Positions 1 to 64,000 of a DNA stretch of 64,000 nt are shown here, piece by piece. Below the pieces are notes generated by a model. It was not told the DNA's origin, made no database searches, and saw only the letters and a list, made by a program, of their open reading frames with translations. The first letter of the stretch is position 1, and the number at the start of each line of letters is the position of its first letter. The DNA comes from Saccharopolyspora shandongensis. Lineage in GTDB: Bacteria; Actinomycetota; Actinomycetes; Mycobacteriales; Pseudonocardiaceae. Position numbers and translations under genes: made by a program. The DNA is taken from NCBI RefSeq assembly GCF_900106995.1, contig NZ_FNOK01000001.1:1-64000 (forward strand), given 5' to 3'.

Positions 1-519
1 CTCAAGCGGGGCCTGGGGTTCGTCAACGAGGACGGCATGCCCGGCACGCTGAACACCGAACGTGCCATCACCGCGCAGAACGCACGCCGCATCGCCTGCG
101 ACGCCGAGGTACTGCCCATCGCCCTCGACGGCGACAGCCTCCCACTGGACGTCGGCAGGGCGAAACGCACCGCACCCACCCACATCCGCACCGCACTACT
201 CCGACGCGACGGCGTCTGCGCGTTCCCCGGGTGTGACCGACCGCCGGGAACACCCGAAGCACACCACGTCCAGCACTGGGCCGACGGCGGCGCCACCAAT
301 CTGGACAACATGGTCATGCTCTGCGCACACCACCACCGCACACTCCACAACCAACGATGGGAGATCGCCATGTGCGATGGGAGACCCGAGTTCATTCCAC
401 CGCCCACAGTGGACCCCAAACGAACACCAAGACCAGGCGGCAGAGCACTACCCGCCCAGCACCTCGAACACCTCCGGGACCTCATCCCCGCACCACGGGG
501 CCCGGCGGGCGATCCATGA
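1..519 (+). CDS. HNH endonuclease domain protein (13E12/DUF222 type), 5'-truncated by window edge
   Basis: The reading frame is open from base 1, so this is the C-terminal part of a longer protein. It carries a typical HNH nuclease fold: an RxG-C-x-FPGC zinc-type pair, an AHHV-x-HW histidine pair, then LDNMVMLCAHHHRTLH near the end. DUF222/13E12-repeat proteins with this C-terminal HNH are abundant and multicopy in actinomycetes. Many are thought to be mobile or phage-derived nucleases, but their role is mostly unknown. An internal ATG at 37 is not a likely true start because homologous sequence continues upstream of it. Confidence 0.85.
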   Translation, partial: LKRGLGFVNEDGMPGTLNTERAITAQNARRIACDAEVLPIALDGDSLPLDVGRAKRTAPTHIRTALLRRDGVCAFPGCDRPPGTPEAHHVQHWADGGATNLDNMVMLCAHHHRTLHNQRWEIAMCDGRPEFIPPPTVDPKRTPRPGGRALPAQHLEHLRDLIPAPRGPAGDP

Positions 520-910
520 CGCCCGGATTCAGTTCAGGTCGTTGCGATTGACGCTCGAGTCCTACTAGTGCGCCGCTCGAGCCAATGACGCCGAGAACGG
601 CAACGGATCGCCCAACAGTCCTTAACGCTCCGTAGCTCGAACATAGTGACGAGAAGATCGGAACGACATCGTGATCAATTCGAACCGCAACGCTCTTGCA
701 CGACCGACAGGCACTGTTGTCTTGACGATCTTGCCGTCCGCGCACTCCTCTTTGATCAACGGCCGGTCATTCGTCACCGCAATAGAGAAAATGATCTCCA
801 CTGTCGTCCGCGCCTGTTGTGCGGACAGCAAGCGACACCGTCGCACTGCCGAGGTTCAGGAGCTTGGGCACCGAACGCCCGAAGCCCCGATACAGCCGGG
901 CGGGCGACGG
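520..910. other. Intergenic region, no gene seen
   Basis: This 390-nt stretch between the HNH gene and the converging membrane-protein gene is less GC-rich than its surroundings. Several short frames cross it, but none has the codon bias of the neighbouring genes or recognisable protein features. I see no convincing hairpin or promoter. Confidence 0.5.
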
Positions 911-1336
911 TCAGCGACGCGGGCCGGGACGGCCACCTGCGGGGCGCTGCTGCTGCCTGGAGCCCTGGCCTGGGTTGCGTCGCGGCTGGTTGGCGACGCG
1001 CGTTGCACCGTTTCGGGCCGTACCTCCACGTGGGGCTGCCGCGCGCTGGGGCGGGGCCTGGCGCGCCGGCCTGCGGGCAGGCTCTCGGGCGGGCTCGCGG
1101 CGGCGGGGCGGTTCCGGCTCGCGGCGCGGCCGGTAGGCCTTGCGGCGGCTGTTCACCCACAGGTCGAAGCCCACCAGCACCAGTGCGCCGATCAGCAGCA
1201 TCAGACCCAGCAGCGGCACTCCGATGAGCGTCGTCACCAGCGCCAGGACCAGCATCGGCACCACGGGGATCCAGACGAACCGATCGATCCGGCCCAGAAC
1301 CCCCGAAGAACCGTTGCGGTCCCCATCACGTGCCAT
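911..1336 (-). CDS. Small two-helix membrane protein with Arg/Pro-rich tail
   Basis: This 141-residue protein starts MARDGDRNG. Two hydrophobic segments follow (about residues 20-60, rich in Val/Leu/Ala), then a long basic cytoplasmic-type tail dominated by Arg, Pro, Gln and Ala. The ATG at 1334-1336 is preferred because further in-frame upstream sequence lies inside the neighbouring AhpD-like gene. Proteins of this composition are common hypothetical proteins in actinomycetes; no function is recognisable. It is divergent from the AhpD-like gene. Confidence 0.65.
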   Translation of the reverse strand: MARDGDRNGSSGVLGRIDRFVWIPVVPMLVLALVTTLIGVPLLGLMLLIGALVLVGFDLWVNSRRKAYRPRREPEPPRRREPAREPARRPARQAPPQRAAAPRGGTARNGATRVANQPRRNPGQGSRQQQRPAGGRPGPRR

Positions 1337-1447
1337 CAAGACTCTCGCTTCCACTCTTCGCCCCTGGCCGGGGAAGTCTACCGGAGCCCGTCCGACATCA
1401 GCCCCGACGCCATCGACTGCTCGCCGCCGCAGTAATACCGTGCCCGC

Positions 1448-2029
1448 ATGGGCAAAGAGATCAGCAGGTTCGGGTCGGTGCGGTTGGCAGACCTCCCAGA
1501 GGACCTCCGGGAACGGATCGGCGCCATCGCGGAGAAGTCCGGGTTCGTGCCCAACGTGTTCCTCGCGCTCGGCCACCGGCCCGCCGAGCTCCGCGCGTTC
1601 TGCGACTACCACGACGCGCTGATGGAACGCGACTCCAGCCTGTCGAAGGCCGAACGGGAACTCGTCGTGGTCGCCACCTCGGCGGCCAACCACTGCACGT
1701 ACTGCGTCGTCGCGCACGGCGCGATCCTCCGGGTGCGGGCGAAGGACGACCAGATCGCCGACTTGGTGGCCGCGAACCCGTGGGGCGCCGCGCTGAGCGA
1801 TCGACAGCGGGCCATCGTCGATCTCGCGCTGTCCGTCGCGCAGGATTCGGCGAGCTTCGGCGAGCCTGAGCTGGCCGCGGCCCGCGCTGCGGGGTTGTCC
1901 GACGACGAGATCTGGGACATCGGCGCGATCACCGCGTTCTTCGCCATGTCCAACCGGCTGGCGCACCTGATGGCGCTGCGCCCGAACGACGAGTTCTTCC
2001 TGATGGGCCGCGTGCCCCGGGAGAAGTGA
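1448..2029 (+). CDS. AhpD-like / carboxymuconolactone-decarboxylase-family peroxidase-related protein
   Basis: This 193-residue protein has the all-helical AhpD fold signature: N-H-C83-T-Y-C86-x3-H90. The CxxC pair and following histidine are the redox site in this family. The length and the SAANxCxYCxxAH context match the peroxidase-related subgroup of the CMD family, which reduces peroxides or recycles peroxiredoxin partners. No peroxiredoxin lies beside it, so substrate and partner are unknown. It converges on a MarR regulator with only 7 nt between the stop codons. Family assignment is secure, physiological role is not. Confidence 0.85.
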   Translation: MGKEISRFGSVRLADLPEDLRERIGAIAEKSGFVPNVFLALGHRPAELRAFCDYHDALMERDSSLSKAERELVVVATSAANHCTYCVVAHGAILRVRAKDDQIADLVAANPWGAALSDRQRAIVDLALSVAQDSASFGEPELAAARAAGLSDDEIWDIGAITAFFAMSNRLAHLMALRPNDEFFLMGRVPREK

Positions 2030-2036
2030 GCTCGCC

Positions 2037-2531
2037 TCAGTCCCGGCTCATCTGGGCCAGCAGGTCGCGCAACAGCCCCTCCAGCTGCCGCTGGTCGCCA
2101 GCCGGCATCCCGGCGAGCAGCTGCCGCTCCCGGCCGATCAGCACCTCGATGTTCCGCTCGATGGCCTGGTGCCCTCGCGGCGTCAGCTCCACCGTCACCG
2201 TCCGCTTGCCGGACGCCGACCGCTGCGACCGCACCAGGCCCGACTCCTCCGCCCTGGCCACGCGCTGCGTGATCGCCCCTCCGCTGACCAGGCAGTTCTC
2301 CGCGATCTCGGCCGGGCTCAGCCGGTACGGCGCCCCGGCTCGGCGCAGCGTGGCGAGCAGGTCGAGGATCGCGTTGTCGATGCCCAGCTCGGCCAGCACC
2401 CGGCGCCGCTCGTCGGTCAGCAGCTTGGCTATGCGCAGGATCCTGGCGACCACCCCGATGGAGTCCACGGGCATGCCCGGGCGTTCTCGCGCCCACTGGT
2501 CGACGATCTCGTCCACGGCGTCGCTGCTCAT
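2037..2531 (-). CDS. MarR-family transcriptional regulator
   Basis: This 164-residue protein has a winged helix-turn-helix core: LSPAEIAENCLVSGGAITQRVARAEESG is the recognition-helix region and SGKRTVTVELTPRGHQ is the wing. Helical arms for dimerisation flank it. It is transcribed divergently from an SDR oxidoreductase across 85 nt that hold two near-identical palindromes (2553-2603). This is the classic layout for autoregulation and repression of the divergent enzyme by a ligand-responsive MarR. The ligand is unknown. Confidence 0.92.
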   Translation of the reverse strand: MSSDAVDEIVDQWARERPGMPVDSIGVVARILRIAKLLTDERRRVLAELGIDNAILDLLATLRRAGAPYRLSPAEIAENCLVSGGAITQRVARAEESGLVRSQRSASGKRTVTVELTPRGHQAIERNIEVLIGRERQLLAGMPAGDQRQLEGLLRDLLAQMSRD

Positions 2532-2552
2532 GAGCCCAGTCTAGATCGGTTG

Positions 2553-2603
2553 TCTTTAGGTCTAAAGAAGAGCTAGCATCGGGCCTATCTTTAGATCTAA
2601 AGA
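2553..2603. promoter_or_regulatory. Twin palindromic operators for the MarR regulator
   Basis: Two 16-bp sites, TCTTTAGGTCTAAAGA (2553-2568) and TCTTTAGATCTAAAGA (2588-2603), lie in the MarR/SDR divergent region. The second is a perfect palindrome and the first differs only at the centre. Their centres are 35 bp apart. Binding there would cover both promoters and approach the SDR Shine-Dalgarno at 2607-2612. The sites are seen directly; assigning them to this MarR protein is inference from position. Confidence 0.8.
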
Positions 2604-2616
2604 ACTAGGAGGAAGC

Positions 2617-3351
2617 ATGCCTCGCAATGCAGTGATCACCGGCGGTGGGACCGGGATCGGCCGCGCCGTCGCCTCCCGCCTGGTGGCCGCCGGCGATCAG
2701 GTCGTGCTACTCGGGCGGCGCCCCGAGAAGCTGGCCGACGCGGTCGCCGACCTCGGCCCCGACTCCCGGGCGGTGCCGGTCGACGCCACCGATCCGGCCG
2801 CCCTGCAGGCCGCGCTGGGCGAGCTCCCCGAGCGGGTCGACGTGCTGATCAACGCCGCCGGCGGGAACACCGATCTCGTCGACGGCGCCCCGGCCGCGGA
2901 CGACCTCAAGGCCGTTCGTGACTCGTGGTCCGCCAACTTCGAGGCGAACGTGCTCAGCGCCGTGCTGGTCACGCACGCCCTGCTGCCCCGGCTCGCCGAC
3001 GATGCCCGCATCGTCAACCTGGGCTCCGTCACCGCGCGATCCGGGCAGGGCAGCTACGGCGCCGTCAAGGCCACACTGGAGCCCTGGACGTCCGAACTGG
3101 CCTTCCAGCTCGGCTCCCGCGGCATCACCGCCAACGTCGTCTCCCCCGGCCCGACCGAAGGCACCGACTTCTTCCGCGGCGGCGACTTCCCCGCCGCGCG
3201 CCGGGAGTTCGTCTCCTCGCGGTCCGCCGACGGCCGGCTCGGCCGCGTCGAGGAGGTCGCCGCGCTCATCGCGTTCCTGGCCTCGGCCGAGGCCTCGCAC
3301 ATCACCGGTCAGGTCCTGCACGTCAGCGGCGGCATGCACCTCGGCCGGTGA
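2617..3351 (+). CDS. SDR-family NAD(P)-dependent oxidoreductase
   Basis: This 244-residue classical short-chain dehydrogenase has an N-terminal TGGGTGIGRA nucleotide-binding motif, an INAAGG segment for the NNAG motif, a Ser in NLGSVT, a YGAVK catalytic Tyr-Lys pair, and the usual C-terminal ASHITGQVLHVSGG. The start is fixed by AGGAGG at 2607-2612, four bases upstream of the ATG. The divergent MarR regulator and its operators imply induction by a small aromatic or toxic molecule. The substrate cannot be read from sequence. Confidence 0.9.
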   Translation: MPRNAVITGGGTGIGRAVASRLVAAGDQVVLLGRRPEKLADAVADLGPDSRAVPVDATDPAALQAALGELPERVDVLINAAGGNTDLVDGAPAADDLKAVRDSWSANFEANVLSAVLVTHALLPRLADDARIVNLGSVTARSGQGSYGAVKATLEPWTSELAFQLGSRGITANVVSPGPTEGTDFFRGGDFPAARREFVSSRSADGRLGRVEEVAALIAFLASAEASHITGQVLHVSGGMHLGR

Positions 3352-3789
3352 CGCCGGCCTCCCCGGCGGGCCGGCCACCCGCCGGGGCGGACCCGGAATC
3401 CGGCCGGTGTCATCGTCGAGGTAGTCGACATTGTCGTCAGTCCATTGTTGACCCGGCCAACCAACCGGCCGTAAACATAATCTTCCGGGACAGTCAAGTC
3501 GCGATGAACTTCGAAATAGTTACCGGCCGTGATTAACAAGATCTCCAATTGAAGTCTCTAGCAGTTTCAATCCGCTTAGTGAACCTTCGTTTCATTACAA
3601 GTTGATCTCGGAGATGTGTCCACGAGCTGCCGTAACGCTCCGTATTTGCGCTGAGTTCCGTCCGGCGGATTAAGAGATGCGAAAGATCACGCCGCGAGGG
3701 GTGGCGAGTCCGGAACGGGCGTATTATCGTGACCGGCCGTCACTTGAATCCGACTTGTCTTATCACGAAGTACACGGATCGGGGTTCCA
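3352..3789. other. AT-richer intergenic region upstream of prenyltransferase
   Basis: This 438-nt gap has markedly lower GC than the flanking genes. It presumably holds the promoter for the prenyltransferase-tryptophanase pair, but I cannot assign convincing -35/-10 boxes. A minus-strand frame at 3309-3548 overlaps the end of the SDR and shows no protein-like features. Such AT-rich leaders are common upstream of regulated secondary-metabolism genes. Confidence 0.5.
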
Positions 3790-4866
3790 ATGCGCGCTGT
3801 CGGTGCCACACTGGGTGAAGTAGCCAGATACCAGTTACAGAACCTCTGTCGCACGGTCGGCATCGACGCGACCGAACCCGTCCGCTTGCTCGGCGACGTC
3901 CTCTCTGCCGCCAACTCCAGGCCGCTGTCCCAGCCTCCCCTGTGGCCGTCCGATGTGGCCGACGACAACACCCCCGTCGAGTTCTCCGTCCAGTTCGAGG
4001 ACAACGGCGCGCGGCACCTCCGCATCCTCGCCGAGACCATCCCCGCCGCCCCCGGGCCTGCCGCCAACCTGCAGGCCGCCCGCGACCTGATCGACACCCT
4101 GGCCGACCGGTACGAGCTGTCCCTGGACCGGCTCCGCTCCGTCCAGGACCTCTTCTCCAGCGCCGAGCCGCAGGGCAAGTTCTCGTGGTGGTTCTCGCTG
4201 ATCTTCACCGCCGAGGGCGCGCCGAAGTTCAAGGTGTACTTCAACCCCGAGGTGTGCGGCGCGGAGTCGGCTCCGCACCTGGTGGAGGAGGCGTTCGCCC
4301 GCCTCGGGCTGCCCGAGGCCTACTCGACGATCAACAAGTTCGCGCTGCGGCGCGGCGAGCTCGACCGCCTGACGTTCTTCGCCGTCGACCTCGACCACAG
4401 CCCGCAGTCGCGGGTGAAGCTCTACATCAGCCAGCACGACGCGCGGCCCACCGATGCCGAGTTCGCCGCCTCCGCCGTGCCCTGCATCGATCCCGCTCTG
4501 GTGCGCGACCTGTGCTCGGTGCTCGCCCCCGGCACCGAGGTCTTCTCCGGGCGACCGCTGATCTCCAGCTACTCCTTCGTCGAAGGAGACCAGGAGAAGC
4601 CCAGCAACTACAGTCTCTACCTGCCGATCCGCGACTACGTGCCCAACGACGCCGTCGCGCGGGAACGGGTGCAGCAGCACCTCCGCATGCACCACATCGA
4701 CCCGACCGTGGTCGACGAGGTGATCGACGCGGTCACGGATCGGCGGCTGGAGGACGATGCGGGCCTGCTCGCGCACGTGTCGCTCCGGCTGAGCCCGAAC
4801 CGGACCGGGACCACCGTGTACGTCTCCTCGGAGGCCTACGGCGGGACGCCCCGGCAGGACCGGTAA
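3790..4866 (+). CDS. DMATS-type (ABBA-fold) indole/tryptophan prenyltransferase
   Basis: This 358-residue soluble enzyme is predicted to transfer a dimethylallyl group from DMAPP to the indole ring of tryptophan or a related aromatic. Residues matching the fungal and bacterial DMATS active site are visible: E64 (PVEFS, contacts indole NH), K148-V-Y150 (KFKVYFNP), R208-x-K210-x-Y212 (SRVKLYIS), Y277 (NYSLYLP) and Y344 (TTVYVSS). The tyrosine shield and the basic diphosphate-binding residues therefore look complete, and no DDxxD motif is expected. The tryptophanase gene follows after 35 nt, a pairing known from actinomycete prenyl-indole clusters. Prenylation position (C5, C6 or C7) cannot be predicted. 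The ATG start has only a weak GGGG-type ribosome-binding site. Confidence 0.88.
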   Translation: MRAVGATLGEVARYQLQNLCRTVGIDATEPVRLLGDVLSAANSRPLSQPPLWPSDVADDNTPVEFSVQFEDNGARHLRILAETIPAAPGPAANLQAARDLIDTLADRYELSLDRLRSVQDLFSSAEPQGKFSWWFSLIFTAEGAPKFKVYFNPEVCGAESAPHLVEEAFARLGLPEAYSTINKFALRRGELDRLTFFAVDLDHSPQSRVKLYISQHDARPTDAEFAASAVPCIDPALVRDLCSVLAPGTEVFSGRPLISSYSFVEGDQEKPSNYSLYLPIRDYVPNDAVARERVQQHLRMHHIDPTVVDEVIDAVTDRRLEDDAGLLAHVSLRLSPNRTGTTVYVSSEAYGGTPRQDR

Positions 4867-4901
4867 CCCACTCCGAGAATCCACTTAGGAGCAACGCCAA
4901 C

Positions 4902-6278
4902 ATGCCGCACCTCCGCCCATTCGTCGCCGCCGTCGTGCGGCCGATCCCGATCACCACTCGGGAACAGCGGATCCAAGAACTGGACCGCGCCGGGCACAAC
5001 CCGTTCAACATCCAGGCCGACCGGGTCAGCATCGACCTGCTGTCCGACTCCGGCACCGGGGCGGTGTCGATCGACCAGCAGGCCTGGGCGCAGCGGGCGG
5101 ACGAGCGGTACGCGGGTGCGGAGTCGTACTACCGGTTCCGCGAATCGGTGCGCGACATCGTGCCGTACCGGCACGTGATGCCGGTGCACCAGGGCCGGGC
5201 CGCCGAGCGAGTGCTGTTCACCGCGCTGCTCGGCCCCGGCAAGATCAGCCTCAGCAACACCCACTTCGACACCACCCGGGCCAACGTGGAGCGGCTGGGC
5301 GCCGCGGCCTGGGACCTGCCCTGCCCGGAGGCGCAGGACCTCGACGCCGACCTGCCGTTCAAGGGCAACATCGACGTCGAGGCGGTTCGCAACGTCCTCG
5401 CCGGACCGGACGGCCACCGCGTCGGGCAGATCCTGGTCACCATCACCAACAACGGCGGCGGCGGGCAGCCGGTGTCGATGGCCAACCTGGAGGCGATCAG
5501 CGCGGTCGCCCGCGCGCACGGCGTGCCGCTGATCCTCGACGCCGCCCGCTTCGCCGAGAACGCCTGGCTGGTCACCCAGCGGGAACCCGGCTACGAGCAG
5601 TGGAGCCCGCGGGCCGTGGCGCGGCGCGCGTTCGAGCTCGCCGACGGCGCGGTGGCGAGCCTGAAGAAGGACGGCCTGTCACCGGAAGGCGCGTTCATCG
5701 GCCTGCACGACACCGAGCTGGCCGACCGGTGCGAGGTCGACATCATCGCCACCGAGGGCTTCCGCACCTACGGCGGCCTCACCGGCCACACCCTGGAGCA
5801 GCTCGCCCAGGGCCTGCGCGAGGTGCTGGACCCGCACTACCTCGCCGACCGCGAGCGGGAGGCCGCGTTCCTGGCCGACCGCGCGCGCGAAGCCGGGGTG
5901 GACACGGTGCGCCCGTCCGGCCTGCACGGCATCTACCTCAACGCGGGGCGCCTGCTGCCGCACCTGCAGCCGCAGCACTTCCCCGGCCACTCGCTGGCCT
6001 GCGCGCTGTACCGGGAGGGCGGGATCCGCGCCGCCGAGCTGGGTTCGCTGTACCTCGGCGAGCTGGACTCGAACAACGAGCTGGTCACCCCGGCGCCGTT
6101 CGAACTCGTCCGGCTGGCGCTGCCGCGCCGCGTCTACGACCACAGCCACCTGGAGTACGTGGCCGAAATCCTGGCCGCGATCGCCAAGAACCCCGAGCGG
6201 GTGCCGGGCTACCGGATCAGCCACGCGCCGCAGGTGCTGCGGCACTTCCGCTGCCGCACCGAACCGATCGCGGTCTGA
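4902..6278 (+). CDS. tnaA: Tryptophanase (tryptophan indole-lyase), PLP-dependent
   Basis: This 458-residue enzyme of the beta-eliminating lyase family splits L-tryptophan, or here probably a prenylated tryptophan, into indole, pyruvate and ammonia. SLKKDG holds the PLP lysine (K256, second of the KK pair, as in E. coli TnaA). HQGRAAE, LSDSGTGAVS and TEGFRTYGGLTG are family blocks. The segment GGIRAAELGS resembles tryptophanase rather than tyrosine phenol-lyase, which has an Arg in the matching stretch. The start at 4902 follows a TAGGAG box. An in-frame upstream extension through the prenyltransferase gene is an artefact. It is probably cotranscribed with the prenyltransferase and ends at the hairpin 6287-6329. 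Confidence 0.9.
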   Translation: MPHLRPFVAAVVRPIPITTREQRIQELDRAGHNPFNIQADRVSIDLLSDSGTGAVSIDQQAWAQRADERYAGAESYYRFRESVRDIVPYRHVMPVHQGRAAERVLFTALLGPGKISLSNTHFDTTRANVERLGAAAWDLPCPEAQDLDADLPFKGNIDVEAVRNVLAGPDGHRVGQILVTITNNGGGGQPVSMANLEAISAVARAHGVPLILDAARFAENAWLVTQREPGYEQWSPRAVARRAFELADGAVASLKKDGLSPEGAFIGLHDTELADRCEVDIIATEGFRTYGGLTGHTLEQLAQGLREVLDPHYLADREREAAFLADRAREAGVDTVRPSGLHGIYLNAGRLLPHLQPQHFPGHSLACALYREGGIRAAELGSLYLGELDSNNELVTPAPFELVRLALPRRVYDHSHLEYVAEILAAIAKNPERVPGYRISHAPQVLRHFRCRTEPIAV

Positions 6279-6286
6279 AACACCGA

Positions 6287-6329
6287 AAAAAGGGGCGTGG
6301 CCGGGAAGATCCCGGCCACGCCCCTTTTT
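6287..6329. terminator. Bidirectional intrinsic terminator
   Basis: A perfect 19-bp stem with an AAGAT loop has an A-run on the left and a T-run on the right. It lies 8 nt after the tryptophanase stop and 11 nt after the stop of the convergent conservon GTPase. It therefore reads as an intrinsic terminator in both directions, and both operons end here. Confidence 0.92.
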
Positions 6330-6340
6330 CGCCGCACACC

Positions 6341-6988
6341 TCAGCCGACGTCCGCCGGCGCCCGGTCGATCGCGTGGCGCACCAGCGTGATCAGCGCGTT
6401 CTTCGCGAGCTCGCGGTCGCGGGCGTCGCAGATCACGATCGGCACCTCCGATGGGATGACCAGCGCCTCGCGCACCTCCTCCGGCTCGTAGTGGTACGCG
6501 TCGTCGAAGATGTTGACCGCCACCACGAACGGGATGCCGCGCCGCTCGAAGAAGTCCACCGAGGCGAACGCCTCTTCCAGCTTCCGGGTGTCGACCAGCA
6601 CGACGGCGCCGACCGCACCGAGCGCCAGGTCGTTCCACAGTGGCCAGAACCGGTTCTGGCCCGGCGCGCCGAACAGGTACAGCACGATCTCTTCCGAGAT
6701 GGTGATGCGCCCGAAGTCCAGCGCGACCGTGGTGGTCTCCTTGCGCTCGACGCCGGTGAGGTCGTCGACGCCTTCGCTGGCGACGGTCATCTCCTCTTCG
6801 GTGGTCAGCGGCGGAATCTCGCTCACCGCACCGACGAGGGTCGTCTTCCCCACCCCGAAACCGCCCGCGACGACCAGCTTCACGGGAATCGGCGCCGCGG
6901 TGGACTCGCCGCCGCGGTCGGACGACGAGCCGCCGTCTCTGTTCTGGGGTGACCGGCCTCCGGCCAATCTAGAGTCTGCAAAGCCCAC
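6341..6988 (-). CDS. Conservon GTP-binding protein (CvnD-like, MglA-type small GTPase)
   Basis: This 215-residue Ras-like GTPase has a P-loop GGFGVGKTT at residues 42-50, a switch-type LYLFGAPGQNRF (G3 variant, the hallmark of this family) and VAVNIFDD in the NKxD position. The GTG at 6988 is chosen because it gives a 20-nt overlap with the end of the DUF742 gene, the usual arrangement. It is the fourth gene of a conservon (kinase - Roadblock - DUF742 - GTPase). In Streptomyces these assemble at the membrane as a G-protein-like signalling complex affecting development and secondary metabolism. The first ~35 residues are a polar, disordered-looking extension. Confidence 0.92.
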   Translation of the reverse strand: MGFADSRLAGGRSPQNRDGGSSSDRGGESTAAPIPVKLVVAGGFGVGKTTLVGAVSEIPPLTTEEEMTVASEGVDDLTGVERKETTTVALDFGRITISEEIVLYLFGAPGQNRFWPLWNDLALGAVGAVVLVDTRKLEEAFASVDFFERRGIPFVVAVNIFDDAYHYEPEEVREALVIPSEVPIVICDARDRELAKNALITLVRHAIDRAPADVG

Positions 6989-7328
6989 GGTAAACCTGCT
7001 CCAAGATGTCTCGGCTGACTTCTGTACGAGGCGAGCGCACGAAGACGGCGCCATGGTCGAGCAGGTCGCCGCACAGGACCCGGACCACGCCCAGCGGCTG
7101 GGTCAGCATGACGCTCAGCTCCGCCAGCGACACCGGACGCATGCACGCGTCCAGGATCAGCCGGTGCTCGGGGGCCAGCTCCAGCCTCGGTGCCTCCGGA
7201 CGCGGCTCGGCGGTGATCACCTGCGTCGCCGTGTCGAGCCGCGTGTGCTTGCCGGGGGTGCGACCGCGCGTGATCGTGTACGGGCGGACTATCGGGCCCG
7301 CCTCATCGTCATACCACGCCTCGTCCAC
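6969..7328 (-). CDS. DUF742 winged-helix protein (CvnC-like)
   Basis: This 119-residue DUF742 protein has RPYTITRGRT near the N-terminus and a winged-helix-like C-terminal half (PVSLAELSVMLTQPLGVVRVLCGDLLDHG). It starts 2 nt after the Roadblock stop and overlaps the GTPase start by 20 nt, so translation is tightly coupled. In conservons it interacts with the kinase-like and GTPase components. Whether it binds DNA is unproven. Confidence 0.92.
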   Translation of the reverse strand: MDEAWYDDEAGPIVRPYTITRGRTPGKHTRLDTATQVITAEPRPEAPRLELAPEHRLILDACMRPVSLAELSVMLTQPLGVVRVLCGDLLDHGAVFVRSPRTEVSRDILEQVYRGLCRL

Positions 7329-7330
7329 GG

Positions 7331-7747
7331 TCAGAACCTTTCCGCCGCCACGCCGCGAATTTCCCGCGGAGCGGCCGACAAGAAGGTGCCGACCCGGGTG
7401 ATCAGCCGGCCCATCTCGTAGGCCACCAGCTCGATGTCCGCCTCGGACGCGCTGAGCACGGCCAGGCAGGCGCCGTTACCGGCGGCGGAGATGAACAGGA
7501 AGCCGCGCTCCATCTCGACGTGCGTCTGCGACACCACGCCACGGCCGAAGTCCTTGCTGACGCCCTTGCCGATGCTGCGCATGCTCGACGAAGCGGCCGC
7601 CAGCTTGTCGGCGGAGTCGCGGTCCAGCCCGGCCGACTTGGCGATCACCAAGCCGTCGTTGGACAACACCACGGCGTGGTCCGCGCCGTGCACGCCCTGC
7701 ACGAAGTCGTCCAGCAACCAACTCAGTTTCGAAGCTGTTTCGGTCAT
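7331..7747 (-). CDS. Roadblock/LC7-domain protein (CvnB-like)
   Basis: This 138-residue single-domain Roadblock/LC7 protein starts MTETASKLSWLLDDFVQGVHGADHAVVLSNDGL. Such proteins act as partners or GAP-like regulators of MglA/CvnD GTPases. The ATG at 7745-7747 is preferred over longer in-frame starts because homologous sequence begins exactly there and 37 nt separate it from the kinase stop. It is the second gene of the conservon operon. Confidence 0.92.
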   Translation of the reverse strand: MTETASKLSWLLDDFVQGVHGADHAVVLSNDGLVIAKSAGLDRDSADKLAAASSSMRSIGKGVSKDFGRGVVSQTHVEMERGFLFISAAGNGACLAVLSASEADIELVAYEMGRLITRVGTFLSAAPREIRGVAAERF

Positions 7748-7784
7748 GCCCACCTCACACACACTTGCTTTTTGTCTGGTCTGC

Positions 7785-10292
7785 TCACGAGCGGTCGTCG
7801 GGCGTGTCGCCGAAGCCGCCTCGGAACGCCCGCCGGAAGCCCGCCAGCTTGCTCGGAGAGGCGACGATGGCCTGCTCCTCCTGGTCCGGGTCGTCCCGCA
7901 GCCCATCCGCGAGGTGGGTCTGCGGCACGCGCTTGGGCAGCGGCGGACGGCCACCCGCGGCCCGCCGCCGTTCCGACGAAGGCATCGGTGCCGGGGCCGG
8001 GGCCGGCTCCGGCGGCAGGGGCTCGAACTGCGTCATGGCTGGGTTCGCTTGCGGGATCGGCTCCGACGCGGGCCACTCGTAAGTGGTTTCAGCCGGTTTC
8101 GGCTCCGGTGCCGATTGCGCTTGGGTGGGCTGGTCGGTCATGACACCATTCCAGCTCAACTCTCGCGGCCGCGGCACCACCGCCGGTTCGGCGAGTTGGT
8201 GTTTGCCGCCACTGTTGATGTGGCCTGCGCCACTCCCGTTGCCGTTCATCGCGGCGCTGACGCCGTTGCTGACCGGCGGGAACGCGCCGCCGCCGTTGCT
8301 CGTGGTGACCGACGTGTCGGCCTCCAGGATGCGGTCCGGGAACAGCACCGTGGCGCGGGTTCCGCCGTAGGCCGAGATGCCGAACTCCACGGCGATCTCG
8401 CGGCGGTGCGCCAGTCGCGCGGCGGTGAACAGGCCCAGCTGCTCGGCCTTGTTGTTCTCCAGCACCAGCCGGTCGAACTCCGGCGGCTCGGACATCATCG
8501 AGTTGGCCCGGTCGCGGGTCGACGGGTCCATGCCGAGGCCCTGGTCCGCGATGTCGACGGCGACGCCGCGCGCCACCGCGGTGGCGTCCACGTGCACCTG
8601 GGTGTTCGGCGGCGAGAACGCGGTCGCGTTGTCGATCAGCTCGGAGATCAGGTGAATCGCGTCGCCGACGGCGGAGCCGTTGACCATCACCTCCGGGACG
8701 TGCCCGATGACCACGCGCGAGTACTGGTCGATCTCGGAGACCGACGAGCGCAGCACGTCCATCAGCGCGACCGGCCGGCTCCACCGGCGGCCCGGCTGCT
8801 GGTCACCGAGGACCAGCAGGTTCTCGACCGTGCGCCGGGCGCGGGTGGTCGAGTTGTCCAGGTCGAACAGCTTCGCCAGCTGTGCGGAGTTCTCCTCGTT
8901 GCGCTCCAGCTGGTCGATGGTGCCGTGCATGTGCCGCAGCAGCCGCTGGATTCGGTGCGCCATGCCGACGAACACCACACGCGCGCCCTGCCGGGCCCGG
9001 GTTTCACCGACGGCCGCGTGGACCGCTTCCTCCTGGAACAGCTGGATGGCTTGCGCCACCTGGCCGACCTCGTCGCTGCCGTAGTGCGCCAGCGGGACCA
9101 TCTCGGTTTCCACGTTGACGGACTCGCCGTCGCGCAGTCGGCGCACGACGTCGGGCAGCTTCTCGGCCATCGCCAGCGACTCGGTGCGCAGGTCCTGCAG
9201 CCGGGTCAGCAGCGCCTCGTCGACGACCGTGCGGTAGACGCGGCGGGCGAAGATGAACGACACGACCGCGACGGCGAGGGCGGCGAGGCTGCCCCACAGC
9301 ACGTTCCACAGCGTGTCCGTACCGCTGGCGACACCGCCCTGCGAAACCTCGTCGGCCTGCTTGAACACCAGGCTGGACATGCCGGCACCGACGTCGTTGG
9401 TGATGCGCTGCCAGTCGTCCAGCCGCACCGGCGGGTTACCGCCCTTGAACGAGCCTCCGGCGATGATCCGGTTCTCGGCGTCGACCAGCTGCTTCCAGGA
9501 CGGGCTTTCGACCAGCCGCTGGTAGTCGGCCCGCACGCTGGGCAGGATGCTGTCGGCGTTCACCGCCATCGTCGTGTGGTGGGCGTCGATGTAGTTCACC
9601 AGCAGGCGGTACTGGTCGGGCGTCAGCTCATTGGCGGTCAGCGCGGTGCCGACCAGCGCCGCCTCCCGGGAGAACATGTCGGAGGCCCGGAACAGCGAGG
9701 TCGCGGCGAGACCGCCCTGCAGCGTTTCGGGGTCCGGCACGATCCGGGACTGGACGTCGAACAGCCTGGTGGCGGTGTCGAAGAGCCCGTTGTAGAACCC
9801 GTTGACCTCGTTGGCCGGGACCTGGCCGCTGGAGATCCGGGAGCGGAGGTCGGGCAGCCGCTCGAAGTAGCCGGTCAGCTCGCGCATCGGCTGCTGGACT
9901 TCCAGCGGGGCCGAGTCGACGACCGACTTGGCCTCCACCTGCAAGGCAGCCAGCGCCTCGTCGGTTTCCTTCTGCTGCGCAGCGAGTTCGGCATTGCCGA
10001 TGCCGGGCCGCGTGATCACTTCGAGGCTGCGCAGGCGTTCCCGCTGCACGTGGTCCAGGGCCGTCACCGCGGGCAGCGACATCTGCCGGACGCTGGCGGC
10101 GACCTGCTGGGTGTAGATGGCCTCGAAGGCGAACAGCGAGCAGCCGACGACCCAGAGGACGCCGACGACGACCCACGGGATGGCGACCGCCCACGTGAGC
10201 CGGGAGCGGATCGAGGTGTCGGAGCGTTTCGCCCGGCGTCTCCTCGCTTCTCCAGGGGGTGCGAAAGACTCGTTTTGGGTTGTCACTTCCAA
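7785..10292 (-). CDS. Conservon sensor kinase-like protein (CvnA-like) with nitrate-type sensing ectodomain
   Basis: This ~835-residue membrane protein has TM1 at about 33-55, a ~270-residue extracellular helical region like the NIT sensor domain, TM2 at about 328-349, a HAMP-like stretch, then a GHKL ATPase domain (N-box ISELIDNATAFSPP at ~549-562, DQGLGMDP at ~583-590). The region before the ATPase (MAHRIQRLLRHMHGTIDQLER) is degenerate, as usual in CvnA proteins, so histidine autophosphorylation is uncertain. The last ~180 residues are low-complexity, rich in Pro/Ala/Glu. The start is either TTG 10292 or GTG 10286. It heads the four-gene conservon running to 6341. Confidence 0.9.
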   Translation of the reverse strand: MEVTTQNESFAPPGEARRRRAKRSDTSIRSRLTWAVAIPWVVVGVLWVVGCSLFAFEAIYTQQVAASVRQMSLPAVTALDHVQRERLRSLEVITRPGIGNAELAAQQKETDEALAALQVEAKSVVDSAPLEVQQPMRELTGYFERLPDLRSRISSGQVPANEVNGFYNGLFDTATRLFDVQSRIVPDPETLQGGLAATSLFRASDMFSREAALVGTALTANELTPDQYRLLVNYIDAHHTTMAVNADSILPSVRADYQRLVESPSWKQLVDAENRIIAGGSFKGGNPPVRLDDWQRITNDVGAGMSSLVFKQADEVSQGGVASGTDTLWNVLWGSLAALAVAVVSFIFARRVYRTVVDEALLTRLQDLRTESLAMAEKLPDVVRRLRDGESVNVETEMVPLAHYGSDEVGQVAQAIQLFQEEAVHAAVGETRARQGARVVFVGMAHRIQRLLRHMHGTIDQLERNEENSAQLAKLFDLDNSTTRARRTVENLLVLGDQQPGRRWSRPVALMDVLRSSVSEIDQYSRVVIGHVPEVMVNGSAVGDAIHLISELIDNATAFSPPNTQVHVDATAVARGVAVDIADQGLGMDPSTRDRANSMMSEPPEFDRLVLENNKAEQLGLFTAARLAHRREIAVEFGISAYGGTRATVLFPDRILEADTSVTTSNGGGAFPPVSNGVSAAMNGNGSGAGHINSGGKHQLAEPAVVPRPRELSWNGVMTDQPTQAQSAPEPKPAETTYEWPASEPIPQANPAMTQFEPLPPEPAPAPAPMPSSERRRAAGGRPPLPKRVPQTHLADGLRDDPDQEEQAIVASPSKLAGFRRAFRGGFGDTPDDRS

Positions 10293-10610
10293 GCACTTTC
10301 CATCGTTTGTCCTCGCCCGCGCCCGGGCGAGCCGATCTGAACGTCGTGCGGACGCGTTTCATGACGCAGTGGTGTCGGCGGGGCGCTCCTCTCCACTTCC
10401 ACGTCCGTGTCCCCCTGGTGCGAACGCACTGTATCGGATCAAGATCACTCGATCGAGATCGGAGCCACGCGTTCTAGTCGTTATTCCGGGCACATCGCGT
10501 ACAGATCGTGAAAGTTCACCGAACCGGCCCTTTTCTGTAACCGGATCGGTGCTCTACGGACGCGAAGGGCGGCCCCGGGCCGCACCCGGGACCGCCAGCG
10601 AAGCAGCCGG
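10293..10610. other. Intergenic region upstream of conservon
   Basis: About 318 nt separate the kinase start from the end of a decayed lyase gene. It should contain the conservon promoter on the minus strand, but I cannot place boxes with confidence. No coding frame with good codon bias is seen. Confidence 0.45.
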
Positions 10611-10940
10611 TCAGCCGATCGGCTCCACGTCGGAGAAGCCCGCCCCGGCGTTGACCACCGTGTGTCCCGGTAGACCTCGTTGCGCCGGTCGCCGCACCGC
10701 TTGTCGTGCGGCAGCGGGCCCCAGCCGGTTGTCCAGCGCCTGGTTGCGGTCGCTGCGGTCCGGCTGCCCGGGCGTGTCACCGTACTTGTCCCAGTTGCTC
10801 TCCGCCTAGCCGAAGTAGACGCCCTCGCCGAACTGCGGCTGCTCGGTGCCGGTGTCGTGGACGAACGAGCGCTGGATGACGTTGTCGGAGCTGGTGGCCC
10901 GGAAGTACACGCCCTCGTCGCGGGTGTTGCGCACCTGACG
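10611..10940 (-). pseudogene. Remnant of a right-handed beta-helix (pectate-lyase-like) protein
   Basis: One minus-strand frame reads VRNTRDEGVYFRATSSDNVIQ, then a HDTGTEQPQFGEGVYFG stretch, a TAG stop at 10806-10808, then in the same frame AESNWDKYGD...DRSDRNQALDN and finally NAGAGFSDVEPIG before TGA (10611-10613). Repeats of the form N-T-x-D-E-G-V and GEGVYxG-SAxSNW typify secreted parallel beta-helix polysaccharide lyases. The N-terminus and signal peptide are missing, an in-frame stop interrupts the gene, and the segment between DNRLG and HTVVN has lost similarity to the fold. I read it as a dead gene beside the intact PL14-like lyase. The exact 5' boundary is uncertain. Confidence 0.65.
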
Positions 10941-11294
10941 GTCCCGGCCGCGAGGGCCGGCCCGGCCGTGACCGCCGAAATCCGCCGCAGTCCGCTGGTC
11001 GACATCCATCCTCCTGGGGGCTGGGAATCGACGTCGGAACCGGCCGTGCGGCGGGGCTGGCGGCGGTCGGCCCACTGCCGGGAAAACCGGCCGACGCCGA
11101 ATACGATGGCGCAGCGCGGAAAAATCGCCAATGCCGCGATCACATTCTTGAACAGCATCGGAAATTCGGGGCGGAAACCGTTTCCGGGCTTGACCGATCG
11201 CCCGTTTCTGGTGTCTGCTTTCCAATTGCCGGGATTCTCCCGGCAGGCCGTACCGCCGCCCGGTCGACATCGAATCGGATGCGAGGTGTACGAC
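10941..11294. other. Intergenic region upstream of PL14-like lyase
   Basis: About 350 nt separate the lyase remnant from the intact lyase gene. Frames crossing it on both strands show no coherent protein. It probably includes the lyase promoter; no clear boxes can be assigned. Confidence 0.45.
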
Positions 11295-12131
11295 GTGAGA
11301 AAACGACGTGCTTTCCGGCGGATGAGCGGTCTCGCCGGGTTGTCGCTGGCGGCAGTGCTGGCGCTGGCCGCCCTGCCCGCGGCCGCGGCTCCCGGCGCCG
11401 ATGCGCCGGCGGCCGAGCCCTGGACCGGCGGATTCGCCGATTTCCCCGGCGATTCCTGGAAGCAGCAGTGGGGTTTCGTCACCGAGGGCGACTGGGGCTT
11501 CGACCGGATGCAGCCGCAGGGCGAGGAGCTCGACGTGTTCTACGGCAAGGGCTCGTCCGCGCCGTCGTGCGGTGACTGCCCGAGCGAAGGCGGCGGGCAG
11601 TTCTACACCGACTTCCGCTCGATCGGCCGCGACGACCTGGCCGACGCCGCGGTCCTGAACCTCAGCTACCAGGTGCGATTCCCCGAGGACTGGGACTTCG
11701 GCGAACGCGGCGGGAAGCTGCCCGGCCTCTACGGCGGGCCGCCCGGCCAGGCCAGCGGCGGCCAGCACGGCGACGCGTGGTCGACCCGGTACATGTGGCG
11801 GATCCGCAGCGACGAGCCGAAGGCAACGGTGTACGTCTACGACCCGTCGCAGGGCGACGGCTACGGCAAGGACGTCGGACTGGGCTCGTGGGCGTGGCAG
11901 GCCGACGGGCAGTGGCACACCGTGGAGCAGTCGGTGGACCGCAACAGTGGCACCATCGCGATCCGGTACGACGGCCAGGAGGTGCTGCGCGAGCAGGGCA
12001 TCCAGGACGTCGCCGGAATCCCGTTCTCGGGAATCTTCTTCTCCACGTTCTTCGGCGGTCACGACACTTCTTGGGGTCCGAGCCGGGATGTGCACGCGCA
12101 GTTCCGCGATTTCCGGGTGAGCGCGGGCTGA
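11295..12131 (+). CDS. Secreted polysaccharide lyase, PL14-like
   Basis: This 278-residue exported protein has a positively charged n-region and hydrophobic core (residues 1-30, cleavage near AAA-APG). The mature domain holds KLPGLYGG (141-148), STRYMWRI (~163-170) and ISYQVRFPE-like beta-strand motifs typical of PL14-type alginate/glucuronan lyases and their fungal relatives. It would cleave acidic polysaccharide outside the cell to release uronate oligomers. The GTG at 11295 is chosen because it supplies the basic signal-peptide start and has an AGG 8 nt upstream; an ATG at 11322 would shorten the signal. The uronate genes downstream support the role. Confidence 0.75.
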   Translation: MRKRRAFRRMSGLAGLSLAAVLALAALPAAAAPGADAPAAEPWTGGFADFPGDSWKQQWGFVTEGDWGFDRMQPQGEELDVFYGKGSSAPSCGDCPSEGGGQFYTDFRSIGRDDLADAAVLNLSYQVRFPEDWDFGERGGKLPGLYGGPPGQASGGQHGDAWSTRYMWRIRSDEPKATVYVYDPSQGDGYGKDVGLGSWAWQADGQWHTVEQSVDRNSGTIAIRYDGQEVLREQGIQDVAGIPFSGIFFSTFFGGHDTSWGPSRDVHAQFRDFRVSAG

Positions 12132-12168
12132 TTCGCAATTCGCGCGGCAATTCCGGAATGCGCGAAAC

Positions 12169-12207
12169 GGGGGCTCGTTCCCGCCGCCAGGTGTCGGACG
12201 AGCCCCC
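12169..12207. terminator. Hairpin between lyase and convergent gene
   Basis: GGGGGCTCGT pairs with ACGAGCCCCC around a 19-nt loop, 37 nt after the lyase stop. There is no T-run, which is normal for actinomycete hairpin terminators. It faces the end of the convergent gene at 12301. Confidence 0.6.
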
Positions 12208-12300
12208 GGTCGCGTGCACCGGCCACCGGGACGTCGACGACGGCGCCGCCGGACACCGCCACCCCGTCCTGGGCCGGGCACCGTGGTTGCTCCTCCCGGC

Positions 12301-13440
12301 TCACGTCGGCCGGCCGTGGGCCTGCTCGACGGCGCGGCGCAGGTCCGGCCAGCGGGCGGGCCCGGCCAGCCCGAGGTGGTAGAGGTGCAGTTCGGTGGCG
12401 CCCGCCCGCCCCAGCTCCCGGACGTACCCGGCGATGTCGGGCACTTCGGGCCCGGCCGCCGTCACGTAGGCACCGACGTCCGCTGTGGCCGGTATCGAGC
12501 CGGCCGCGGCGGCAACGGTCGCAACGGTCGCCGCGCCGGGCACCCAGCAGGGCAGCACGACGGCGTCGACGTCGTGGGCGGCCTGCGGGGTGAGCCCCGG
12601 CAGCGCTCCCGTCACCCACGGATCGATCGCGCCGTGCAGCACCACGCGGCGGTCGCCGCCGATCGCCTTGAGCACATCCTGCCGCAGCTGGTCGGTCGCC
12701 CGCTGCCGGGTCGACAGCAACGCCGCGCGGAGCTCGTCGGGCAGCCGGTCCTCGGTGGCGGTGAGGTCGCCTTCGGCGATGAGCCGCCGGACCTCCTCCC
12801 GCAGCAACGCGCGGGCGGCCTCCGGCAGCACGTCGTGCTCGGCCCAACCTGCGGCGCACGCGGCACAGCAGCACACCGAGAGCAGCCGGGCCGCAGCGGG
12901 CGACCACACCGCGTCGGTCTTCTCGTGCTGGTGCTGGTGGATCGCGCCGAGCTGCCCGCACGCCTCCAGCACGACGGAACGGACATCCAGCTCTGTTAAG
13001 GATTCCGCGGTCAGCCGGGCGGCGAACGCGCGCACCTCCTCCTGCGCCGGGCACAACGCCCAGGGATAGGTCTCCCCGAAGCAGTTCTGCACCGCGAACT
13101 CGGGGAACTTCGTGCCCAGCAAGGAGTTGTGCGTCAGCACCAGCCACGCGGCGGCCGGGATCCCGGCCGCCGCCAGCGCGCGGATCGCGTCTCCGGCGCT
13201 GTCGGCGGAATCGACCCAGTCGGCGGGCGCGGGCCGCAACTCGCCCCACCCGTCGCGGATCGGCCGGTAGAGCGCCGCGTGCCGGGCGGTGACGCTGGCG
13301 CCCTGCTTCGACCACGGCGTCGCGGCCCGCGTGCTGTGGTAGGACACCGCGACCGCGACCTCGTCGACGCCGAGATCCCGCACCCGGTCGGCGAATTCCG
13401 GCCCCACGTCCCACGGGTAGCCGTAACCCGTCACGTGCAC
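12301..13440 (-). CDS. Uncharacterised TIM-barrel-like protein of the uronate locus
   Basis: This 379-residue cytoplasmic protein starts MHVTGYGYPWDVGPEFADRVRDLGVDEVAVAVSYHSTRA. The alternating strand-helix pattern and a central cysteine-rich LLSVCCCAACAAGW segment resemble glycoside-hydrolase-like TIM-barrel proteins that carry a CxxC-type insert. No catalytic pair can be named. It begins with GTG at 13440, one base after the stop of the truncated dehydratase, and is the last gene of the symporter operon. A role in uronate or aldarate metabolism is inference from context only. Confidence 0.6.
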   Translation of the reverse strand: MHVTGYGYPWDVGPEFADRVRDLGVDEVAVAVSYHSTRAATPWSKQGASVTARHAALYRPIRDGWGELRPAPADWVDSADSAGDAIRALAAAGIPAAAWLVLTHNSLLGTKFPEFAVQNCFGETYPWALCPAQEEVRAFAARLTAESLTELDVRSVVLEACGQLGAIHQHQHEKTDAVWSPAAARLLSVCCCAACAAGWAEHDVLPEAARALLREEVRRLIAEGDLTATEDRLPDELRAALLSTRQRATDQLRQDVLKAIGGDRRVVLHGAIDPWVTGALPGLTPQAAHDVDAVVLPCWVPGAATVATVAAAAGSIPATADVGAYVTAAGPEVPDIAGYVRELGRAGATELHLYHLGLAGPARWPDLRRAVEQAHGRPT

Positions 13441-13441
13441 G

Positions 13442-13588
13442 TCAGCCCACCTCCGCCAGCGCGTCCAGGTGGTCGGCGTAGGCGTCGAGGTCGAGCTCCA
13501 GGTCGGCGGTGAACGTCGTCAGCGGAAAGGCCAGCAAACCTTCCAGGGACATGCGCGGGCTCGCTTTCTGTTGCGGTGGCCGGGTCAT
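13442..13588 (-). pseudogene. Truncated 5-dehydro-4-deoxyglucarate dehydratase (KdgD-like), N-terminal 48 residues only
   Basis: The 48-residue frame contains LEGLLAFPLTTFTADLELDLDAY, the N-terminal strand-helix of the dihydrodipicolinate-synthase family as found in KdgD, and then stops. A full enzyme has about 300 residues including the Schiff-base lysine, all absent here. Its ATG overlaps the symporter stop (ATGA) and its TGA lies 1 nt before the next gene's GTG. A deletion has apparently joined the gene's start to its neighbour. KdgD would convert keto-deoxyglucarate to 2-oxoglutarate semialdehyde downstream of uronate dehydrogenase. Confidence 0.7.
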
Positions 13589-15078
13589 CGAGGGGTCGCC
13601 GGTGCGGCCGCGGGCGACTCCTGGTCCAGGGCTTCGAGCATCTCGTCGACCTGCTCGGTGCGCTCCGAGGCGACCAGGCCCAGACCGACGTACAGCGCCA
13701 GCGACACCAGGATCGGGGTGGCGACGGTGGCGGTGGGTCCGGCGTCGAGGCCGTAGTAGAGGACGCCGTAGGTGAGCAGCCCGCCGGCCCAGGACGCGAT
13801 GGCCGCCCGCGAGCCGCACCGCCGGAACCACGGGAGCATGCCCAGCAGCAGCGGCACCGAGATCGGGCCCATCAGCGCGGCGACCCAGGAGACCACGATG
13901 GACAGCACGCCGCCGAGGTGCTCCGCCTGGGTGGCCACGACCATGCTCAGCGCGATGAAGCCGAAGGTGGCGATGCGGCCGGTGCGCAGCCGCTGGAACT
14001 CGTCGAACCCGCGCGCCTTCCGCCACAGCACCGGCAGCATGTCGCGGGTGATCACCGAGGAGATCGCGTTGGCGTCCGAGGCGACCATGGCCATGGTGTG
14101 GGAGAACATCCCGGCCAGCACCAGCCCGATCATGCCCGGCGGCAGCAGCGCCTGGGTCATCGCCGCGTACGAGGTGGTCGGGTCGGCGAGGTCCGGCACG
14201 AACAGCGGCGCGGCGAACATCGGGAACATCAGCACCAGCGGCCAGACCAGGTACAGCGCGGCGGAGAGCACCGCGCCGCGCCGGGCGGCGCGGGAGTCGG
14301 GCGCGGCCATGTAGCGCTGCGCCAGGTTCCACATCCCGCCGTTGTACTCCAGCGTCTTCACCAGCACGTACACCAGCAGGAACACCGTGGTGTACTGCCC
14401 GGTGACCGGCGACGTGCGCCCCGCGGGCAGCCGGTCCCAGAGCGTCCACAGCCCGGAGACGCCGCCGAGTTCGGCCAGCACCGCCCAGATCATCACGATC
14501 CCGGCCGCCGCCTGGATGACGAACTGGCCGAAGTCGGTCAGCGCGTCGGCCCACAGCCCGCCGGCCGTGCAGTAGAGCAGGGTGACGGTGCCGGTGATGA
14601 CGATGCCCCAGATCAGCGGCAGCCCGGCGAAGGAGTGCAGCAGCACCGCCACCGCGAACCACTTGGCCGCGACGTCGAAGACCTTCAGCGACGAGCCGCT
14701 CCAGGCCAGCACCTGCTGGGTGGGGATGTTGTAGCGGCGGGCCAGGAATTCCAGCGGCGACGCCACGCCGAAGCGGGCGCGCAGCCGGTTCCAGCGGGCC
14801 GCGAACAGCCACGCCCCGATGGCCACGCCGATGCCGATGCTGGCGAATCCCCAGAAGTAGACCGTGATGCCGTCGGTGTAGGCCACGCCCGCGTAGGCGA
14901 CGAACAGCACGGCGCTGTAGCCGGACATGTGGTGCGAGATCCCGGCGAGCCACCACGGCATCCGGCCGCCGGCGATGAAGAAGTCCTTGTCTGTTTTGAC
15001 CCTGCGGTGCGACCACCAGCCGATAGCCAGCATCAGGCCGAAGTAGCCGCACACCGTTGTCCAGTCGAGAGCATGCAC
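13585..15078 (-). CDS. Sodium:solute symporter (SSS family), probable uronate/sugar-acid importer
   Basis: This 497-residue polytopic membrane protein of the SSS family has about 13 hydrophobic segments. DFFIAGGRMPWWLAGISHHMSGYSAVLFVAYAGVAY is the characteristic N-terminal block. The GTG at 15076-15078 is chosen because GGAGGG lies 9 nt upstream. It heads an operon with the KdgD remnant and the TIM-barrel-like gene and is divergent from an IclR regulator. With uronate dehydrogenase and a polyuronate lyase nearby, uptake of uronates or their oligomers is plausible but unproven. Confidence 0.85.
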   Translation of the reverse strand: MHALDWTTVCGYFGLMLAIGWWSHRRVKTDKDFFIAGGRMPWWLAGISHHMSGYSAVLFVAYAGVAYTDGITVYFWGFASIGIGVAIGAWLFAARWNRLRARFGVASPLEFLARRYNIPTQQVLAWSGSSLKVFDVAAKWFAVAVLLHSFAGLPLIWGIVITGTVTLLYCTAGGLWADALTDFGQFVIQAAAGIVMIWAVLAELGGVSGLWTLWDRLPAGRTSPVTGQYTTVFLLVYVLVKTLEYNGGMWNLAQRYMAAPDSRAARRGAVLSAALYLVWPLVLMFPMFAAPLFVPDLADPTTSYAAMTQALLPPGMIGLVLAGMFSHTMAMVASDANAISSVITRDMLPVLWRKARGFDEFQRLRTGRIATFGFIALSMVVATQAEHLGGVLSIVVSWVAALMGPISVPLLLGMLPWFRRCGSRAAIASWAGGLLTYGVLYYGLDAGPTATVATPILVSLALYVGLGLVASERTEQVDEMLEALDQESPAAAPATPR

Positions 15079-15224
15079 TGGGCCGATCCCTCCGGCGTTC
15101 ACATACTTGAATGGATACTGGGTTTGTGAATTTATTCGACTATCGGAAATCTGCCGGAGGACGCTAGTATGACCGCGATCACATGTCAACCGGCGCCTGA
15201 GCGCCGCCCGGGGAGGAGGTCGAC

Positions 15225-16013
15225 ATGCCGGCCCGCATCGCCACCGCCACGGATTCGGCCGGGGTGAAGTCGGCGCGACGCACCATCGAGCTGCTGGAAA
15301 CCTTCGCCGGGCACGAATCCTGGCTGTCGCTGGCCGAACTGCACGCCCGCACCGGCATCCCGCGCTCCAGCCTCCACGGCCTGCTGCGCACCCTGCTGGA
15401 AACCGGCTGGCTGCAGGCCGACCGCACGGAAACCCGCTACCGGCTCGGCATCCGCACGCTGATCTGCGGCACCGCCTACCTCGACCGCGACCCGGTGGTG
15501 CCCTACGCGACCGAGGCGATGGAGCAGGTGCGCGAGCAGACCGGGTTCACCACGCACTACGCGCGCCGCAACGGCAACGAGGTCGTCTACCTGGAAAGCC
15601 GGGAGTCCCGGCGCTCGGTGCACCTGATCTCCCGCGTCGGCCGCACGCTGCCCGCGCACGCCACCGCCCTGGGCAAGGCACTGCTGGCGGAGCTGACCCG
15701 CGACGAGGTCGCCGCGCTCTGCGCCGGCCCGCTGCCCGCGCTCACCCCGAACACCGTCGTCGAACTCCCCACCCTGCACGCGGAATGCGCGTTAATCCGC
15801 GATCGCGGCTTCGCCGCGGAACTGGAGGAGGGCACCGCGGGGATCCGCTGCGTGGCCGCCGTGGTGCCCTACCGCATCCCCGGCACCGACGCGATGAGCT
15901 GCTCGATGCCCACCGACCAGGCCACCGACGCCGACGTCCGGCACGCCGCCGAGCTGCTGGTGCGCACCACCGTCGAACTCGGCCAGCGCCTGCGCCGGGC
16001 CGGAATCCGCTGA
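15225..16013 (+). CDS. IclR-family regulator, copy 1
   Basis: This 262-residue IclR protein has an N-terminal winged helix (about 15-75: ARRTIELLETFAGHE...PRSSLHGLLRTLLETGWL) and a C-terminal effector domain with LPAHATALGKALLAEL and GIRCVAAVVPYR. A strong GGGAGGAGG precedes the ATG. It is divergent from the symporter operon and followed 20 nt later by uronate dehydrogenase, so it is the likely local uronate-responsive regulator. It is closely related throughout to the second IclR at 16966. Confidence 0.92.
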   Translation: MPARIATATDSAGVKSARRTIELLETFAGHESWLSLAELHARTGIPRSSLHGLLRTLLETGWLQADRTETRYRLGIRTLICGTAYLDRDPVVPYATEAMEQVREQTGFTTHYARRNGNEVVYLESRESRRSVHLISRVGRTLPAHATALGKALLAELTRDEVAALCAGPLPALTPNTVVELPTLHAECALIRDRGFAAELEEGTAGIRCVAAVVPYRIPGTDAMSCSMPTDQATDADVRHAAELLVRTTVELGQRLRRAGIR

Positions 16014-16033
16014 ACGCAGAAGGGAAAGCCACG

Positions 16034-16831
16034 TTGCAGCAACGCATTCTGATCACCGGCGCGGCCGGGGTCGTCGGCACCATCATGCGGTCCCGGCTGC
16101 GCCGCGAGGGCCGCGTCCTGCGGCTGCTCGACCGCGCGCCGCTGCCGCCCGCGGAGCCCGGCGAAGCCGTCGAGGCGGTCACCGGGACGCTGACCGACCC
16201 GGACGTGATGGCCGCCGCCTGCGAAGGCGTCGACGCGATCGTGCACCTCGGCGGCCACAGCCGGGAGAACTCGTGGGCGGAGACGCTCGCGGTCAACATC
16301 GACGGCACGCACACCGTGCTGGAAGCCGCCCGGAAAGCCGGTGTCGGCCGGGTGATCCTGGCCTCCAGCAACCACGCCGCCGGGTTCCGCCTGGTCGCCG
16401 ACGCCGGGCCGGACGGCCTGCCCGCGGATTCGCCCGCGCGGCCGGACACCTACTACGGGGTGAGCAAGGCCGCGATCGAGGCGCTGGGCAGCCTGTACCA
16501 CTCCCGGTTCGGCATCGACGTGATCTGCATCCGCATCGGCAACTGCTTCGAGCGCCCGGCGGACGTGCGCGCCCTGTCGCTGTGGCTCTCCCCCGACGAC
16601 GCGGGGCGCCTCTTCGAGGCGTGCCTCGGCCACCCGTCGCCGGGCTACCGCGTGATCTGGGGCGTCTCGGCCAACACCCGCGGGGTCTGCTCCCTGGCCG
16701 AGGCGGAGGAACTGGGCTACCGCCCGCAGGACGACTCGGAGCAGTTCGCCGCGGAGGCCACTCCGTCCGACGCTTCGGCCCGCTACCTGGGCGGCCCATT
16801 CACCACCGCTGCCCTCGGCGAGCCGAACTGA
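16034..16831 (+). CDS. udh: Uronate dehydrogenase (NAD-dependent)
   Basis: This 265-residue short-chain epimerase-type dehydrogenase oxidises glucuronate or galacturonate to the aldarolactone. It shows TGAAGVVG at 8-15 (NAD binding), SSNHAAGF at 111-118, the catalytic Y141-x3-K145 and RIGNCFERPADVRALSLWLSPDD, matching the Udh family in order and in length (~265). The TTG start at 16034 follows AAGGGAAAG and yields exactly the family length. The palindrome at 16835-16852 directly after its stop probably ends transcription. Confidence 0.85.
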   Translation: MQQRILITGAAGVVGTIMRSRLRREGRVLRLLDRAPLPPAEPGEAVEAVTGTLTDPDVMAAACEGVDAIVHLGGHSRENSWAETLAVNIDGTHTVLEAARKAGVGRVILASSNHAAGFRLVADAGPDGLPADSPARPDTYYGVSKAAIEALGSLYHSRFGIDVICIRIGNCFERPADVRALSLWLSPDDAGRLFEACLGHPSPGYRVIWGVSANTRGVCSLAEAEELGYRPQDDSEQFAAEATPSDASARYLGGPFTTAALGEPN

Positions 16832-16834
16832 CCG

Positions 16835-16852
16835 CAGTTTCAATTGAAACTG
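16835..16852. terminator. 18-bp perfect palindrome after udh
   Basis: CAGTTTCAATTGAAACTG starts 4 nt after the udh stop. The same core recurs inside a longer palindrome at 60236-60269, also between genes. It has no loop and no T-run. Its position suggests an actinomycete-type hairpin terminator, but a protein-binding site is possible. Confidence 0.55.
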
Positions 16853-16904
16853 TCATCCTCCGTGCACCGGAACCGGCCGACTGCGTGAACAGTATTCATG
16901 TATG

Positions 16905-16919
16905 CGAACAGATCGTTCG
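16905..16919. promoter_or_regulatory. Candidate IclR operator
   Basis: The inverted repeat CGAAC-AGATC-GTTCG lies just upstream of a TAGGAT -10-like box (16926-16931) of the second IclR gene. IclR proteins often bind 15-bp imperfect palindromes overlapping their own promoter. Assignment is by position only. Confidence 0.45.
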
Positions 16920-16965
16920 GCTGGCTAGGATCGTGGCACTGCCGTCTGCGAAGGAGGAGGCCGCG

Positions 16966-17769
16966 ATGCCTCAGCCGGCCGATGTTTCCAGCACGGCGGG
17001 CGGTACCGACGCCGCCGGCGTGAAGTCCGCCCGCCGCGCGATCGACCTGGTCGAGACCTTTGCCGCCCAACCGTCCTGGCTGTCGCTGTCCGATCTGCAC
17101 GTCCAGACCGGATTCCCGCGCTCCAGCCTGCACGGGCTGCTGCGCACCCTGCTCGACGCGGGCTGGCTGGAGGCGGATTCCAGCAACACCCGGTACCGGC
17201 TCGGCGTCCGCGCGCTGATCTGCGGCACGGCCTACCTCGACCGCGACCCGGCGATCCGCTACGCCACCGAAGCGCTGGAGGAGCTGCGCGAGCAGACGGG
17301 CTTCACCACGCATTACGCCCGCCTGATCGGAAACCAGGTGATCTACCTGGAAACCCGCGAGTCGGCGAACTCGACGTACCTGACGTCCAAGATCGGCCGC
17401 ACGCTGCCCGCGCACGCCACCGCCCTGGGCAAGGCGCTGCTCGCGGAGCTGACCCACGAGGAGGTGGCCGAGCTCCTCCCCGACCCGCTCCCCGCGCTCA
17501 CGCCGAACACCCTGGTGTCGCTGGACGACGTCCTCGACGCGTGCGCGACGGCGCAGGAACGCGGCTATGCGGCGGAAATCGAGGAGGGCACGCCCGGCAT
17601 CCGCTGCGTGGCGGCGGTGGTGCCGTACCGGATCCCGGGCACGGACGCGATCAGCTGCTCGATGCCGATCGAGCAGACGACGGACGCGAAAGCGCGGAAG
17701 GTGGGCGAGCTCCTGGTGAAGGTCACCGCGCAGCTCGCCCAACGCCTCCGCCGCGAAGGCATCCGCTGA
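16966..17769 (+). CDS. IclR-family regulator, copy 2
   Basis: This 267-residue IclR protein is strongly similar to the one at 15225, sharing RSSLHGLLRTLL, LICGTAYLDRDP, the effector-domain block LPAHATALGKALLAEL and the GIRCVAAVVPYRIPGTDA block. AAGGAGGAGG at 16951-16960 fixes the ATG. It has its own promoter region with a candidate operator. The duplication flanking udh suggests two related effectors or divergence after tandem duplication. Its stop lies 4 nt from the stop of the convergent M20 gene. Confidence 0.92.
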   Translation: MPQPADVSSTAGGTDAAGVKSARRAIDLVETFAAQPSWLSLSDLHVQTGFPRSSLHGLLRTLLDAGWLEADSSNTRYRLGVRALICGTAYLDRDPAIRYATEALEELREQTGFTTHYARLIGNQVIYLETRESANSTYLTSKIGRTLPAHATALGKALLAELTHEEVAELLPDPLPALTPNTLVSLDDVLDACATAQERGYAAEIEEGTPGIRCVAAVVPYRIPGTDAISCSMPIEQTTDAKARKVGELLVKVTAQLAQRLRREGIR

Positions 17770-17773
17770 GCCT

Positions 17774-19327
17774 TCAGGCGCCCTGCCAGCCCGAGCCGCG
17801 GGCGGTCGTCACGTACTCCGGCCACGGGTAGTCGTGCGGCGCCTCGAAGTCCTTGGGCAGCAGCGCTTCCGGGGCGTCCGCGCTGCGTTCGTCGAACTCC
17901 GCCTTGGCCGCCGCCAGGACCTCCGGACTGCGGGCCAGGTCCAGGAGCGTTCCGGCGATCGTCTTGGCCGCGCAGATGATCGTCGGGTCGATGGTGGCCG
18001 GGATGCCGCCGAGGGCGTTCATCGCCCAGCTCGGCGTGGGGCGGCCGTCGATCGGGGCCAGCGCCGGGCGAGCGATGTAGAGGCGGGCCGTCGGGGCGTA
18101 GTGGGTCATCTCGACGTAGTCGTCGGACGTCCAGTTCCGTTGCGCGGGCGGGATGTTCTCGCGCAGCAGGCGTTCCGCCTCGGCCGGCTCGATCAGCTGG
18201 GCGCACTCGGCGAGCAGCGGGTTCTCGGTCGGCTCCACGCCGAGCGAGCGCTGTACCTCGCGCGCCACCTCGACCGCCTCCGGGCCGTACGCCGGCGGCC
18301 CGACCTGCGCCAGGTTCCGGTAGGTCACCTCCGCCATCGCGTGGTTGGCCAGGCCCGGCCGGTTCCGCGACACCCAGCGGGTTTCGAGGCTGCAGTGCGC
18401 CGTGCGGGCCGCGGCCTCCGCGTTCGCGTCGAGCACCCGCAGCACCTGCTCGGCCGTGGCGATGTCCGGGCAGCGCCAGGAGTACTGGATCTGGGCGATC
18501 CCCGCCGGGAGGTTGTCCGCGGTGGCGTTGCCCGCGCTCAGGATCGCCTCGGACAGCGACCAGCCGCCGAACGCCGGGGCCATCGAGTCCTGTGTGGACT
18601 TCGTCAGCGAGTACATCGTCATCAGCGCGGCGTTCGCGCCGGGCGCGCGGGCCGCCGAGTGGGACGCCGGGATCGGGCTGCCCGGATCGGCGACGCCCCA
18701 GGTTTCCGGTTCGTCGCAGCGGAAGCTGTAGATGCGGCTGTAGTACGCGCCGCAGTGCGTGTCCCACCGGACCGTGTTGCACAGCGGCAGCATGTAGAAC
18801 GGGTGGAAGCTGATGATCGCGTCCACGTCGTCGTAGTAGCCGCGCAGCCCGTGCACGACCTTGGAGCCCTGCACCTTCTCCGCCGGTTCTCCGGTGTAGC
18901 GGATCGTGCCGCCGATCCCGTTGCGCTGCATCGCTTCCTTCGCCGCCAGGACGGCTCCCAGGGTGCTGATGCCCAACGCCGAGTGCGGGTCGGTGTGCCC
19001 AGGCGCGTGCGGGCTGACGCCGGACCGCGGCCCGGGGCGCGGCGTGCCGGCTTGGCAGTTGCCCGGCACCGCGTCGTACTCGGCGTAGGTCAGCAGTGTC
19101 GGGCCGGGGCCGTTGCTCCAGGTCGCGGAGAACGCCGTGGGCATTCCGCCGCTGCCTTCCTCGACCTCGAAGCCCTCGCTCCGCAGCAGGTCCACGTACC
19201 AGGCCGCCGAGCGGTACTCCCGCCACGCGGGCTCGGCCAGCTCCCAGATCCGGCCGTGCCACTCGGACAACCGGGACCGGTTGCGGTCCACCCAATTCCA
19301 CGCGGCCGTTTTCGCGGTGTCGCTCAT
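17774..19327 (-). CDS. M20-family amidohydrolase (AbgB-like)
   Basis: This 517-residue zinc peptidase/amidohydrolase of the M20D type has TYAEYDAVPGN, HAPGHTDPHSALG, TGEPAEKVQGSK and ISFHPF, which cover the usual metal-ligand and lid regions. Length and blocks resemble AbgB-like aminoacyl-glutamate hydrolases more than CPG2. It overlaps the upstream YtcJ-type amidohydrolase by ATGA and is the last gene of an operon with an MHS transporter. The operon therefore looks like uptake plus two successive amide or cyclic-amide hydrolyses. The substrate is unknown. Confidence 0.85.
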   Translation of the reverse strand: MSDTAKTAAWNWVDRNRSRLSEWHGRIWELAEPAWREYRSAAWYVDLLRSEGFEVEEGSGGMPTAFSATWSNGPGPTLLTYAEYDAVPGNCQAGTPRPGPRSGVSPHAPGHTDPHSALGISTLGAVLAAKEAMQRNGIGGTIRYTGEPAEKVQGSKVVHGLRGYYDDVDAIISFHPFYMLPLCNTVRWDTHCGAYYSRIYSFRCDEPETWGVADPGSPIPASHSAARAPGANAALMTMYSLTKSTQDSMAPAFGGWSLSEAILSAGNATADNLPAGIAQIQYSWRCPDIATAEQVLRVLDANAEAAARTAHCSLETRWVSRNRPGLANHAMAEVTYRNLAQVGPPAYGPEAVEVAREVQRSLGVEPTENPLLAECAQLIEPAEAERLLRENIPPAQRNWTSDDYVEMTHYAPTARLYIARPALAPIDGRPTPSWAMNALGGIPATIDPTIICAAKTIAGTLLDLARSPEVLAAAKAEFDERSADAPEALLPKDFEAPHDYPWPEYVTTARGSGWQGA

Positions 19328-20937
19328 GCCCGGTACGCCACCTCTCCGTCGAGGATCGTGCAGTGCGCGTCGACCTTCCGCAGGTCCTCGTCCGCCGTGG
19401 TGCGCAGGTCGTGGTCGAGCACCACGAGGTCGGCGAGCTTGCCCGGCGCGAGCGAACCGAGCCGGTCCTCCATCCGCAGGGCGTAGGCGGCGTCGAGGGT
19501 GTGCGCGCGCAGCGCCTCGTCCAGGCTCATCGCCTGCGCGGCGCCGATCTCACCGCCCTCCCGGGTGCGGCGGCACACCGCGTTGGCGATGGTCTCCATC
19601 GGACGCAGGCTGGAGACGAACGAATCGCTGGAGAGCACCGGCACCACGCCGGCGTCCAGCTCCTCCCGGATGGGCTGCAGCCGGTGCGCGCGCTCGGGGC
19701 CGAGGCGGCGCACGAAGTCGGTGCCGCTGTCGTAGAGGAAGTTCGGCTGGTTCACCGCCACCGCGCCGAGATCGGCGAGCATCCGCACCTGCTCCCGGGT
19801 CGGGTAGCCGCAGTGTTCGATGCGCGGCCGCGGGTCGTCGCCGGCCACCCGCACGGCCTCGACGAGCCCGTCGATGGTGTTCTGCATCGCGAGGTCGCCC
19901 TGCGTGTGCACCGCGACCTGCCAGCCCGCCTCCGACGCCCGGCGCAGCAGGTCGGTGAGCTGCTCCGGCTGCCAGTACGAGCTGCCGGTGAACTCGCCGC
20001 GCTCCCCGTACGGCTCGCGGAACAGCGCGGTGCCGCCGAGCAGGCTGCCGTCGGAGTAGAACTTCATCGCCCCGAGCCGCAGCCAGTCGTCGCCGAACGG
20101 GCCCGCGAGGCCGAGCGCGGTGAGCCCGTCGAGCTGGTGCGACAGCGGCATGCAGACGGTGCGCAGCGGCAGCGCGCCCGCGGCCTTCGCCGCCCGGTAG
20201 ACCAGCATCTCGCGCCGCGACACCTGCGGGTCGCACACCGTGGTGACGCCGGCGGACAGGTAGCTGTCGCGGGCGTCGGCGAGCCAGCCGAGCAGCTGCT
20301 CGTGCGGCAGGTCGGTGTGGAAGTTGGGGCCGTGGCAGCCGATGTCGGCGGCCAGCGGCAGCAGCAGCTCCATCGCGGTGTCCAGCACCATCCCGGTCAG
20401 CCGGCCGCCCTCGTCGCGGACGAACGCGCCGCCCGCCGGGTCGGCCACGTCGGTGGCGATGCCGCGCCACTTCAGCGCGGCGCTGTTGACGACCGCCTGG
20501 TGGCCGGAGACGTGGTAGATGATCACCGGGTGCTCGCCGGTCGCCTCGTCCAGCTGGGCCCGGGTGACCCGGCCCTCCGGGTACTTCGCGTCGTCCATGC
20601 CGAACGCCCGGATCCACTGGCCCGCCGGGGCGCTCGCGGCAGCCTTCGCGATAGCCGCCACCAGGTCGGCCGCGCTGGACACCCCGGGGCTGCGCACGTT
20701 CACCGCGGCCAGCGACTCCGCGGTGGACAGCAGGTGGTTGTGCGGGTCGATGAACCCGGGCACCACGGTCCGGCCGCCGGCGTCTAACTCGACCGCGCCG
20801 GGACCCGCCGCGGCGCGGACCTCGGATTCCGCGCCGCAGAGCAGGATCTTGCCGTCGCGGATGGCAACGGCCTCCGCGCGCGGCCGGCGCTCGTCCACGG
20901 TGCGGACGTCGGCGTGCGTGATGACCAAAGTGGACAC
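19324..20937 (-). CDS. Amidohydrolase superfamily protein, YtcJ-like
   Basis: This 537-residue metal-dependent hydrolase has the amidohydrolase_3 layout: an N-terminal beta-sandwich ending in VVPGFIDPHNHLL (metal HxH), AVHTQGDLAMQNTI, PRIEHCGYPT and VLSSDSFVSS, with a C-terminal LGSLAPGKLADLVVLD. The start is the GTG at 20937 after AAAGG. The long in-frame run upstream crosses the structured element and is not coding. The M20 gene follows with a 4-nt overlap; an unusual nested-hairpin element lies immediately upstream (21002-21138). Confidence 0.87.
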   Translation of the reverse strand: MSTLVITHADVRTVDERRPRAEAVAIRDGKILLCGAESEVRAAAGPGAVELDAGGRTVVPGFIDPHNHLLSTAESLAAVNVRSPGVSSAADLVAAIAKAAASAPAGQWIRAFGMDDAKYPEGRVTRAQLDEATGEHPVIIYHVSGHQAVVNSAALKWRGIATDVADPAGGAFVRDEGGRLTGMVLDTAMELLLPLAADIGCHGPNFHTDLPHEQLLGWLADARDSYLSAGVTTVCDPQVSRREMLVYRAAKAAGALPLRTVCMPLSHQLDGLTALGLAGPFGDDWLRLGAMKFYSDGSLLGGTALFREPYGERGEFTGSSYWQPEQLTDLLRRASEAGWQVAVHTQGDLAMQNTIDGLVEAVRVAGDDPRPRIEHCGYPTREQVRMLADLGAVAVNQPNFLYDSGTDFVRRLGPERAHRLQPIREELDAGVVPVLSSDSFVSSLRPMETIANAVCRRTREGGEIGAAQAMSLDEALRAHTLDAAYALRMEDRLGSLAPGKLADLVVLDHDLRTTADEDLRKVDAHCTILDGEVAYRA

Positions 20938-21001
20938 GGCTGACCTTTCGAATCGTTCGGAAGAGACCCGTTTTCGAGCTTGAATTGAATCTTTGGCCTT
21001 G

Positions 21002-21138
21002 AAGCGGCGCAGCCGCTTAGCCCACCTACGACGCTTGCACCGCCGCGGGTTCTCAGACGTCGCCTGGCGAGGACAGCCCCGATGCCGCGTATTGGACATA
21101 CGTAAGTCGGGGCTCCCACAGACCAGGCGGCGTCTGAG
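21002..21138. other. Nested inverted-repeat element (candidate structured RNA or dispersed repeat)
   Basis: A small hairpin (AAGCGGC 21002-21008 / GCCGCTT 21012-21018) is followed by a large one. CTCAGACGTCGCCTGG (21052-21067) pairs with CCAGGCGGCGTCTGAG (21123-21138), with one mismatch. Inside it AGCCCCGA (21075-21082) pairs with TCGGGGCT (21107-21114), and within that CGTAT (21088-21092) with ATACG (21098-21102). GCGG/CCGC extends the outer stem across a symmetric internal loop. It sits between the MHS transporter stop and the amidohydrolase start. It could be an attenuating leader, a terminator or a mobile palindromic repeat. Confidence 0.6.
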
Positions 21139-21185
21139 GTTCCGCCACCCGCACCGCCACGCAAAACGAGCCTGGAAACAGGCCG

Positions 21186-22493
21186 TCAGGCGCGCTGGGC
21201 GATGGCGGCGGGTTCGTCGTCGACCTGCTTCGCCTTGGCCGTGCAGGCGATCGCGACCAGGCACATCGCCACCAGCAGCACCACCACCGGGATCGGCGTG
21301 CCGAACGCCGCCAGCAGCGCGGTGCAGGCGATCGGCGCCAGGCCGCCGAAGATCGCCCCGGCGATCTGGTACGACAGCGAGATGCCGGTGTAGCGGACGC
21401 GTGGCTCGAACATCTCCGCCATGATCTTGGGCAGCGGGCCGTAGGTGCCGGACATGCCGAGACGCATCACCAGCAGCAGCACGACGATCAGCGCGACGTT
21501 CCCGCTGGGCACCACCAGGAACTGCGGCGCGGCCAGCACGGCCACCGCGATCAGCCCGCCGATCACGATCCGCCGGGCGCCGACGCGGTCGCCGAACCAG
21601 GAGGTGATCAGCGTCGCGACGATCTCCAGGAACGCCGCCGCGCTCAGCGCGTTGAGCATCACCGTCTCGGACACGCCGATCTCCGGCGTGGTGGCGTAGG
21701 CGAGCAGGAACGTCGTGACGATGTAGTAGCCGCCGACGGCGACCGGCAGCGCGCCGATGCCCATCAGCACCGACCGCCACGAGGTCCGCAGCACCTCCTT
21801 GACCGGCGCCTCGTTCGAGGTGTCCTGTTCCCGCAGGGCCTCGGCGAACACCGGGGACTCCTCCACCCGCAGCCGGATCACCAGCCCCACCAGCACCAGC
21901 ACCGCCGACGCGAGGAACGGGATCCGCCACGCCCAGCTCAGCAGCGCCTCCTCACCGAAGGCCGACACGATGCTGAACGCGCCGGTGGCCAGCAGCGCCC
22001 CGGCGGAGTTGCCGATCTGCGGGAAGGAACCGAAGAAGGTCTTGCGGTGCTCCGGTGCGTGCTCGACCGCGATCAGCGCCGCGCCGCCCCACTCGCCGCC
22101 GACCGCGAGGCCCTGGATGAACCGCAGCACCACGAGCGCGATCGGCGCGAACGGCCCGATGGTGTCGTAGGTGGGCATCAGGCCCACCAGGAACGTCACC
22201 GAGCCCATGATCAACAGTGTGGTGACCAGCGCGGACTTGCGGCCGACCCGGTCACCGAAGTGCCCGAACACGATGCCGCCGAGCGGCCGGGCGAAGAACC
22301 CGACGGCCAGCACCGCGAACGAGGCCATCATGCCCACGAACGGGTCGGCGTCGGTCGGGAAGAACAGCTTGCCGAGAACCAGCGAGGCTGCCGTGGCGTA
22401 GACGTAGAAGTCGTACCACTCGATGGTCGTGCCCACGAACGATGCGAACGCGGCCCGGACGGCCATTCGCGGTGAAGCGGTCGAATCGCTCAT
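21186..22493 (-). CDS. MFS transporter, metabolite:proton symporter (MHS/ProP-ShiA-like)
   Basis: This 435-residue 12-TM transporter has FASFVGTTIEWYDFYVYATAASLVLGKLFFP and GHFGDRVGRKSALV, the signature blocks of the MHS family of proton-coupled uptake of organic acids, amino acids or osmolytes. GGAGGA precedes the ATG at 22493. It is first in an operon with two amidohydrolases and is divergent from PucR. The structured element lies in the 248-nt gap after it. Confidence 0.9.
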   Translation of the reverse strand: MSDSTASPRMAVRAAFASFVGTTIEWYDFYVYATAASLVLGKLFFPTDADPFVGMMASFAVLAVGFFARPLGGIVFGHFGDRVGRKSALVTTLLIMGSVTFLVGLMPTYDTIGPFAPIALVVLRFIQGLAVGGEWGGAALIAVEHAPEHRKTFFGSFPQIGNSAGALLATGAFSIVSAFGEEALLSWAWRIPFLASAVLVLVGLVIRLRVEESPVFAEALREQDTSNEAPVKEVLRTSWRSVLMGIGALPVAVGGYYIVTTFLLAYATTPEIGVSETVMLNALSAAAFLEIVATLITSWFGDRVGARRIVIGGLIAVAVLAAPQFLVVPSGNVALIVVLLLVMRLGMSGTYGPLPKIMAEMFEPRVRYTGISLSYQIAGAIFGGLAPIACTALLAAFGTPIPVVVLLVAMCLVAIACTAKAKQVDDEPAAIAQRA

Positions 22494-22614
22494 GAAGTCC
22501 TCCGTCGGCGCTGGGAGCGAGTGCAGCGACTGTAGGACCGCGGGAGGAAAAACACCCTGGGCGAACCGTACACTTTCGCCGTCTGAGTTGGGCGATTCGC
22601 ACAAGGGTTGATCT

Positions 22615-24165
22615 ATGGCGCTGCGGATGGCGGATGTGCTGGGCCTGCCGGGACTCGACCTGCGCCTGCTGGCCGGGGCGGGCGGGCTGCATCGGGAGGT
22701 GCGCTGGGCGCACGTCATCGAGCTGACCGACCCGGTGCCGTGGCTGCGCGGCGCCGAGCTCGTGCTGACCGTCGGGCTCGGCCTGCCGGACGACCCGCGG
22801 GGCCAGCGCGACTACGTGCGGCGGCTGGCCGACGCGGGGTGCGCGGGCCTCGGCTTCCCGCCCGGCGAGATCCGCACGGAACTGCCGCCCGCGGTCCTGG
22901 AGGCCGCCGACGAATGCGACTTCCCGGTGGTGGCGGCCATCGAGAGCACGCCGTTCATCGCGATCACCGAGGCCGTCGCCCAGTGGTACGCCGACCACCG
23001 ATCCCACCAGGAGCGGCAGGCGCTCAAGGCGCAGGACGCGATGGCGCGGGCGGCGCTGCGCTCCGGGCCCGCCGGGATCGTGCGCGAGCTCGCCGCCGGC
23101 ACCGGCGGCGAGGTGCTGCTGCTCGACTCGGCCGGTCACATGCGCGCGGCGGAGCCGCCGGAGCGTCGCGACTGGCACGAGGCGGTGCGCGCGGCCGTGC
23201 GGCGCGACACGCGCGGAGCGCTCGGAACGACCTTCGGCGACCGGGAGATCCACGTGGCGAGCACCGGCATCTCGGGCAGCCCGAGCGGCTGGCTCGCGGT
23301 GGCGTCCGCGCCGCCGGTCGCCGCGCACGTGCGGATCCTCGCCAACCACGCGGCCAACCTCGTCGGCGTCGGCGTCGAAGGCGTTCGCTCGGCGCGCGCG
23401 AAGACCCACCAGCAGCGCGCCGCGATCTTCGCCGCCGCGCTGGAGGAGAACTCGGCGACGCTCTGGGACCGGCTGGAGGACGCCTGTCCCCTGCCGCCCC
23501 CGCCCTACGAAGTGGTGGCGCTGCGCGCCGAGGGCGCCGAGCCGCCGAAGCTGGCGCGCATCGTGCTGGACACCCTCGCCGAGGTCATCGACGACACGTC
23601 GCTGGAGGAACGGCTGGTGGTCTGCCCGCTGCCGGAAGCGCTGGTCGCCGTCCTCCCCGACGCGAACCCCAAGGCCGGCCGAGCGCTGGCCGAGCGGCTG
23701 AACGCGCGGGCCGGGCAGGTTCGCGCGGGCGCAGCGACCGCCCGGGACCGAACCGAGCTGCCCGCGACGATCTTCCGTGCCACGACTGCGCTTTCCCGCG
23801 CCGAAGGCACCTACCGGCACGCCGACGAGCTCGCCGCTAGCGCCCTGTTCCAAGGGGTCTTCGACGGACCGGCGGTGGAACGCTTCGTCGACTCGGCTCT
23901 GGAACCGCTGCGCCGCCAGGACGAGCGCCGCCGGACGGGAACCCCGAGCCTCGTGGAATGCGTGCGGACGTTCCTGGACGAGGGCCAGAACCTGGAGGCG
24001 GCGGCGCGAAAGCTCGACATCCACCGCAACACGCTGCGCTCCCGCCTGCGCACCGCCGAGCGCGTCACGAACCGCTCCCTCGACCAACCCCAGGACCGCC
24101 TGGAACTCTGGCTCGCGACCACTCTGGAGCGTCCGGACACAACGGCCGATTACCGCCAGACCTGA
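22615..24165 (+). CDS. PucR-family transcriptional regulator
   Basis: This 516-residue regulator has an N-terminal PucR/purine-catabolism-type domain (ADVLGLPGLDLRLLAGAGGLHREVRWAHVIELTDPVPWLRGAELVLTVG), a central GGDEF-like CdaR region and a C-terminal HTH_30 (VRTFLDEGQNLEAAARKLDIHRNTLRSRLRTAERV). It is divergent from the transporter/amidohydrolase operon and most likely activates it in response to its substrate. PucR relatives commonly control purine, allantoin or other nitrogen-compound catabolism. Confidence 0.9.
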   Translation: MALRMADVLGLPGLDLRLLAGAGGLHREVRWAHVIELTDPVPWLRGAELVLTVGLGLPDDPRGQRDYVRRLADAGCAGLGFPPGEIRTELPPAVLEAADECDFPVVAAIESTPFIAITEAVAQWYADHRSHQERQALKAQDAMARAALRSGPAGIVRELAAGTGGEVLLLDSAGHMRAAEPPERRDWHEAVRAAVRRDTRGALGTTFGDREIHVASTGISGSPSGWLAVASAPPVAAHVRILANHAANLVGVGVEGVRSARAKTHQQRAAIFAAALEENSATLWDRLEDACPLPPPPYEVVALRAEGAEPPKLARIVLDTLAEVIDDTSLEERLVVCPLPEALVAVLPDANPKAGRALAERLNARAGQVRAGAATARDRTELPATIFRATTALSRAEGTYRHADELAASALFQGVFDGPAVERFVDSALEPLRRQDERRRTGTPSLVECVRTFLDEGQNLEAAARKLDIHRNTLRSRLRTAERVTNRSLDQPQDRLELWLATTLERPDTTADYRQT

Positions 24166-24225
24166 TCCGCTTTCGCCGGAAGTATTGCGTTCGTCCGAGA
24201 AAACGGCGAAATGATCGAGGAAGCG

Positions 24226-24990
24226 ATGAACACGGCACGTTTCGAGTCCAAAGTGGTCGTGGTGACCGGGGCGACCTCCGGGATCGGCGAAGCGACGAGC
24301 CGGCGGCTGGCCGCCGAAGGCGCGGCGGTGGTCCTGGGCGCGCGGAGCAAGGACGTCGGCGAGCAGCTGGCCGCCGACATCCGCGGCGCCGGGGGCCGGG
24401 CGCTGTTCGTGCCCACCGATGTGACGGTGGAGAGCGAGGTCGCGGCGCTGGTTCGCGCGGCCATGGACGAGTTCGGCCGGCTGGACGGCGCGTTCAACAA
24501 CGCGGGCGCGGTCAACGCTTTCGGCGCGGTGCAGGACATCGACGACAACAGCTGGCGCGCGGAGATCGACCTCAACCTGAGTGGCGTGTTCTACGGGCTG
24601 AAGCACCAGGTTCCGGCGATCCTCTCGTCCGGTGGCGGCGCGATCGTCAACAACGCATCGAACCTGGGCGTGGTCGGCATGGGCAGCGTTTCGCCTTACA
24701 CCGCGGCGAAGCACGGCGTTGTGGGCCTGACCAAGGCGGTCGCGCTGGAGAACGCCGCGCAGGGCATCCGCGTCAACGCGATCGCCTCCGGCGCGGTGGA
24801 CACCCCGGCGTTTCGCAGCACCATGGGCGCGACTCCGGAAGGGGAAGCGCAGATCGTTGGTCTGCACCCGATCGGCCGGGTCTCCAAGCCCGAGGAGATC
24901 GCAGCGTTCGTCGCGTTCCTGCTCAGCGACGAGGCCAGCTTCATCACGGGTGCCAACCTGTCGATCGACGGCGGTTTCACCGCGCAGTGA
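24226..24990 (+). CDS. SDR-family oxidoreductase
   Basis: This 254-residue classical SDR has VTGATSGIGEA (nucleotide binding), FNNAGAV, NNASN, the catalytic YTAAKHG and C-terminal ASFITGANLSIDGG. The ATG at 24226 is preferred over one at 24211 because GAGGAAG (24217-24223) sits just ahead of it. A TTTCGCCG/CGGCGAAA inverted repeat (24171-24178, 24204-24211) lies between the PucR stop and this start and may be an operator or weak terminator. The substrate is unknown. Confidence 0.9.
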   Translation: MNTARFESKVVVVTGATSGIGEATSRRLAAEGAAVVLGARSKDVGEQLAADIRGAGGRALFVPTDVTVESEVAALVRAAMDEFGRLDGAFNNAGAVNAFGAVQDIDDNSWRAEIDLNLSGVFYGLKHQVPAILSSGGGAIVNNASNLGVVGMGSVSPYTAAKHGVVGLTKAVALENAAQGIRVNAIASGAVDTPAFRSTMGATPEGEAQIVGLHPIGRVSKPEEIAAFVAFLLSDEASFITGANLSIDGGFTAQ

Positions 24991-25176
24991 GCTGCCTGCC
25001 GCGGTCGGCGGCGGCCCCCCGCGCCGCCGACCGCGGTCGTCATTCCGACTTGCGCAACCGGTGCTACCTTGCCAATCCCGTTCTCAACCATGCGGATCAT
25101 CATCAGCGCCAAGCGGCCCGAAACACCCCACGCGCGCCGCCCCATCCCCGATCGAGTAAACCGACACGGGTGCCTC

Positions 25177-25836
25177 TCACTTGTTGAACAGCACCGAGCG
25201 GATCAGGTTCCAGAGCTCGAAGAGGACCATCAGGTCGACGATCGCCAGCGTCAGGTGGGCTCGGACCCAGTTGCGGCGGTCGTTCTCCTTGAGGAGTTTG
25301 AAGGTCCGGATGCTCTGGATCACGCTGCGCGGTGCGCAGGATGCGAGACCGACCAGTGCTCCGACCGTAGCCAGGTCGCTGATCAGGCTCGTTACCTTGA
25401 CTCCCGCCGCTTCCGCTCGGCCGGCGACCATCAGGGCCAGGAACGTTCCGGTCAGGGTGCAGATCGCGGTTCGCGACAGCATCAGTTCGACCAGCTGGCC
25501 GGTGGAGCGAAGCTTCGAGGTCGGCCGGACGCGGGACGCGCCGAGCCACTGCGTGGCGCACAGGCCGCGCAGGATCAGCCAGATCGAGGCGAGACCGACC
25601 GCGAGCGCGCCGGTTTGGGCCCACGCCGGTGCCTGGTCCCGCGACCACGTCAGCCAGATTTCGGGCTTGATGACGGCAAAGCAGCCGAACGCCAGGACAA
25701 GAACGAGCCATGGCGGCTTCGGGTTGGACGAACGCTCTTCGGAAACCTCGTCAGGCTCCGGGATCGGCCGGGCCGGAGCTGTGGCCGTCCGGCCGAGAGG
25801 GCCGCGCTTCTGCTTCTTCCGCTTGTTGTTCGCCAC
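25177..25836 (-). CDS. Hypothetical membrane protein with four predicted helices
   Basis: This 219-residue protein starts with a very basic tail (VANNKRKKQKRGPLGR) followed by about four hydrophobic segments (PPWLVLVLAFGCFAVI, GALAVGLASIWLILRG, a segment around TCTLTGTFLALMVAG, and one near LATVGALVGLASC), ending in a charged helix and LWNLIRSVLFNK. The GTG at 25836 is chosen because residues upstream lack protein character and cross a hairpin. No family is recognised. Base composition is slightly lower in GC than neighbours. Confidence 0.6.
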   Translation of the reverse strand: MANNKRKKQKRGPLGRTATAPARPIPEPDEVSEERSSNPKPPWLVLVLAFGCFAVIKPEIWLTWSRDQAPAWAQTGALAVGLASIWLILRGLCATQWLGASRVRPTSKLRSTGQLVELMLSRTAICTLTGTFLALMVAGRAEAAGVKVTSLISDLATVGALVGLASCAPRSVIQSIRTFKLLKENDRRNWVRAHLTLAIVDLMVLFELWNLIRSVLFNK

Positions 25837-26171
25837 GTGCCCCGCTGTCCACCGGCCCCCGATCGTTCCGGCGACCGAACCTACCAGTCGTGAGTGCTTG
25901 TTCCGGTAAGAACCGGAACGAACACTCACGACCACCGGGCGGCGGTCAGGGGCGCGACAGGAAGCAGACCGATGGGGCAGACTGCGGGGCTTGGCAGCCT
26001 CGTAGAGACCGTGACCGGCCGAGGTACCGGCCGCCGCGCACCGCTGCCGATCCTCAGTCCCACAGGACGGATTACATCACTCCTGACGTTGTGTCTCCAC
26101 CGGAGCGAACCGGGTCGCTATCCCAGCCGCCGGGAGGGAGCCGTATATACTGAGAGCAGTCTCTGAATCGA
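25837..26171. other. Divergent intergenic region with long hairpin
   Basis: The 335 nt between the membrane-protein gene and the LuxR regulator contain a long hairpin: 25887-25907 pairs with 25912-25932, 21 bp with two mismatches and a 4-nt loop. Because it lies upstream of both genes, it is not an obvious terminator for either. It may be a dispersed hairpin repeat, an insulator or the 5' leader of the minus-strand gene. Confidence 0.55.
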
Positions 26172-28511
26172 ATGAGCCTGATGATAAGGATGGCAAGCCG
26201 ACGGATCGGTGACTTCGCTGGCGACCCGAGCAGTTTTGTTGGGCGCTGTCGAGCAATGGCCGAAGTCAAGGGGCTGCTGTCGAGGGCCCGGCTCGTGACA
26301 CTGACCGGGCCCGGCGGTGTAGGAAAGTCGCGTTTGGCGTTGCGTCTTGCGGAGGACCTGCGGCGGGCTTTCCCGGACGGTGTCTGGCTGGTCAAGCTTG
26401 CAGAGCTGGACGACGACTCGCTAGTGGCTCGCGCAGTGGCATCGAGCCTCCAGTTGCGCGATCGCACGGCTCGTGCACCTGAAGATGTGCTTGTTGACCA
26501 CCTCGCAGACAAGCAATTGCTACTGGTGTTGGACAACTGCGAGCACTTGCGTGATGCCTGCGGCTATCTCGTCGCCACCCTGCTCGAAGCTGCACCGAAA
26601 CTGCATGTTCTTGCAACCAGCCGCGAACCGCTAATGATCGGCGGTGAGCACATCTGGCAGGTACCGCCGATGTCCGTGCCGACCGACAACACCCTGGTAC
26701 AGGGCACGGCTCGGGAGTACGAGGCGCTGAAATTGTTTGAAGATCGCGCCTCGGCGGTAAATCCAGAATTCACGCTCGGTCCGGACAATGAGCAGACGGT
26801 GGCTCGGTTGTGCGGCCGATTGGATGGTCTTCCACTCGCGATCGAGCTGGCCGCGGTCCTCATCCGAGCACTGTCGGTGGAGCAAATCCTTGTCCGGTTA
26901 AAGGACCGCTACCGACTGTTGACGGAGGGAAAACGTGCCGGCTTGTCGCGCCACCAGACGCTACGGGCGGCCGTGGAGTGGAGTTTCGACCTGTGCACCC
27001 AGCAAGAACAGGTGCTGTGGTCACGACTATCCGTTTTCCCGGGCGAGTTCGACATCGAGGCCGCACAACAGGTGTGCGCGGATGACGGCCTGTCGCCTGA
27101 CGAAGTGTTCATGGGTGTCGTGGGGTTGGTGGAAAAGTCAATTCTGATCCGAGAACAGCACCATGTTGGCTCCCGGTATCGGTTTCTCTCCACGATCCGC
27201 GATTTCGGGCACGAGCAGCTCGGCACAAACGGTGCTCTGGCCGCGCTGCGCCGCAAGCACCGAGACTACTACCTGAACCTGGTCGAACAGGCCGACGCCA
27301 ACTGGTTCGGTCCTCACCAGCTGCAGTGGTTCTCCCGCTTGCAACTCGACCAGGCCAGCCTGTGGGCAGCGCTGGAGTACTGCCTCACCGAACCAGGGGA
27401 AGCCAGAGCCGGGCTGCGGATGGCCGGCGCCCTGTGGTTTTACTGGGTCGCCTGCAGCTCGCCCCAGGAAGGCCGGGAGTGGCTCGACCGGGCACTCACC
27501 CTCGACTTGCAGCCGAGCCAAGAACGCACCAAGGCGCTGTGGACCAATGGCTATCTCGCCATCCGACAAGGCGACACGGGCGCTGCCTTGAGCATGCTGA
27601 ACGAATGCTCACGCCTGGCGCGTGCACTGGATGACCGCGCGGCACTGGCTCACGCAGCGCAGCTTTCGGGACATGCTGAACTCGTATCAAACAATCTGAC
27701 CCAGGCGGTGCCCCTGCTGGAGCAGGCATTGTCTCAGGAGCGGGCACTCGGCAGGCCGAGCACCCACCTGGCCACGGCTCTCTTCCGGCTCGCGCTCGCC
27801 CGGTGTCTGACTGGGGACGCCGATCGCGGCCTCACCCTCTGCCAGGAATGCGAGAAGCTCTGCCGGGCACACGGCGAACAGTGGAGCCGGTCGTGGATGC
27901 TGTGGATCCTGGCGGTCATCCGGTGGACGCAGGGCGATCTGCAGCACATGACCGACCACCTGCGAGAGTGCCTGCGAATCGAGCGGTCCCTCAGCGATCC
28001 GCTCAACATCGCACTCTGCGTCGAGGCCCTGGCTTGGGTGGAGGCCAGGAACGGAAATGGCGAACGCGCCGCCGAGCTGCTGGCCGCGAGTCACAAGCTC
28101 TGGCGGCCGCTCGGCGAGTACCTCCTGGGCTTCCACCACTACCTGGACTGGCACGATCAGTGCGAGGCGCATGCTCGCCGGGCCGTCGGAGACAAAACGT
28201 TCGAAGCCTCCTATCAACGCGGCGCAGACCACACGGTTGACGAGATCGTCGTTCGTGCGCTGAATGAGAAGACAGCGGCGGTGTCCGGTTCTCAGGCAGA
28301 GAGCGCGGCGGGAATCCACACGCTCCTGACGCCGCGAGAACGAGAAGTCGCCCAGCTCGTCGCCCAGGGGTTGTCAAATAAGGAAATCGCAGCGCACTTG
28401 GCGATCAAGCGACGGACGGCGGAAAGCCACATCGAGCACATCCTCACGAAATTGGGCTTCACGTCGCGCGGCCGGATCGCCGCATTGTTCTGGGAGCAGC
28501 AACGAGGGTGA
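26172..28511 (+). CDS. Large NB-ARC/TPR LuxR-family regulator
   Basis: This ~779-residue STAND-type regulator has an N-terminal P-loop GPGGVGKS (~46-53) and Walker B LLLVLDNCEH (~115-124), a winged-helix/NB-ARC region (HQTLRAAVEWSFDLC), a helical TPR-like middle, and a C-terminal GerE/LuxR HTH (LTPREREVAQLVAQGLSNKEIAAHLAIKRRTAESHIEHILTKL). No ribosome-binding site supports 26172; an in-frame ATG at 26190 is an alternative start. Codon use is more AT-tolerant than in neighbours, hinting at horizontal acquisition. It stands alone, so the target is unknown. Confidence 0.88.
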   Translation: MSLMIRMASRRIGDFAGDPSSFVGRCRAMAEVKGLLSRARLVTLTGPGGVGKSRLALRLAEDLRRAFPDGVWLVKLAELDDDSLVARAVASSLQLRDRTARAPEDVLVDHLADKQLLLVLDNCEHLRDACGYLVATLLEAAPKLHVLATSREPLMIGGEHIWQVPPMSVPTDNTLVQGTAREYEALKLFEDRASAVNPEFTLGPDNEQTVARLCGRLDGLPLAIELAAVLIRALSVEQILVRLKDRYRLLTEGKRAGLSRHQTLRAAVEWSFDLCTQQEQVLWSRLSVFPGEFDIEAAQQVCADDGLSPDEVFMGVVGLVEKSILIREQHHVGSRYRFLSTIRDFGHEQLGTNGALAALRRKHRDYYLNLVEQADANWFGPHQLQWFSRLQLDQASLWAALEYCLTEPGEARAGLRMAGALWFYWVACSSPQEGREWLDRALTLDLQPSQERTKALWTNGYLAIRQGDTGAALSMLNECSRLARALDDRAALAHAAQLSGHAELVSNNLTQAVPLLEQALSQERALGRPSTHLATALFRLALARCLTGDADRGLTLCQECEKLCRAHGEQWSRSWMLWILAVIRWTQGDLQHMTDHLRECLRIERSLSDPLNIALCVEALAWVEARNGNGERAAELLAASHKLWRPLGEYLLGFHHYLDWHDQCEAHARRAVGDKTFEASYQRGADHTVDEIVVRALNEKTAAVSGSQAESAAGIHTLLTPREREVAQLVAQGLSNKEIAAHLAIKRRTAESHIEHILTKLGFTSRGRIAALFWEQQRG

Positions 28512-28673
28512 GGGACACCGGAATCCCCGCACAGGACGCACCGCCAGGTTCACGATCACGGCTCGCAATGGCTGGACCATCCCCGACGCGCCACCACGCG
28601 GTCAACCGCCGCGCCCGGCCAGCCTTCATGGCCTTCGCCGACCACGGCCGATCGCGGCCATCTCGGGCATAGT

Positions 28674-29693
28674 TCAGGGGCGCGACAGGAAGTCGTGCAC
28701 TCGGTCTCCGAGGAGCACGTCGTTGTCGCGGTCGATCCATTGGCGACGCAGGACCGCGAGTGCCGTCGACATGTTCAGGCCGTTGATGCCGGGTAGCGCG
28801 CCGATGTCTTCCGTGACGAACCGGGACAGGTGGTCTTCGTCGCGGAACACCGCGTGGTGGGTGATCGATGCCGGTCCGGCCGTCATCACCGTGAACCGCC
28901 CGGACGGCTCCGCGCTCAGCGCGGCCAGCACGGCGGGGATGTGCTGCGGTTGGACCTCGAGGGTGATCAGCGCCGTGAGCCGGAAGCCGAGGACCGCCGG
29001 TTCGATCTCCACCCGGGGGCGGGCGGCACCTGCTTCCAGCACCGATTGGATCAGCCGGTACGCGGTCGAGCGGCTGACGTCGAGCTCGCGGGCGGCTTGC
29101 GCCGCGGTGATCCGGCCGTCGTCGACGAGCAGGCGCAGCGTGTTGAACTCGGCTTCGTTGAGCGGCCCGACGCTCTCCGGTGGGGAGCTGGGGTCGGCGT
29201 CGGCGTGCTCTCGCAGCGCAGCGGTTTGCTCGCCGGTGAGCCGGTTCAGGTGCCACGCCACGGCCTGGCGCGCCGTGCGCAGCACGAGGTGCGACTCGAT
29301 GGACGCGATGCCCGGGATGGCGGGCAAGGTGTGGGTCAGCAGGCGGCGCAGGTCCGTTCCCGCCAGTGGGTAGATGGTGCAGTAGATATCCGCGTCACCA
29401 CTGATGATCATGATGGACTGAGCCTCCGGTACCTCCTGGATCGCTGCCGCGACGCCGGAGGTCATGCCTGGCTCGCACTTGATCCACACCACGTAGGGGT
29501 TGGCGGTGAGGATCAGTGACCAGTGCACGGTGGAGATGAAGCGCAGGAGCCGACTCTCCTGCAGCCGCTGGATTCGCCGGCCGACCGTGCTGGCCGAGGT
29601 GCCCAGGATCTCCGCAACGGCGTTCAGCGGCGCCCGGGGCGTCAGCTGCAGCGCGGCCACCAGATCAAGGTCCGCGTCGTCCAGTGTTTGCAA
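28674..29693 (-). CDS. Tandem Lrp/AsnC-family transcriptional regulator
   Basis: This 339-residue protein carries two Lrp/AsnC HTH-plus-RAM-like units in tandem: LDDADLDLVAALQLTPRAPLNAVAEILGTSASTVGRRIQRL at the start and LNEAEFNTLRLLVDDGRITAAQAARELDVSRSTAYRLIQSVLEAG about residue 175. Such double-length Lrp proteins are common in actinomycetes. It is divergent from abgT plus an M20 peptidase and so probably senses the amino-acid-like product of that pair. Its start codon lies in a region containing GTTTTGCAAAC, a possible operator. Confidence 0.9.
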   Translation of the reverse strand: MQTLDDADLDLVAALQLTPRAPLNAVAEILGTSASTVGRRIQRLQESRLLRFISTVHWSLILTANPYVVWIKCEPGMTSGVAAAIQEVPEAQSIMIISGDADIYCTIYPLAGTDLRRLLTHTLPAIPGIASIESHLVLRTARQAVAWHLNRLTGEQTAALREHADADPSSPPESVGPLNEAEFNTLRLLVDDGRITAAQAARELDVSRSTAYRLIQSVLEAGAARPRVEIEPAVLGFRLTALITLEVQPQHIPAVLAALSAEPSGRFTVMTAGPASITHHAVFRDEDHLSRFVTEDIGALPGINGLNMSTALAVLRRQWIDRDNDVLLGDRVHDFLSRP

Positions 29694-29806
29694 AACCTCA
29701 CCTCAAGTTGAACGGTTTGCCCGTCGCCATAGATTACTTGACACAAGCCTGCATCTGAAGTTTGGATGCTGGATCAAATCACCGTTTGATGATAGCGGAG
29801 GGGCCC

Positions 29807-31354
29807 TTGAACGAGGTTACGACGCGACGACGTTCGGTGACGTCGTCGGTGATGCGCGTGCTCGATGTGGTGGATCGGGCCGGGAACAAGCTGCCGCATC
29901 CCTTCTGGCTCTTCGTGATCCTGAGCGTGCTGGTGGTGCTGGCGAGCTGGCTGCTGGCCGCGCTCGGCGTCTCCGCGACCTCCCCGGTGGACGGCAAGGA
30001 GGTCGGGGTCAAGAGCCTGATCTCCGATGCCGGGGTCCAGATGATGCTCGGCGATCTGATCAAGAACTTCGTGAACTTCCCGCCGCTCGGGCTGATCGTG
30101 GTGGTCATGCTCGGCGTGGCCATCGCGGACAAGACCGGGCTGCTGGCGGCGCTGATGCGCGCCGCGTTGGCCCGGGTGCCGGCCGGTCTCGTCACCTTCG
30201 CGGTCGCACTGACCTCGATGTTCGCCCACGTGGCGTCGGACGCCGCGTTCGTGGTGATGATCCCGCTCGGCATGATCGTGTTCCGGGCCGTGGGCCGCAG
30301 CCCGATCATCGGCGCGGTCGTGGCTTACGTCGCCGTGGGCGGCGCCAGCAGCATCAGCCCGGTGATCGAGGGATCGGACGCGGTCTTCGCCGGACTGACC
30401 ACGTCGGCCGCGCACACCATCGACCCGAACTACGTGGTCACCCCGGTGTCCAACTACTACTTCTCGTTGGCATCCTCGCTGCTGCTGGCCGTCTCGATCA
30501 CCGTGGTGACCGAGCTCGTCGTCGCCCGCCGGGTCGCTGCGATGAACGCCGTCGAGCCGGAGCTGACCGATGTCGACGAGTTGCCCGACATGTCCCTGTC
30601 GGCCGTCGAGCGCACCGGGGTGCAGCGGGCGCTGATCGCCGCGGCGCTCTACGTCATCGCAGTGGTGCTCGCCGTGCTGCCGAGCGGTTCGCCGCTGCGC
30701 GGCGAGGGCGGCTCCATCGTGGACTCCCCGCTGATGGAGAACGTCGCGGTGGTCATGATGCTGTTCTTCATGATCGTCGGCACCGTCTACGGCCTGACGG
30801 TGAAGACCATCAGCTCGGCCAAGGACTTTCCGGAGCTGATGGGCCAGGGGCTTCGCGAACTGGTCCCGGTGCTGGTGCTGTTCTTCGCGGTCTCGCAGTT
30901 CCTCGCGTACTTCAAGTGGACGAACATCGGCCAGGTCATCGCGATCTCCGGCGCCGGCGTGCTGGATTCGATCGACGCGCCGCCGGTGGTGATCTTCGTC
31001 TGCGCGGTGCTGCTGATCAGCGTGCTGAACCTGCTGCTCACCAGCGGCTCGGCCATGTGGGCGCTGGTCGCTCCGGTGCTCGTTCCGATGCTGATGCTGC
31101 TGCACATCCACCCGGAGACCACCCAGGCCCTGTTCCGCATCGCCGACGCGCCCACCAACAGCGTCACGCCCATGAGCCCCTACTTCGTCATCGCGCTCGG
31201 CTTCATCCGCCGCTACCGCCCGTCCGCCGGGATCGGCACCCTGATGTCGCTCGTGCTGCCGCTCGCGATCGTCAACCTGTGCGTCTGGCTCCTGATGTTC
31301 CTGGCCTGGTACGCGTTCGGCATCCCGCTCGGCCCCGGCGTTCCCGTCCGATGA
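29807..31354 (+). CDS. AbgT-family transporter (p-aminobenzoyl-glutamate-type)
   Basis: This ~515-residue membrane protein of the AbgT family contains LDVVDRAGNKLPHPFWLFVILS, VGGASSISPVIEGSDAVFAG and APTNSVTPMSPYFVIALGF, all typical of this importer/exporter family. The TTG at 29807 is favoured by GGAGGGG just upstream; an ATG at 29789 lacks one. A TTGACA at 29738-29743 followed 17 nt later by TTTGGA is a possible promoter. The M20 peptidase gene overlaps its stop by ATGA, giving an uptake-and-hydrolysis pair. Some AbgT members export sulfonamides instead, so direction is not certain. Confidence 0.9.
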   Translation: MNEVTTRRRSVTSSVMRVLDVVDRAGNKLPHPFWLFVILSVLVVLASWLLAALGVSATSPVDGKEVGVKSLISDAGVQMMLGDLIKNFVNFPPLGLIVVVMLGVAIADKTGLLAALMRAALARVPAGLVTFAVALTSMFAHVASDAAFVVMIPLGMIVFRAVGRSPIIGAVVAYVAVGGASSISPVIEGSDAVFAGLTTSAAHTIDPNYVVTPVSNYYFSLASSLLLAVSITVVTELVVARRVAAMNAVEPELTDVDELPDMSLSAVERTGVQRALIAAALYVIAVVLAVLPSGSPLRGEGGSIVDSPLMENVAVVMMLFFMIVGTVYGLTVKTISSAKDFPELMGQGLRELVPVLVLFFAVSQFLAYFKWTNIGQVIAISGAGVLDSIDAPPVVIFVCAVLLISVLNLLLTSGSAMWALVAPVLVPMLMLLHIHPETTQALFRIADAPTNSVTPMSPYFVIALGFIRRYRPSAGIGTLMSLVLPLAIVNLCVWLLMFLAWYAFGIPLGPGVPVR

Positions 31355-32541
31355 ACCACTCCCAAAGCAGGAAGGCGCACGATTTGTCCGCGAAGCCGTT
31401 GTCCACTTGGTGCCGCGACCGGTTGGATGATCTCCTCGGTGATGTTTCGATGCTGGTGCACCAAGAATCACCTAGCAGCGAAAAAGCGTTGCTGGACAAG
31501 ACCGCCGACTCGATCACGACGTGGTTGCGGGACCGGCTCGGCGCACCGTCCCAGCTCACGCGGCACGAACACGCTGAGCACGGTGACCTGCTGGAGGTGA
31601 CCTACGCCGGCTCCACTGAAGCGCCCGTGCTCATGATCGGCCACTACGACACCGTGTGGCCCGCGGGAACTGTGGATGGGTGGCCGTTCGCCGTGCGGGA
31701 GGACGGGACGGCGACCGGGCCGGGCATCTACGACATGAAAACCGGCCTCGTCACCGGAGTCTGGGCGCTGCTGGCGCTGCGCGCGTTCGACCTGCCGTGC
31801 CCGACCGTCCGGTTCATGTTCAACGGCGACGAAGAGCTCGGCAGCCCGATGTCCCGGCCCCACATCGAACGCGCGGCGCCGGACTGCTTGGCGACCCTGG
31901 TGCTGGAACCGGGCGTCGGCTGGGACGTCAAGGCGGAGCGCAAGGGTGTCGGGATCTTCACCGTCACCGCGCACGGTGTGGAGGCCCACTCTGGGAACAA
32001 CGCCACCGACGGTGCCAGCGCGGTCCACGCGCTCGCCGAGATCATCCACCGGCTCGCCGGCGAAGCCGACCACGAGCGCGGCACCACGGTCAACGTCGGC
32101 ACGATGAGCGGCGGCACCGCCCGCAACGTCATCGCGGGCAAGGCCGGCTGCCTCATCGACATCCGGATCAGCGACCAGGCCGAGGCCGACCGGATCGACG
32201 CGGTCTTCGCCGGTCTCCGCGGCAGCGACCCGCGAGTGCGGCTGGAGGTCGAAGGGAGGTGGAGCCGCCCGCCCATGCGGCTCACCCCGGAGAGCAGGCG
32301 GCTGTTCGACCTCGCCGACGAAGTCGCCGCGTCTGTGCGCGCGCCGCTCGAACCGATCAGCGTCGGAGGCGGCAGCGACGCGAACTTCGTTTCCGCACTT
32401 GGCCTTCCGGTGCTCGACGGGCTCGGCGCCAGCGGCGATGGCGCTCACGCACTGCACGAGCACGTGATCGTCGACGACATCCCGGACCGAGTCGCACTCG
32501 TCGCCGGACTGCTGCGCCGAATCGCCGACGACGCTTCGTGA
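31351..32541 (+). CDS. M20 glutamate carboxypeptidase-like hydrolase (CPG2-like)
   Basis: This 396-residue M20A enzyme has the zinc ligands in order: GHYDTVW (His, Asp), GIYDMKTG (bridging Asp), NGDEELGS (catalytic Glu pair), and a C-terminal GDGAHALHEHV (His). CPG2-type enzymes release glutamate from folate or p-aminobenzoyl-glutamate, fitting the AbgT partner upstream. The ATG overlaps the abgT stop; a TTG at 31384 with GGAAGG 8 nt upstream is an alternative start that would lose 11 residues. It is followed by the terminator at 32548-32582. Confidence 0.88.
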   Translation: MNHSQSRKAHDLSAKPLSTWCRDRLDDLLGDVSMLVHQESPSSEKALLDKTADSITTWLRDRLGAPSQLTRHEHAEHGDLLEVTYAGSTEAPVLMIGHYDTVWPAGTVDGWPFAVREDGTATGPGIYDMKTGLVTGVWALLALRAFDLPCPTVRFMFNGDEELGSPMSRPHIERAAPDCLATLVLEPGVGWDVKAERKGVGIFTVTAHGVEAHSGNNATDGASAVHALAEIIHRLAGEADHERGTTVNVGTMSGGTARNVIAGKAGCLIDIRISDQAEADRIDAVFAGLRGSDPRVRLEVEGRWSRPPMRLTPESRRLFDLADEVAASVRAPLEPISVGGGSDANFVSALGLPVLDGLGASGDGAHALHEHVIVDDIPDRVALVAGLLRRIADDAS

Positions 32542-32547
32542 GTTGTC

Positions 32548-32582
32548 GCGGGCTTGGCGCAGGCAGTCAGCGCCAAGCCCGC
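32548..32582. terminator. Hairpin terminator between convergent operons
   Basis: GCGGGCTTGGCGC (32548-32560) pairs perfectly with GCGCCAAGCCCGC (32570-32582) over a 9-nt loop. It sits 6 nt after the M20 stop and 8 nt from the end of the convergent epimerase gene, so it can serve both strands. Confidence 0.85.
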
Positions 32583-32590
32583 ACCGGCCG

Positions 32591-33382
32591 CTAGCGGGCC
32601 CAGCGGGAATGGCCCTCGTTCACCAGGATGTTGGCGTTGGTGGCGAGGAGCTCGAACGGATCCTGTTCGGTGGAGTCGATTTCGGCCACGTGCCAACGGA
32701 TTCCCGATGCATCCCGGAGCGCTTCGGCAATGTCGACCGCGCCCGTGCCGATCGGCGTCTGGGGCGCTCCGGGCAGGGCCGGGCCGTCCTTGAGGTGGAC
32801 CGCGACCACCCGGGAGCCCAGGGACGCCAGGACCGACGCCGGATCGGCACCCGCCGCGACCGCCCAGTAGACGTCGAGTTCCGCGAGGACGCCGTCGCCC
32901 GCGCGGGACCAGAAGCGGTCGTAACCCGTGGTGCCGTCCGGGAGTTCGGCCCATTCGAACCAGTGGTTGTGGTAGCCCAGGCGCAGGTCGGCCGAGACAG
33001 ATTCGGCGGCCTCCGTCAGGACTCCGGCGAGGGCGTCGACCCGGGCCGGGTCGGCGAAGGTCTCCTCGCCGAAGCCGGGGACCAGGCGCGGATGCGGGAC
33101 GAACGCCGTGTCGGCGCCCAGGATCGCGCACTCCTCCACCAGTTCCGCGACGTCGCCGGGCAGTCCGGCGTGCACCGCCGACACCGCCAGGCCCGCCGCG
33201 TCGAGGCCGGCGCGCAGGGCGCGGGCCTCGGCCAGGCGATCGGCCGACGGCTTGTCCGGGGAACCGAGGCCGAACGGCTCGACGTAGCGGAAGCCGATCT
33301 CGGCCAGCCGTTCCAGGGTCGCCTGCCGGTCGGTCGCCAGTTGTTCGCGGACGCTGTAGAGCTGCACGGAAAGCAAGGCCAC
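32591..33382 (-). CDS. Sugar phosphate isomerase/epimerase (xylose isomerase-like TIM barrel), 1
   Basis: This 263-residue AP-endonuclease-2-like TIM barrel starts LSVQLYSVREQLATDRQATLERLAEIGFRYVEPFG. Metal-binding positions appear in GYHNHWFEW, ELDVYW and VAVHLKDG, and a C-terminal Glu in HVAEID. It is the last gene of a three-gene unit with a second epimerase and a Gfo/Idh dehydrogenase. The GTG at 33382 matches relatives; a TTG at 33376 has the better Shine-Dalgarno spacing. A role in keto-sugar or inositol-type catabolism is likely but unassigned. Confidence 0.85.
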   Translation of the reverse strand: MALLSVQLYSVREQLATDRQATLERLAEIGFRYVEPFGLGSPDKPSADRLAEARALRAGLDAAGLAVSAVHAGLPGDVAELVEECAILGADTAFVPHPRLVPGFGEETFADPARVDALAGVLTEAAESVSADLRLGYHNHWFEWAELPDGTTGYDRFWSRAGDGVLAELDVYWAVAAGADPASVLASLGSRVVAVHLKDGPALPGAPQTPIGTGAVDIAEALRDASGIRWHVAEIDSTEQDPFELLATNANILVNEGHSRWAR

Positions 33383-33389
33383 CTCCGGC

Positions 33390-34310
33390 TCAGCCGACGA
33401 TCAGCGGGCGCAGGGTCCGGTGCGCGATGTTCAGGCCCTGGGTGATGCGCTCGCCGTCGCCGCCCCACACCGGATCCTCGTGCTCCACCGACAGCGTGCC
33501 CGTGAAGCCGTGCTCGTAGAGCCGGTCCACGACGCGCGCCCAGTCGACCTGGCCCAGGCCCGGCACCCGGTAGCGCCACCAGCCCATGTCCCAGGGGTTG
33601 CCGCCCTTGTCCACCTTGCCGAAGAAGCCGTAGCGCTGCCGCGCCGCCGCGTCCAGCTCCACGTCCTTGGCCTGGGCGTGCACGATGCGGTCGACGTAGG
33701 GCGCGATGGTCTCGACCGGGTCGATGCCGATCCACGTCAGGTGCGACGGATCCCAGTTCAGGTACAGGCCGAGGTCGAACATCCACTCCCACAGCTCCGG
33801 CGAGTACGCCAGGTTCCCGGGATATCCGTCCGGATGCCAGCCCTCCATCACGCAGTTCTCGACGATGATCTTCACGTCCCGCTCGCCCGCGTACTCGACG
33901 AGTTCCGGGAACACCCGTTCCGCTTCGGCGAGGTTGTCGGCCACCGGCTTCGTCCAGTCCCGGCCGACGAACGTGCCGACGTAGGGCACGCCGAGCGCCT
34001 GCGCCGCGTCGATCGCGTGCTTCAGGTGCGTGCGGATCTCCTCGCGCCGCACCGGATCCGGGTGGAGGTTGTTCTCGTAGTAGGCGAACGCCGACAGCGC
34101 CAGGCCGTGCTTGTCGAACAGCGCGAGTGTCTCGTCGGCCTCGCGGGGGCCGAAGTCGGCCACCGGCAGGTGCGCGGCCTCGAAGTCGCGGCCGCCGGTG
34201 CCCGGCCAGACGGCGACTTCCAGCGCCTCGTACCCGGCCTGCGCGGCCCAGCCGGCGATCCGGTCCAGCGTCCACTGTGGAAGACACGCGGTGAGCATTC
34301 CGAGCTGCAT
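33390..34310 (-). CDS. Sugar phosphate isomerase/epimerase (xylose isomerase-like TIM barrel), 2
   Basis: This 306-residue TIM barrel has GTFVGRDWTKPVADNL, IIVENCVMEGWHPDG (metal Glu), YLNWDPSHLTWIGIDP (Asp/His) and a VEHEDPVW C-terminal Glu, the standard metal site of this superfamily. ATG 34310 lies 3 nt beyond the stop of the upstream dehydrogenase, with AAGG ahead. It is longer than its neighbour epimerase and belongs to a different subgroup, so the two probably act on different intermediates of one pathway. Confidence 0.87.
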   Translation of the reverse strand: MQLGMLTACLPQWTLDRIAGWAAQAGYEALEVAVWPGTGGRDFEAAHLPVADFGPREADETLALFDKHGLALSAFAYYENNLHPDPVRREEIRTHLKHAIDAAQALGVPYVGTFVGRDWTKPVADNLAEAERVFPELVEYAGERDVKIIVENCVMEGWHPDGYPGNLAYSPELWEWMFDLGLYLNWDPSHLTWIGIDPVETIAPYVDRIVHAQAKDVELDAAARQRYGFFGKVDKGGNPWDMGWWRYRVPGLGQVDWARVVDRLYEHGFTGTLSVEHEDPVWGGDGERITQGLNIAHRTLRPLIVG

Positions 34311-34312
34311 GA

Positions 34313-35443
34313 TCACACCTTCGTCCAGGAGCGGTTGCGGGCGGAGCGGAGGACGGCGTCGACCAGCCGGGCCGATCGCAGGCCGTCCTCGAACGTGGGC
34401 AGCCCCTCCGGGCTGCCGCCGTCGATCGCGGCGTAGGTGTCCGCGACGAACGCTTCGAAGCACTGCGCGTACCCCTGCGCGTGCCCGGCGGGCAGTTTCG
34501 ACAACCGGCGTTGCTCGGGCGAGCCGTGCTCGGGGTCGCGGACCAGGATGCGGTTGCCGTCCGCGCCGCCGAGCCAGATCCGCTCGGGCTCCTCCTGGTC
34601 GAACACGGCGCTGCCCAGCGCGCCGTCCAGCTCGAACCACAGCCGGTTCTTCCGGCCCGCGGCGACCTGCGAGATCGTCGCCGAGCCGAGCACGCCGGCG
34701 GCGGTGCGCAGCAGCAGCGCGGCCGAATCCTCGGTGCTGACCTCGACCCGGTCGCCGGCGACCTCGGTGGGTCCGGCGAAGGTCGGCCCGGCCGCCGCCG
34801 GGCGAGTGGGGACCACAATGGACAGTTCGGCGAGCACGTCGGTGAACGTCTCGCCGGAAACCCACTGGACCAGGTCGCACCAGTGCGACCCGATGTCGGC
34901 GAACGCCCGCGACGGCCCGCCGAGCCCCGGATCGACCCGCCAGCTCGACGCGTCCGGCGAGAGCATCCAGTCCTGCAGGTAGCTGCCGTGCAGCAGGTTC
35001 CAGGCGCCGAACTCGCCGGCCTGCCGCCGGGCGCGGATCTCCCGCACCACCGGGTGGTAGCGGTAGACGAACGGAACCGCCGCCACCAGGCCGCTTTCCG
35101 CCGCCGCGGCGGTCATCCGCTCGGCCTCCGCCGTCGAAATGCCCAGCGGCTTCTCGCAGATCACGTGCTTTCCGGCGCGCAGGGCGGCCTCCGCGAACGG
35201 CGCGTGCGTGGCGTTCGGCGTGCACACGTGGACCACGTCGACGCGGTCGTCGGCCAGCACCTCGGCGAGGTCCTGGTACGCGGCCACGCCCCAGCCCGCC
35301 GCCACCTGCTGCGAACGCTGCGGGGACGACGCCAGGACGCCGACCACCTCGGCGCCCTCGAGGATCGCCGCGCGGCGGTGCACGTCGCCGATCATCCCGG
35401 CGCCCAGGATCGCCACGCCTCGCCCGGAAGGTGCAGGGCTCAC
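34313..35443 (-). CDS. Gfo/Idh/MocA-family oxidoreductase, 1
   Basis: This 376-residue NAD(P)-dependent sugar dehydrogenase has the Rossmann motif GAGMIG near the N-terminus, the VICEKPLG block with the catalytic Lys, and GGPSRAFADIGSHWCDL in the C-terminal domain. The GTG at 35443 follows GGAGG. It is first in a minus-strand operon with two epimerases and divergent from the ROK regulator, which also faces the ABC importer operon. It is a likely catalyst of reversible sugar C3 or C1 oxidation. Confidence 0.88.
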   Translation of the reverse strand: MSPAPSGRGVAILGAGMIGDVHRRAAILEGAEVVGVLASSPQRSQQVAAGWGVAAYQDLAEVLADDRVDVVHVCTPNATHAPFAEAALRAGKHVICEKPLGISTAEAERMTAAAAESGLVAAVPFVYRYHPVVREIRARRQAGEFGAWNLLHGSYLQDWMLSPDASSWRVDPGLGGPSRAFADIGSHWCDLVQWVSGETFTDVLAELSIVVPTRPAAAGPTFAGPTEVAGDRVEVSTEDSAALLLRTAAGVLGSATISQVAAGRKNRLWFELDGALGSAVFDQEEPERIWLGGADGNRILVRDPEHGSPEQRRLSKLPAGHAQGYAQCFEAFVADTYAAIDGGSPEGLPTFEDGLRSARLVDAVLRSARNRSWTKV

Positions 35444-35603
35444 GAGGAGCCTCCTTCGGTTGGAACTGTTGACAACTGCGGGTGTCTCACGCCCGAATTT
35501 CGTCGTGGTCAAAACTAGATCGCCGGCTTTACGTCGGCAATATCTGTGATTTATTTTCTTTTCGGTCATTAATCGAATGCGTGCCACGACGGGAGCAGCG
35601 ACG

Positions 35604-36839
35604 ATGGGGTGGGAACCGGTCCGGTTGGCGGTGCCGAGGACGTCCGGGCGGGCCGACGGCAACCTGGTGCACAGCGGGCTGGCCCGGCTGATCGCGTCGG
35701 GAGCAGCGGAAACGCGGGTCGAACTGGTGCGCGCCACGGGCCTCGCTCGGTCCACGGTCAACAGCCACCTCGACGCGTTGATCGCGACGGGTGTGGTCGT
35801 CGAACGCGGCCCGGTGGGCAGCGGCGGGCGCGGCCGGCCCGCGCACCGGCTGGCGATCGCGCCGCGCGCCGGGGTCGTGCTGGCCGCCGACGTCGGCGTG
35901 CACAGCACCCGGCTGGCGGTCGCCGATCTGGGCCAGGACGTGCTCGCCGAACGGCAGGTGGCGCTGGACATCGCCGACGGCCCGGAGCATTCGCTGGACG
36001 TGCTCACCAAGCACCTGCACGACCTGCTGGGCGACTCCAGGATCGCGCGGGACGAGGTGAAGGCGCTGGTGATGGGCTTACCGGGGCCGGTCGATCCGCG
36101 GCTGGGGATGCCGGTGCGACCGCCGATCATGCCCGGCTGGGACGGCTTCCCGGTCGGCGACGCGATGGCCGAGCGGTTCGGCTGCACGGCGTCGGTGGAC
36201 AACGACGTGAACCTGATGGCCCTCGGCGAAGCCCGCGCCCTCCCGCCGGAGGAATCTCCCCTGCTGTTCCTGAAGATCGGCACCGGCATCGGCGGCGGCA
36301 TCGTGTCCGCCGGCGGGGAGCTGCACCGGGGCTCCGACGGCGCGGCGGGCGACATCGGGCACATCCGGGTGCCCGGCGCGGACGACGTGGTCTGCCAGTG
36401 CGGCAACGTCGGCTGCGTGGAGGCCGTCGCGTCGGCCGAGGCGGTGATCCGGGCGCTGCGCACCGAGAACGGCGGCCCGCAGAGCACCGAGGATCTCGCG
36501 CGGCTGCTGCGCGACGGCGATGCGACGGCCGTGCGCCAGGTCCGCTCGGCCGCCGCGACGATCGGCGAGGTGGTGGCGATGCTGGTGCACTTCTACAACC
36601 CGAAGCGGATCGTCCTCGGTGGACTCATCACCGCCGCCGGCGACGACATGCTCGCCGGTATCCGCGGCGTCGTCTACCGGCGCGCGCTCCCGCTGGCCAC
36701 CCGGAACCTGACGCTGGTCAACAGCGCGCTGGGCCGCTCCGCCGGGCTCGCGGGCGCGGTGGTCGCCGCGATCGAGGACGTGCTGTCGCCGGACGGGATC
36801 TACCGGCTGATGCTTGACACGCCGCAGTCGCGCGGCTAA
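35604..36839 (+). CDS. ROK-family transcriptional repressor
   Basis: This ~411-residue ROK protein has an N-terminal HTH (ETRVELVRATGLARSTVNSHLDALIATG) and a sugar-kinase-like C-terminal domain with GTGIGGGIVSAGGELHRG and the zinc motif CQCGNVGCVE. ATG 35604 is chosen because GGGAG is 8 nt upstream; an ATG at 35577 lacks one. It lies between the divergent dehydrogenase operon and the ABC importer operon and probably controls both. The 160-nt region ahead is AT-rich and includes GTTGACAAC at 35468-35476. Confidence 0.9.
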   Translation: MGWEPVRLAVPRTSGRADGNLVHSGLARLIASGAAETRVELVRATGLARSTVNSHLDALIATGVVVERGPVGSGGRGRPAHRLAIAPRAGVVLAADVGVHSTRLAVADLGQDVLAERQVALDIADGPEHSLDVLTKHLHDLLGDSRIARDEVKALVMGLPGPVDPRLGMPVRPPIMPGWDGFPVGDAMAERFGCTASVDNDVNLMALGEARALPPEESPLLFLKIGTGIGGGIVSAGGELHRGSDGAAGDIGHIRVPGADDVVCQCGNVGCVEAVASAEAVIRALRTENGGPQSTEDLARLLRDGDATAVRQVRSAAATIGEVVAMLVHFYNPKRIVLGGLITAAGDDMLAGIRGVVYRRALPLATRNLTLVNSALGRSAGLAGAVVAAIEDVLSPDGIYRLMLDTPQSRG

Positions 36840-36934
36840 CTATTTGAGCCGTCTCACGCCGCAGTTCTGCCCCGGAACCGGGACGCCGACGCGCGATCCC
36901 GATGTCCCGAACCGCGAAGCGGAGATGATCATCG

Positions 36935-38218
36935 ATGAGGCTGAGAAGCGCCGCGTCCCAAGCAATCGCCGTGACCACCGTGCTCGCGCTCACGGGCTGC
37001 GCGGGCGGATCGCCCGGCGGCCCGACCGCCGAGCAGGCGCCCGACGCGAAGGTCGTCGAACCGGCCGCCGCGCAGGGCGCCGCGGGCGAGGTGACCGCCT
37101 GCGGCATCCGGGACACCGGGGTGTTCAAGACGCTGACGGAATCCTTCAACGCCAAGGGAACCGGCGTCACCGCACGCTACGTCGAGCTCGGCCAGGACAC
37201 CGACGCCGCGCGGGCCCAGGCCATCCAGCGCCTCGAAGGCGGCTCGGCCGAGTGCGACGTCTACCTGATGGACGTCACCTGGGTCAGCGAGTGGGCCGCG
37301 CAGGGCTGGGTGCAGGACCAGACCAAGCTGGTCGAACAGCGCAAGGACGGCTTCATCCCGTCCACATTGGAAACCTCGCGCTACGCGGACCGCTACTGGG
37401 CCACGCCGTTCTACACCAACGCGGGCCTGGTGTTCTACCGCAACGACCGGGTGCCGCCGCCGGCCACCTGGAAGCAGGTGTACGAGCAGGCGAAGCTGGA
37501 CCCGCAGAACAAGGTCGAGATCCAGGCCAAGCAGTACGAGGGCCTCACGGTGAACTTCCTCGAAATGCTGTACTCCGCGGGCGGTTCCGTGCTCGACGAG
37601 AACGGCACCATCACCATCGACTCGCCGCAGACCCGCGCGGTGCTGAACCTGATGGCCGACGGGGTGCGCTCCGGCGCCGTCGACCGCGGCTCGCTGACCT
37701 ACGACGAGGACGCGTCGCGACGCGTCTACGAATCCGGCGCAGCAGGCTACCTCCGCCAGTGGCCCAGCGCGTACAAGCTGATCCAGCAGACCGCCTCCGG
37801 CCCGGGTACCGCCGTCGCGCCGCTGCCCGCGTTCGACGAGAACAGCAAGCCGTCGGCCGTGCTGGGCGGCTGGAACTGGGCCATCGCCGCCGCCTCCGAC
37901 AACGTCGGCGGGGCCGTGGCGTTCATCGACCACGCCACCGGCCCGGAGTTCCAGAAGACGATGGCGCTCAAGCACGCCCAGGCGCCCGTCGTGGCGAGCA
38001 CCTACGACGACGCCGAGGTGCAGGCCGCGCTCCCGTTCATCACGCAGCTGAAGCAGTCCGTGATCAGCGCCAAGCCGCGACCGAAGTCGCCGGTGTACGC
38101 GCAGATCTCGAAGGCCATCAACAGCAACGTCTACCCCGTGCTGGCCGGACAGGTCGACGTCGAGACCGCGGTAAAGAAGATGGCAGCGGACATCAAGACC
38201 GCCCAGGAAACCTTCTAG
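36935..38218 (+). CDS. ABC transporter sugar-binding lipoprotein
   Basis: This 427-residue extracellular solute-binding protein of family 1 has a signal peptide with lipobox LTGC (Cys22) and mature blocks such as YWATPFYTNAGLVFYRNDRVPPPATW and FPSA-type hinge segments. It is anchored to the outer face of the membrane and delivers an oligosaccharide or sugar to the permeases that follow. It is first in an operon with two permeases, a dehydrogenase and ThuA. Confidence 0.9.
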   Translation: MRLRSAASQAIAVTTVLALTGCAGGSPGGPTAEQAPDAKVVEPAAAQGAAGEVTACGIRDTGVFKTLTESFNAKGTGVTARYVELGQDTDAARAQAIQRLEGGSAECDVYLMDVTWVSEWAAQGWVQDQTKLVEQRKDGFIPSTLETSRYADRYWATPFYTNAGLVFYRNDRVPPPATWKQVYEQAKLDPQNKVEIQAKQYEGLTVNFLEMLYSAGGSVLDENGTITIDSPQTRAVLNLMADGVRSGAVDRGSLTYDEDASRRVYESGAAGYLRQWPSAYKLIQQTASGPGTAVAPLPAFDENSKPSAVLGGWNWAIAAASDNVGGAVAFIDHATGPEFQKTMALKHAQAPVVASTYDDAEVQAALPFITQLKQSVISAKPRPKSPVYAQISKAINSNVYPVLAGQVDVETAVKKMAADIKTAQETF

Positions 38219-38227
38219 GGGCGTCAC

Positions 38228-39148
38228 ATGACCACCCTGACGAAGCCGAAGAAGCAACGCGTCGGCCACCAGCAGCGGCGCACCGCCGTGCTGATGGTCT
38301 CGCCCGCGCTGGTCGTCATGTTCCTGGTGGCGGCGGTCCCGATCGGCTACGCGATCTGGCTTTCGCTGAACGTCTACAGCGTGCGGCAGGCCGGCCTGTC
38401 GAAGTTCGTCGGCCTGGGCAACTACCTGGAGGCGCTGGTCTCCCCGGCGTGGTGGCACGCCTTCGGGCAGACTTTCCTGTTCGCGTTCGTCTCGGTGGGC
38501 CTGGAAGTGGTGCTCGGGGTCGCGATGGCGCTGCTGCTCAACATGGCCTTCCGCGGCCGGGGACTGCTCCGCTCCACGCTGCTCATCCCCTACGCCGTGC
38601 TCACCGTGGTCAGCGCCATCACCTGGCAGGCCATGTTCGAGTCGAACCTCGGCCTGGTGACCGGGATCCTGCGCGGGCTGGGGCTGCCCGGCGGCGACAT
38701 GGTGTGGCTGGCCGAGCCGGGCTACGCCATGGCGGTCATCATCATCGCCGATGTCTGGAAGACCGCGCCGTTCGTGGCGCTGCTCGTGCTGGCCGGCCTG
38801 CAGGTCATCCCCGCCGACGTCTACGAGGCCGCCGACCTCGACGGCGCCGGCCGATGGCAGGCGTTCTGGCACGTCACGCTGCCGCTGCTGCGCCCGGCGA
38901 TCGCGCTCGCCGCGATCTTCCGGCTGCTGGACGCGTTGCGGATCTTCGACCTGCCGTTCGTGCTCACCAAGGGCGCCAACGGGACGCAGACGATGTCCAT
39001 GCTCGCCTACCAGGAACTCCGCGACGGCAGGCTGATCGGGCAGGGCTCGGCGCTGTCCATCCTGACCTTCTGCACCGTGATGGTGGTGTCACTGGTGTAC
39101 ATCCGCTTCGCCGGGGGCAACATCCGCGACGTCTCCAGGGAGAGCTGA
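38228..39148 (+). CDS. ABC transporter permease, MalF/UgpA type
   Basis: This 306-residue inner-membrane permease has about six helices and the cytoplasmic EAA loop YEAADLDGAGRWQAFWHVTLPLLRP, which docks the ATPase. It starts 10 nt after the binding-protein stop, and its TGA overlaps the next ATG. No ATPase gene is in the operon, so it presumably uses a shared MsiK-type ATPase as is common in actinomycete sugar importers. Confidence 0.92.
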   Translation: MTTLTKPKKQRVGHQQRRTAVLMVSPALVVMFLVAAVPIGYAIWLSLNVYSVRQAGLSKFVGLGNYLEALVSPAWWHAFGQTFLFAFVSVGLEVVLGVAMALLLNMAFRGRGLLRSTLLIPYAVLTVVSAITWQAMFESNLGLVTGILRGLGLPGGDMVWLAEPGYAMAVIIIADVWKTAPFVALLVLAGLQVIPADVYEAADLDGAGRWQAFWHVTLPLLRPAIALAAIFRLLDALRIFDLPFVLTKGANGTQTMSMLAYQELRDGRLIGQGSALSILTFCTVMVVSLVYIRFAGGNIRDVSRES

Positions 39149-40041
39149 TGGCGATGGTCCTCGAAACCCCGAAACCCGCCCCACCACGGCCCGCGCCCCG
39201 GCAGCGCGGGCGGGCGGACCGGAACCGGTTGCGGCCGGTGACGATGGTGTTCGTCGCGCTGGTCATGCTGGGCTCGCTGGTACCGTTCTACTGGCTGATC
39301 AACACGTCGCTGAAGAGCGGCGCCGACCTGTCCTCGGGCAGCCTCTACCCCACCGATCCGTCGCTGCAGAACTACCTCGACGTCATCCACAACGGCAATT
39401 TCCTCACCGCGCTGGGCAATTCGGTGCTGGTCGGCGTCGTCACCACGGCGCTGGCGCTGCTGTTCGCGTCGTTCGCCGCCTACGCGCTGGCGCGGCTGAA
39501 GCTGCCGCGCAAGGGCCTGATCCTGGGCCTCGTCCTGTCCGTCACCACGTTCCCGGTCATCGCGATCGCCGCGCCGATGTTCAAGATCTGGAGCGATATC
39601 GGCCTCTACGACACGCTGGCCGGGCTGATCATCCCGAAGCTCACCTTCGCGCTGCCGATGGCGATCTTCGTGCTCACCTCGTTCTTCCGCGAAATCCCGT
39701 TCGAACTAGAGGAATCGGCGCTGATCGACGGGGCCACGCCGTTCCAGGCGTTCCGCAAGATCATCCTCCCGCTGGCGGTACCGGGCCTGGCCACCACGGC
39801 GATCCTGGTGTTCATCTCGGTGTGGAACGAGTTCCTGCTCGCCGTCACGCTCACCTCCACCCCGGCGGCGCGCACCGTCCCGGTCGCCATCGCGTTCTTC
39901 GCCGGCACCAACGAGTTCGAGCAACCGATCGGCACCATCAGCGCGGCCTCGGTGCTGGTGACCATCCCGCTGCTGGTCGTGGTGCTGATCTTCCAGAAGC
40001 GCATCGTCGCCGGCCTGACCGCCGGTGCCATCAAGGGCTGA
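39148..40041 (+). CDS. ABC transporter permease, MalG/UgpE type
   Basis: This 297-residue permease partners the previous one and has the EAA loop EESALIDGATPFQAFRKIILPLAVPG. The first ~35 residues are a Pro/Arg-rich cytoplasmic tail. Its ATG overlaps the upstream TGA by one base. It belongs to the carbohydrate uptake transporter-1 type. Confidence 0.92.
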   Translation: MAMVLETPKPAPPRPAPRQRGRADRNRLRPVTMVFVALVMLGSLVPFYWLINTSLKSGADLSSGSLYPTDPSLQNYLDVIHNGNFLTALGNSVLVGVVTTALALLFASFAAYALARLKLPRKGLILGLVLSVTTFPVIAIAAPMFKIWSDIGLYDTLAGLIIPKLTFALPMAIFVLTSFFREIPFELEESALIDGATPFQAFRKIILPLAVPGLATTAILVFISVWNEFLLAVTLTSTPAARTVPVAIAFFAGTNEFEQPIGTISAASVLVTIPLLVVVLIFQKRIVAGLTAGAIKG

Positions 40042-40073
40042 ATCCACCTGATACAACGAAGGAGCCACATCCC

Positions 40074-41159
40074 ATGAGTGACCCCACGCTTCGGGTCGGA
40101 GTCATCGGCATCGGCTGGGCCGGCCAGCAGGCGCTCGCCGCCTACCAGGCGCTCCCGGACGTCGAGATCGTGGCGATCGCCGGGCAGGAGGCGGACCTGC
40201 TCGCCTCGCTCGGCGAGCAGTACGGCGCGAAGCACCTGTTCGAGAGCTGGGAGAAGCTCATCGAGGTACCGGGCCTGGACGCGGTCAGCATCGCCGTCCC
40301 GACCTTCCTGCACGCGCCGATCGCCATCGCCGCGCTCAAGCGCGGCCTGCACGTGCTCAGCGAGAAACCGCTGGCGCGCAACGGAGTCGAGGGCCAGCAG
40401 ATGGTGGACGCCGCGCGCTCGGCGGGTCGCGTGCTGGACATCGTGTTCAACCACCGGCTGCGCGGCGACATCCAGGCCCTCGGCGAGATCATCCACCGCG
40501 GCGACCTGGGCCGCCCGTACTACGCGAAGGCGTCCTGGATGCGGCGGCGCGGCATCCCGAAGCTGGGCAGCTGGTTCACCAACCAGGAGATGTCCGGCGG
40601 CGGGCCGCTGGCCGACATCGGCGTGCACGTGCTCGACTACTCGCTGTTCCTGCTCGGCGAGCCGCGCGTGACCTCGGTCAGCGCGGTCACCTACGCCGAG
40701 CTCGGGCACCGCGACATCGGCGAGATGAAGTGGAGCGCCAAGAGCGAGGCCGACTCGAAGTTCGAGGTCGAGGACTTCGCGGCGGCGTTCCTCCGCCTGG
40801 AGAGCGGCGGCACGCTCGTGCTGGAGACCTCGTGGGCGGCGTTCCGGGATCCGCTCGACCTGATCGACTTCAGCGTCCTGGGCACCGACGGCGGCGCCGA
40901 GCTGCGAGCCGCCGGCGCGACCAAGGCCAAGGTCGGCGACCTGCGCGTGTACCGGGACGTCGACGGCGAGATCGCGGACTACACCCCGCCCGCCGAGCCG
41001 GGCCGCGCGCACGCCGGGGTCGTGGAGAACTTCGTCCGCGTGCTGCGGAACCCGGCCGAGTGGGCCGCCAACGACGGTTCGATCGCGCTGAAGCGCGCCC
41101 GGGTGATCGACGCCTGCTACCAGTCCGCCGCCGAGAAGAAGGAGATCACGGTCGCATGA
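40074..41159 (+). CDS. Gfo/Idh/MocA-family oxidoreductase, 2
   Basis: This 361-residue dehydrogenase has GIGWAGQQ for NAD(P) binding, [10 protein letters not shown] with the catalytic Lys, and [24 protein letters not shown] at 40058-40064 fixes the ATG. The next gene encodes ThuA and overlaps its stop. In rhizobia, ThuA and ThuB (also Gfo/Idh-like) act on 3-keto-disaccharides such as keto-trehalose. A similar keto-sugar route is plausible here but unproven. Confidence 0.9.
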
Positions 41160-41899
41160 GTCCGCTTCGCATCACCGTCTGGAACGAAGGCGTCCACGAG
41201 TCCACTGAGGACCCTGCCGGGATGGCGGAGTACTACCCCGGCGGCATCCACGGCGCCATCGCCGCCGGGATCGGCGAGCAGCTGCCGGACGCGACGGTGC
41301 GCACCGCGCTGCTCAGCGACCCGGAGCACGGGCTGCCCGAGGAGGTGCTGGCCGACACCGACGTGCTGCTGTGGTGGGGCCACAAGGCGCACGGGCGGGT
41401 CGACGACGAGGTGGTCGACCGGGTGCAGCGGCACGTGCTCGGCGGGATGGGCCTGCTGGTGCTGCACTCCGGGCACTTCTCCAAGATCTTCACCCGGCTG
41501 CTCGGCACCACCTGCTCGCTGAGCTGGCGCAACGCCGCCGAACGCGAGGTGGTGTGGACGGTCGACCCGACGCACCCGATCGCCGAAGGCGTGCCGAATC
41601 CGCTGGTGATCCCCGAGCAGGAGACCTACGGAGAGTTCTTCGACATCCCGGCGCCGGACGAGCTGATCTTCATCAGCTCCTTCACGGGCGGAGAGGTGTT
41701 CCGCTCGGGCGTGACGTTCAACCGGGGCCGCGGCCGGATCTTCTACTTCAGCCCCGGCGACGAACGCTACCCGGTGTACAACCAACCGGAGATCCGGCGA
41801 GTCCTGGCCAACGGCATCCGCTGGGCGGCCCAACCCGAGATCCCGCGCACGGCGCCCAGCGTCTCCAACCCACCCCGCGACTGGTACCTCGCGGAATAG
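41156..41899 (+). CDS. ThuA-domain protein (trehalose-utilisation type)
   Basis: This 247-residue ThuA/GATase-like fold has [36 protein letters not shown] and a C-terminal [18 protein letters not shown]. ThuA proteins are small soluble enzymes linked to keto-disaccharide breakdown; mechanism is poorly defined. ATG overlaps the preceding stop (ATGA). It is the last gene of the operon and is followed by the terminator at 41911. Confidence 0.9.
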
Positions 41900-41910
41900 A
41901 TCGAGCACGA

Positions 41911-41949
41911 AAGGCACCTTTCACCAACGTATTTGGTGAAAGGTGCCTT
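41911..41949. terminator. Bidirectional hairpin terminator
   Basis: AAGGCACCTTTCACCAA (41911-41927) pairs perfectly with TTGGTGAAAGGTGCCTT (41933-41949) around CGTAT. It lies 11 nt after the ThuA stop and 35 nt from the stop of the convergent XRE gene. Confidence 0.85.
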
Positions 41950-41984
41950 CGACCTCGCTTCCGAACCTCTCGCTTGGCGTCGGC

Positions 41985-43184
41985 TCAGATCTGGATCCTG
42001 GCCCAGCGCGCAAATCCGGCGAGGGAAGTCGTGGCGCGTCGGTCGGCGGTCGCGAGCGCACGAACGGTCTCGCGCACGGACGGGTGCATGCGGGTGTGAT
42101 GGGGTGAGACCCGGCGCGCCATGTTGAGTTCTCCGAGCGCTTTTTCCCGGTCGCCGTGCAGCATCCACGCACGTGCTTGGTCGATGTGGTGATGCCCCAC
42201 GCGTTCCGGGCGTGTCGCGTCCGCGACGGCTACGCGACTGGCGCGAGTCACGGCCTCGGTACCGTCGTTGCGCTCCACCGGAACCGCGCACCAGTGGATC
42301 ACGACGTTGAGCTCGCTGGCATCGGTGTTGTAGTACGGGGCCGTCACCGCGCCCAGGGAGACTCTTGTTCGCGCTTCCCGGATGTGATCGTCGGCGCGTT
42401 CGCCGTCACCGTTGCGCGCCGCCATGACCGCTGCGCGGAGATGCAGTTGTGCCGCGACGCCATGAGCTGCGGCGTCGGGCCGTTGATCCTCGACGTGTCG
42501 CAGGGCGCGATCGAGCAACCGCAGCCCAGCCGCGTAGTGGCCGTTATGCAGGAAGTGCGTCGACCGGTGCCAGTCGGACACCGCACTCCGAAGCGGGTCA
42601 CCGGTCGCGGTCGCGAGCACCACGTGCCGCTCGGAGGCGGTTGCGGCGATGTCGGGGTGATCAAACCGGCCTCCGACGGTCGCGGCGAGCCGATACGCGT
42701 CGTGCAGCAGGGCGCGGTTCCGCTCACCCTGCCACGTCGTCGGTGATGTCTCGGCGACGTGCACGAAGAGATGGTGAAGCACCTGCGGGAGAATCATCGC
42801 CAGTTCGGCGTACTTCTGAGCCCTGCGAAAGGACTCGGCTCGATCGAGTTGCTTCCGGATGCTCTCCGGGTTCAGGGCCGGTTCCGCTGGTTGCGGGTCG
42901 TTGAAGCACTGAAGTGCTTCCCGCAGTTCGGAAATCCCCGAAGCTTCGCCGTGGAGCCCGGAAATGTTGTCGGCGACCTGTACGCCGTAGAGTTCGCGGA
43001 CCTCTACCCCGAACACCGACGCACAAGCGGCGACGAAGGCCGGGCTCGGCGACGTCCTTCCTTGTTCGACCTTCTTGACCAAGCTCGTCGAGACGAAGAT
43101 GCGCCCCGCCAGCTGCGCCTGGGTCCACCCGGCCAGCTTGCGGAGCCGACCGATCCTGGCCCCCGCTCCCGCATCCGCGTTCAT
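41985..43184 (-). CDS. XRE-family HTH regulator with helical C-terminal domain
   Basis: This 399-residue protein has an N-terminal HTH (GARIGRLRKLAGWTQAQLAGRIFVSTSLVKKVEQGRTSPS) followed by ~330 residues of TPR-like helices. This architecture is abundant in actinomycetes, where it often pairs with a small secretion or DUF397-type protein. Here it is divergent from a zinc-ribbon protein and an unknown protein. The C-terminal domain may sense a peptide or partner protein. Codon bias is slightly weaker than in the metabolic neighbours. Confidence 0.88.
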   Translation of the reverse strand: MNADAGAGARIGRLRKLAGWTQAQLAGRIFVSTSLVKKVEQGRTSPSPAFVAACASVFGVEVRELYGVQVADNISGLHGEASGISELREALQCFNDPQPAEPALNPESIRKQLDRAESFRRAQKYAELAMILPQVLHHLFVHVAETSPTTWQGERNRALLHDAYRLAATVGGRFDHPDIAATASERHVVLATATGDPLRSAVSDWHRSTHFLHNGHYAAGLRLLDRALRHVEDQRPDAAAHGVAAQLHLRAAVMAARNGDGERADDHIREARTRVSLGAVTAPYYNTDASELNVVIHWCAVPVERNDGTEAVTRASRVAVADATRPERVGHHHIDQARAWMLHGDREKALGELNMARRVSPHHTRMHPSVRETVRALATADRRATTSLAGFARWARIQI

Positions 43185-43261
43185 ACCGGCATTGCCCCTT
43201 CCTTGTCCCTCCAGATCACTAGTAACTCATAGTGTCGATGATGTCACAGGAGGTGATCACA

Positions 43262-43507
43262 TTGTTGATGTCCCGATCGCATCGGTTCAGCTGGCAACCG
43301 GGTGACGGCGCGCGGCACGCGACCGCCGACGAGCGCCCCCATCGAGGCCGGCCGGTGGGCACGCGGATCAGCACGTTGTGCGGCACGCAGGTTCTCTCCG
43401 ACGAATCGGTCGAGGCGTGGCTGTGGGTTACCTGCCCTCGCTGCAACATCGAGGCGCACAAGCTCGCGGGGATTCCAATGCCGGGAGCGGCCGATGAACT
43501 GCACTGA
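43262..43507 (+). CDS. Small zinc-ribbon-like protein divergent from XRE regulator
   Basis: This ~81-residue protein has HRFSWQPGDGARHA at the N-terminus, TLCGTQVLS in the middle and WLWVTCPRCNIEAHKLAGI, giving one Cys plus a CxxC followed by His, a likely zinc site. TTG 43262 is favoured because a near-perfect AGGAGG is 8 nt upstream; a GTG at 43232 would put the Shine-Dalgarno inside the gene. Such small proteins regularly accompany XRE regulators in actinomycetes; function is unknown. Confidence 0.65.
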   Translation: MLMSRSHRFSWQPGDGARHATADERPHRGRPVGTRISTLCGTQVLSDESVEAWLWVTCPRCNIEAHKLAGIPMPGAADELH

Positions 43508-43964
43508 AGTTGATGAGCTGCTGCGCGAGCTGCGCCGTCGTGGTGGGGTGTTCTACGCGTTCGGCCCGAAGGATGACCCCGAGGTGGTCGTTCATGCGCA
43601 CTTGTGGCCCACCTGCGCGGATGTTGTGATCCTGCGCGGAGAGGACGATGCGACGGCCTACCGGACACCAACGATGCCGGGAGCGGATGTGTTCGCTCCT
43701 GTGCTGGTGTCGTGGCAGTACCACGCTCCCGCCGCGTGGACGCTGCGTGCGGTGCTGACGCTGCCGACTCCGGGCGATGTTCATGCACCGATCTCGGTGC
43801 TGAAACCTGATCCGCTGTGCTTCCTGGCTCTTGATCTCCGGCGGCCGGTCACCATTCGCTCGACGCCGCACACCGAGCCGCCACTGCCACGCCGTGCCGA
43901 CGACGTCGAGCGATTGCTACCGACGTCGGAACCGTCGTACCCACCAACAATCAGGGCGCGCTGA
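43494..43964 (+). CDS. Hypothetical protein of XRE/zinc-ribbon trio
   Basis: This 156-residue soluble protein overlaps the zinc-ribbon gene by 14 nt with GGGAGCGG upstream, so the two are translationally coupled. Visible features are ELLRELRRRGGVFYAFGPKDDPEVVVHAHLWPTCADVVILRGEDDATAYRTP and LVSWQYHAPAAWTLRAVLTLP, an alpha/beta pattern without known motifs. The C-terminus is Pro-rich. I do not recognise the family. Confidence 0.6.
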   Translation: MNCTEVDELLRELRRRGGVFYAFGPKDDPEVVVHAHLWPTCADVVILRGEDDATAYRTPTMPGADVFAPVLVSWQYHAPAAWTLRAVLTLPTPGDVHAPISVLKPDPLCFLALDLRRPVTIRSTPHTEPPLPRRADDVERLLPTSEPSYPPTIRAR

Positions 43965-43993
43965 CGCTAAGGGCTTGCCGCAGCTCTAGACGC

Positions 43994-44036
43994 GGTGGGG
44001 GCACCTTGGCCGACTCCCCACCAAGGTGCCCCCACC
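43994..44036. terminator. Bidirectional hairpin terminator
   Basis: GGTGGGGGCACCTTGG (43994-44009) pairs with CCAAGGTGCCCCCACC (44021-44036) over an 11-nt loop, between two convergent genes ending at 43964 and 44091. Confidence 0.85.
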
Positions 44037-44090
44037 GACACCGACCTGCTGCTCATGAACCTTGCCGAGGTCAGGCCCCTCGTCTCGTTG

Positions 44091-45113
44091 TCACGGGGTG
44101 ACGCTGAGGATCTGGTCGTCGTCCGGGCCGGGCTCGCCGTTGTTGTCCTGGTTGGACGTGGTCACCCAGAGGGTGCCGTCCGGGGCCGCGACCGGCGTGC
44201 GCAGTCGGCCGTACTCGCCCTGGAACAGCGCCTTCGGCTCGCCCAAGGTGCCGTCGTCGGCGAGCGGGATCTGCCACAGGCGCTGGCCGCGCAGCGCCGC
44301 GACGTAGACGTTGCCCTGGTGGATGGCCAAGCCGCTGGGCGATGCCTCCGACGTCTTCCAGGTGACCAGCGGGTCCACGTACTCGTCGTTGCCGCAGGTG
44401 CCCTCGCACACCGGCCAGCCGTAGTTCTTGCCGCCCTCGATGCGGTTGACCTCGTCCCAGGTGCTCTGGCCCAGCTCCGCCGAGAACAGCCGGCCGGCCG
44501 AATCCCAGGCGAGACCCTGCGGGTTGCGGTGGCCCATCGAGTAGACCACCGAGTAGCCGAACGGGTTGTCCGGCGCGGGCTTCCCGTCGGTCGTCATGCG
44601 CAGGATCTTGCCGTTGAGCGAGTTCACGTCCTGCGCGTTGTCCGGGTCCTGGGCGTCGCCGGTGGTGGCGTAGAGCATCCCGTCCGGGCCGAAGGCCAGC
44701 CGGCCGCCGTTGTGGAACCGGTTCTTCTTGATGCCGGTCAGGATCGGCTGCGGTGCCTCGCCGAGGCGCAGCTTGGCGATCCGGTTGTCCTCGCTGGTGC
44801 TGTAGAAGACGAAGACCGTCTGGTCCGAGGCGAAGTCCGGCGACGCGGCGATGCCCATCAGGCCGCCCTCGCCGTCGGTCGGCTGGGAGTCCTCGATCCG
44901 CTGCACCTCGGCGACCTGTCCGTCCTTCAAGGACATGATCTGCCCGGTGTCGCGCTGCGTGAACAGCGCCGAGTCGTCCGGCAGGAACGCCAGGCCCCAG
45001 GGGATGTCGAGCCCGGTGGCGACCGGGGTGGCCTCGGCGGCCGAGGCGGTCGGCGGGAACACCAGCGCCACTGCTGCGGCGCAGGCGATTAGCGCACTGG
45101 CACGACGGATCAT
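44091..45113 (-). CDS. Secreted PQQ-dependent sugar dehydrogenase (sorbosone/glucose dehydrogenase family)
   Basis: This 340-residue exported six-bladed beta-propeller has a signal peptide (residues 1-25, cleavage at ASA-AEA). LDIPWGLAFLPDD, FHNGGRLAFGPDGMLYATTGDA, GHRNPQGLAWD and GKNYGWPVCEG are the conserved blocks, with catalytic-site His and Arg in GHRNPQG. GGAGG precedes the ATG. Such proteins oxidise aldose sugars outside the cell if PQQ is available; many actinomycete homologs have unknown substrates. Confidence 0.88.
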   Translation of the reverse strand: MIRRASALIACAAAVALVFPPTASAAEATPVATGLDIPWGLAFLPDDSALFTQRDTGQIMSLKDGQVAEVQRIEDSQPTDGEGGLMGIAASPDFASDQTVFVFYSTSEDNRIAKLRLGEAPQPILTGIKKNRFHNGGRLAFGPDGMLYATTGDAQDPDNAQDVNSLNGKILRMTTDGKPAPDNPFGYSVVYSMGHRNPQGLAWDSAGRLFSAELGQSTWDEVNRIEGGKNYGWPVCEGTCGNDEYVDPLVTWKTSEASPSGLAIHQGNVYVAALRGQRLWQIPLADDGTLGEPKALFQGEYGRLRTPVAAPDGTLWVTTSNQDNNGEPGPDDDQILSVTP

Positions 45114-45205
45114 CGCGCAGCCTCCTTCTGTCGGGGTGAGGCGGCGGATCACCAACAGCGATCCAAGCAAACCCCGACCGCGCGCAATACCGCCACGAGG
45201 AGGTA

Positions 45206-46129
45206 TCAACCAATCGCCGGCGAATAGTGCTTCGGGTCGTCGCGCCGGTCGGGCGGCGGGAGGTTGTGGGGCGGGGTTTCGACCAGCGGCGCGTCTGCGG
45301 GGATTTCGCCGCGCTCGCGGCGCCATCCGGCGCGGGCTCGCGGGTGGTAGCGGAGGTCGAACGGGACCAGCTTCCAGGCCAGGCCCAGCGCGCGGCCGAG
45401 CACGCGCAGCAGCCGCGCGTCGCGGGAAGTCCAGCGATAGCCGAGCTTTTCGCGGATCGCGGGATCGTAGACGCCGACGGTGAGCCAGCCGAAGCCGCGG
45501 CTGATCGGGATGCGGGCCAGCTTCCACAGCGGATCCGGCAGCCACTTCATGGTGGGCGGCTTGCCGATGCGCGCGATGTCGAGCACGTCGCGGGTGGCCT
45601 TGTTGTCCTCCAACACGTTTCGGCACATGTGGTCCCAATAGCGCCGGAAGCTCGCCCAATCCGGCGGCACCGGGCGCATGCTCATGCCGTAGAGCCGGTA
45701 CCACTGCACGCCTTCGGCGTAGATCTGCTCCTTCTGCACCTCGGTGAGGGGCTTGCCGAAGTGCTCGTTGATCAGGATCGGCATCACCAGGAACGTCGAG
45801 TGCGCCCAGAAGTAGGTGTCGGGGTTCAGCGCGTGGTAGGGCCGGCCGTGCTTGTCGACGCCCTTGATCGTGTCGTGGTAGCCGCGCACCTGGCGGGCCG
45901 TTTCCTGGGCGCGCGGGCCGTCGTAGAGCACGCCGCCGATCGGGTACAGCGACCGGTAGAGCCGTTCCCAGCGCTCGTCGAAGAACCGCGAGTGCTCCTC
46001 GACGCCCGCGCCGAGCTGCGGGTGCATGTTCTGCATCGACCCGGCCCACAGCGCCAGCAGCAGCCCGCGCCAGTCGCCGAAGTAGCGCCACATCAGGGAA
46101 TCGGGCCCCAGCGGGGTCGGCTCGGACAT
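45206..46129 (-). CDS. MpaB/latex-clearing-type oxygenase (DUF2236)
   Basis: This 307-residue protein of the oxygenase MpaB family has PLGPDSLMWRYFGDWRGLLLALWAGSMQNMHP at the N-terminus, HDTIKGVDKHGRPYHALNPDTYFWAHSTF centrally, and a YGMSMRPVPPDWASF segment. Some relatives bind heme b and open unsaturated rings or isoprenoids, most are uncharacterised. GGGAG ahead of the ATG at 46129 fixes the start. It is divergent from a TetR regulator across a region with candidate operators. Confidence 0.85.
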   Translation of the reverse strand: MSEPTPLGPDSLMWRYFGDWRGLLLALWAGSMQNMHPQLGAGVEEHSRFFDERWERLYRSLYPIGGVLYDGPRAQETARQVRGYHDTIKGVDKHGRPYHALNPDTYFWAHSTFLVMPILINEHFGKPLTEVQKEQIYAEGVQWYRLYGMSMRPVPPDWASFRRYWDHMCRNVLEDNKATRDVLDIARIGKPPTMKWLPDPLWKLARIPISRGFGWLTVGVYDPAIREKLGYRWTSRDARLLRVLGRALGLAWKLVPFDLRYHPRARAGWRRERGEIPADAPLVETPPHNLPPPDRRDDPKHYSPAIG

Positions 46130-46228
46130 GGTGCTCCCTTCAAAACTGAGGACACCTGTATTCAAAATATGGCGGCCCCGGCGGGCCGTCAATCGTCCCT
46201 TCCGGGCCCGGGATGGCAGGTCATATTT

Positions 46229-46240
46229 GACCGATCATTC
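46229..46240. promoter_or_regulatory. Candidate TetR operator, site 1
   Basis: GACCGATCATTC is an imperfect dyad about GATC in the TetR/MpaB divergent region, 23 nt before the tetR start. A closely similar dyad occurs ahead of the downstream SDR at 46880-46891. Assignment to the TetR protein is inference. Confidence 0.5.
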
Positions 46241-46263
46241 TTGAATCGGGTAGCGTTCCGGCC

Positions 46264-46839
46264 GTGGCGAGGACCAAAGAATTCGATCCGGACGCGGTGC
46301 TCCAGCGCGCACTGGAGCTGTTCTGGGAGCGCGGGTACGAGGCGACCTCCATGGCGGATCTCGTCGCACACCTGGGGATCGCGCGGGCGAGCATCTACGC
46401 CACCTACGGCGGCAAGCGCGAGCTCTACCTGAAGGCCCTCGACCGGTATCTCCAGTCCCGGGATCCCAAGGTCGTGGAACGACTGTCGCAGCCGGGCCCG
46501 GCGCTGCCCGCGCTGCGCGAGCTGCTGGACTCCTACATCGCCGAGACGCTGGCCGACGGGCGCGGCTGCATGGTGGTCAACGCGGCGGTCGAGCTGGCGC
46601 CGCACGACCGTCAGGTGGCACGCGGCGTCCATTCCAGCTGGGACGTACTGGAAACCTCCCTGACCTCGGCGCTGACGCGGGCTCGCGCGCAGGGCGAAGT
46701 CCCGGAGAGCTGCGATCCCCGCGCCGCGGCGCGACTCATCCTGGTCGTGCTGCAGGGAATCCGGGTGCTCGGCCGGACCGACCCCGATCCCGGGCGCCTG
46801 CGCGACGCCGCCGAGCAGGTCATGGCCTCGCTCCACTGA
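46264..46839 (+). CDS. TetR-family transcriptional regulator
   Basis: This 191-residue regulator has the N-terminal HTH ALELFWERGYEATSMADLVAHLGIARASIYATYGGKRELYLKAL, followed by an all-helical ligand domain with GCMVVNAAVELAPHD. The start is GTG at 46264. It is divergent from the MpaB oxygenase and 68 nt upstream of an SDR; shared dyads suggest it represses both. Confidence 0.92.
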   Translation: MARTKEFDPDAVLQRALELFWERGYEATSMADLVAHLGIARASIYATYGGKRELYLKALDRYLQSRDPKVVERLSQPGPALPALRELLDSYIAETLADGRGCMVVNAAVELAPHDRQVARGVHSSWDVLETSLTSALTRARAQGEVPESCDPRAAARLILVVLQGIRVLGRTDPDPGRLRDAAEQVMASLH

Positions 46840-46879
46840 AACCTCCGGACGCGCAGCGGTTTCGCGCGCCCGGATTCAA

Positions 46880-46891
46880 GACCGATCGATC
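46880..46891. promoter_or_regulatory. Candidate TetR operator, site 2
   Basis: GACCGATCGATC, a near-palindrome, lies 16 nt before the SDR start and shares GATTCAAGA-x2-GATCG context (one site inverted) with site 1 at 46229-46240. Two related sites flanking tetR fit a small regulon. Confidence 0.5.
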
Positions 46892-46907
46892 CAAAAAGAA
46901 GGACATC

Positions 46908-47666
46908 ATGACATCCCGCTTCACCGGCAAGGTCGCCCTCGTCACCGGCGGCGGCTCCGGAATCGGCCGGGCCACGGCCCTGGCCTTCGCGCGCGAAGGC
47001 GCCACCGTCGTAGTCGCCGGCCGCAACCCGGAGCCGCTGGCCGAGACGGTCGAGCTCATCGAGGCGTCGGGCGGCCAGGGCAGCGCGGTCACCGCCGACG
47101 TCTCGAACTCCGACGACGTCGCGCGCCTCGTCGCGACGGCGGTGGAACGCCACGGCGGCCTGCACGTGGCGTTCAACAACGCAGGCGTCCTCGCCGCCGG
47201 CCCGGTCGCCGACATCGACGAGCAGGACTGGGACAGGCAGCTGGCCATCAACGTCACCGGGGTCTGGCTGTCGATGAAGCACGAGATCGCCCACATGCGC
47301 GAGCACGGCGGCGGAGTCATCGTGAACACCGCCTCCAACCTCGGAGCGCACCGGCGACTCCCGGGAACCGGGGCGTACGCGGCGACCAAGGCGGCGGTGA
47401 GCGCGCTGACCCGCACGGCGGCGCTGGAGTACATCGGCGAGGGCATCCGGATCAACGCCATCAGCCCGGGCCCGATCGAAACAACCATGTCCCTGCTGCC
47501 GGGCGAAACCGAGGCGGACCGCGCGGAGCGGGCGAAGACGACGCAACCCATCGGCCGGGTGGGCACGCTGGCGGAAGCGGCCGCGGCGGTGCTCTGGCTG
47601 GCCGCCCCCGAATCCGGCTTCACGGTCGGCCACGACCTCGTCATCGACGGCGGCGCCAGCGCCTGA
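46908..47666 (+). CDS. SDR-family oxidoreductase
   Basis: This 252-residue classical SDR has VTGGGSGIGRA, FNNAGVL, NTASNLGA with Ser, YAATKAA (catalytic Tyr and Lys) and C-terminal GFTVGHDLVIDGG. AGAAGGA lies just before the ATG. It follows tetR and carries a candidate operator, so it is probably co-regulated with the MpaB oxygenase; a joint oxidative detoxification role is inference. Confidence 0.9.
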   Translation: MTSRFTGKVALVTGGGSGIGRATALAFAREGATVVVAGRNPEPLAETVELIEASGGQGSAVTADVSNSDDVARLVATAVERHGGLHVAFNNAGVLAAGPVADIDEQDWDRQLAINVTGVWLSMKHEIAHMREHGGGVIVNTASNLGAHRRLPGTGAYAATKAAVSALTRTAALEYIGEGIRINAISPGPIETTMSLLPGETEADRAERAKTTQPIGRVGTLAEAAAAVLWLAAPESGFTVGHDLVIDGGASA

Positions 47667-47728
47667 CGCGGCACGGGCCGTCCGCCGGGCAGCTCATCGA
47701 GCCGCGGATCCGCAGCCTGGAGGCCCGC

Positions 47729-48073
47729 TCAGAACGTCCCCTGCGCGTTGACATGAGCGAGAAGCCGATCAGCCGCTGCTACCAGAGGCGGCAGGTCTTG
47801 CTCGATCGTCGACTGCAGGATCGAGTGGGCGGTGTCGAAGTACCGGTGGGCGAGATGGTTGCGCATCCCGGCCACGTCGGCCCACGGAATATCGGGTTCG
47901 CGCTTCAGCAGATCGGAGTCGATCGCCTTGACCGCTTCACCGATCTCGATGAGGCGAATCCGAGCGGCATCGAACACGAGACCGTCCTCCAGGCCACCCC
48001 GGCGAGTGTGATCCGCGATGGCGGCTGCAGCCGCCAGGATGTCTTCGAGGCGCTTGTCGTCTCGACGGCTCAT
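47729..48073 (-). CDS. HepT-like toxin (DUF86/HEPN RNase)
   Basis: This 114-residue HEPN-fold protein carries the RX4H active-site motif R71-N-H-L-A-H76 followed by R-Y78, as in HepT RNases where the nearby Tyr is AMPylated by the MntA antitoxin. It begins with an ATGA overlap at the end of the nucleotidyltransferase antitoxin, giving a coupled two-gene toxin-antitoxin unit. It likely degrades RNA when unmodified. Confidence 0.88.
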   Translation of the reverse strand: MSRRDDKRLEDILAAAAAIADHTRRGGLEDGLVFDAARIRLIEIGEAVKAIDSDLLKREPDIPWADVAGMRNHLAHRYFDTAHSILQSTIEQDLPPLVAAADRLLAHVNAQGTF

Positions 48074-48588
48074 AGCTCGATCGCCTCCGCCATGACCTCG
48101 TCGCGAATCGCCGGCTTCAGCGACGAAGCCGGCACCACGTCCACATCGACGCCGAGCAACTCCGCTAGCTCCCTTTGCAGCCCCGCCAGCGACACGAGGC
48201 CAACCCCGTCGTCCAGATCGACGAGCAGGTCGATGTCGCTGGCCGTGTTGTCCTGACCTCGCGCGACGCTGCCGAACACGCGCACGTTGTGCGCTCCTCG
48301 GCGATCCGCCATTCCGAGCACGGCGCGACGATTCCGGCGCAACCGCCGCCCAAGCCTGGTATCGGGGAGACCGAGGCAGTTCGCCGGCGGGGAAACCAGC
48401 TCGATCGAAAGCGCGTGCCCAGTGGCTTCGATGAGCTTCACCAGCATATGAAGACCCGGTTCACGGCGGTCGGCCTCGTAAGCACTGATCACAGACTGGG
48501 CAACCCCGGAACGCCGGGCCAGATCGGTTTGCGACAACCGGGCCTGACGGCGGGCTTCTCGAATCATTTCTCCGGGACTTGCCCTCAT
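48070..48588 (-). CDS. MntA-like antitoxin nucleotidyltransferase with N-terminal XRE HTH
   Basis: This 172-residue fusion has residues ~5-60 forming an XRE helix-turn-helix (MIREARRQARLSQTDLARRSGVAQSVISAYEADRREPG). Residues ~95-172 are a minimal nucleotidyltransferase with G106-S-VARG and D118-x-D120, the GSx10DxD motif. MntA antitoxins AMPylate HepT; the added HTH would make this one also the repressor of the operon. It is the first gene, overlapping hepT. Confidence 0.88.
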   Translation of the reverse strand: MRASPGEMIREARRQARLSQTDLARRSGVAQSVISAYEADRREPGLHMLVKLIEATGHALSIELVSPPANCLGLPDTRLGRRLRRNRRAVLGMADRRGAHNVRVFGSVARGQDNTASDIDLLVDLDDGVGLVSLAGLQRELAELLGVDVDVVPASSLKPAIRDEVMAEAIEL

Positions 48589-48732
48589 GAGGTCATCCTA
48601 TCACGCATTGACTATGAGATCGTCGCCTTCACCCAGCCCAGTCGATGCTCCCCGAGCTCACGCGGGGCACGGCCGGACATATCGGGCCGCCTACACTCGC
48701 GGGGGGCGGTCGTCTGCAGGAAGGTTCCCGGA

Positions 48733-48963
48733 GTGATCAACAAGAGTCGGCTCAGCGTGCTGCTGGTGCGCACCGCGCTTTTCTTCGTCGCCGCCGTGGT
48801 GCTCGGCTTCATCTACGAGTGGCCGTCGTTCGCCGTCATCGCCGCCGTGATGACCGGCGCCGCCACGCTGGTGCAGCTCGGCGGGGTGCTGTGGCTGCGG
48901 CGCACCGAGCGCCGCGACCCGGAGTCCGCCAAGGATCCGGTCAGGACCGACGGCTTCCTCTGA
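48733..48963 (+). CDS. Small two-helix membrane protein
   Basis: This 76-residue protein starts with GTG after GGAAGG. VLLVRTALFFVAAVVLGFIYEW and AVIAAVMTGAATLVQLGGVLWL form two membrane helices, followed by a charged tail. It precedes the CsoR gene by 63 nt. No family is assigned. Confidence 0.55.
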   Translation: MINKSRLSVLLVRTALFFVAAVVLGFIYEWPSFAVIAAVMTGAATLVQLGGVLWLRRTERRDPESAKDPVRTDGFL

Positions 48964-48980
48964 TGCCGCCTTGCCACCAT

Positions 48981-48995
48981 TACCCCCTGGGGGTA
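48981..48995. promoter_or_regulatory. CsoR-type operator
   Basis: TACCCCCTGGGGGTA is a perfect dyad 31 nt upstream of the csoR start. G/C-tract palindromes bounded by TA are typical of CsoR operators. It would overlap the promoter of csoR and the downstream genes. Confidence 0.75.
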
Positions 48996-49026
48996 TAACG
49001 GAGGCGAGGATCCCGAGGAGGTCGCG

Positions 49027-49308
49027 ATGCACGGCTACACCCAGAACAAGGACGACTACGCCAAGCGACTGCGCCGTATCGAGGGCCAGGTGCGCGGCCT
49101 GGCCCGGATGATCGACAACGACGAGTACTGCATCGACGTGCTGACCCAGGTCTCGGCGACCACCAAGGCCCTGCAGGCGGTGGCCCTGGGACTGTTGGAC
49201 GAGCACCTCCAGCACTGCGTCGCCGAGGCGGTGGCCGACGGCGGCGGGCAGGCCGACGAGAAGATCCGCGAGGCCAGCGACGCGATCGCCCGGCTCGTCA
49301 GGTCCTGA
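49027..49308 (+). CDS. csoR: CsoR-family metal-sensing repressor, copy 1
   Basis: This 93-residue four-helix DUF156 protein has the copper-ligand set C35, H60, C64 (EYCIDVLTQ, LLDEHLQHCV). It loses DNA binding when Cu(I) is bound. It is followed by a His-rich small membrane protein and a DUF305 lipoprotein. The second CsoR at 50478 is highly similar and closes the island. Confidence 0.9.
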   Translation: MHGYTQNKDDYAKRLRRIEGQVRGLARMIDNDEYCIDVLTQVSATTKALQAVALGLLDEHLQHCVAEAVADGGGQADEKIREASDAIARLVRS

Positions 49309-49322
49309 AACCCAGCCCGGGT

Positions 49323-49694
49323 ATGGTTGGCGTCGTGCAGGTGCGTTCCGGGCTGGTGCGATGGGGACTACTGGTGGTCCTCGCGCTCGGCGTCGTGCTG
49401 ATGCACCACGTGCCCGCGCAGCACCACCAGTCACACCCGTCGGCCTCGATGGCCATGCATTCCGCGACGCCCACCGAGCACAGCGAACCGCCCGCAGCGC
49501 CGGACCACGGCCTGCTGCACCTGTGCCTGGCGATCGCTGCCGGGTTCATCGCGCTCCTGCTCCCCCTCCTGCACCGCATCGCCAGCGCCTCGGCGGAGAA
49601 CCCGAAGCCACTCGCGATAACGGCGTTCACCCTCTTCCGCCCGCCGACCCCGGTACCCCGGCGGTTAGCGGTGTTGTGCGTGCTTCGGCGCTGA
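49323..49694 (+). CDS. His-rich small membrane protein (DUF6153-like)
   Basis: This ~123-residue protein has one N-terminal helix (LVRWGLLVVLALGVVLMHHV), a His/Met/Pro-rich exposed loop (QHHQSHPSASMAMHSATPTEHSE), and a second helix (LCLAIAAGFIALLLPLL). His/Met clusters between CsoR and DUF305 suggest a copper-related role. GTG 49335 is an alternative start. Confidence 0.65.
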   Translation: MVGVVQVRSGLVRWGLLVVLALGVVLMHHVPAQHHQSHPSASMAMHSATPTEHSEPPAAPDHGLLHLCLAIAAGFIALLLPLLHRIASASAENPKPLAITAFTLFRPPTPVPRRLAVLCVLRR

Positions 49695-49774
49695 TCGGCA
49701 GTTGAGCGGCCACGGATCCACGTGGCCTGCTTTCGCACGCCCTTTTTCAGCTCACGAAAGACGAGGACAACACC

Positions 49775-50395
49775 ATGAAGCGCACGCGCGTGCTCACCGC
49801 TGCCATCGGCGCGGTCGCGGCGGCGGCCGTCCTGGCCGGCTGCGGCGGCGGTGACGACATGAGCAACATGCCCGGCCACTCGGCGCCGACCAGCGCCACC
49901 CAGCCCGGGGCCAGCCCGCAGGCGGCGAACAACGCCGCCGACGTCACGTTCGCGCAGGGCATGATCCCGCACCACGAGCAGGCGATCGAGATGTCGCGCC
50001 TGGCACCGGAGCGGGCCCAGTCCGAGGAGGTCAAGAACCTCGCCCGGCAGATCGAAGCCGCGCAGGGCCCGGAGATCCAGACGCTCACCGGCTGGCTGCG
50101 CGACTGGGGCGCCCCGGCATCCATGCCCGGCATGGACCACGGCGCCATGGGTCACGGCGACATGGGCGGCATGATGTCGGGCACCGAGATGCAGCAGCTC
50201 GAACAGGCCCGCGGCGCGGAGTTCGACCGGCAGTTCCTGACGCTGATGATCAAGCACCACGAGGGCGCGGTCACCATGGCCCGCACCGAGCTCGACAGCG
50301 GTCAGTTCCCGGCCGCGAAGCAGATGGCGCAGCAGATCATCGAGACCCAGCAAGCCGAGATCGACACCATGCGCGGTCTGCTCTCCCAGGGCTGA
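49775..50395 (+). CDS. DUF305 lipoprotein, probable copper-binding
   Basis: This 206-residue exported lipoprotein has lipobox LAGC (Cys23). The ferritin-like DUF305 domain is marked by two HH motifs, IPHHEQAIEMS and IKHHEGAVTMA, with a Met/His-rich insert (SMPGMDHGAMGHGDMGGMM). DUF305 proteins often lie in copper-resistance loci. It is followed by a strong hairpin and the convergent second csoR. Confidence 0.85.
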   Translation: MKRTRVLTAAIGAVAAAAVLAGCGGGDDMSNMPGHSAPTSATQPGASPQAANNAADVTFAQGMIPHHEQAIEMSRLAPERAQSEEVKNLARQIEAAQGPEIQTLTGWLRDWGAPASMPGMDHGAMGHGDMGGMMSGTEMQQLEQARGAEFDRQFLTLMIKHHEGAVTMARTELDSGQFPAAKQMAQQIIETQQAEIDTMRGLLSQG

Positions 50396-50404
50396 CCACT
50401 CGAA

Positions 50405-50443
50405 GCGAGGGGCACCCGCGACCCGGTCGCGGGTGCCCCTCGC
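50405..50443. terminator. Bidirectional hairpin terminator
   Basis: A 17-bp stem (50405-50421 with 50427-50443) around CCCGG lies 9 nt after the DUF305 stop and 34 nt from the stop of the convergent csoR. Confidence 0.85.
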
Positions 50444-50477
50444 CCACCACTCGACTTCGGCGCGGCGGCGGCTCGGG

Positions 50478-50759
50478 TCAGGACTTGACCAGCCGCGCGA
50501 TCGCCTCGCTCGCCTCGCGCACCTTCTCGTCGGCGTTCTTCCCGCCCTCGGACAGCGCCTCGGCGACGCAGTGCTTGAGGTGCTCGTCCAGCAGCCGCAG
50601 CGACACCGCCTGCAGACCCTTGGTGGCCGCGGAGATCTGCGTGAGGATGTCGATGCAGTACTTGTCCTCCTCGATCATCCGGGCCAGGCCGCGGACCTGC
50701 CCCTCGATGCGCGCCAGGCGCTTCAGGTAGTTGTCCTTGTCCCCGGTGTATCCGTGCAT
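50478..50759 (-). CDS. csoR: CsoR-family metal-sensing repressor, copy 2
   Basis: This 93-residue protein has C35, H60 and C64 in the same positions as copy 1 and is similar to it throughout. The ATG at 50759 gives the same MHGYT start as copy 1 and has GGAG upstream; an ATG at 50771 adds four residues. A TACC...GGTA dyad at 50795-50809 may be its own operator. It is convergent with the DUF305 gene. Confidence 0.9.
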   Translation of the reverse strand: MHGYTGDKDNYLKRLARIEGQVRGLARMIEEDKYCIDILTQISAATKGLQAVSLRLLDEHLKHCVAEALSEGGKNADEKVREASEAIARLVKS

Positions 50760-51204
50760 CGCCGCTCCCATCGCCGCCGGTCCGGACTAGAGAGTACCCC
50801 CGACCGGTAGTGGAGCGGACGCCTCGACGAGACCGTCCACTGTGCACACTCGACCCGTTGGCCGGGTACGCGATCGATCAAGTGACTCTTGCTCGATCAA
50901 CCCTTCCCGGATGTCGGTTTCGCGCGAAATCGGCGCCGGAGCGCCCCCGCATTATGACACCGTTTCGCCCCTGGAAATTCATTTGACATTTTTCCCAATC
51001 GCATTTCCGTCCACAATGGATATTTAGCCACGTTAACATAAATCGGTCGAAATCCGGCACAGGACAACGACTTCTGCACTGATCACGACCGATGTAGCCC
51101 GCATCACAGTGAATTCGTCGCGACAGCGGGAACAAATGGATCGGCGTGATCGCTGAAGCCCGCGTCAGATTCCCCAAAATCTTCCGCGGTGAATTCGAAA
51201 GGCA
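50760..51204. other. AT-rich intergenic region
   Basis: The 445 nt between the second csoR and the exporter gene include the csoR dyad (50795-50809) and a long AT-rich tract around 50960-51060. A TTGACA at 50983-50988 has no -10 at correct spacing. No coding frame is convincing. Confidence 0.5.
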
Positions 51205-52470
51205 ATGATGGACAACGTTGCGGTGCAGAGCCCACCGGAGGCACACCGTGCGCGCCCGGTGACCGAAGAGCCGACCGGATTCGAGCGATTCCGGGTGATC
51301 CTCGTGCTGGGGGCGCTCATCGCCCTCGGCCCCCTGACCATCGACATGTACCTGCCGGCACTGCCGGCGATCGGCAACGACCTGCAGGCCTCCGCATCCA
51401 CCGTGCAGCTCACCCTCACCGGCACGCTGCTCGGGCTCGGCCTCGGCCAGCTGCTGATCGGGCCGTTCTCCGACATCGTCGGCCGGCGAATCCCGCTGAT
51501 CGCGGGCACTGCCGTGCACATCGTGGCGTCGGTGGCCTGCCTCTTCGCGCCGAACGTGGCGGTCCTGGGCGTCCTGCGCGCGCTCCAGGGCGTCGGTGCG
51601 GCCGCCACGATGGTCGTCGCGCTGGCCGTGGTGCGCGACCTGTTCTCCGGGCGCGCCGCGGCCACCGCGATGTCCCGCCTGATGCTGGTGATGGGCGTGG
51701 CGCCGATCCTCGCGCCGACGCTGGGCGGCGCCATCCTGCTGGCCGGGTCGTGGCGCGGCGTGTTCGGCGCGCTGGCGATCATCGGCGCGGGCCTGCTGGC
51801 CGTCGCCGTGTTCGCGCTGAAGGAGACGCTGCCGCCGGAGCGCCGCCAGGTCGCGCAGTTCCGGCCGGTGCTGCGCACCTACCGGACGCTGCTCACCGAC
51901 CGCGACTTCGTGCTGCTGGCGATCGTTGCGGCGCTGGCGATGTCGGCGCTGTTCTCCTACATCTCCGGTTCGTCGTTCGTGCTGCAAGAGCAGTTCGGCC
52001 TGAACCAGCAGGCGTTCGGGCTGGTCTTCGGCGTCGGCGCGGTGGCGCTCATCGGGGCGTCCCAGTTCAACGTCGTGCTGCTCAACCGGTACACGCCGAA
52101 GCAGATCGTCACCGGCGCGCTGATGGCCGCGACCGTCGCCGGCCTGGTGCTCACAGCGCTGACCACCACCGGGACCGGCGGGCTGTACGGGTTCATCGTG
52201 CCGCTGTGGCTGGTGCTGGGCGCGATGGGCTTCGTGCTGCCGAACGCCCCGGCGCTCGCGCTGTCCCGGCACGGCGAGGCCGCCGGGACAGCCGCCGCGC
52301 TGCTCGGCGCCGGGCAGTTCGGCCTCGGCGCGCTGATCGCGCCGCTGGTCGGCGTCCTCGGCAACGACGGCCCGGCGATGGCGATCACCATGACCGGCGG
52401 CGCGGCGGTCGCCCTGGTGGCCCTCGGCGTGGTGGTCAAGCTCGACCGGGGCGCCGAAGCCGTGGCGTGA
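51205..52470 (+). CDS. MFS drug exporter, Bcr/CflA family
   Basis: This 421-residue 12-TM transporter has LGPLTIDMYLPALPAI, GQLLIGPFSDIVGRR (motif A) and ALQGVGAAATMVVALAVVRDLF (motif C region), the signature of Bcr/CflA multidrug exporters. The cytoplasmic N-terminus is Pro/Glu-rich. GAAAGG precedes the ATG. No specific regulator is adjacent. Confidence 0.88.
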   Translation: MMDNVAVQSPPEAHRARPVTEEPTGFERFRVILVLGALIALGPLTIDMYLPALPAIGNDLQASASTVQLTLTGTLLGLGLGQLLIGPFSDIVGRRIPLIAGTAVHIVASVACLFAPNVAVLGVLRALQGVGAAATMVVALAVVRDLFSGRAAATAMSRLMLVMGVAPILAPTLGGAILLAGSWRGVFGALAIIGAGLLAVAVFALKETLPPERRQVAQFRPVLRTYRTLLTDRDFVLLAIVAALAMSALFSYISGSSFVLQEQFGLNQQAFGLVFGVGAVALIGASQFNVVLLNRYTPKQIVTGALMAATVAGLVLTALTTTGTGGLYGFIVPLWLVLGAMGFVLPNAPALALSRHGEAAGTAAALLGAGQFGLGALIAPLVGVLGNDGPAMAITMTGGAAVALVALGVVVKLDRGAEAVA

Positions 52471-52517
52471 TCTCCGCGGCCGCCCTTGGAGACAGGACAT
52501 AACGGACGGGGCTAGCA

Positions 52518-52554
52518 TCACGGCTGGGCGATGGGAGTCATCACCCAGCCGTGA
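52518..52554 (+). promoter_or_regulatory. Leader hairpin abutting Shine-Dalgarno
   Basis: TCACGGCTGGG (52518-52528) pairs with CCCAGCCGTGA (52544-52554), with ATG/CAT extending the pairing inside the 15-nt interval. The 3' arm runs directly into GAGGAGG (52553-52559) of the methyltransferase. The hairpin could modulate ribosome access. Confidence 0.55.
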
Positions 52555-52564
52555 GGAGGACCGG

Positions 52565-53374
52565 ATGCCGCAGACGCCGACCGAACCGGAGAGCATCGAT
52601 CTCGAGAAGCCCAACGCGGCTCGGGTCTACGACTACTACCTCGGCGGCAACCACAACTTCGCGATCGACCGCCAGATGGCCGAGGAGGCCATCCGGATGT
52701 GGCCGGAGCTGCCGCTGATCATGCAGGCCAACCGCGCGTTCCTGCGGCGGGCCGTCCAGCACTGCGCGGACCAGGGCATCCGCCAGTTCCTCGACCTCGG
52801 TTCGGGCATCCCGACGGTCGGCAACGTGCACGAGGTCGCCCAGCAGGCGGCGCCGGGCTCCCAGGTGGTCTACGTGGACACCGATCCGGTCGCGGTGGCC
52901 TACAGCAAGAACTTGCTGCGGGACAACCCGAATGCCTCGATCATCCGCGCGGACCTGCGCGACCCGGGGGCGGTGCTCGACTCCCCCGAGGTCGCCGAAC
53001 AGCTCGACCTCAGCCGGCCGGTGGCGCTGATGATGGTCGCGGTGCTGCACTTCGTCGGCGACGAGGCCCGGCCGTACGAGATCGTCGCCAGGTACCGGGA
53101 CGCGCTCGCGCCCGGCAGCTTCCTGGTCCTCTCGCACGCGGCCCCCGAGGGCCGGCCCGACGTGGCGTCGTCCCACGAAGACCTCTACCGCCAGCGCACG
53201 GCGACCCCGATGACCATGCGCCACAAGGCCGACGTCAAGGCGTTCTTCGCGGGCTTCGACCTGCTGGAGCCGGGCGTCGTGCCGCTGCCGCTGTGGCGTC
53301 CGGCCGCCGAGGCGGACGTCGACGAGCACCCTGAGCGCTTCACCGGCCTCGCCGGCGTCGGCCGCAAGCCCTGA
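52565..53374 (+). CDS. SAM-dependent methyltransferase (DUF574)
   Basis: This 269-residue Rossmann methyltransferase of the DUF574 family has KPNAARVYDYYLGGNHNFAIDR at the N-terminus, FLDLGSGIPTVGNVHE (motif I), VVYVDTDPVAVAYS and LHFVGDE. DUF574 members are highly multicopy in actinomycetes with unknown substrates. GAGGAGG precedes ATG. A leader hairpin touches the ribosome-binding site. Its TGA directly abuts the stop of the convergent D-aminoacylase gene. Confidence 0.88.
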   Translation: MPQTPTEPESIDLEKPNAARVYDYYLGGNHNFAIDRQMAEEAIRMWPELPLIMQANRAFLRRAVQHCADQGIRQFLDLGSGIPTVGNVHEVAQQAAPGSQVVYVDTDPVAVAYSKNLLRDNPNASIIRADLRDPGAVLDSPEVAEQLDLSRPVALMMVAVLHFVGDEARPYEIVARYRDALAPGSFLVLSHAAPEGRPDVASSHEDLYRQRTATPMTMRHKADVKAFFAGFDLLEPGVVPLPLWRPAAEADVDEHPERFTGLAGVGRKP

Positions 53375-54937
53375 TCACTCCGGCGACAGCACCGCTCCGC
53401 CGCGACGGCCGGTCGCACTGCCGTCGAGCAGCGCCGGCACGCCGTTGACCAGCACCGTCGAACAGCCCGTCGCCAGTCGCCACGGCTGCTCGAAGGTGGA
53501 GTTGTCGATGATCGCATCGGGATCGAACACGGCGATGTCGGCGGCCTTGCCCGCCGCCAGCACGCCCCGGTCGGTCAGCCGGGCGCGGGAGGCGGGCAGG
53601 GCGGTCATCTTCCGCACCGCCTCCTCGACGGTCAGCACCCCGCGCTCGCGCACATAGCGCCCGAGCACCCGCGCGTACGTGCCGAAGCTGCGCGGGTGCG
53701 GACGGCCCTCGCCCCGCTCGGTCAGGGTCCAGCCGTCGCTGGCCACCGACACCTGCGGATGCCGGAGCACCGTTTCGACGTCCGCCTCGCTCATCGCGTG
53801 ATTCACGATCGCCACGTTCGCCGCGTGCTCCTCCAGCACCCGCAGCGCCGCCTCGGCGGGATCGGTGCCCGCTCGCCGGCCGATCTCCGCGATCGACAAC
53901 CCCATGTGCGGGCTTTCCGCGCCGATCGGCAGGTCGGCGATGATCACGCCTTCCGGATCGATGTCGCGGCCGAACCTCGCGCGCAGCTCGGCGGCGATGC
54001 GCTCGCGGACGGCGGCGTCGGCGAGCCGCACCAGGAGCGCGTCCTTGCCGCCGTCGACCGCCCACGCCGACAGCCGGGACACCAGCGAGGTGCTGGAGGC
54101 GGTGTACGGGTAGACGTCGGCGGCGACGTCCACGCCCCGCCCGCGTGCCGCATCGATGAGCGCGAGGGCTTCGGCGACCTTGCCGTGGTTCTCCGGCCCC
54201 ATCGCCTTGAGGTGCGAGATCTCCAGCCGCGCACCGGAAAGCTCCGCGGCCTTGATCGCTTCGCGCACCGCGTCGAGCAACGTCGCCGCCTCGTTGCGCA
54301 TGTGCGTCGAGTACAGCAGGCCGGCCGATGCCGCCGCGGCGACCAGCGCGCGCACCTCGGCGGCGTCGGCGAACACCCCCGGCGCGTAGATCAGGCCGGT
54401 GGAGAAGCCCACGACTCCTTGCCGCGCGGCGGTTTTCACCAGCTCGCACATCCGTGCCAGCTCGTCCTCGTCCGGTGCGCGGTCGACGTCGCCGAGCACC
54501 GCGAGGCGCACCGCGTTGTGCCCGACCTGGAGCCCGACATTGAGGGCCGCGCCGTCGACGATCTCGCGGAAACCGGCCGCGTCGCGCCAGTTCCAGCTCA
54601 GCGCGCGGTCGTCGATGATGCTCGCCCGGCGGATCAGGCCCAGGTCGGTGAACGGGAACGGCGAGTGCCCGCAGTTGCCGGTGATCAGCGTCGTGACGCC
54701 CTGGTGGATCTGCGTGGCGGCGCCGGGATGTCCTTCGAGGGTGTAGTCGGCGTGCGAGTGCAGGTCGATGAAACCCGGCGCGACGACCTGCCCGGTGGCG
54801 TCGATCTCCCGCTTCCCGGCCAGCTTCTCGGTGCTGACCTCGGCGATCCGGTCGCCGACGACGCCCACGTTGCCGCGCCGGCGCGGCGCGCCGGTCCCAT
54901 CGACGAGGTCACCGCCGTTGATCACGATGTCGAACAT
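53375..54937 (-). CDS. N-acyl-D-amino-acid deacylase (D-aminoacylase)
   Basis: This 520-residue amidohydrolase has GFIDLHSHAD (metal HxH), TLITGNCGHSPFP (metal Cys), YSTHMRNEA and EISHLKAMG (metal His residues) and VASDGW (catalytic Asp), all in D-aminoacylase order. It would release D-amino acids from N-acyl forms. GGGAGAGG precedes the ATG. It is last in an operon with a transporter, an N-acylamino-acid racemase, an SIS protein and a GNAT. Confidence 0.9.
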   Translation of the reverse strand: MFDIVINGGDLVDGTGAPRRRGNVGVVGDRIAEVSTEKLAGKREIDATGQVVAPGFIDLHSHADYTLEGHPGAATQIHQGVTTLITGNCGHSPFPFTDLGLIRRASIIDDRALSWNWRDAAGFREIVDGAALNVGLQVGHNAVRLAVLGDVDRAPDEDELARMCELVKTAARQGVVGFSTGLIYAPGVFADAAEVRALVAAAASAGLLYSTHMRNEAATLLDAVREAIKAAELSGARLEISHLKAMGPENHGKVAEALALIDAARGRGVDVAADVYPYTASSTSLVSRLSAWAVDGGKDALLVRLADAAVRERIAAELRARFGRDIDPEGVIIADLPIGAESPHMGLSIAEIGRRAGTDPAEAALRVLEEHAANVAIVNHAMSEADVETVLRHPQVSVASDGWTLTERGEGRPHPRSFGTYARVLGRYVRERGVLTVEEAVRKMTALPASRARLTDRGVLAAGKAADIAVFDPDAIIDNSTFEQPWRLATGCSTVLVNGVPALLDGSATGRRGGAVLSPE

Positions 54938-54954
54938 GGGGAAACCTCTCCCGG

Positions 54955-56388
54955 TCAGCTGGTTTCGAAGAACAGGATCGCGGCGTACATCAGGCAGCAC
55001 GGCACGAGCAGCGCGAAGCCGGTCAGCAGCGTGTTCTTCAGGTTGGTGGAACGCGCCAGGCTCATCGCGCTGACCATGTTGGCGTTGGGGAACGGCCCGT
55101 AGGTGTCCGCCTTGGACGCGAACAGCAGCACCACGACCCAGGCGCCGGTGGTGACGCCGACGCTGGCCGCGAGCTCGCCGAAGACCTTGTCCAGCAACAC
55201 CACCTGCGCGGCGGTGGCGCCGGGCACGCCGACCCAGCCGAGCGCGGCGATCACCAACGCGAACACGAACGGCGGCAGGCCCCGCAGGTCGGCGCCGTAG
55301 GTGTCGAGGACGACCTGGAACGGCTGCAGCTCGTCGATCGCGGCGAACAGCACCGCCAGCAGCCAGAACAGCAGGAACACGTTCACCAGCCGCGCCGCGC
55401 CCCGGTACATCTGGGTGGCGATCTCCACCGGTCCGAGCCCGCCGGCCAGCCCGGCCACGATGCCCAGCACCGGCAGCGCGAGCAGCGGGAAGGTGGTGCC
55501 CGCGCCCGAGACGATCGCGTACGCGACGCTGGCGACCAGGACGATGCCGAACGCAGCGGTCGCGCGACCGCTGCCACGCACCGGCTTCTCGTCGGTGGCC
55601 CCGAGATCGGCGGCGTCGTACTCGTCGCCGGTGCCCTCGGTGCGCCGCTGCATCCACGGCACGATCAGCAGCCCGGCGACCAGCGACAGCACCGCCAGCG
55701 GCCCCGCCCCGTACAGCAGGTACTGCAGGTAGCCGACCTCGGCCGCGCTCATGATGGCGACGTTGGAGCCGGCGAACGGCGCGAGCGCGAGGCCCGCGCA
55801 GCCGCCGATGAACATCATCGAGGCGGTCGCGGAGCGGGTGAAGCCGAGCCGGGCGACGATCGGCAGCAGCAGCGGGGCGGCGATGGCCAGCGCACCGGCG
55901 AGGGTGCCGAGGCTCGCGACGAGGATGAGGCAGGAGACCATCACGCCGAGCGTCGCGGCGGTGCGGCTGCGGTCGCCGACCACGCGCATCACGCCGCGCA
56001 CGATGGTCGCCGCGATGCCGGTGCTGCGCAGGATCTCGCCGACCCCGGCGCCGAGCATGATCACCAGGCCGATCACGGTGACCTGCTCGCCGAGGGATTC
56101 GCCGAGCAGCTCGCCGACCGCGGCGGGCGTAGGCAGCATGATCAGCAGCGCGGAGATCACCGCCACGACGGTCGCCACGATGATGTCCATGCCGATGAGC
56201 GCGAGCACCGCGTAGAGCACGATCGGCACCAGGCCCCACAGCGTCGGCGCCTGCGCGAACGGCCCGACGGCCGCGGACAGCACGAGCCCGGCGATGGCGC
56301 TGCAGGTGATGGTCAGGGAGCGGACGCGGGACCGTCCGGCGGGGGCGTCCGCGCCCGGCGAGGCGTCGGCACTGTCCACATTGCTCAT
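54955..56388 (-). CDS. Ion-transporter-superfamily membrane protein (GntP/NhaC-like)
   Basis: This 477-residue polytopic protein has about 11-12 helices with repeated GAGVGEILRSTGIAATIV, GFTRSATASMMFIGGCAGLALAPFAGSN and LGWVGVPGATAAQVVLLDK segments, resembling gluconate/carboxylate or Na+/H+ antiporter-type carriers. Exact family is uncertain. ATGA overlap with the racemase gene and 17 nt to the D-aminoacylase start tie it to the operon, so import of N-acyl- or D-amino acids is plausible. Confidence 0.7.
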   Translation of the reverse strand: MSNVDSADASPGADAPAGRSRVRSLTITCSAIAGLVLSAAVGPFAQAPTLWGLVPIVLYAVLALIGMDIIVATVVAVISALLIMLPTPAAVGELLGESLGEQVTVIGLVIMLGAGVGEILRSTGIAATIVRGVMRVVGDRSRTAATLGVMVSCLILVASLGTLAGALAIAAPLLLPIVARLGFTRSATASMMFIGGCAGLALAPFAGSNVAIMSAAEVGYLQYLLYGAGPLAVLSLVAGLLIVPWMQRRTEGTGDEYDAADLGATDEKPVRGSGRATAAFGIVLVASVAYAIVSGAGTTFPLLALPVLGIVAGLAGGLGPVEIATQMYRGAARLVNVFLLFWLLAVLFAAIDELQPFQVVLDTYGADLRGLPPFVFALVIAALGWVGVPGATAAQVVLLDKVFGELAASVGVTTGAWVVVLLFASKADTYGPFPNANMVSAMSLARSTNLKNTLLTGFALLVPCCLMYAAILFFETS

Positions 56389-57503
56389 GAGGACTGCTTT
56401 CTGTGGGTCTGGTGGCTGTGCTGGGCGATGAAGTCCTCGTCGACTTCGACGCCGAGCCCCGGGGTGGTGGGCACGGCGACGGCCCCGTGCCGCGCGACCA
56501 GCGGCGGGAACACCACGTCGCGGGCGTAGTACTTGTCGGACGCCGAAACGTCCGATGGCAGCGTGAAACCGGGCAGGCTGGACAGCGCGACGTTGGCGAT
56601 GCGGCCGATGCCGAACTCGTGCATCCCGCCGCACCACACCGGCCAGCCCGCGTCGCGGGCCAGGTCGTGCGCGGCGACCGCAGTGGTCAGCCCGCCCATC
56701 CGGGACGCCTTGATGTTGAGGATGCGCCCGGCCCGCAGCGAGATCGCGGTGCGCAGATCGTCCAGCGTGTCGACGGATTCGTCAAGGCACACCGGGGTTT
56801 CGATGGTCTCCTGCAACTGCGCGGACGGCAGCAGCGCGCGCGGCGCGAAGGGCTGCTCGATCATGGCGAGCTCGAAGTGGTCCAGCTCGCGCAGCAGCGA
56901 CCGGTGTTCCGGGATGTCGAGGTAGGCGCCGTTGGCGTCGACGTGCAGGTTCAGCGCCGGGAACGCGGCGCGGACCTGCTTCACCGGCTCGACGTCCCAG
57001 CCCGGCGCGATCTTCAGCTTCACCCGCGGATACCCGGCGTCGACCTGCCGCTGCACCTGTTCCAGCAGTTCGTCGATGGTGCGCTCGATGCCCAGCGACA
57101 CCCCGGCCACCACGGTTTCCCGTTCGCCGCCAAGCGCTTTCGCGAGCGGTACGCCCTGCAACCGGCTCCACAGCGCCCATCCGGCGGCGTCGACACCGGC
57201 GGCGGCGAATCGGTGCCCGCGCACCTTCCCGTAGAGCTCGCCGAGCCGGCCCGGGTGCTCGACCTCGCGGCCGAGGATGGCGGGCAGCAGGTACTCGGTG
57301 GCGATCAGCCAGCTGGTCTCGACGGTGTCGGGCGCGTAGAACGGGTCGGACGGCGAGGCGATCTCGCCCCAGCCCACCGCGCCGGTCTCGTCGGTGAGCC
57401 GCACCAGGACGTGCTCCAGGTGGTCCTTGCGGTGCGAGCTGGTCTGGAAGCTGTGCTTCAGCGGAAGCCGAACGCGGTGCAGCGTCGCGCTGTCGATCTT
57501 CAC
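56385..57503 (-). CDS. N-acyl(succinyl)amino-acid racemase / o-succinylbenzoate-synthase-like enolase-superfamily enzyme
   Basis: This 372-residue enolase-superfamily protein of the MenC/NSAR group has acid-base lysines K164 (VKLKIAPG, KxK) and K265 (NIKASRMGG), and metal ligands D189 (HVDANGAY), E216 (MIEQPF) and D241 (CLDES), matching Amycolatopsis NAAAR closely in spacing. Adjacent GNAT, D-aminoacylase and M20 deacylase genes, and no menaquinone genes, argue for racemisation of N-acyl amino acids rather than menaquinone synthesis. GTG start at 57503. Confidence 0.85.
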   Translation of the reverse strand: MKIDSATLHRVRLPLKHSFQTSSHRKDHLEHVLVRLTDETGAVGWGEIASPSDPFYAPDTVETSWLIATEYLLPAILGREVEHPGRLGELYGKVRGHRFAAAGVDAAGWALWSRLQGVPLAKALGGERETVVAGVSLGIERTIDELLEQVQRQVDAGYPRVKLKIAPGWDVEPVKQVRAAFPALNLHVDANGAYLDIPEHRSLLRELDHFELAMIEQPFAPRALLPSAQLQETIETPVCLDESVDTLDDLRTAISLRAGRILNIKASRMGGLTTAVAAHDLARDAGWPVWCGGMHEFGIGRIANVALSSLPGFTLPSDVSASDKYYARDVVFPPLVARHGAVAVPTTPGLGVEVDEDFIAQHSHQTHRKQSS

Positions 57504-58174
57504 GGGTTCTCCGATTCGGGGTTGTCGGCCTCGTCCAGGTAGATGCCCAGGGAGCGGGAGAAGCGGTCCCGCTCGCCGAGACGGCGTTGGGCGCCCTTGG
57601 CGCTCGCGGTGGTCAGGGTGGCCAGCACGTGCGCGACGGCGGCGACGGCGGTCGGCGAGTCCGAATAGGACGCGCTCTCGGTGGGCACGACGATCACCGC
57701 GTCGGCGACGGCGGACAGCGGCGCGTCCTCGGCGTCGGTGACCACCACCAGCGCGCCGCCGGCGGCGGCGAACTGGCGGGCCACCTCGATGCTTTCGCGG
57801 CGGTAGCGGCGCAGCGAGAAGACGACCAGCACGTCGCTGGAGCGCACCTCGGTCAGCACGTCGATGGCCTGCACGATCCGGCCGTCGATGGTGGTCACGT
57901 TCGACAGCGACGCGCCCAGGTCGGCGGCCAGCAGGCACGCGTAGCCGAAGGACTTGCCCGCGCCCAGGATGAACCGGCGGCGGGCGCCGACCACCAGCGC
58001 GGCGGCCCGCTCCACCGATCCGTCGTGGCCGATCGACGCCATCGCCGCGTCCAGCGACCGGATCTCCTGCTCGACCACGCGCTGTTGCAAGACGGCCGCC
58101 GAGCGGCGCTGCACCCGCGCGTCGAAGCGCTGGCGGGGGCTGGCGAGGTCGCGGTTGGCGTTGCGGGCGGTCAC
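57500..58174 (-). CDS. SIS-domain protein of MurR/RpiR type lacking the HTH
   Basis: This 224-residue protein has an SIS sugar-isomerase-type domain: RRFILGAGKSFGYACLLAADL, VVFSLRRYRRESIEVARQFAAAGGALVVVTD. The N-terminal part begins with ASPRQRF, the linker that in RpiR regulators follows the HTH_6 DNA-binding domain; the ~75-residue HTH itself is missing. GTG 58174 overlaps the GNAT stop. It may be an effector-binding partner, a non-DNA-binding regulator or a truncated repressor. Confidence 0.75.
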   Translation of the reverse strand: MTARNANRDLASPRQRFDARVQRRSAAVLQQRVVEQEIRSLDAAMASIGHDGSVERAAALVVGARRRFILGAGKSFGYACLLAADLGASLSNVTTIDGRIVQAIDVLTEVRSSDVLVVFSLRRYRRESIEVARQFAAAGGALVVVTDAEDAPLSAVADAVIVVPTESASYSDSPTAVAAVAHVLATLTTASAKGAQRRLGERDRFSRSLGIYLDEADNPESENP

Positions 58175-58956
58175 GTTCGGCTCCGATCGTCGGTCGGTGG
58201 GGCGAACCAGTAAACCGAGGTCTCCGCCGAGACCGGACGGCAGGACCGGGCGACGAGCCCGCGCGCCAGGAACTCGTGGAAACCCGCCCGCACCGCGGCG
58301 CGCACGGCGGCGTCCTCGGCCGGGTCCAGCAGCGTCGGATCGGTCGGCAGCGCGAGCCACCCGTGCGCGCCCCGCTGCTGCCCGCGGCCCCAGTCGGCGC
58401 GGGTGACGGGCGGGTTCGGGCCGGGCGGCGCGGCCGGGGCGGGCGGCCGTTCGAGATCCCACTCGACGACCACCCGGTCCGAGCGCTCGTGCAGGTAGAA
58501 GTCGTCGACGTACCAGCGGCCGGACGCGCCGAGGACGTCCAGGTTGAAGTGCGCGTTGCGGGAGATCAGCGGGTCGTAGGACCAGCGCATGAAGCGCATG
58601 CCGGTGTCGCGCGCGACGGCCGCCTGCGCCTGCTTCAGCCGGCGGCCCAGCCCGAGGCCCTGGCTCTCCGGCGCGACGACCGCGGCCTGCGAGTAGTGGT
58701 ACATGCCTTCTTCGTCGCCGCCCCGCATCCCGTAGGCGAAGCCGAGCAGGGTGCCGTCGGCGGCGACGGCACCGACGGCGGAGCCGCCGTTGCGCAGCAG
58801 CCCGGTCAGCAGCGGCGGGCTCAGCCCGACGTCGGGATTCCGGTAGCCGAAGACGCGCCGGTACAGCGCGGCGGCCTGCCGCTGCAGCTCGGCGGTGTCC
58901 AGGTTCTGCACGACGAAGTCGCCGGCCAGGACAGCCGATTCCGGTCCGCGCCCCAC
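58171..58956 (-). CDS. GNAT acyltransferase, COG3375-like
   Basis: This 261-residue protein has a GNAT fold with the acyl-CoA site ESQGLGLGRRLKQAQ and the block MRWSYDPLISRNAHFNLDVLGASGRWYVDDFY, characteristic of the COG3375 group. In Geobacillus-type NSAR pathways a GNAT of this kind N-succinylates D-amino acids before racemisation. GTG 58956 follows GGAGGAG. It is first in the minus-strand operon and divergent from the M20 gene. Confidence 0.82.
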   Translation of the reverse strand: MGRGPESAVLAGDFVVQNLDTAELQRQAAALYRRVFGYRNPDVGLSPPLLTGLLRNGGSAVGAVAADGTLLGFAYGMRGGDEEGMYHYSQAAVVAPESQGLGLGRRLKQAQAAVARDTGMRFMRWSYDPLISRNAHFNLDVLGASGRWYVDDFYLHERSDRVVVEWDLERPPAPAAPPGPNPPVTRADWGRGQQRGAHGWLALPTDPTLLDPAEDAAVRAAVRAGFHEFLARGLVARSCRPVSAETSVYWFAPPTDDRSRT

Positions 58957-59081
58957 GACTCCTCCTCGCCCGGCGCATCGGGATGAACACCCGCAGCGAC
59001 CGAACATATGAAACGTAACTTGGACAAGATGAGTCGCTTAGTCCTTTTTGTCAACAGGGTTGTCTCGCCGGATCTCAAGTT

Positions 59082-59094
59082 ATACGTTCCGTAT
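59082..59094. promoter_or_regulatory. Candidate operator before M20 gene
   Basis: ATACG-TTC-CGTAT is a perfect dyad 2 nt before the M20 GTG. A related ACGTAACTTG element at 59013-59022 is mirrored by CAAGTTATACGT at 59076-59087, giving a larger inverted arrangement across the divergent promoter region. The dyad overlaps a TATACG -10-like box at 59081-59086. Confidence 0.5.
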
Positions 59095-59096
59095 CC

Positions 59097-60230
59097 GTGA
59101 CTGATGCGTTGATCGATGCCCGGCCCGCCGACGCCGCGCGGATGCGCGACCGGCTGCACCGCTACGTCCGGCTGGAGACGCCGAGCGGCCATGCGCCCGC
59201 GCTCGACGCCCTGCTCGACCTGCTGGAGCAGCGCTACGCCGAGCTCGGTGCCCGCACCGAACGACACGCGCACGCCACCGGCGCGAACCTGCTCGCGCAC
59301 TTCCCCGGCACCGGCGGCAGGCAGGGCGAACGGCCGATCCTGTGCCTGGGGCACCACGACACGGTGTGGCCGGCCGGCGCGCTCGACGGCGCGGTGCCGT
59401 GGCTGGAGCGCGACGGCCGGATCCACGGGCCGGGCGTCTACGACATGAAGGGCGGGCTCGTCGTCTTCGAGACCGCCGTGGAAATGCTTGCCCGGGCCGC
59501 CCACCGGCCGATCACGATGATCGTGGTGGCCGACGAGGAGGTCGGCTCGCCATCGGCGCGCGAACTGATCGCCGAGCACTGCGCGGACGCGGTGGCGGCG
59601 CTCGGCTTCGAGCCGCCGCACCCGGACGGCGCGGTGAAGACCGCCCGCTGGGGCAGCACCCGCGCGCGCATCCGCGTGACCGGCCGGGAATCGCACGCGG
59701 CGCTGGCGCCGGAGGACGGCGCGTCGGCGATCGAGGAGCTGATCGACCAGCTGCTGGCCGTGCGCCGGATCGCGGCGGCGCACCCGGACATGCTGTGCAA
59801 CGTCGGCACCATCGCCGGCGGCGGCCGGACCAACGTGGTCCCGGGCGAGGCATGGTGCGAGATCGGCATGCGCTTCACCGACACCTCGACCGAACGCGCC
59901 GTGCTGGCGGCCCTGCGGGACCTGAGCCCGATCCGCCCCGGCGCCACCGTCACCGCAGAGATCCTCACCAGCCGTCCGGTGTGGACGGATCCGGGGCCCG
60001 GCGAACTCGCCGAAACGCTGGCCCGCGCGGCACGAGCGGTCGGGCAGGAGGCCTCGGGCCGCCCGGCCGCGGGAGCGGCGGACACCAATCTGACGGGATC
60101 CCTCGGCGTTCCCAGCCTCGACGGCCTCGGCCCGGTCGGCCGCGGCGCCCACGCCCCGGACGAGCAGATCGTCGCGGCCTCCCTACCGGAGCGAGCAGCC
60201 CTCGTGGCCTCGCTGCTCGCCCACCTGTGA
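59097..60230 (+). CDS. M20-family N-acyl-L-amino-acid deacylase/peptidase
   Basis: This 377-residue M20 enzyme has GHHDTVW, GVYDMKGG, ADEEVGS (catalytic Glu pair) and C-terminal GRGAHAPDEQ. It would hydrolyse N-acyl-L-amino acids produced by the racemase. The GTG has no Shine-Dalgarno and a TATACG box ends 10 nt upstream, so a leaderless transcript is likely. It is divergent from the GNAT/SIS/racemase operon and ends before a 34-bp palindrome. Confidence 0.85.
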   Translation: MTDALIDARPADAARMRDRLHRYVRLETPSGHAPALDALLDLLEQRYAELGARTERHAHATGANLLAHFPGTGGRQGERPILCLGHHDTVWPAGALDGAVPWLERDGRIHGPGVYDMKGGLVVFETAVEMLARAAHRPITMIVVADEEVGSPSARELIAEHCADAVAALGFEPPHPDGAVKTARWGSTRARIRVTGRESHAALAPEDGASAIEELIDQLLAVRRIAAAHPDMLCNVGTIAGGGRTNVVPGEAWCEIGMRFTDTSTERAVLAALRDLSPIRPGATVTAEILTSRPVWTDPGPGELAETLARAARAVGQEASGRPAAGAADTNLTGSLGVPSLDGLGPVGRGAHAPDEQIVAASLPERAALVASLLAHL

Positions 60231-60235
60231 CCTGC

Positions 60236-60269
60236 GGGGTGTGCAGTTTCAATTGAAACTGCACACCCC
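60236..60269. terminator. 34-bp perfect palindrome between convergent genes
   Basis: The sequence is perfectly self-complementary for 17 bp each side of 60252/60253, with core GTTTCAATTGAAAC and GGGGTGT/ACACCCC ends. It lies 5 nt after the M20 stop and 38 nt from the stop of the convergent SDR. It is probably a hairpin terminator, sharing its core with 16835-16852. Confidence 0.7.
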
Positions 60270-60307
60270 ACCCGCGAGGCGCACGTCCACAGCAGGACGG
60301 CGCCGCG

Positions 60308-61084
60308 TCAGACGGCGAGGCGGGCCGTGAGGCCGCCGTCGACGAGGAGGGTCGTGCCGGTGATCGCGCTGGCCTCCGGGGACGCCAGGAAGGCGATCGC
60401 CGACGCCACCTCCGCCGGCTCGATCACCCGGCCGATCAGGTGCTGGGCGCCCCACTCCGCGAACGCCCGCTCGGTGTCGCCGCCGGCGAACTGGCGGGCG
60501 CTGTCCTCCAGCATCGCCGTGCGCACCGAGCCCGGCGCCACGCAGTTGACCCGGATGCCGTCCGGGCCGTGGTCGATCGCCATCGTCTTCGTCAGCGCCA
60601 CCAGCCCCGCCTTGCTCGCCGAGTAGCTGGCCACCAGCGGCTGGCTGGCGAACGCCTGCGCCGAGGAGACCGACACGATCGCTCCGCCGCCGCGCGTGCG
60701 CATCACCGGGATCACGTGCTTGGCCAGCAGGAACAGGCCCCGGACGTTGGTCTCCACGACCGCGTCCCAGTCGGCCTCCGGGGAGTCCACCACCTGGCCG
60801 TACTTCACGATTCCCGCGCACTGCACCAGCACGTCGATCCCGCCGAGCCCATCGGCCACCGCGCGCACCGCCGACTCCACCGAGCCCGCGTCGCGGATGT
60901 CGCACGCCACCGCCGTCGCGGTGCCGCCGGCGGCGGCGATCTCCGCCGCCACCCGGGCCGCCGCGGCGCCGTCGAGGTCGGTCACGCCGACCGCCGCGCC
61001 GCGTTCGGCCAGCAGCCGCGCCGTCGCCGCGCCGATTCCGCTGCCCGCGCCCGAAACCAGCGCGGCCTTGCCGTCGAACGTCAT
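60308..61084 (-). CDS. SDR-family oxidoreductase
   Basis: This 258-residue classical SDR has VSGAGSGIGAA, VQCAGI in the NNAG position, SVSSAQ with Ser, YSASKAG (catalytic Tyr-Lys) and ASAITGTTLLVDGG. ATG overlaps the stop of the upstream epimerase-like gene. It is last in a four-gene minus-strand operon with CaiB, enoyl-CoA hydratase and the epimerase-like protein. Confidence 0.9.
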   Translation of the reverse strand: MTFDGKAALVSGAGSGIGAATARLLAERGAAVGVTDLDGAAAARVAAEIAAAGGTATAVACDIRDAGSVESAVRAVADGLGGIDVLVQCAGIVKYGQVVDSPEADWDAVVETNVRGLFLLAKHVIPVMRTRGGGAIVSVSSAQAFASQPLVASYSASKAGLVALTKTMAIDHGPDGIRVNCVAPGSVRTAMLEDSARQFAGGDTERAFAEWGAQHLIGRVIEPAEVASAIAFLASPEASAITGTTLLVDGGLTARLAV

Positions 61085-62055
61085 CGGTCGTCTCCTTCGA
61101 ACGTGATCCGGCCGGTCAGGTCCGTGCCGGTGACCGGGCGGGGGTCGTGGTGCACCGCCAGGCACACCTCGGTGGCCACCGACTCGCGCGGGCCGATCTC
61201 GACGAGGTTCCCGCCGGTCGCCCTCGCGTGCTCGACGCCGCCCGCCGGGATCGTCGAGGCGGGCTCGGCCGCGAACACGTATTCCGTGCGGTACCAGGGC
61301 AATCCGGGTGTCGCACGGCCTTCGAACCACAGCCAGGCGTTCGGCAGCACGTCGCCGTTCCAGGCCATGGCCACGCCGAGGTCGCCGTCGGCGCTGGTGA
61401 TCGACACCCAGTGCTCGGTGAAGTCCTCGAAGTAGGCGAGCGCGGCCTGCCCGGGGCCGCCGGGTGGCAGCGTCGAGAGCGCCGGGACGGGCCACGCGAG
61501 GGTCGCGCCGGGCTCCATGCCGGACGTCGGATCGACCGCGAGCTTCTGCGCGCCCGCCGCGATCCGCGTCCCCGGCGTCACCAGCGGCGCGCCGAAGGCC
61601 GGGTGGTGCACGATCGTCACCGAGACCGGGTCGGGGCTTTCGTTGTGGAACTCGTCCGCCACCCGCAGCACCGGTCCGGCCAGCTCGACGCGGCGGCGGA
61701 TCCGCAGCGGCGCCTGGCTCAACCGCACCGAGAGCACCGCGGAGTCCGAAGTGGACTCCGCGACCCGCCAGCGCAGCAGGCACGCCTCGCCGTGGAAGCC
61801 CCAGGTGCCGCCCGCGACGTTCGACGCATCGCCTGCGTTCGGGCACACCAGCTGCCACCCGCCCTGGTACAGCGCCTGCCACGACTGGCGGGATTCCGGT
61901 GCCCACGGCCCGGGCTGGGCCGAATCCGCCCACGGCGTGCGGTAGAGCAGCTGCGCGCCGGTTCGGGCATCGGTCAGCGCGGTGATGTCCGCGCCCCGGT
62001 CGGGCGTCAACCGCACCGCCAGGTGGTCGTTTCGCAGTTCGAGGTCAGTGGCCAC
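61081..62055 (-). CDS. Aldose-1-epimerase-like protein
   Basis: This 324-residue beta-sandwich protein of the galactose mutarotase-like superfamily has NDHLAVRLTPDRGADITALTDARTGAQLLY at the start, LYQGGWQLVCPNAG and IVHHPAFG with conserved His, and LGVAMAWNGDVLPNAWLWFEGRA. The GTG at 62055 overlaps the hydratase gene by 11 nt. Its place among acyl-CoA genes is odd; a sugar-linked acid substrate is possible. Confidence 0.75.
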   Translation of the reverse strand: MATDLELRNDHLAVRLTPDRGADITALTDARTGAQLLYRTPWADSAQPGPWAPESRQSWQALYQGGWQLVCPNAGDASNVAGGTWGFHGEACLLRWRVAESTSDSAVLSVRLSQAPLRIRRRVELAGPVLRVADEFHNESPDPVSVTIVHHPAFGAPLVTPGTRIAAGAQKLAVDPTSGMEPGATLAWPVPALSTLPPGGPGQAALAYFEDFTEHWVSITSADGDLGVAMAWNGDVLPNAWLWFEGRATPGLPWYRTEYVFAAEPASTIPAGGVEHARATGGNLVEIGPRESVATEVCLAVHHDPRPVTGTDLTGRITFEGDDR

Positions 62056-62827
62056 GGAACACCGCCGATCGCTTCTCCAGGAATGCCGCTACGCCTTCCC
62101 GTGCATCATCGGTGGTGTAGAGCCAGGACAACACCTGCTGTTCGCGGGTCAGCGCGGCGGCCAGCCCGGTCTCCAGCCCGTCGTCGACCAGCCGCTTGCC
62201 CTCCCGCACCGCCAGCGGCGCCTGCCCGGCGATCGTCGTCGCCAGCTCCACCGCGCGCGGGACCAGCTCGTCCGGTTCCACCAGCGCCGTGAGCAGGCCG
62301 AGGCGGTGCGCCTCGTCGGGCTTCACCCGCCGACCGGTGAGCACCAGTTCCTTCGTGACGCGTGCCCCGACCGCCCGGGCCAGCCGCACCGTGCCGCCGC
62401 CACCGGGCAGCAGGCCGAGCGACACCTCCGGCAACCCGAACCGGGCCGCGGTGGAGGCGACGATGAAGTCGCAGCACAGCGCCACCTCGAAGCCGCCGCC
62501 GAGCGCGTAGCCGTTGACCGCCGCGATCGTCGGCTGCGGCAGCGCCGCGAGCTGGTCGAACACGCCGCGCGAGAGCTTCTGGTAGTCGTCGAAGGCGGTG
62601 CGGCCGACGCCGGAGTACTCGTTGATGTCCGCGCCGGCGATGAACCCGCGCCCGGTGCCGGTGAGCACCAGCACCCGCACCTCGTCGTCGGAGCGAAGGC
62701 GCGCGAGGTACTCGCCCAGCGCCTCGACCATGCCCCGCGACAGCGCGCCGAGCGCGCTTTCCCGGTCGATGCGCAGCACGGCGACGCCGTCCTGCCGCGT
62801 TTCCACCAGGTTCTCGTGCACCTTCAT
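62045..62827 (-). CDS. Enoyl-CoA hydratase/isomerase family protein
   Basis: This 260-residue crotonase-fold protein has FIAGADINEYSG (first oxyanion-hole region), NGYALGGGFEVALCCDFIVA and FGLPEVSLGLLPGGGGTVRL (the second block with the usual Glu). ATGA overlap with CaiB indicates coupling. It would hydrate or isomerise the CoA thioester formed by the transferase. Confidence 0.9.
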   Translation of the reverse strand: MKVHENLVETRQDGVAVLRIDRESALGALSRGMVEALGEYLARLRSDDEVRVLVLTGTGRGFIAGADINEYSGVGRTAFDDYQKLSRGVFDQLAALPQPTIAAVNGYALGGGFEVALCCDFIVASTAARFGLPEVSLGLLPGGGGTVRLARAVGARVTKELVLTGRRVKPDEAHRLGLLTALVEPDELVPRAVELATTIAGQAPLAVREGKRLVDDGLETGLAAALTREQQVLSWLYTTDDAREGVAAFLEKRSAVFRGH

Positions 62828-64000
62828 GCCACGGCTCCGTCCGCGCGCAGCTGCTCGATCTGCTCGGCGCTGAGCACCTCGCCGAGGACGTCGCTGGTGT
62901 GCTCCCCCACCGCCGGCGGCGCGTAGCGCAGCTGCCACGGCGTTTCCGACAGCCGGATCGGGCAGCCGATCAGCTCGATGTCCCCGGCCTTCGCGTGCCG
63001 GGTGCGCACGATCAGGTCCGAGCCGTCGGCCCGCAGCTCGTCCACCGCTTCCTTCGTGCTGCGCACCCGCGCGCACCACACGCCCGCGGGCAGCAGCGCG
63101 TCCAGCCAGTCCTGCGTGGGCCGCTGCGCGGTGCGGGCTTCCAGGGTCCGCTTGACCTCGTCGCGGTCCGTCCAGGCGTCCAGCTCCGCGACCTGCGGCA
63201 CGCCGAACAGCGGGCCGACCACGTCCAGCGGTGCCATCGCCACGGCCAGCCAGCCGTCCGCGGTGCGGTAGATCCCGAACGGCGCGTCCAGCCACGCCTG
63301 GCCGACGCCTTCGGCCGAGCGCGCGAACTCCGCGCCCTGGTTGACTATCGACGAGATCTCCTGGCACTGCAGGGAGATCGCCGTCGAGTAGAGGTCCACC
63401 TCGACGCGCTGGCCGACGCCGTGACGCAGCCGGGCCACCAGGGCGGCGAGGATGCCGTTGGCCAGGTTCAGCGCGGTGGCCGCGTCGACGATCGCGGTGC
63501 CGGCCGGGGTCGGCGGGTCACCCGCCCGGCCGCCGTTGGCGGCGAGCCCGGACATCGACTGGATCAGCAGGTCCTGGCCGGGCCGGTTCTCCCTGGCGTA
63601 GCGGGTGTCCTGGCCCCAGCCGGAGCCGGAGCAGTAGATGATGTCCGGCTTCACGCGGCGGAAGTCCTCGAAGCCGAGGCCGCGGCGGGCCAGCACGCCG
63701 GGCCGGAAGTTCTCCACCACCACGTCGCAGGTCTTGCCGATCTCCAGCAGCGCGTCGCGCACCGCGTCGGAGCGCAGGTCCACCGCGACCGACCGCTTGT
63801 TGCGGTTCATCGCCAGGAACGCCGCCGAGTCGCCGCCGACGAGCTCGCCCTGCAGGTGCAGGCCGCGCTCCCACTCGCCGTCGAGCCGCTCGACCTTGAT
63901 GACGTCGGCGCCGAGGTCGGCCAGCAGCTGGGTGCCGTAGGGGCCGAGCATCATCTGGGTGAAGTCGAGGACGCGGATCCCCTGCAATGCCTGCTCCGGC
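62824..64000 (-). CDS. CaiB/BaiF family CoA-transferase, 5' end beyond window
   Basis: This type III CoA-transferase has LQGIRVLDFTQMMLGPYGTQLLADLGADVIKVER at the visible N-terminus, MNRNKRSVAVDLRS and FRPGVLARRGLGFEDFRRVKPDIIYCSGSGWG. The catalytic Asp lies in GQDLLIQSMSG. The frame stays open upstream of TTG 63987 to the window edge (PEQALQG), and relatives start a few residues further, so the true start is probably just outside. It transfers CoA to a carboxylic acid that the hydratase then processes. Confidence 0.9.
   Translation of the reverse strand, partial: PEQALQGIRVLDFTQMMLGPYGTQLLADLGADVIKVERLDGEWERGLHLQGELVGGDSAAFLAMNRNKRSVAVDLRSDAVRDALLEIGKTCDVVVENFRPGVLARRGLGFEDFRRVKPDIIYCSGSGWGQDTRYARENRPGQDLLIQSMSGLAANGGRAGDPPTPAGTAIVDAATALNLANGILAALVARLRHGVGQRVEVDLYSTAISLQCQEISSIVNQGAEFARSAEGVGQAWLDAPFGIYRTADGWLAVAMAPLDVVGPLFGVPQVAELDAWTDRDEVKRTLEARTAQRPTQDWLDALLPAGVWCARVRSTKEAVDELRADGSDLIVRTRHAKAGDIELIGCPIRLSETPWQLRYAPPAVGEHTSDVLGEVLSAEQIEQLRADGAVA

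Follow-up and report, generated by a model that had tools for sequence, protein, structure and literature searches.

A folded repeat of the Pseudonocardiaceae, abundant in Saccharopolyspora and lying mainly behind stop codons, is probably a non-autonomous mobile element

The first 64,000 nucleotides of contig NZ_FNOK01000001.1 of Saccharopolyspora shandongensis (referred to as the window in the rest of the text) contain a large nested inverted repeat within an operon. An initial annotation, made from the letters alone, placed it at 21002-21138 and offered three readings: a differential-expression element, a cis-regulatory RNA or a palindromic dispersed repeat. Which of these is it, and why does it lie directly behind a gene? 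The nested repeat proved real, its arms at 21045-21067 and 21123-21145 being 83% complementary, but it is only part of the full element, which consists of a 175-nt structured core (21002-21176, + strand) within an insert of about 222 nt (20964-21185, +), the stretch missing in S. elongata, which has 7 other bases there. The + strand of 20985-21180 folded at −90.5 kcal/mol compared to a shuffle mean of −70.5 kcal/mol (z = −4.5; none of 200 shuffles as stable), a difference that, together with the genome copies and the covariation presented below, rules out a chance hairpin. R1, a covariance model built from 40 copies, matched the + strand at 21002-21176 from end to end (model positions 1-175; 209 bits, cmsearch), and its sole other match in the window was the antisense of the same place, so that the window contains this one copy. 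Some reading frames stay open in the insert, as is common at such G+C content.

The core begins with a conserved 5′ hairpin (21002-21018, +; AAGCGGCG..CGCTT), already noticed in the initial annotation as a separate small hairpin, in which 6 of 7 pairs changed on both sides across genera. The main-stem base (21045-21152, +) is nearly invariant; in the RNAalifold consensus and pair table, GCGGGT (21045-21050) pairs with ACCCGC (21147-21152), and an alternative GCGG/CCGC pairing is possible. The symmetric GTT/GTT internal loop described earlier is one of two possible pairings at this point, the columns varying too little to favour either. Above the base, the main stem, formerly called the outer stem (21051-21139, +; 21051-21068 with 21121-21139), had 14 of 18 pairs changed on both sides across genera. 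The single mismatch reported in its 16 bp, T21060/G21130, is present, but is a G-U wobble on the + strand and recurs in many copies; hence it is a weak argument for selection or recent mobility, for which it had been taken. Between main and upper stem lies a conserved internal loop (21069-21120, +; GAGGACAGC on one side, ATCCC..AG on the other) with near-invariant columns in an alignment of 63 sequences. In the upper stem (21077-21112, +; 21077-21083 with 21106-21112), all 7 pairs had changed on both sides but just 88.7% of cells were paired; in the apical hairpin GCGTAT TGGAC ATACGT (21087-21103, +), 4 of 6 pairs had changed on both sides.

The reading as a dispersed palindromic repeat was borne out: further copies and covariation, the absence of both of which would have spoken against the annotation, were both found, along with signs of recent mobility. 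A differential-expression element or a cis-regulatory RNA gained no such backing, the signs of a terminator being weak and inconsistent. When the genome to which the window belongs (10.15 Mb in 134 contigs) was searched with a 196-nt query, the best 40 of 374 candidates were scored and had E-values from 5e-98 to 4e-50. R1 matched at least 150 copies there, all 150 scored candidates lying at E ≤ 2.6e-19. When 20 stretches of 20 kb were sampled from each genome, 7 copies (one cut by a stretch edge) were counted at E ≤ 1e-6 in the own genome and 17 in its congener G001, which extrapolates, with wide error, to totals of about 180 and about 350. Within the genus, 21 of 22 genomes matched, counting the own one; in a family sample with the best 5 candidates scored per genome, 40 of 150 genomes in 13 of 46 genera did. 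The relatives compared include S. elongata (G004), S. kobensis (G012) and S. spinosa (G020), of the same GTDB genus as the window, as well as genomes labelled Saccharopolyspora sp. HNM0986 (G066) and Halosaccharopolyspora lacisalsi (G026); G033 we take to be S. erythraea NRRL 2338. Of 150 genomes sampled from the order, the 8 that matched were all Pseudonocardiaceae, and of 197 sampled from the class, the own genome alone matched. Restriction to this family is provisional, since the order and class searches scored only the best 14-18 candidates per genome under strict filters.

No known family or vehicle accounted for the element. At curated scores, no Rfam family was found in the window, group II intron domains included, and the 20930-21220 region gave chance-level matches only (E = 1.9 and 4.5), so that a known Rfam family was rejected; across 8 loci, Rfam returned nothing except a tRNA. 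A plasmid origin was dropped for lack of any blastn match at 1e-5 among 72,556 plasmid records, and a phage origin after the exact core pattern gave 0 matches in viral contigs. Searches of open-licence PMC papers turned up no description of a repeat of this kind for Saccharopolyspora or Pseudonocardiaceae, and the family is apparently undescribed so far.

Covariation indicates that what is conserved in the core is the fold of a single strand. In a MAFFT alignment of 41 copies from the own genome, 97.6% of cells were paired and 15 of 48 pairs had changed on both sides; 0 of 500 shuffles reached the covariation score and 3 of 500 the pair number. Across genera (43 of the 44 sources given, aligned by fitting to the model), 34 of 50 pairs had changed on both sides with 94.6% of cells paired, and 0 of 500 shuffles equalled the alignment on any of five measures. 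An alignment made without reference to structure, comprising 41 of the 52 cross-genome cores at hand (mean identity 0.71), gave 18 of 36 pairs changed on both sides for the + strand, compared to 5-6 with partners slid, and 13 of 31 for the − strand, compared to 2-8. It is most likely the + strand that folds, the one opposite to the gene that ends beside the element's right end, because G-T cells exceed A-C cells (227 versus 42; 77 versus 40 without three nearly fixed G-T pairs) and because the extended hairpin was more stable on the + than on the − strand in 58 of 62 sequences.

Copies tend to lie behind stop codons. At the relatives' loci, the right end faced the stop codon of an opposite-strand gene in 50 of 51 cases, with the stop codon no more than 20 nt from the core end in 43 of 51 (median 10), a sample biased by its being the best blastn matches to the window copy. 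In the unbiased sample of G001, 11 of 14 copies lay at an opposite-strand stop codon, 10 of them within 20 nt (the 14 remain from 17 copies at E ≤ 1e-6 after exclusion of one at a stretch edge and two partial ones); in a wider set of 27 (28 weaker and stronger matches minus one), the right-hand gene was on the opposite strand in 20, on the same strand in 6 and missing in 1. Placement in the own genome was looser: among 85 copies, which are part of those listed by searches or fetched beside them, 56 faced a stop codon, 27 a gene start and 2 no called gene. Genes were called throughout by a simple GC-position script. Two subfamilies differed among these 56, type-A copies lying at a median of 10 nt from the stop codon (23 of 28 within 20 nt) and subfamily B copies at 37.5 nt (0 of 28). 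The left-hand gene had either orientation. Adjoining genes were mostly metabolic and transport genes of diverse families, and no shared theme was evident among 27 right-end genes scanned with Pfam, 24 of which matched. Several genomes also have elements after thiD, thiC or an NMT1/THI5-like gene (L050, L070, L058, L141, L142, L143, L150), so a leaning to thiamine genes (thiC in five genomes, thiD, NMT1-like) is possible.

In the window, the adjoining stop codon, 9 nt from the core end, belongs to an MFS/MHS-type transporter gene (21186-22466, −; Pfam PF00083, PF07690). The element was originally said to split an MHS transporter from two amidohydrolases. Pfam upheld the transporter and the next gene of the operon as an amidohydrolase (19324-20937, −; PF07969); the supposed second one (17774-19327, −) had no Pfam match at 1e-5. 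A PucR-type regulator gene lies at 22615-24165, divergent from the transporter-amidohydrolase operon, and this neighbour suggests purine or amide catabolism for the operon.

Recent insertion was seen in subfamily B, to which a sequence rule assigned 36 of the 85 own copies. Its ends form an inverted repeat, GAGSGTTTTTC...GAAAAACCTC, and identity between copies from different loci reaches 99.4%. A 3-bp duplication (ATT or AAT on both sides) bordered 9 of 12 inspected B copies and was often centred in a TTTCAATTGAAA palindrome. Of six B sites searched for in the genus, three (L046, L038 and L041) were empty in S. elongata; compared with the empty site, L046 and L041 showed a clean 3-bp duplication, and L038 had an altered right end. 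At the other sites, L026 was occupied in both species, L016 was without orthologue and the counterparts of L020 were not clean. No mobilising enzyme or autonomous copy was found among the ends inspected: all 40 listed left ends (the best 40 of 181 candidates) carried a core, and 13 right ends fetched that had no listed core revealed no autonomous B element either.

Other observations were made around these copies. The left flank of L046 holds a second dispersed repeat of about 110-125 nt (query 402-525), with a hairpin CTCCGGCGTGTCGG..CACGACACGCCGGAG between TTTCAATTGAAA-type palindromes, which matched many places in at least G000, G001, G004, G007, G008, G010, G012, G014 and G020; its palindromes serve as insertion sites for B elements. 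Deletion derivatives of B exist about position 3000 (L290 and L297), L290 being about 65 nt with little beyond the two ends and L297 lacking most of the core. The apical part of one copy is interrupted by an IS630-like insertion, named by eye, at which contigs break (L288 at the end of G000:C6, L192 at the start of G000:C94). In S. elongata, L284 (G004:C10) differs from L026 by the swap of one main-stem arm for a longer unrelated stretch; the same may hold for several own copies that are about 190 nt long.

The window copy is likewise absent from the same operon of S. elongata. There, G004:C191 matched query positions 1-864 (97% identity) and 1087-2199 (96%), with 7 bases between compared to 222 in the window. 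As these 7 bases are absent from the window, this pair by itself fits an insertion in the window's genome as well as a loss or replacement in S. elongata. The window copy had no clear terminal repeats or target duplication. Type-A copies as a group, the window copy among them, showed neither feature above chance; target duplications of at least 8 nt bordered 7 of 45 copies in the own genome and 3 of 45 others, about 10% being expected. Direct repeats of 11, 12 and 9 nt, longer than the 3 bp of B, flank type-A copies L015, L181 and L064, respectively; they could reflect chance or another insertion mode.

Some positions are old. The gap-pgk junction, its genes confirmed by Pfam, carries full-length model matches in another genus (G034) and in the congener G021, and an element remnant in the window's genome. 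Among 30 orthologous thiC loci, R1 found a copy in 4 (G000, G017, G066, G098), to which inspection by eye added a copy in S. spinosa (L058) and a remnant in G055. G066 and G098, which belong to one genus, have identical thiC copies. Otherwise, whether compared between genera or between the own genome and S. spinosa, thiC copies were less alike than copies elsewhere (identity 0.75 for own versus S. spinosa and 0.69 for own versus G066, compared to 0.88, 0.87 and 0.88 for nearest neighbours at other loci), a pattern that, in this small sample, fits turnover at favoured sites or gene conversion.

We consider it likely that the repeat at 21002-21176 belongs to a family of non-autonomous mobile elements of Pseudonocardiaceae, which is abundant in Saccharopolyspora, has a folded core and is kept mainly behind stop codons. 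The family would be copied in trans, as DNA, by some enzyme needing the fold, and the insertions found in the stop-adjacent place and orientation would be those tolerated or kept, gene-harming ones having been lost; the looser placement in the own genome would fit such selection after insertion. On the mRNA of the upstream gene, a copy would form a long stem-loop about 10 nt past the stop codon, and by analogy this could act like the REP sequences of E. coli and affect translation. Against this explanation count the 27 of 85 own copies that lie at a gene start rather than a stop codon, and the old gap-pgk positions in two genera, because mere recent mobility does not predict them. The lack of clear terminal repeats or a target duplication at the window copy, and the search for an autonomous copy or mobilising enzyme that found none, speak against it as well.

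Known systems resemble the family in part. The element behaves like a miniature non-autonomous element. MITEs are non-autonomous miniature inverted-repeat elements, and the bacterial ones are likewise short and present in many copies; subfamily B adds inverted-repeat ends, a 3-bp duplication and empty sites, and is the only part of the family with the terminal inverted repeats of a MITE. Unlike MITEs, the family has a long covarying core that folds on one strand and is common to subfamilies with different ends, as well as the stop-codon placement; no parent transposon was found, and the window subtype is without clear ends or duplication. The bcr1 repeats of the Bacillus cereus group and ERIC of enterobacteria are mobile repeats of intergenic regions, roughly 130-160 bp long and predicted to have a conserved fold; compared by description, they share these traits with our element but belong to an unrelated lineage, and we know of no stop-codon rule for them. 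TRIT, reportedly named in the RNIE study as a mycobacterial terminator-like motif, is also a conserved hairpin behind many genes of one actinobacterial lineage; it is much smaller and, to our knowledge, not known as mobile, and the terminator signal of our element, by contrast, is weak in copies of the own genome and missing from those of relatives. REP, BIME and REPIN sequences are, similarly, dispersed palindromes behind genes, and in E. coli some REPs lie within 15 nt of stop codons (PMC12306157), but they differ in size and enzyme, as set out below.

Position behind a gene, and a folded strand fixed relative to that gene, are also the anatomy of attC sites. An integron-like recombination site behind each gene is nonetheless scarcely credible: copies are dispersed, some behind core genes (thiC, gap), and 6 of 6 copies examined had no RYYYAAC or GTTRRRY box on either strand, so the class was rejected. 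Almost as implausible is a REP/REPIN element moved by a RAYT (Y1) transposase, despite the dispersed, palindromic, gene-trailing arrangement and the strand-specific fold. Y1_Tnp occurred in 13 of 40 element-bearing genomes compared to 18 of 110 others, but 27 of the 40 had no match to it (PF01797) at 1e-6, and the 175-nt core compares with 20-40 bp for REPs (PMC3733652); with the enzyme not required and the size discordant, this class was rejected as well. A family of small RNA genes, in which the + strand would be transcribed as a discrete RNA antisense to gene ends, is improbable. It would agree with the + strand fold, and PMC3610266, an RNA-seq study of S. erythraea, describes 190 intergenic RNAs and an enrichment of antisense transcription at the 3′ ends of genes, with no link to the element. 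Window positions 20900-21300 contain no promoter of the sigma-70-like type, the only type covered, and the left flank, where a promoter would be expected, is not conserved.

A more serious, though still unlikely, competitor is a host-selected 3′ UTR module of RNA that would end, stabilise or down-regulate the mRNA of the preceding gene, its copies being kept by their benefit. In relatives, copies follow the stop codon at a steady distance (no more than 20 nt in 43 of 51); this, the conservation of fold and loops across genera and the copies behind thiC and gap in two genera all favour it. According to PMC12306157, E. coli REPs less than 16 nt from the stop codon down-regulate translation, which also favours it. 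Beside the stop codon, the window tail forms a small hairpin followed by CGTTTTGCG on the gene's strand (21169-21184, −), the single terminator-like match (0.4 expected). A tail hairpin followed by T occurred in 26 of 40 own copies, where 100 shuffles averaged 18.8 and reached 26 at most, a mild excess, but in 18 of 51 copies from relatives compared to 22.0, no excess; the copies are related and these counts hence not independent. The evidence for an intrinsic terminator role of the tail is thus mixed, and the tail hairpin is not a general feature. Also against such a module stand the best-folding strand, which is antisense to that mRNA, and the patchy presence (R1 in 4 of 30 thiC loci, the window copy missing in S. 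elongata). The module and the mobile-element reading are not mutually exclusive. Rather less probable than the module, though ahead of the small RNA genes, is a new mobility system directed at gene 3′ ends, of which the conserved fold would be a working part: an enzyme would recognise the folded + strand, as RNA or single-stranded DNA, and set it directly behind stop codons in one orientation, thereby sparing coding sequence. Where one gene carries a copy in several genera, separate insertions and not inheritance would then be the cause.

If the explanation as a non-autonomous mobile element is right, actinomycetes of industrial use, S. spinosa among them, contain an abundant structured element that has been overlooked and whose position could let it shape the 3′ ends of more than a hundred genes by a wide margin. 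Two close species share an operon that has the element in one and lacks it in the other, which provides a natural experiment. The placement behind stop codons makes it testable how a mobile element spares coding sequence, by aiming or by later selection.
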